Positions 1-15,809 of a stretch of DNA of 15,809 nucleotides are shown in pieces. Position 1 is the stretch's first letter. The number at the start of each line of letters is the position of its first letter. Source of the DNA: Chloroflexota bacterium (GTDB taxonomy: Bacteria > Chloroflexota > Limnocylindria > Limnocylindrales > CSP1-4); assembly GCA_021802185.1 (NCBI GenBank), contig JAKAAV010000007.1, positions 1 to 15,809 of the forward strand, in the 5' to 3' direction. The position numbers and the translations under genes were made by a program. The notes beneath the pieces are model-generated. The model saw nothing but the letters and a program-made list of their open reading frames with translations. It was not told the DNA's origin and did no database searches.

Positions 1-76
1 CCGAGGACCGTCCGGTTCACCGCCACTCTCGGCGACTTTCGGGGAGCGGTCAACGGCGCGCGTGTCGGCGCGGGAC

Positions 77-105
77 GCGACAGCGACCCCGTTCGTGTGT
101 AGGGT
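77..105 (+). promoter_or_regulatory. Possible promoter of the sigma-factor unit
   Basis: GCGACA (77-82) and TAGGGT (100-105) are separated by 17 bases. They match the housekeeping -35 and -10 consensus at four and three of six positions. Initiation about 7 bases past the -10 would fall near 112, just before the ATG at 118, giving an almost leaderless message. That would agree with the lack of a convincing Shine-Dalgarno there. No GGAAC-type ECF -35 element, as expected for autoregulation, was seen. The match is weak in DNA this GC-rich. Confidence 0.22.
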
Positions 106-117
106 GTGATCGCGTCG

Positions 118-687
118 ATGACACGGGAGGCCGATCCGCTCGACCGGGGGACGGATCTCGCTCGCCCCGGCGCGCGCTCGTCCGACGTCGACGCGGTCTC
201 CTCCCCCCGCTCCTTCGAGGCCGTGTACGAGTCCCACTATCGCGACGTCTACCGCTACGTGCTCGCGCTCGTGCGCGACCGCGACGAGGCGGACGAGGTG
301 GTGGCCTTGGCATTCGAGCGGGCGTACCGCTCGTGGATCGAAGGGCGGCAGGCTGAAGACCGAGCCCTGCCGTGGCTCCTCCTCACCGCCCGGCGGATCG
401 CCATCGATCGCTGGCGCCGGGCCCGCCGCATGCTGCGCCACGACGGCGTCGGTCGATCGGCCGGCGATGGCACGGCCGACGAGGCTCGCACCGAGTTCTG
501 GGCCTGGTTCGAGGCGCTGGCCCGGGCGCTCTCCGAGCGGCAGCGCGAGGTTCTCGTCCTGCGCTACCGCGGCGATCTGTCGGACGAGGAGATCGGCGCG
601 ATCATGAGGCTGACGCCGTCGGGCGTCCGCTCGCTCGTGGCGCGGGCGCTTGCTGCGCTCCGCGCCCACCCGGAGCTGCTGCGATGA
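118..687 (+). CDS. ECF-type RNA polymerase sigma factor (sigma-70 family)
   Basis: This is a 189-residue protein with the two-domain layout of extracytoplasmic-function sigma factors, which direct RNA polymerase to a small regulon. Region 2 spans about residues 33-104, starting FEAVYESHYRDVYRYV and running through the acidic RDRDEADEVV stretch to the basic WRRARR. Region 4 spans about 132-184, with LSERQREVLVLRYRGDLSDEEIG followed by a helix-turn-helix (MRLTPSGVRSLVARAL). ATG 118 is preferred; an in-frame GTG at 106 would add four residues, and neither has a well-placed Shine-Dalgarno. The stop overlaps the next gene by ATGA, so the two proteins are probably made together. The first ~30 residues are a variable leader. 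Family assignment is firm; the regulon and ECF subgroup cannot be read from the sequence. Confidence 0.9.
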   Translation: MTREADPLDRGTDLARPGARSSDVDAVSSPRSFEAVYESHYRDVYRYVLALVRDRDEADEVVALAFERAYRSWIEGRQAEDRALPWLLLTARRIAIDRWRRARRMLRHDGVGRSAGDGTADEARTEFWAWFEALARALSERQREVLVLRYRGDLSDEEIGAIMRLTPSGVRSLVARALAALRAHPELLR

Positions 688-2963
688 ACGAGACCGACGA
701 CGAGCTGCTCGAGCGGTTCGCGCGGAGCATGAGCGCGATCGAGCGCGAGGTGCCGCAGGCGTCGGCATGGCGTGCGCCCGATTCCGCGAACCGGCGGGCG
801 CCCGCAGGGGCCCGTGACGGTCGCGTCGCTCCTGCCCGCCCTGCCATCGCCGTCCACGACGGGCTGCCGCATGTGGCGCGCCGGCGGACGACGCGCCTCG
901 GCGGCCTCGCCCCGGCACTCGCCGCGCTGGCCCTGCTCGTTGCCTTGGTCCTCGGTGTGTCGCTGCTCCCGGGAACGGTGCCGACGACACCGTCTGGATC
1001 CCTGCCCCCCAACAGTCCGACCGCTGTGCCGACGGTGCATGCGCTCTCGGCCGCCGAGCTCGGCGCGCTGTTGGCGGCGTCGGACGGCGCCGCTGCGGGT
1101 CGCGTGGTCGTCGCCGACCTCTCGCTCCGGCAGGTCGCGTCGTACTCCTGCCTTCCCCTACGTCCACCGGCATCCGCCGATGCGTGCCTCGCGGACTGGC
1201 AGATCGACGGGCTCGCGCAGGTCATCGTCACGGGCGTCGAAGGCCCTCTCGACAGGAGCGGGCTTTACGCGCTCCGCATCCGGTCCGCCACCAGGCTCGA
1301 TCTGCTCGGCACCGTCACGCCCGGTCCGTCCGGGTTCGCCTGGACCGTCGACCAAGCGCTCGGCGGCCGCTGGTCGCTCGCCGTCGTCGATGGGTGGCTG
1401 GGCGCGATCATGGGCACGCTGCCCTGTCCGCCGGTCCCCGCCACATCCGATCCCCCGACCGCGGCGCGCCTGTGCGGTCACGTCGAATGGCTGTCGACGA
1501 CCGACGCGGCACAGGACTGGCAGCGCATGTCCGACACGGAAATGGCGGTCGCAGCCGGCGCCTACCGCTCGTTCGCTCCCGATCCGGCCACCGCCGACGC
1601 CCCGCAGCCACCGTCCATCCACGGCACGTGGCTCGTCGAGGCCGCGCCGCATTCGTGCCCGGCCGGGGAGACCCGCGCCGACGTCTGCAACACGCTGACC
1701 GTCGTCGCGCGCCTGGCGCCCGTCGAACCGGTGGCGCCCGGACCCAGCGCCATGCCGTGGCCATCCGGCTCACCGGCTCAAGCGTCCGGCACTGCGACGC
1801 TCCACCTCTCGATCGTCATCGACCCGCGCCCGCAGCCGAGCGGTCTCATGGTCGGCCCCGGCCTGGGACGCCTCGCGAACATCACGTGGGCTCGCCTCAC
1901 GGCCTCCAACGGTGCGGTCGCGGCGCGCTGGCAGCCCGGCGTCGACCCCGACCCCACGGTGCCGGCGGGCACCTACGAGCTCGAGGCCTGGGGCGTGTCT
2001 CGGGACGACTGGGCGGAAGGTGGCACGTCCTGGGACCAGTTCGGCGACCGCCCGATCGGGATGGTCACGCTGACAGCGGGCCAGACATCGATCGCGCTCC
2101 ACGTGACGGCCGGCTGGACGCGACCGTTCTCGGTCGGCCCGTCGGGAAGCATGAGCCTGTCTCCCGCCTACGGGCCGTCGACGTCGCCGATGTCCGGTCT
2201 GCAGCAGACGCCCGACGGCGTCGTCGGGCTCGTGATCGACACGCTCCACGCCGAAGAACGGCTTGCCGGCCGGATCGCGGCACCCATCGCCGTCTCCTCA
2301 GTCGCACCCATGACGGCGGCCGAGGCGCTCCAGACCGTCCCGGAGCTCGCGACCGTGTCGCTTGCTCAGGCGTGGCCCGCGCGGCTGTGGGTCGTGCGGG
2401 CGCAGGGCACGTTCGCCACGGGCGGGACGATCGCGACGAGCGGGTACCTCGTGTTCTCGGACACCGACGGCAGCCTGCTCGGGATCGGCGCGACCGGCTC
2501 GCCGCCGTCCCTCGGGCCGCAGGTCTCCCCATTCCCACTCACGCTCGTGCTCCAGGGCCGAACGGTCACGATCGACTCGGCCGCCTCGTGCGACAGCCTC
2601 GGCGGCTCGGCCTGGTATCTCCAGTTCTGCCGTGCCCTCGCGTCTGGCGCCGACTGGCGCTCGATCCTTCCGATGACGTCGCAGCGGCAGCTCGCGCAGC
2701 TGCCGGAGCTCGTCGCCCGCGTGATTCGCGCGTACGAGGCGGACGACGCGGCCGTCTGCACGGACCCGATCGCCCTCCGCCTGCGCTCGCCCAACGCGGC
2801 TGCGCCCGACCCGAACGCGACGGCTACGCCCGTCCCGTTCGCGGTCGCCTGCCAGGCGACCGTCGCCCGGATCCACGCCGCCGGCTCCACGACGGTCAGC
2901 GATCCGACCACGACGAACAACGCGGACCCCTTGCGAGTCGTGTTCCCGGCCGGCGGGACGTAG
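684..2963 (+). CDS. Large single-pass membrane protein, candidate anti-sigma factor or sensor
   Basis: I do not recognise a family. The 759-residue protein starts at an ATG overlapping the sigma stop (ATGA). It has a ~74-residue basic cytoplasmic head (starting MNETDDELLERF), one membrane helix at about 75-97, a Pro/Ser/Thr-rich stalk to about 120, and a ~640-residue exterior region. The exterior has ten cysteines in five sequential pairs (156/168, 248/264, 325/335, 636/649, 692/723), and none lie in the head. Residues ~401-476 resemble a beta-sandwich of carboxypeptidase-regulatory or transthyretin-like type (VPAGTYELEAW, then a repeat-like VTLTAGQTSIALHV). By position it should restrain the sigma factor and sense something outside the cell, but the zinc-binding HxxxCxxC motif of classical anti-sigma factors is absent. 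It ends with TAG, before a hairpin. The role is inferred from context only. Confidence 0.75.
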   Translation: MNETDDELLERFARSMSAIEREVPQASAWRAPDSANRRAPAGARDGRVAPARPAIAVHDGLPHVARRRTTRLGGLAPALAALALLVALVLGVSLLPGTVPTTPSGSLPPNSPTAVPTVHALSAAELGALLAASDGAAAGRVVVADLSLRQVASYSCLPLRPPASADACLADWQIDGLAQVIVTGVEGPLDRSGLYALRIRSATRLDLLGTVTPGPSGFAWTVDQALGGRWSLAVVDGWLGAIMGTLPCPPVPATSDPPTAARLCGHVEWLSTTDAAQDWQRMSDTEMAVAAGAYRSFAPDPATADAPQPPSIHGTWLVEAAPHSCPAGETRADVCNTLTVVARLAPVEPVAPGPSAMPWPSGSPAQASGTATLHLSIVIDPRPQPSGLMVGPGLGRLANITWARLTASNGAVAARWQPGVDPDPTVPAGTYELEAWGVSRDDWAEGGTSWDQFGDRPIGMVTLTAGQTSIALHVTAGWTRPFSVGPSGSMSLSPAYGPSTSPMSGLQQTPDGVVGLVIDTLHAEERLAGRIAAPIAVSSVAPMTAAEALQTVPELATVSLAQAWPARLWVVRAQGTFATGGTIATSGYLVFSDTDGSLLGIGATGSPPSLGPQVSPFPLTLVLQGRTVTIDSAASCDSLGGSAWYLQFCRALASGADWRSILPMTSQRQLAQLPELVARVIRAYEADDAAVCTDPIALRLRSPNAAAPDPNATATPVPFAVACQATVARIHAAGSTTVSDPTTTNNADPLRVVFPAGGT

Positions 2964-3001
2964 GGTGTCGGTGGGTCGTGCGGGTGCGTAACTCAAGCGA
3001 A

Positions 3002-3027
3002 GGCCCCCGGAGAAGATTCCGAGGGCC
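3002..3027. terminator. Bidirectional hairpin terminator between convergent units
   Basis: GGCCCCCGGA (3002-3011) pairs with TCCGAGGGCC (3018-3027) around a six-base loop (GAAGAT), giving a 10-bp GC-rich stem with one non-Watson-Crick position. It lies 38 bases past the stop of the + strand membrane protein and 17 bases past the 3' end of the - strand tRNA, where a shared terminator is expected. The T tracts are short: GTTTCG on the + side and CTTCGCTT read on the - side. Confidence 0.65.
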
Positions 3028-3044
3028 GTTTCGTGCGTGGATTC

Positions 3045-3121
<77 letters not shown>

Positions 3122-3129
3122 ACGCCGGG

Positions 3130-3138
3130 ATTCTATCA
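3130..3138 (-). promoter_or_regulatory. Extended -10 element for tRNA-Pro
   Basis: On the - strand the bases read TGATAGAAT. This is a TAGAAT -10 hexamer (five of six to TATAAT) preceded by TGN, the extended -10 form. Initiation about 7 bases on would fall near 3123, next to the tRNA 5' end at 3121. No recognisable -35 lies 17 bases upstream, which extended -10 promoters can tolerate. It is one of the few AT-rich spots in the area. Confidence 0.42.
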
Positions 3139-3222
3139 GAGCCCGACCGGCCGCCCGCGGGCCGGGCGCTCGTCGTGCGAAACTGCGATCACCGGGGCTG
3201 AGGGACGACGTCCATCCGGCCG

Positions 3223-5052
3223 TCACCGCCCGCCGCGCCGCGCGCCGCCGCTCGGGCCGCGCCCCGGACCGGATGAGCGGCCCGTGCCTCGCGGCGCGCC
3301 GCCCGAACCGGATCGCCGAGAGGCGGTGACGCCACGCCCCGGCGCCCGGGACGATCCCCTCCCCCGGCGCCGCTCGATCTGTGCGCGCGAGCGCGTCCGG
3401 AACACGAGCCGGATCGGGGTGCCGCCGAAGTCGAACGCATCCCGGATCTGGTTCTCGAGGTACCGCGCGTAGCTGAAGTGGACCGCGTCGGCGTCGGTGA
3501 CGAACAGCACGAAGGTCGGCGGCGCGACCGACGCCTGCGTCGCGTAATAGAACTTCACGCGCACGCCCTTCACCGACGGCGGCGCCTGGCGGAACGTGGC
3601 GTCCGCGAGCAGACGGTTGAGCTCGCCCGTGGGCACCCTGCGTCGCCGCTGCGCGGCGATCTCGAGGGCATCGTCGAGCACGCGCCCGACGCGCTGGCCG
3701 GTCTTCGCGCTGATCGCGACGATCGGGGCGAAATCGAGGAAGTGCGCCTCGCGGCGGAGCGCCGCCACGTACTCGTCGAACGTGTTCGGCGTCTTCTCCA
3801 CGAGGTCCCACTTGTTCAGCGCGAGGACCAGGCCCTTCCCCTCCTCGATGACGTAGCCCGCCACGTGCGCGTCCTGACGCGTCAGCCCGTCGATGGCATC
3901 GATCACGAGGATCGCGACGTCGCAGCGGACGAGCGCCCGGAGCGCCCGCAATGCGGAGAACCGTTCGGAATCCGGGCCGCCCGCCACGCGCCCGCGCCGG
4001 CGCATGCCCGCCGTGTCGATCAGCGTCACGGGCCGCCCCGTCCACTCGATCTCGGTGTCGATGGCGTCGCGCGTCGTGCCCGGGATGTCGCTCACGATCA
4101 CGCGCTCCTCGCCGAGCAGCGCGTTCAGCAGCGACGACTTCCCGACGTTGGGACGACCGACGATCGCGACTGCGACGGGCCGCTCGGCCGCCAGCCGGTC
4201 GGCCTGGGTGCGCCGATCCCAGGCCGCGGCCTCGGCATCCTCGCCCTCCTCGCCGGCCTCCTCGCCCGCGACGTCGGTCTCGGCCGGTCCGGCGCCCACC
4301 CCAGGCTGCGGGCCATCCGTCCCCGGCTCATCGTCGTCCAAGTCGGCCAGCCCGAACTCGCCCGCCGACAGCCCGCGTGCGTCGGGCCGATCGTCGTCCT
4401 CATCGGCCTCCATCGCGCGCGCCGCCGGCAGCTCGACGCCCTGCGCATCGGCCAGTGCCTCGAGCTCGGCCAGGTCCTCGGCCTCGGCCTCGCGTCGCCT
4501 GCGCTCGACCTCCTCCTCGCTCTCCGGAGGCAGCGCCCATACGACGGCGTCGAGCAGGTCGCCCGTCCCGCGGCCGTGGAGCGCGCTCACCGCGTACGTC
4601 TCGTCCCAGCCGTACCGGTGGAACTCCGCGGCCTCGAACTCGCGCCGCTCGCTGTCGGCCTTGTTGGTCGCGACGATCACGGGCACTCGCGCGCTTCGCA
4701 GCAGCTCGGCCGCCTCCTGGTCCGCCGGCGTCTCGCCCGCTGCGGCGTCGACGACGAACAGGATGACGTCGGCCTCGGCGATCGCGAGCCGCGCCTGCTC
4801 CTGGACCTTTGCCTCGATCGGATCGCCCGGGCGGCGTTCGAGCCCGCCGGTGTCGACCACGACGAACCGGCGACCGTTCCACTCGGCCTCGCCGTACAGC
4901 CGGTCGCGGGTCGTCCGCGCACGGTCCTCGACGATCGCGGTCCGCTCGCCGACGATCCGGTTGAACAGCGTGCTCTTGCCGACGTTCGGGCGTCCGACGA
5001 TGGCGACGATGGGAAGCCCGCGCGCCGGACGGACCGATGGACGGGCGACCAC
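3223..5052 (-). CDS. der: Ribosome-assembly GTPase Der (EngA), with long acidic linker
   Basis: Der is a tandem-GTPase essential for 50S ribosomal subunit maturation. Both GTPase domains are intact. The first has GRPNVGKS at 20-27, DTGG at 67-70 and NKAD at 130-133. The second has GRPNVGKS at 299-306, DTAG at 345-348 and NKWD at 412-415. A KH-like domain follows at about 455-555. The 609-residue length exceeds the usual ~440-490. The excess is a ~115-residue acidic linker between the GTPases (about 177-290) and a ~50-residue Arg/Gly/Ser tail. GTG 5052 is chosen because GGAGG (5058-5062) lies five bases upstream and the ispH stop ends one base before it. A longer frame from GTG 5112 would run 20 residues into ispH. 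Identity is certain; the start is likely. Confidence 0.96.
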
Positions 5053-5057
5053 CTCAG

Positions 5058-5062
5058 CCTCC
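5058..5062 (-). promoter_or_regulatory. Ribosome binding site deciding the der start
   Basis: GGAGG on the - strand, five bases before GTG 5052, lies inside the last codons of ispH. It favours the short Der start over the upstream in-frame GTG at 5112, which has no such site. Its placement implies that der translation is coupled to ispH. Confidence 0.6.
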
Positions 5063-5560
5063 GGCGTGTGCGCGCGCGCCGCCGTCCGCGGCACCGGCGT
5101 CGAACATGGCACTGCGGGTCGGGACGCTGCTCGTGCGGTACGTGGAAGCCGCGACGCGGCCCAGGGAGGAGGCCGCGAGCTCCGCCGCGTTCTCGCGCGC
5201 CTCGGGCGTCCCCGCGAGCTCGTAGATCCGGCGCGTGACGACCTGAAGATCCTCGATCGGGGTCGAGGTGCCGCCCGTCACGCCCACGACCTGCGCGTCC
5301 CCGAACGCGCTCGCATCGGCCAGGTCGTCGGCCGACTCGATCTGCAGGACCGGCGTCCCGGCGATCTGGCAGAGGCGCGTGAGCTCCTTCGTGTTGGCGC
5401 TGCTCCGGCCGCCGACCACCACCATGAAATCGACGCCCTCCGCCGCCTCCATCGTGTCCTGTTGGCGCCGGATCGTCACGGGGCAGATCGTGTTGACGAT
5501 CTTCAGCTCATGGCACCGGCTCACGAGGAACGCGGCCAGCTTCTCGAACTTCCACGGCGG

Positions 5561-5563
5561 CTA
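5561..5563 (-). other. In-frame amber codon within ispH
   Basis: The + strand bases CTA read TAG on the coding strand, at codon 166 of ispH. One transition (CAG to TAG) would explain it. The reading frame is the same on both sides, so this is a substitution and not an indel. The next in-frame start candidate downstream is GTG 5524, which has no Shine-Dalgarno, so independent translation of the C-terminal part is not supported. Confidence 0.9.
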
Positions 5564-6088
5564 CGTGCTCTGACTGATCAGCGCCATCCGCTTCGTCCGC
5601 GGGATCCGGGCCCAGTCCTCCTCCTCGTCGACGACGATCGCGTCCGGGGCGAAGCCGAGGAGCCCGACGACCTCGGGGTGCTTCGGCGTCCCGAGCAGGA
5701 CGATCGTGTACCCGTCGGCGACGAGCGACTCGAGCGCGCGCTGCTCCTGGATCACCCACGTGCACGTGCCGTCGATCACCTCGAGGCCGCGCGACTTCGC
5801 CCTGTCCATCACCTCCGGCGTGACGCCGTGCGCCCGGATGACGACGGCGCTCCCCTCCTGCACCTCGTCGAGTGTCCCGACAGTGCGGATGCCCTGCGCC
5901 TCGAGCTGCTCGATGACGCCTTCGTTGTGCACGACCTGGCCGAGCGTGTGGGTCTTCTTGCCCTCGGCAGCCGCGGTCTTCGCGTAGTCGATCGCCTCGC
6001 GCACGCCGTAGCAGAACCCCGTGCGGCGCGTGATGACGACGTCTCGTACCTGTCCCATGGAGCCTTCATTGTCCCACGGCCGCGCCGA

Positions 6089-6802
6089 CTACGGCGTTCC
6101 AGCCTCCGGGGCCGGCTCTCTCGTGCGTTCCAGGACCGCGCGCACGACCGCGTCGACGGCCTCGGAGAGCTCGAAGCCGTCGGTGCGGATCACGATCGCG
6201 TCGCGGGCGATGCGCAGCGGGGCCATCTCGCGCCCGCTGTCGATCGCGTCCCGCTTCCGCAGGTCGTCGAGGACCAGCCTCGCCTCGGTGCCGTCCCGTT
6301 CGTCGTCCCGGATGCCGCGCTCGAGGCGCCGCCGGCGTGCCCGTTCCGCGAGCGACGCGTCGAGGTAGATCTTCACGTCCGCATCCGGGAGCACGACCGT
6401 GCCGATGTCCCGACCGGCCACGACGATCGACCCATCCCGGGCGAGCACGCGCTGGCGGGAAAGGAGCGCCGCGCGCAGCTCGGGCTGGCGGGCGACCTCC
6501 GAGACGACGCGGTCGATCGACGGGCGATGGACGAGCGCGGTGACCTCGCGGCCGTCCGCCCGAACCCGCACGTACCGGCCGCGACGATCCGATTCGAGCT
6601 CGAGCAGCGGGACGAGCGCGGCAAGCGCCGGCCCGTCGTCGAGCGGCACGTGCCGGTGCAGCGCGAGCCACGCTGCGGCGCGGTAGAAGAGCCCGGTGTC
6701 GCAGAACCTGAATCCGAGGCGTTCGGCCGCGAGCGCGCCGACCGTGCTCTTGCCGCTGGATCCCGGGCCGTCGACGGCGACGACGAGCGGGCGAGGCGTC
6801 AT
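6089..6802 (-). CDS. cmk: Cytidylate kinase
   Basis: This enzyme phosphorylates CMP and dCMP to the diphosphates using ATP, in cytosolic pyrimidine salvage. The 237-residue protein is of usual length. It has a P-loop GPGSSGKST at 12-20, then CDTGLFYRAAAW in the nucleotide-binding region. The acceptor-site motif VAGRDIGTVVLPDADVKIYLDAS follows, then the arginine-rich lid (ARRRRLER). ATG 6802 is well supported: GGGGAGG (6809-6815) lies six bases upstream, and ATG overlaps the rluB stop (ATGA). It ends in TAG, unlike most neighbours. The stop is followed in the same frame by ten sense codons and then the ispH ATG, so cmk and ispH would be one reading frame without this stop. Confidence 0.95.
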   Translation of the reverse strand: MTPRPLVVAVDGPGSSGKSTVGALAAERLGFRFCDTGLFYRAAAWLALHRHVPLDDGPALAALVPLLELESDRRGRYVRVRADGREVTALVHRPSIDRVVSEVARQPELRAALLSRQRVLARDGSIVVAGRDIGTVVLPDADVKIYLDASLAERARRRRLERGIRDDERDGTEARLVLDDLRKRDAIDSGREMAPLRIARDAIVIRTDGFELSEAVDAVVRAVLERTREPAPEAGTP

Positions 6803-7710
6803 CCCGGGCCTCCCCGGGCCGGGCGGCCACGCGCGGCGCGCGATCCGGGTCCTCCGCTCGGAGGGCGCACGGGGAGGACCGCCGCGACAGACGATCGCCG
6901 CGGTGCCGGTGGCGCGTTCCGGCCTCCCTGTCCGAGTCGGACGCCGCTCGCGGCCAGCGTCGCGGACTCCCCCTCGCTCAGTGCCCTGACCCGGCCCGAG
7001 GCGAGGCCACCGAGCCGCAGCGTGCCGATGCGGACGCGGACGAGCCGCGCGACGGGCGCCCCGACAGCCGCGAACATCCTCCGCACCTGGCGTTTCCAGC
7101 CCTGCGCCAGGGTCGCCCGGTACCACGCGAGCTCGGGCGGGGGCGGCGGGTCGAGCAGCTGGGCGAGCGCGCCGGTCTCGGTCCGCGTCGCGGGACGGAG
7201 CTCGAGCAGGGCCGCGACGCCCTCCTCGAGCTCGACGCCGTCCAGCAGCGCCTCCGCCTGCTGCCGGGTCAGCGGCCGCGGCGTCGCGACGGCGTACTCG
7301 CGCTCGACCTCGTGGCTCGGGTGCAGCACGCGCTGCGCCCACTCCCCGTCGTTCGTGAGGAGGAGGAGCCCTTCGGAATCGCGGTCGAGCCGGCCGACGG
7401 GATAGAGCCGCGCGCCCGGTGGGACGAGGACCGGCGGCACGAGTTCGAGCACGGTCGTTGCCGCGTGCCGGTCGCTCACGGTGCTCGTGACGCCGGCCGG
7501 CTTGTGCATGGCGAGGTGCACGAGCGGGTGGTGCGCCGGCAGTGATCGGCCATCGACCTCGATGCGCTGGGTCTCCGGGTCCACGCTCATGCCGAGCGTC
7601 GCGGTCGCCCCGTCGACGTGCACCCGGCCCTCGGCGATGAGCTGCTCGGATCGGCGGCGCGAGGCGACGCCGGCGTCAGCGAGGACCTTCTGCAGGCGTG
7701 ACGCGGGCAT
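6799..7710 (-). CDS. rluB: 23S rRNA pseudouridine synthase, RluB/RsuA family
   Basis: The protein is a 303-residue pseudouridine synthase that isomerises a uridine in ribosomal RNA. An S4 RNA-binding domain occupies about residues 1-50 (RLQKVLADAGVASRRRSEQLI). The catalytic domain carries the family motif GRLDRDSEGLLLLTNDG with the catalytic Asp at 109, and later KRQVRRMF. The last ~44 residues are a low-complexity Arg/Gly/Pro/Ser tail not needed for the fold. ATG 7710 overlaps the scpB stop by one base (TGATG), and its own stop overlaps cmk. The scpA-scpB-rluB-cmk order is widely conserved. RluB is the likeliest subfamily from this context, but RsuA- or RluF-like specificity cannot be excluded. 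Confidence 0.93.
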   Translation of the reverse strand: MPASRLQKVLADAGVASRRRSEQLIAEGRVHVDGATATLGMSVDPETQRIEVDGRSLPAHHPLVHLAMHKPAGVTSTVSDRHAATTVLELVPPVLVPPGARLYPVGRLDRDSEGLLLLTNDGEWAQRVLHPSHEVEREYAVATPRPLTRQQAEALLDGVELEEGVAALLELRPATRTETGALAQLLDPPPPPELAWYRATLAQGWKRQVRRMFAAVGAPVARLVRVRIGTLRLGGLASGRVRALSEGESATLAASGVRLGQGGRNAPPAPRRSSVAAVLPVRPPSGGPGSRAARGRPARGGPG

Positions 7711-8624
7711 CAGACGGCTGGCGCGCCGGAGCCGCGCACGGGCGCCGATGTCCAGGCCGTCTCGCCGGAGGCGGACGAAGGAGCGGACGTCTCGCCGGGG
7801 TCGTCGGACCCGGACGACGCGTCCGAAGCCTCCTGCGGTTCCGGCTCCGCGCTCACCTCGGCCTCGGCGAGCCGCGACGCGATCTCGGCCTCGAGGCTCG
7901 GCAGCTCGTCGAGCGACGTGAGCCCGAACCGCTCGAGGAACTCGAACGACGTCCCGTAGAGGATCGGACGGCCGGGCGCCTCGGACCGTCCCTGCTCGAC
8001 GACCAGGCGGCGGTGCAGCAGCGACCGCAGGACGTAGTCGGAGTCGACGCCGCGGATCCGCTCGATGACGGCACGCGTCACGGGCTGCCGGTACGCGACG
8101 ATCGCGAGCGTCTCGAGCGCGGCCGGTGTCAGCCGGACGCCCTCGGCCCCGACGTACCGGGCGATCAGTGCGCCGGCCTCCGGTGCGGTGGCGAGCGCGA
8201 CGCGGTCCGCGGCGGCCAGCAGGCGGATGCCCCGCGCGGCGAGATCGACCTCGAGGTCGCCGAGCCGCGCGTCGACGGTCCCGGCATCGACGCCCGCGAT
8301 CGTCGCGATCTCGCGCCGCGAGAGCGGCCGCTCGGCGACGAACAGCAGCGCCTCGAGCTGCGTGGTCGTGAGGTCGGCGCCGCCCGCGGGGACCGCGGCC
8401 GGACCTGCGTCCGAGGGCGGAGCCGCGTCCGAGGACGGACCTGGGTCGGAGGGCGGAGCCTCGTCCGAGGGCAGAGCCGCGTCCGAGGACGGACCTGGGT
8501 CGGAGGGCGGAGCCTCGTCCGAGGGCAGAGCCGCGTCCGATGCCGGATCCGTGTCCGATGCCGGATCCGTGTCCAGGGCCGGCACCGCGCCGACGAGCCC
8601 GGGACGGGCGTCTTCGGCCGTCAC
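7710..8624 (-). CDS. scpB: Segregation and condensation protein B (ScpB)
   Basis: ScpB is the winged-helix kite subunit that joins ScpA and Smc in the bacterial condensin complex. The 304-residue protein starts at GTG 8624, overlapping the scpA stop (GTGA). The conserved core runs from about residue 85 (LTTTQLEALLFVAERPLSRREIA) through LTPAALETLAIVAYRQPVTRAVIERIRGVDSDYVLRSLL to LYGTSFEFLERFGL near 235. Residues ~18-74 are hexapeptide repeats of the type SDEAPP, SDPGPS and SDAALP, encoded by 18-bp tandem repeats. The C-terminal ~60 residues are a Ser/Glu/Asp-rich tail. Typical ScpB is about 180-250 residues, so both ends are extended. A longer upstream frame reads into scpA and is not favoured. 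Confidence 0.93.
   Translation of the reverse strand: MTAEDARPGLVGAVPALDTDPASDTDPASDAALPSDEAPPSDPGPSSDAALPSDEAPPSDPGPSSDAAPPSDAGPAAVPAGGADLTTTQLEALLFVAERPLSRREIATIAGVDAGTVDARLGDLEVDLAARGIRLLAAADRVALATAPEAGALIARYVGAEGVRLTPAALETLAIVAYRQPVTRAVIERIRGVDSDYVLRSLLHRRLVVEQGRSEAPGRPILYGTSFEFLERFGLTSLDELPSLEAEIASRLAEAEVSAEPEPQEASDASSGSDDPGETSAPSSASGETAWTSAPVRGSGAPAV
8410..8571. repeat. 18-bp minisatellite, nine tandem units, within scpB
   Basis: Nine consecutive 18-base units can be aligned at 8410, 8428, 8446, 8464, 8482, 8500, 8518, 8536 and 8554. Most begin TCCGAGG or TCGGAGG. Units 2 and 5 are identical, as are 3 and 6, 4 and 7, and 8 and 9, giving a 54-base higher-order period in the middle. The unit length is a multiple of three, so copy changes keep the ScpB frame. 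They encode an acidic Pro/Ser/Asp/Ala linker ahead of the winged-helix domain. Confidence 0.95.
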
Positions 8625-9727
8625 GCGAACCCCTCCAGCGACTCGTCGATCTCGTCCGGGGCGCCCGCGCCGGCAGCGCCATCGCTGGCCGGACCCACGG
8701 CGACGGCATCGAGCTGGCGGCAGTGAATCGGTCCCCACGGCCGGTCCTGTTCCACCGCGATCTCCCGGCGCTTCACGAGCTCGAGCATCGCGAGGAACGT
8801 CACCGCGGCAAGCACGCGGTCCCGCGTGTCCCCGATGAGGTCCTGGAGCACGACCACGGGCGCGGTCCGGATCGCCGCGCGGATGACCTGGGCCCGCTCG
8901 GCGAGCGTGATCGTGCGCCGGACGACCTCGGGAGGCGGTGCCGGGGGCGGCGCGAGGTGCGCGGCCCGGCGCAGCGCGCGCTCCAGCAGGCCCGGGTCGA
9001 GCGGCGGCTCATGCGGCGGCCGTGCCCCGGCGAGGCCGGCCGCCTGTGCGAGCGCGGGTTCGCGGCGCACGAGGGGGCCGAACCCAGCCGCGCGACGGCC
9101 GAGCCACTGGCCGGCGTCCCGGTACGCACGGTAGAGGATGAGCCGGCGCCGGAGCTCGACCTCGGGATCCGGTCCCTCGTCCTGCGCGGCCGCCTGGTCC
9201 ACGGGCTGACGTGGCAGCAGGGCACGCGACTTGATCACGATGAGCTGGGCGGCGACCGCGATGAAGGCGCTGAGGTAGCTCAGCCGCTCCCCCTCGAGCC
9301 CGGCAAGCGCCTCGAGGTATGCCCGCGCGAGCCCGCCGAGCGGCACCGTCAGGACGTCGAGTTGGCGCGCCTCGATGAGCGAGAGCAGCAGCGCGAGCGG
9401 GCCCTCGAACGCGACGGAGTCCGTGTCGGGGTCGGCCGTGGGGGCGAGCCGGCCCTCGCGCACGAGGGCGGCAGACTGCGCTGCCGCCGGCCGCGGGGCT
9501 GTCGCTCGGACGCCGGTGGGCGCTCCACCGGCAGGCATGGCGCTCGCCGGCAGGTCTGGTTCGCCTGCGTGCCGCTCCGGGCCCCGGCCTTCCGGGCTCC
9601 GGCCTCCGGTTCGTGCCGGATCGATCGCGCCACCCACGCGGACCTGGGTCGCCTGCTCGGGCCGGCGGCCCTCACCGAACGTGACCGCGACCCGGATCCC
9701 GGGCCGGCGGCGTCGCGCGTCCGGCAT
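8621..9727 (-). CDS. scpA: Segregation and condensation protein A (ScpA)
   Basis: ScpA is the kleisin that bridges the Smc heads and binds ScpB. The recognisable domain begins at about residue 107 with FEGPLALLLSLIEARQLDV, followed by LSYLSAFIAVAAQLIVIKSRALLP. The C-terminal winged helix ends the protein (VTFLAMLELVKRREIAVEQD). At 368 residues it is longer than the usual ~240-280 because of a ~100-residue Arg/Pro/Gly/Ala-rich N-terminal extension. ATG 9727 is chosen because it overlaps the upstream stop (TGATG), as elsewhere in this operon. Internal GTG codons just ahead of the FEGPL motif (for example in VREGRLAPT, residue 89) would give a normal-length protein and remain possible. The stop overlaps scpB (GTGA). 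Confidence 0.92.
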   Translation of the reverse strand: MPDARRRRPGIRVAVTFGEGRRPEQATQVRVGGAIDPARTGGRSPEGRGPERHAGEPDLPASAMPAGGAPTGVRATAPRPAAAQSAALVREGRLAPTADPDTDSVAFEGPLALLLSLIEARQLDVLTVPLGGLARAYLEALAGLEGERLSYLSAFIAVAAQLIVIKSRALLPRQPVDQAAAQDEGPDPEVELRRRLILYRAYRDAGQWLGRRAAGFGPLVRREPALAQAAGLAGARPPHEPPLDPGLLERALRRAAHLAPPPAPPPEVVRRTITLAERAQVIRAAIRTAPVVVLQDLIGDTRDRVLAAVTFLAMLELVKRREIAVEQDRPWGPIHCRQLDAVAVGPASDGAAGAGAPDEIDESLEGFA

Positions 9728-10212
9728 CAGCTCGCCTCGTCCGCGCGGTGGAGCGCCTCTCCGGCCGGATCGACCGGCGCGGCCTGGTGCCGGATGAGCT
9801 CCGCGGTCCGCGGCGTGCACCCGGCGCGCAGCGCGAGCTCGGCCGAGGTCTGCGGATGGCGATCGAGGGTCCGGAGGGAGGCGCCGAACCCGGGGAGGAC
9901 GCCGGCCGCGGCCCGGGGCAGCGCCCCGTATCGCTCGCCGAGCGAGAACGCGACGCGGGGCCAGAGGCCGGTGCGGCCCTTCCCGGCGTCGTGGAACAGG
10001 CCGGCGAGCAGCACCTCCGGGTCGTCCCACCCCTCGGACCGCAGCCGCCGGACGACGTCGAGGCCGTGGCGGCGGTCGGCAGGGTGCATCGACTCGAAGA
10101 GGCGCTGCTGGTCGGGCGTCAGCCAGGCGTCCAGCTCGCGGCGCTCCTCGTCTCGCACGCCCGCGTGGAGGTGCGTGGCGAACTGCCCGACCTTGCGCGT
10201 CCACCAGGACAT
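9727..10212 (-). CDS. HD-domain protein, putative metal-dependent phosphohydrolase
   Basis: The 161-residue protein carries an HD-type metal-binding core. Likely ligands are His49 (DRRHGLDV), His74-Asp75 (GLFHDAGKG) and Asp158 (LHRADEA), with an LIRHQ segment at 139-143. Such folds hydrolyse nucleotides, cyclic nucleotides or phosphoester bonds, but the substrate here is unknown. ATG 10212 is preferred; a TTG at 10239 in the same frame is weaker. The start lies five bases after the stop codon region of the M50 gene begins to be read, so its first codon sits directly beside that stop, and its own stop overlaps scpA (TGATG). Tight linkage to scpAB suggests co-expression, not necessarily shared function. 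I do not recognise a named orthologue. Confidence 0.8.
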   Translation of the reverse strand: MSWWTRKVGQFATHLHAGVRDEERRELDAWLTPDQQRLFESMHPADRRHGLDVVRRLRSEGWDDPEVLLAGLFHDAGKGRTGLWPRVAFSLGERYGALPRAAAGVLPGFGASLRTLDRHPQTSAELALRAGCTPRTAELIRHQAAPVDPAGEALHRADEAS

Positions 10213-10216
10213 CCCG

Positions 10217-10864
10217 TCAGAAGATCGGCTGGCCGACAAGGAAGTTGGCGATCGTCGTTCCGATCGGGCCGATGATGCGACCGCCGACCAGGAAGATGAC
10301 CACGATCAGCAACAGCCCGTACCGCTCGTACTGACGGAGCTGCCACGCCGTCCGCGGGCTCACCACGCCGAGCAGCACCCTGTAGCCGTCGAGCGGCGGG
10401 ATCGGGATCAGGTTGAAGATGAACAGGAAGACGTTGATCTCGACGAGGAACAGCAGCACGAGCAGCAGCGTGCGCTGCGGCTCGCTGTAGGGATCGAGAA
10501 GGCCGACCGCGAGGACGGCACGGACGGGGATGGCGACGATCGCGGCCATGATCAGGTTCGAGACCGGACCCGCCGCGGCGACGATCGCCTCGCCGCGGTG
10601 GCCGCCCTCCAGGTTGCTCGGGTTCACCGGCGTCGGCTTGGCCCAGCCTATGAAGATGCCGCCCGAGATCGCGCTGAGCACGAGCAGGCCGGCGCCGAGA
10701 GGATCGAAGTGCACGCGCGGGTTGAGCGAGAGGCGGCCCAGGTAGCGAGCGGTGCGGTCCCCCAGCCGGTCGGCGGCGAGCGCATGGCTGAACTCGTGGA
10801 CCGGAAAGCCCACGAGCAGGATGATGGCCACCGCGATCAGGGCCGGGATCAGCTGGGGGTTCAC
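10217..10864 (-). CDS. Site-2 protease family (M50) membrane metalloprotease
   Basis: This is a 215-residue polytopic membrane protein of the short M50 family. The zinc motif HEFSH is at 23-27 in the first membrane helix, and the second ligand motif NLIPIPPLDG is at 151-160. Hydrophobic segments lie at about 5-22, 55-73, 93-122, 133-156 and 183-210. No PDZ or CBS domain is present, which places it with the minimal site-2 protease homologues rather than RseP. GTG 10864 is chosen because GGAGG (10869-10873) lies four bases upstream. An in-frame GTG at 10888 would add eight residues and lacks a ribosome site. A role in cleaving membrane-bound regulators would fit the family, but no substrate is evident; the sigma partner at the other end of the window is a speculative candidate. 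Confidence 0.88.
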   Translation of the reverse strand: MNPQLIPALIAVAIILLVGFPVHEFSHALAADRLGDRTARYLGRLSLNPRVHFDPLGAGLLVLSAISGGIFIGWAKPTPVNPSNLEGGHRGEAIVAAAGPVSNLIMAAIVAIPVRAVLAVGLLDPYSEPQRTLLLVLLFLVEINVFLFIFNLIPIPPLDGYRVLLGVVSPRTAWQLRQYERYGLLLIVVIFLVGGRIIGPIGTTIANFLVGQPIF

Positions 10865-10868
10865 GGAG

Positions 10869-10873
10869 CCTCC
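10869..10873 (-). promoter_or_regulatory. Ribosome binding site for the M50 protease gene
   Basis: GGAGG on the - strand, four bases upstream of GTG 10864, picks this codon over GTG 10888. It is one of the few clear Shine-Dalgarno sites in the operon. The 45-base gap before this gene is one of its widest spacers, so initiation here is likely independent. Confidence 0.55.
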
Positions 10874-10909
10874 GCGTGCGGGCGTCACTCGTCATGGTAG
10901 CCGGGCATC

Positions 10910-11809
10910 TCAGAGCCGCGCGAGCAGCTCCGCCTTCTTGGCCTCGTATTCGCCGGGCGTGATCGCGCCGCGGTCGCGCAGGTCCGCGAGGCGCGCGAGC
11001 GTCGCCGTCACCTGCTCGGGGTCGAACGATGCCTGTGGCGGCAGGGTGGCGACGAATGGCTCGAGTGGCGCCGTCGCCACGGCTGCGGGCGAGACCTCGG
11101 TCAGCGGCACGCCGGTTCCCGGCTGGGCGTCGGCCGGTCGCGGCTTCCACCCGCGACCCGGCTCCTCGGCGGGCGCGAGGGGCGCGACGTGTGCGTCCGA
11201 CGGGAGACGGTCCCGGAGCGGCGGACCTGCGCCGGGTGACGAGTCGGCCCGGGATGCCGCCTCCGCCCGGAACGGCGCCGCGGGGGGCCGCCCGACCTCG
11301 AGCTCGAGCGAATGCTTCTGGTTGAGCATCTCGCGCTTGAACGCCGCAGCCTCCGAGAGCATCCGAAACCGGTCGATCGCGGACTCCGACGCGGTGAGGA
11401 TCTCCAGGTCGCCGTATCCGAGGATCCGCCCGAGGACGTCCTGCGAGAGGATCGCATCGTTGATCTTCTCGAGCGACGAGTCCGCGGCGCGCTTGTTGAG
11501 GATGCCCTCCACGAGCACGACGCGACGGTTCGTCACGACGTAGTCCTGCGCCCGCCAGCGCGCCAGGCGATACGCGAGGTCGGCGAGGCCGAGCAGGAGC
11601 GCGACGAGGGCGACGATCGACAGCCCCGACCCGATCGACGGCCACGGCGCTCCGCCGTTCGACACGTAGAGGCCCGCGGCGAGCGCGACGATCCCGACCA
11701 GGAGCAGGACCCACGCGCGGCGGGCCTCGGGCACCAGCGCCAGCAGATGCTGCCGCGCCCGGCGCACGACGATCTCACCGTCGGCCAGCAGCGAGTCCGT
11801 GTATCCCAT
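10910..11809 (-). CDS. Membrane protein with bacterial PH domain and C-terminal SHOCT domain
   Basis: The 299-residue protein has two adjacent membrane helices (about 32-50 and 61-79). They are followed by a bacterial pleckstrin-like (YdbS/bPH_2) segment at about 89-151 (QDYVVTNRRVVLVEGILNKR, then SLEKINDAILSQDVLGRILGYGDLEI). A ~110-residue Pro/Ala-rich linker leads to a 30-residue SHOCT motif at about 268-299 (LARLADLRDRGAITPGEYEAKKAELL). SHOCT motifs are short C-terminal oligomerisation helices found on many membrane proteins. The function of this combination is unknown. ATG 11809 follows the xerD stop by 17 bases, with GAGG about nine bases upstream. Domain identification is from motif recognition alone. 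Confidence 0.82.
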   Translation of the reverse strand: MGYTDSLLADGEIVVRRARQHLLALVPEARRAWVLLLVGIVALAAGLYVSNGGAPWPSIGSGLSIVALVALLLGLADLAYRLARWRAQDYVVTNRRVVLVEGILNKRAADSSLEKINDAILSQDVLGRILGYGDLEILTASESAIDRFRMLSEAAAFKREMLNQKHSLELEVGRPPAAPFRAEAASRADSSPGAGPPLRDRLPSDAHVAPLAPAEEPGRGWKPRPADAQPGTGVPLTEVSPAAVATAPLEPFVATLPPQASFDPEQVTATLARLADLRDRGAITPGEYEAKKAELLARL

Positions 11810-11826
11810 CTCGCCCGATCCTCAGT

Positions 11827-12768
11827 TCACGCCCGCGGGTGGGCCCGCGCGTACACCTGCCGGATGCGCTCCCCGGTCAGGTGCGTGTACAGCTGCGTGG
11901 TGCCAATGCTCGCATGTCCGAGGAGCTCCTGAACGACGCGCAGGTCGGCTCCGCCCTCGAGCAGGTGCGTGGCGAAGCTGTGGCGCAGCGTGTGCGGGGT
12001 GACATGAGCCGACAGCCCGGCGACGCGCGCAGCCCGCTGGACGCCTCGCCACGCGGCCATTCGCGTCAGGCGCGCTCCCCGGCTCGTCACGAACAGCGCG
12101 TCGTCCGTGCCGGGCCGGCCGCGAGCCTTCGCGCCGCGCGCCGCCCACGCCGGCCGCACCTCGTCGAGCCAGCGATCGAGGGCCTCGAGCGCGGGTTCGC
12201 CGACCGGCACGAGCCGCTCCCGGTCACCCTTGCCGATGACCCGGACGAACGCGCCGTCCCGCGACACGTCCCGCACGTCGAGCCCGAGCGCCTCTCCGAT
12301 CCGCAGGCCGCTCGCGTAGAGCAGCTCGAGCAGCGCGCGGTCACGGACCGCCACCGCCTCGGCATCCGATGCGGGCGGATCGGCCGGCATCGGGACGGCC
12401 TCGAGCAGCCGGACGACCTCCTCCGCGTCGAGCACGTCGGGCAGTCGCCGGGCCTGGCGCGGCAGGTCGAGCGCCGCCGCCACGTCGACGTCGATCCGCT
12501 CGTCCGCATACGCGAACCGGTAGAACGCCCGGATCGCGGCGGCCTTCCGGCGATGGCTGGACGGGCGCAGCGCGCGGGGCGGACGGGTGAGCGCGGCGAG
12601 GTGGGCGATCGCGGGGTCCGGGCTCGTCGCCCAGCACTCCGCGCCGGGCCTCGTCGCGAACCCGCGAAGGTCGCCTTCGTACGCCCGGATCGTGAGCGGC
12701 GAGAGACCGCGCTCCACGCGGAGGTACAGGAGGTACGCCTCGATCGCGGCCTGCAGGTCCTGCGGCAC
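11827..12768 (-). CDS. xerD: Site-specific tyrosine recombinase XerD
   Basis: XerD-type recombinases resolve chromosome dimers at dif. All catalytic residues are visible when numbered from the chosen start: Arg156 (SGLRIGEAL), Lys180 (GKGDRERLVP), His259 and Arg262 (HTLRHSFATHLLEGGADLR), His285 (LLGHASIGTTQ) and the nucleophile Tyr294 (LYTHL). An N-terminal SAM-like core-binding domain covers about residues 5-105. GTG 12768 gives 313 residues, typical of the family, with GGAG eight bases upstream. ATG 12906, which overlaps the recN stop by eight bases, would add 46 low-complexity residues and lacks a ribosome site. Housekeeping neighbours (recN, scpAB) and the absence of any att site or phage gene argue for XerD rather than a mobile-element integrase. 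XerC cannot be excluded by sequence alone. Confidence 0.9.
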   Translation of the reverse strand: MPQDLQAAIEAYLLYLRVERGLSPLTIRAYEGDLRGFATRPGAECWATSPDPAIAHLAALTRPPRALRPSSHRRKAAAIRAFYRFAYADERIDVDVAAALDLPRQARRLPDVLDAEEVVRLLEAVPMPADPPASDAEAVAVRDRALLELLYASGLRIGEALGLDVRDVSRDGAFVRVIGKGDRERLVPVGEPALEALDRWLDEVRPAWAARGAKARGRPGTDDALFVTSRGARLTRMAAWRGVQRAARVAGLSAHVTPHTLRHSFATHLLEGGADLRVVQELLGHASIGTTQLYTHLTGERIRQVYARAHPRA

Positions 12769-12898
12769 GGACGCGGCTCCGCGGGCGTATTCGTCCCCGT
12801 GCCGCGGACGGCGCGCGGGTGCCGCGCGACGTGCGTGGCCCGGGCCAGGCGCGAGTGCGGGCGGTGCGCCAGGCCGGCCGTTCGCAATCCCGCCGGAG

Positions 12899-14518
12899 TC
12901 ACCCATGCGCGGCCCGCTCGAGCAGCTCCTCGGCCGCGGCCCGTGCCGCCGGCCCACCGCCCTCGCCGCCGAGCATCAGCGCGAGCTCCGCGAGCCGCTC
13001 ATCGCCGGCGAGCCTCCGCACCTCGGTCACCGTCCGGCCGTCGCGCTCGCGCTTCTCGATCCGCCAGTGCGCGTCGGCATGGGCGGCGATCTGCGCGAGG
13101 TGCGTGACGCACAACACCTGGTGCGCGGACGCGAGGCGCCGCAGGCTCCGGCCGACGGGATCGGCGGAGCGCGCCCCGATGCCGGCGTCGATCTCGTCGA
13201 AGACGAGCGTGGGCGTCGCATCGGCCGCCGCGAGCACTTCCTTCACGGCAAGTGACACGCGCGACAGCTCGCCGCCCGACGCGATCCGGGCGAGCGGCAT
13301 CGACGGCTCCCCGGGGTTCGGGGCGAGGAGGAACTGGACCGCCTCGGCGCCGGCGGACGACAGGTCACCGGGTTGCAGCGCGACCTCGAAGCGCGCCTGG
13401 CGGAACCCGAGGTCCGCGAGCGCGCGCGAGACCTCCACCGAGAGCCGCTCCGCGGCGGAGGTCCGCGCCTCGGTCAGCGCGCGCGCCGCCGACCTCGCCT
13501 CCGCCTCCAGGCGCTCGTCCTCGGCCGACCGGGAAGCCCGCTGCGCGTCGAGTCCGCGCAGCCGTTCCGCCTGCGCCCGGGCGCGCTCCCCGTGCGCCAG
13601 CACCGCCTCCTCGTCGGGGCCGTACTTTCGCTCGAGCGCGTAGATCACGCCCAGGCGCTCCTCCAGCGCCGCGATCACCGCCGGGTCGTGCTCGATCGCC
13701 GCCGCCGCTCGCGCGAGCTCGAACCCCACGTCGTCGGCTTCCGCGAGCAGCCCGGCGAGCCGCTCGGCCAGCGGCGCGAACCGCGCCTCCAACCGCGCCA
13801 GCTCGTCCGCGTCGCGCGAGGTCCGCGCAAGCACGTCGTGCGCGCCGGTCCCCTCGCCGGACAGCCGGTCCGTGATCGACGCCACGAGCCTGGCCACCTG
13901 CTCGCCGGCCGCCGCGCCGGCCAGCCGCTCGCGGATCTCGTCGGCCTCGCCGGGCCGGAGCCCGGCCGACTCGATCTCGTCGGCCTCGTGCTCGTGCAGC
14001 TCGAGGATCCGCGCCGTCGTCCGCGGCTCGCCCTCGAGCGCCTCGAGCGCGGCGCGGTTCGCGCGCCAGGCCTCGACGGCGAGAGCGACGCGCGCCCGCA
14101 GATCACCGTGGCCACCGTGCGCGTCGAGCAGGTCGCGCTGATGCGCGGCCTCGAGCAGCCGCTGCTGGTCGTGCTGTCCGTGGATCTCGACGAGCGGCCC
14201 CGCGACCTCCGCCAGGCGGGCGGCCGTCACGGCGGAATCGTCCACCCGCGCGGTGCTGCGACCCGATGCGCTCACCTCGCGCGTGCAGATGAGCGGCTCG
14301 GGATCGCGATCGAACAGCGCCTGGACCTTCGCCACGGCCGCTCCCGAGCGGACGAGCCCGGCTTCGCCGCGCCCCCCGAGCACGAGCGCGAGGGCGTCGA
14401 TCAGCAGCGACTTTCCGGCACCGGTCTCGCCGGTGATGACCGTGAAGCCGGGGTCGGGCTCGAGGCGGACGCGCTCGATCAGGGCAAGATCGCGGACGTC
14501 GAGCTCGACGAGCGTCAC
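12899..14518 (-). CDS. recN: DNA repair protein RecN
   Basis: RecN is an SMC-like ATPase that acts at double-strand breaks. The 539-residue length matches the family (~550). Walker A GETGAGKS is at about 30-37. A Q-loop-region EIHGQHDQQRLL motif follows, then a long coiled-coil middle rich in Ala, Glu and Arg. The ABC signature is SGGELSRVSLA near 415, and Walker B LVFDEIDAG is near 438. A final THLAQIAAHAD motif is typical of RecN. GTG 14518 overlaps the nadK stop (GTGA), and the protein opens MTLVELDVRDLALIERV as expected for the family. A much longer upstream frame is not real. The coupled nadK-recN arrangement is common in Gram-positive-type genomes. Confidence 0.96.
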   Translation of the reverse strand: MTLVELDVRDLALIERVRLEPDPGFTVITGETGAGKSLLIDALALVLGGRGEAGLVRSGAAVAKVQALFDRDPEPLICTREVSASGRSTARVDDSAVTAARLAEVAGPLVEIHGQHDQQRLLEAAHQRDLLDAHGGHGDLRARVALAVEAWRANRAALEALEGEPRTTARILELHEHEADEIESAGLRPGEADEIRERLAGAAAGEQVARLVASITDRLSGEGTGAHDVLARTSRDADELARLEARFAPLAERLAGLLAEADDVGFELARAAAAIEHDPAVIAALEERLGVIYALERKYGPDEEAVLAHGERARAQAERLRGLDAQRASRSAEDERLEAEARSAARALTEARTSAAERLSVEVSRALADLGFRQARFEVALQPGDLSSAGAEAVQFLLAPNPGEPSMPLARIASGGELSRVSLAVKEVLAAADATPTLVFDEIDAGIGARSADPVGRSLRRLASAHQVLCVTHLAQIAAHADAHWRIEKRERDGRTVTEVRRLAGDERLAELALMLGGEGGGPAARAAAEELLERAAHG

Positions 14519-15369
14519 GACGGCAGCAGCTGCGCCTTCTCGCGGAGCAGGTCCCAGAACGCCGGGGCGCCCCGTGGCTCGACGAACCGGAGCGGCCGCT
14601 GCCGGGCCCGGACTTCGACGGCATCCCCCACGTTGAGCAGCACGTCGTGGTGCCCGTCGATGCTGACCAGCACGTCGAACGCGGCGAGCACCTGCACGCG
14701 CACCGTGTGCCGCGGTCCGACGACCACGGACCGCACGGAGCTCAGGTACGCGGCCACGCTCGTGACGACCAGGTTCCGGCTCGTCGGGTCGAGGATCGGG
14801 CCGCCGGCGCTGAACGAGTACCCGGTCGAGCCGGTGGGCGTCGCGACGATCACGCCGTCCGCCACGTACGTGGCGAGGTGCGAACCGTCGATGCTCACCT
14901 CGAGGCGCACGACGCGCGCCTCGCGCGCCCGCACGATCGCGGCGTCGTTCAGCGCGACGTACGCCCGGCGGCCCACGTCGCGCCCGCCGGGCAGCACGCG
15001 CGCCTCGAGCACCATGCGGTCCTCGAGCTCGTAGTCGCCCTCGTGCACGCGCGACAGCACCCGCTCGAGCTCGTGCGCCTCGGCCTTGGACAGGAAGCCG
15101 ACCTTGCCGAGGTTGACGCCGAGGATCGGGACGTCGGCCTCGGCGGAGGCGACGGCGTGCGCGGCGCGCAGCAGCGTGCCGTCGCCCCCGAGCACGACGA
15201 GGATGTCGGTTCCAGGCAGACCGGCGATGAGCCGCTCCGGGTCGGCCGCCGCCACGTCCCAGTGCCCGACGCCCGCCTCGTCGCACCAGCGCCGCGCGCG
15301 CTCGAGGAGATCCGTGGCCGCCGGGATCGTCGGGTTGTACGCGAAGCCGAGCCGGCCGAGGGCGGTCAC
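14515..15369 (-). CDS. nadK: NAD kinase
   Basis: NAD kinase phosphorylates NAD to NADP in the cytosol. The 284-residue protein contains the family motif GGDGT (61-65), GVNLGKVGFL (84-93), the conserved LND (140-142) and the substrate-site TPTGSTGYSFSAGG (177-190). GTG 15369 places the first strand (LGRLGFAYNP) at the N-terminus, as in homologues. GTG 15417, four bases after the tlyA stop, would add 16 residues; neither start has a clear Shine-Dalgarno. Where homologues often have a Pro-x-x-Pro-His segment after the glycine-rich motif, this one reads VVTSVAAYLSSVRS, a mild divergence. The stop overlaps recN. Identity is secure. Confidence 0.95.
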   Translation of the reverse strand: MTALGRLGFAYNPTIPAATDLLERARRWCDEAGVGHWDVAAADPERLIAGLPGTDILVVLGGDGTLLRAAHAVASAEADVPILGVNLGKVGFLSKAEAHELERVLSRVHEGDYELEDRMVLEARVLPGGRDVGRRAYVALNDAAIVRAREARVVRLEVSIDGSHLATYVADGVIVATPTGSTGYSFSAGGPILDPTSRNLVVTSVAAYLSSVRSVVVGPRHTVRVQVLAAFDVLVSIDGHHDVLLNVGDAVEVRARQRPLRFVEPRGAPAFWDLLREKAQLLPS

Positions 15370-15421
15370 GACGCGACCATCGGCGCGCCGATGCCCGTGC
15401 GCGCGGTCCGGGTGCACGCGG

Positions 15422-15809
15422 TCATGACGGCGCCACGAGGTGGAGGAAGAACTCGCGGTTGCCCGCGGGGCCGAGCAGCGGGGAAGCGGTCTCGCCGCGG
15501 ACGTCGAGGTTGATCGACCCGGCGAAGTGGCGGACCCGGTCGAGCACGTCGCGGTGCACCGCCGGATCGCGCACCACCCCGCCGGCGGCGAGCTTCGGCC
15601 CTGCCTCGAACTGTGGCTTGACAAGCGCGACGATCTCGGCCCCCGGCGCGAGCGCCGCCACGACGGCACCGAGCAGGCGCGTGAGCGAGATGAACGAGAC
15701 GTCGATCACGGCCAGCGAGGGGCGCTCGGGAAGCCCGGCGTGGGCGGGATCCGCGGGGTCGAGTCGTCGCGCGTGCGTCCGTTCCATCGAGACGACGCGG
15801 GGATCCGCG
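15422..15809 (-). CDS. tlyA: TlyA family rRNA 2'-O-methyltransferase (C-terminal part, cut by window edge)
   Basis: This is the C-terminal ~128 residues of a TlyA/hemolysin-A type enzyme, which methylates ribose 2'-O positions of 16S and/or 23S rRNA. The reading frame is open to the right edge, so the S4 domain and the SAM-binding motif lie outside. Visible parts are DPRVVSMER at the very start, then the catalytic-region motifs LAVIDVSFISLTRLL and IVALVKPQFEAG, and the C-terminal REFFLHLV. The Met at 15787 lies inside the motif equivalent to V-x-x-ERTNAR and is not the start. The tlyA-nadK-recN order is a widespread arrangement, supporting the call. Confidence 0.92.
   Translation of the reverse strand, partial: ADPRVVSMERTHARRLDPADPAHAGLPERPSLAVIDVSFISLTRLLGAVVAALAPGAEIVALVKPQFEAGPKLAAGGVVRDPAVHRDVLDRVRHFAGSINLDVRGETASPLLGPAGNREFFLHLVAPS

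Follow-up and report, generated by a model that had tools for sequence, protein, structure and literature searches.

An in-frame TAG private to one metagenome-assembled genome in an otherwise intact Chloroflexota ispH gene is most likely a sequence error

Results

The ispH locus and its neighbours

The window, that is, the whole 15,809-nucleotide stretch of DNA that was analysed, is contig C361 of the Chloroflexota metagenome-assembled genome (MAG) G000 (2,549,596 bases, 450 contigs, 76.34% complete, 2.74% contaminated). Among the named genomes of the collection, those closest to G000 are Chloroflexi MAGs. The window carries on the minus strand a gene for IspH (LytB), 4-hydroxy-3-methylbut-2-enyl diphosphate reductase, the enzyme that completes the MEP pathway to isoprenoids. 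This gene (positions 5054 to 6058) runs from an ATG at 6058 to a stop at 5054 and comprises 334 codons plus the final stop. Its translation shows a sole internal stop, a TAG at codon 166 (5561 to 5563) between ISQST and PPWKFEKL. The 5' part (5564 to 6058, residues 1-165) encodes Cys16, Cys99, KHPEV and QST, and the 3' part (5054 to 5560, residues 167-334 and the final stop) encodes Cys192, SSAN and GGTSTP. Both sides of the TAG match IspH models. The PF02401 alignment spans the TAG in one piece, with 255 bits against a cut-off of 24.5 and one TAG counted, and TIGR00216 matches residues 1-165 (1.5e-40) as well as the downstream frame 5054-5524 (4.2e-21), each piece falling below the full-length cut-off. 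The gene is thus like the IspH/LytB family in its three cysteines, its motifs and its profile match across the stop, and unlike it in that a TAG at codon 166 breaks what should be one uninterrupted frame. These results bear out the sequence-only reading, which had described the TAG as the only lesion of an otherwise intact ispH, with the Fe-S cysteines 16, 99 and 192 and the SSAN motif all present. Codon 166 lies in the middle of the contig, and the window contains no N bases.

A product ending at residue 165 would be without Cys192. PMC8837944 describes three IspH domains that each supply one cluster cysteine, and states that T167 of E. coli IspH stabilises the hydroxymethyl group of the substrate and bonds to E126; in our reading, this threonine falls in the QST-like motif of the window's IspH. 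The first start codon past the break is a GTG (5524) that reopens the frame as ORF 5054-5524 after 12 lost codons, and re-initiation there would give a split, two-piece IspH. Against such an arrangement, residues PPWKFEKLAAFL would be lost, the break comes directly after the conserved QST and ahead of Cys192, and none of the relatives compared has a stop at codon 166. A truncated or split IspH is therefore unlikely to work, in line with the doubt already expressed about a two-piece enzyme, and we give the split enzyme almost no credence.

Downstream of ispH, the open reading frame list places on the same strand a gene (open frame 3223 to 5112) that we take, from its two GTPase motifs, to encode a Der/EngA-like GTPase. 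This frame and the end of ispH share positions 5054-5112, so that the two genes are probably translated in close succession, and the stop inside ispH could lower der expression. The upstream gene, also on the minus strand (6089 to 6780, start approximate), is presumably cytidylate-kinase-like, judging from its sequence. At the opposite end of the window from ispH lies an open frame (106-687) that by its sequence we assume to be sigma-factor-like. A long open frame overlaps it and ends in a TAG at 2961-2963, shortly before a tRNA-Pro that lies on the other strand; this TAG was confirmed as the sequence-only reading had described it.

ispH is probably essential in the G000 lineage

PMC11218510 calls both the MEP pathway and ispH essential, and reports that E. 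coli ispH, itself essential, was deleted in strains supplied with a mevalonate operon. One ispH copy was found in G000. A second copy, which the sequence-only reading had listed among its four options beside an error, a recent nonsense allele and readthrough, was not found in the assembled 76% of this genome. The 55 other genomes with an ispH match have one copy each, that of G018 being cut at a contig end; G040, from the same order, has an extra partial LytB match (G040:C117:4256-4555, profile positions 1-95) besides its full copy. All 21 genomes searched have a match for ispG, whose G000 copy is uninterrupted. For HMG-CoA reductase, 21 genomes, including 9 with a completeness of 90% or more, gave no match. 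Since HMG-CoA reductase is unmatched throughout, ispH is probably essential in this lineage, and with one ispH, an intact ispG and no HMG-CoA reductase match a true ispH null would be expected to be lethal. The assembly lacks about 24% of the genome, and the window's ispH could be supposed dispensable if that portion held a second copy or genes for a different isoprenoid route; however, the single copies of the 55 other genomes (G040 alone having an extra partial match) and the lack of an HMG-CoA reductase match make this extremely improbable.

Codon 166 is a sense codon in all covered relatives

Codon 166 was compared across 99 loci, made up of 29 related loci from the 55 other genomes with an ispH match and 70 further loci; some genomes fall in both sets, and 81 of the aligned sequences are distinct. 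One locus (L101) leaves the codon uncovered. In the remaining 98 it is CAG (88 loci), CAA (8) or ATC (2), meaning that a sense codon is present in every case, with Gln at residue 166 in 96 loci and Ile in 2. The alignment with relatives thus supports two earlier proposals, that Gln is the family residue and that the TAG arose from CAG by a single transition. The two ATC codons are those of L007 and L015 (class-level relatives G057 and G059, family f4) and indicate that the family tolerates a residue other than Gln. An ispH match was obtained in 56 of 61 genomes, G000 included, and an internal stop in G000 only; the six other genus members with a match all have CAG at codon 166. Other stops in the relatives' alignments are confined to the C-terminal tail (query residues 288-331). 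The best solved homologue by sequence, 3dnf, which we take to be from Aquifex aeolicus, has Gln in the residue-166 column, and so does the intact relative L032, which matches 3dnf over residues 6-283. The TAG is a single transition away from the common codon and is private to G000 in everything compared; a stop isolated in this way is what the sequence-only reading had said would point to an assembly artefact.

The closest locus, L032, lies on a 36,655-base contig. Its DNA identity to the window is about 84% over positions 2994-6708, which contain ispH and der, and 77-81% over the other aligned stretches. Up to residue 165, IspH shares 99% of its residues with that of L032 (8001-9023); identity over the remainder is clearly lower. 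Both proteins have a longer C-terminal tail than five other aligned genus members. In a further Chloroflexi MAG (fen_1046), ispH is found as two overlapping pieces in different frames (L083, 3115-4105). This gene apparently carries a private frameshift near residues 146-182, which suggests that sporadic lesions of ispH do turn up in MAGs.

Constraint is not relaxed after the stop

Changes on the branches leading to G000 and to its sister lineage were polarised and counted base by base, as raw counts, over residues up to 314. After the stop, the G000 lineage has 4 nonsynonymous and 6 synonymous changes against 3 and 6 in the sister lineage; before the stop, the G000 lineage has 1 and 9 and the sister lineage 0 and 6. 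Changes of ambiguous assignment (11 nonsynonymous, 45 synonymous) were left out of the count, and codons 86, 276 and 289, changed twice, add spurious steps to these counts. No relaxed constraint was seen in the part after the stop in these counts up to residue 314, meaning that the lesion arose very recently, does not exist in the organism or is bypassed by readthrough.

A very young lesion would be a real nonsense allele of the sampled population, carried by dead or non-growing cells or by a minor strain whose base won the consensus, and yielding an inactive 165-residue product without Cys192 and SSAN. The absence of relaxation suits such an allele, the change is one transition from the codon of most relatives, and the remaining sampled genome is clean (see below). 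However, with one ispH copy found and no HMG-CoA reductase match in 21 of 21 genomes the allele would presumably be lethal, and a lethal change should not dominate a population consensus. We regard a recent nonsense allele as the second-best reading, though a rather unlikely one; it would look identical to a consensus error.

The sampled genome is clean and uses TAG as a stop

The general quality of G000 was judged from 36 of its 450 contigs (370,471 bases, window included), compared with 1,642,710 bases of the same-genus relative G002. Genes were found by codon usage, with a finder trained first on the window and then again on the sample, and gene starts were trimmed. The alignment of 171 G002 genes to G000 (58,390 codons, median identity 87.8%) contained three stops, of which only that of ispH has both flanks conserved (20/20 and 18/20 identical residues). 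The stops in L147 (2 and 4 of 20 identities beside it) and L182 (9/20 identities before, only 3 residues after, near the end) were rejected as lying in poorly matching tails. These 171 genes were free of frameshifts. With the roles of the two genomes exchanged (183 genes, 61,424 codons), a single stop turned up, close to the start of an alignment, and again no frameshift. The window had been put in the sample by choice, and the lesion-free result therefore applies to the other 170 genes; it cannot separate error from mutation, yet it speaks against a genome that is poor throughout or recoded. Early counts of 45 and then 24 stops in G000 were discarded because in this GC-rich DNA long antisense or shifted open frames had passed as genes. 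A codon-usage count of 12 stops in 91 genes was likewise set aside: its frames ran from stop to stop, and the 11 stops besides that of ispH match weakly on at least one side (at most 10/20 identities).

Among 136 gene ends examined, 6 had no stop within the limit, and the 130 conserved ends lined up with G002 use TGA in 102 cases, TAG in 23 and TAA in 5. The RF1 gene prfA is present in G000 (L135, on G000:C39, 2786-3849). Its score is below the family cut-off because ten undetermined bases (L135 3680-3689) cut it in two. Loss of RF1 or a prfA frameshift, which the two pieces in different frames might have implied, was rejected: the 10-N gap sits exactly at their junction and is a scaffold gap. 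Three f2 genomes (G038, G039 and G042) also showed in-frame stops in prfA; these were dropped as well, the aligned region of about 350 residues being stop-free in all three and the stops lying outside the core. Reassignment of TAG throughout the genome, already disfavoured by the sequence-only reading, is thus rejected on stop usage, the presence of RF1 and the clean 171-gene sample, in which there is no second TAG with conserved flanks.

Suppression or readthrough at codon 166

We then considered decoding confined to this codon, in which enough full-length IspH would arise through a suppressor tRNA encoded in the quarter of the genome missing from the assembly, or through leaky reading of UAG by tRNA-Gln. 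As in natural UAG suppression or recoding, a conserved ispH frame continues past the stop; unlike in such systems, the stop is not conserved (0 of 98 covered related loci), no suppressor tRNA is seen, and TAG works as a normal stop, with RF1 present, 23 of 130 conserved gene ends in TAG and 171 genes free of any further in-frame TAG between conserved flanks. No tRNA with a CTA anticodon occurs among the 26 tRNAs found, a weak test given that this list has no Met, Trp, Tyr, Phe, His or Thr tRNA and the genome is 76% complete; a suppressor tRNA could be missing from the assembly. The 100 nucleotides after the TAG fold better than shuffled sequences (z -2.66, 3 of 200 as good), which would favour readthrough, but the same region in the nearest relative, without the stop, folds about as well (z -2.42; five others -0.51 to -1.70), and a special RNA structure was therefore rejected. 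PylS did not exceed the family cut-off in any of 21 genomes, the incomplete G000 among them; pyrrolysine decoding was dropped, since its matches are weak and sub-threshold and 13 of 14 control genomes have them too (one of these exceeding the cut-off). Nothing specific supports suppression or readthrough, which we hold to be very unlikely. We set a lower value still on its most striking form, in which a wild uncultured bacterium would keep IspH alive in spite of an isolated amber codon in this essential gene, by means of a suppressor tRNA or leaky termination encoded in the unassembled part.

One false stop is about what chance would give

In the called frames of G000 (90,246 codons), 2.3% of random single substitutions create a stop, and TAG is the commonest product (12,802 of 18,963). 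Assuming error rates of 1e-5 to 1e-4 per base and a coding length of about 1.9 Mb, the expected number of false stops genome-wide is about 0.4 at the lower rate and about 4.4 at the higher one. One TAG lesion is thus about what an ordinary error rate gives in a draft genome.

Discussion

A TAG stands in the consensus of G000 at codon 166 of ispH, is private to this genome among the sequences compared, and is the only such lesion in the sampled part. We consider it probable that this TAG is a single-base consensus error of a fragmented metagenome assembly. Several observations argue for an error. G000 alone of 56 genomes has an internal stop, with a sense codon in 98 of 98 covered loci; a true null is expected to be lethal; the assembly is a 76% complete MAG in 450 contigs, with 10-N joins in the sampled contigs; TAG is the stop that one random substitution most often produces in G000; the 3' half of ispH has no excess of amino-acid changes on the G000 branch; and another public MAG (L083) also shows an apparent private ispH lesion. 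Against an error, the sampled genes are otherwise clean (171 genes), indicating that errors are not rampant in G000, and the TAG lies mid-contig in a window without N.

Consensus errors and private nonsense alleles are ordinary occurrences in metagenome-assembled genomes. The ispH TAG resembles them in that one base, found in no relative compared, is private to one fragmented MAG; it differs in falling in a gene expected to be essential, and is conspicuous for that reason. If the TAG is indeed an error, the ispH of the living organism is very probably full-length and translated in the usual manner, residue 166 being encoded by a sense codon, and reads or independent sequence would be expected to show that codon.

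Altogether, a sequence error is the most likely source of the ispH TAG; at most it is a mutation of very recent date, rather than a new mode of decoding. A real and tolerated TAG would make ispH a natural example of an essential gene dependent on stop-codon suppression. As the evidence stands, it calls for caution: one private stop in one draft genome amounts neither to gene loss nor to recoding.
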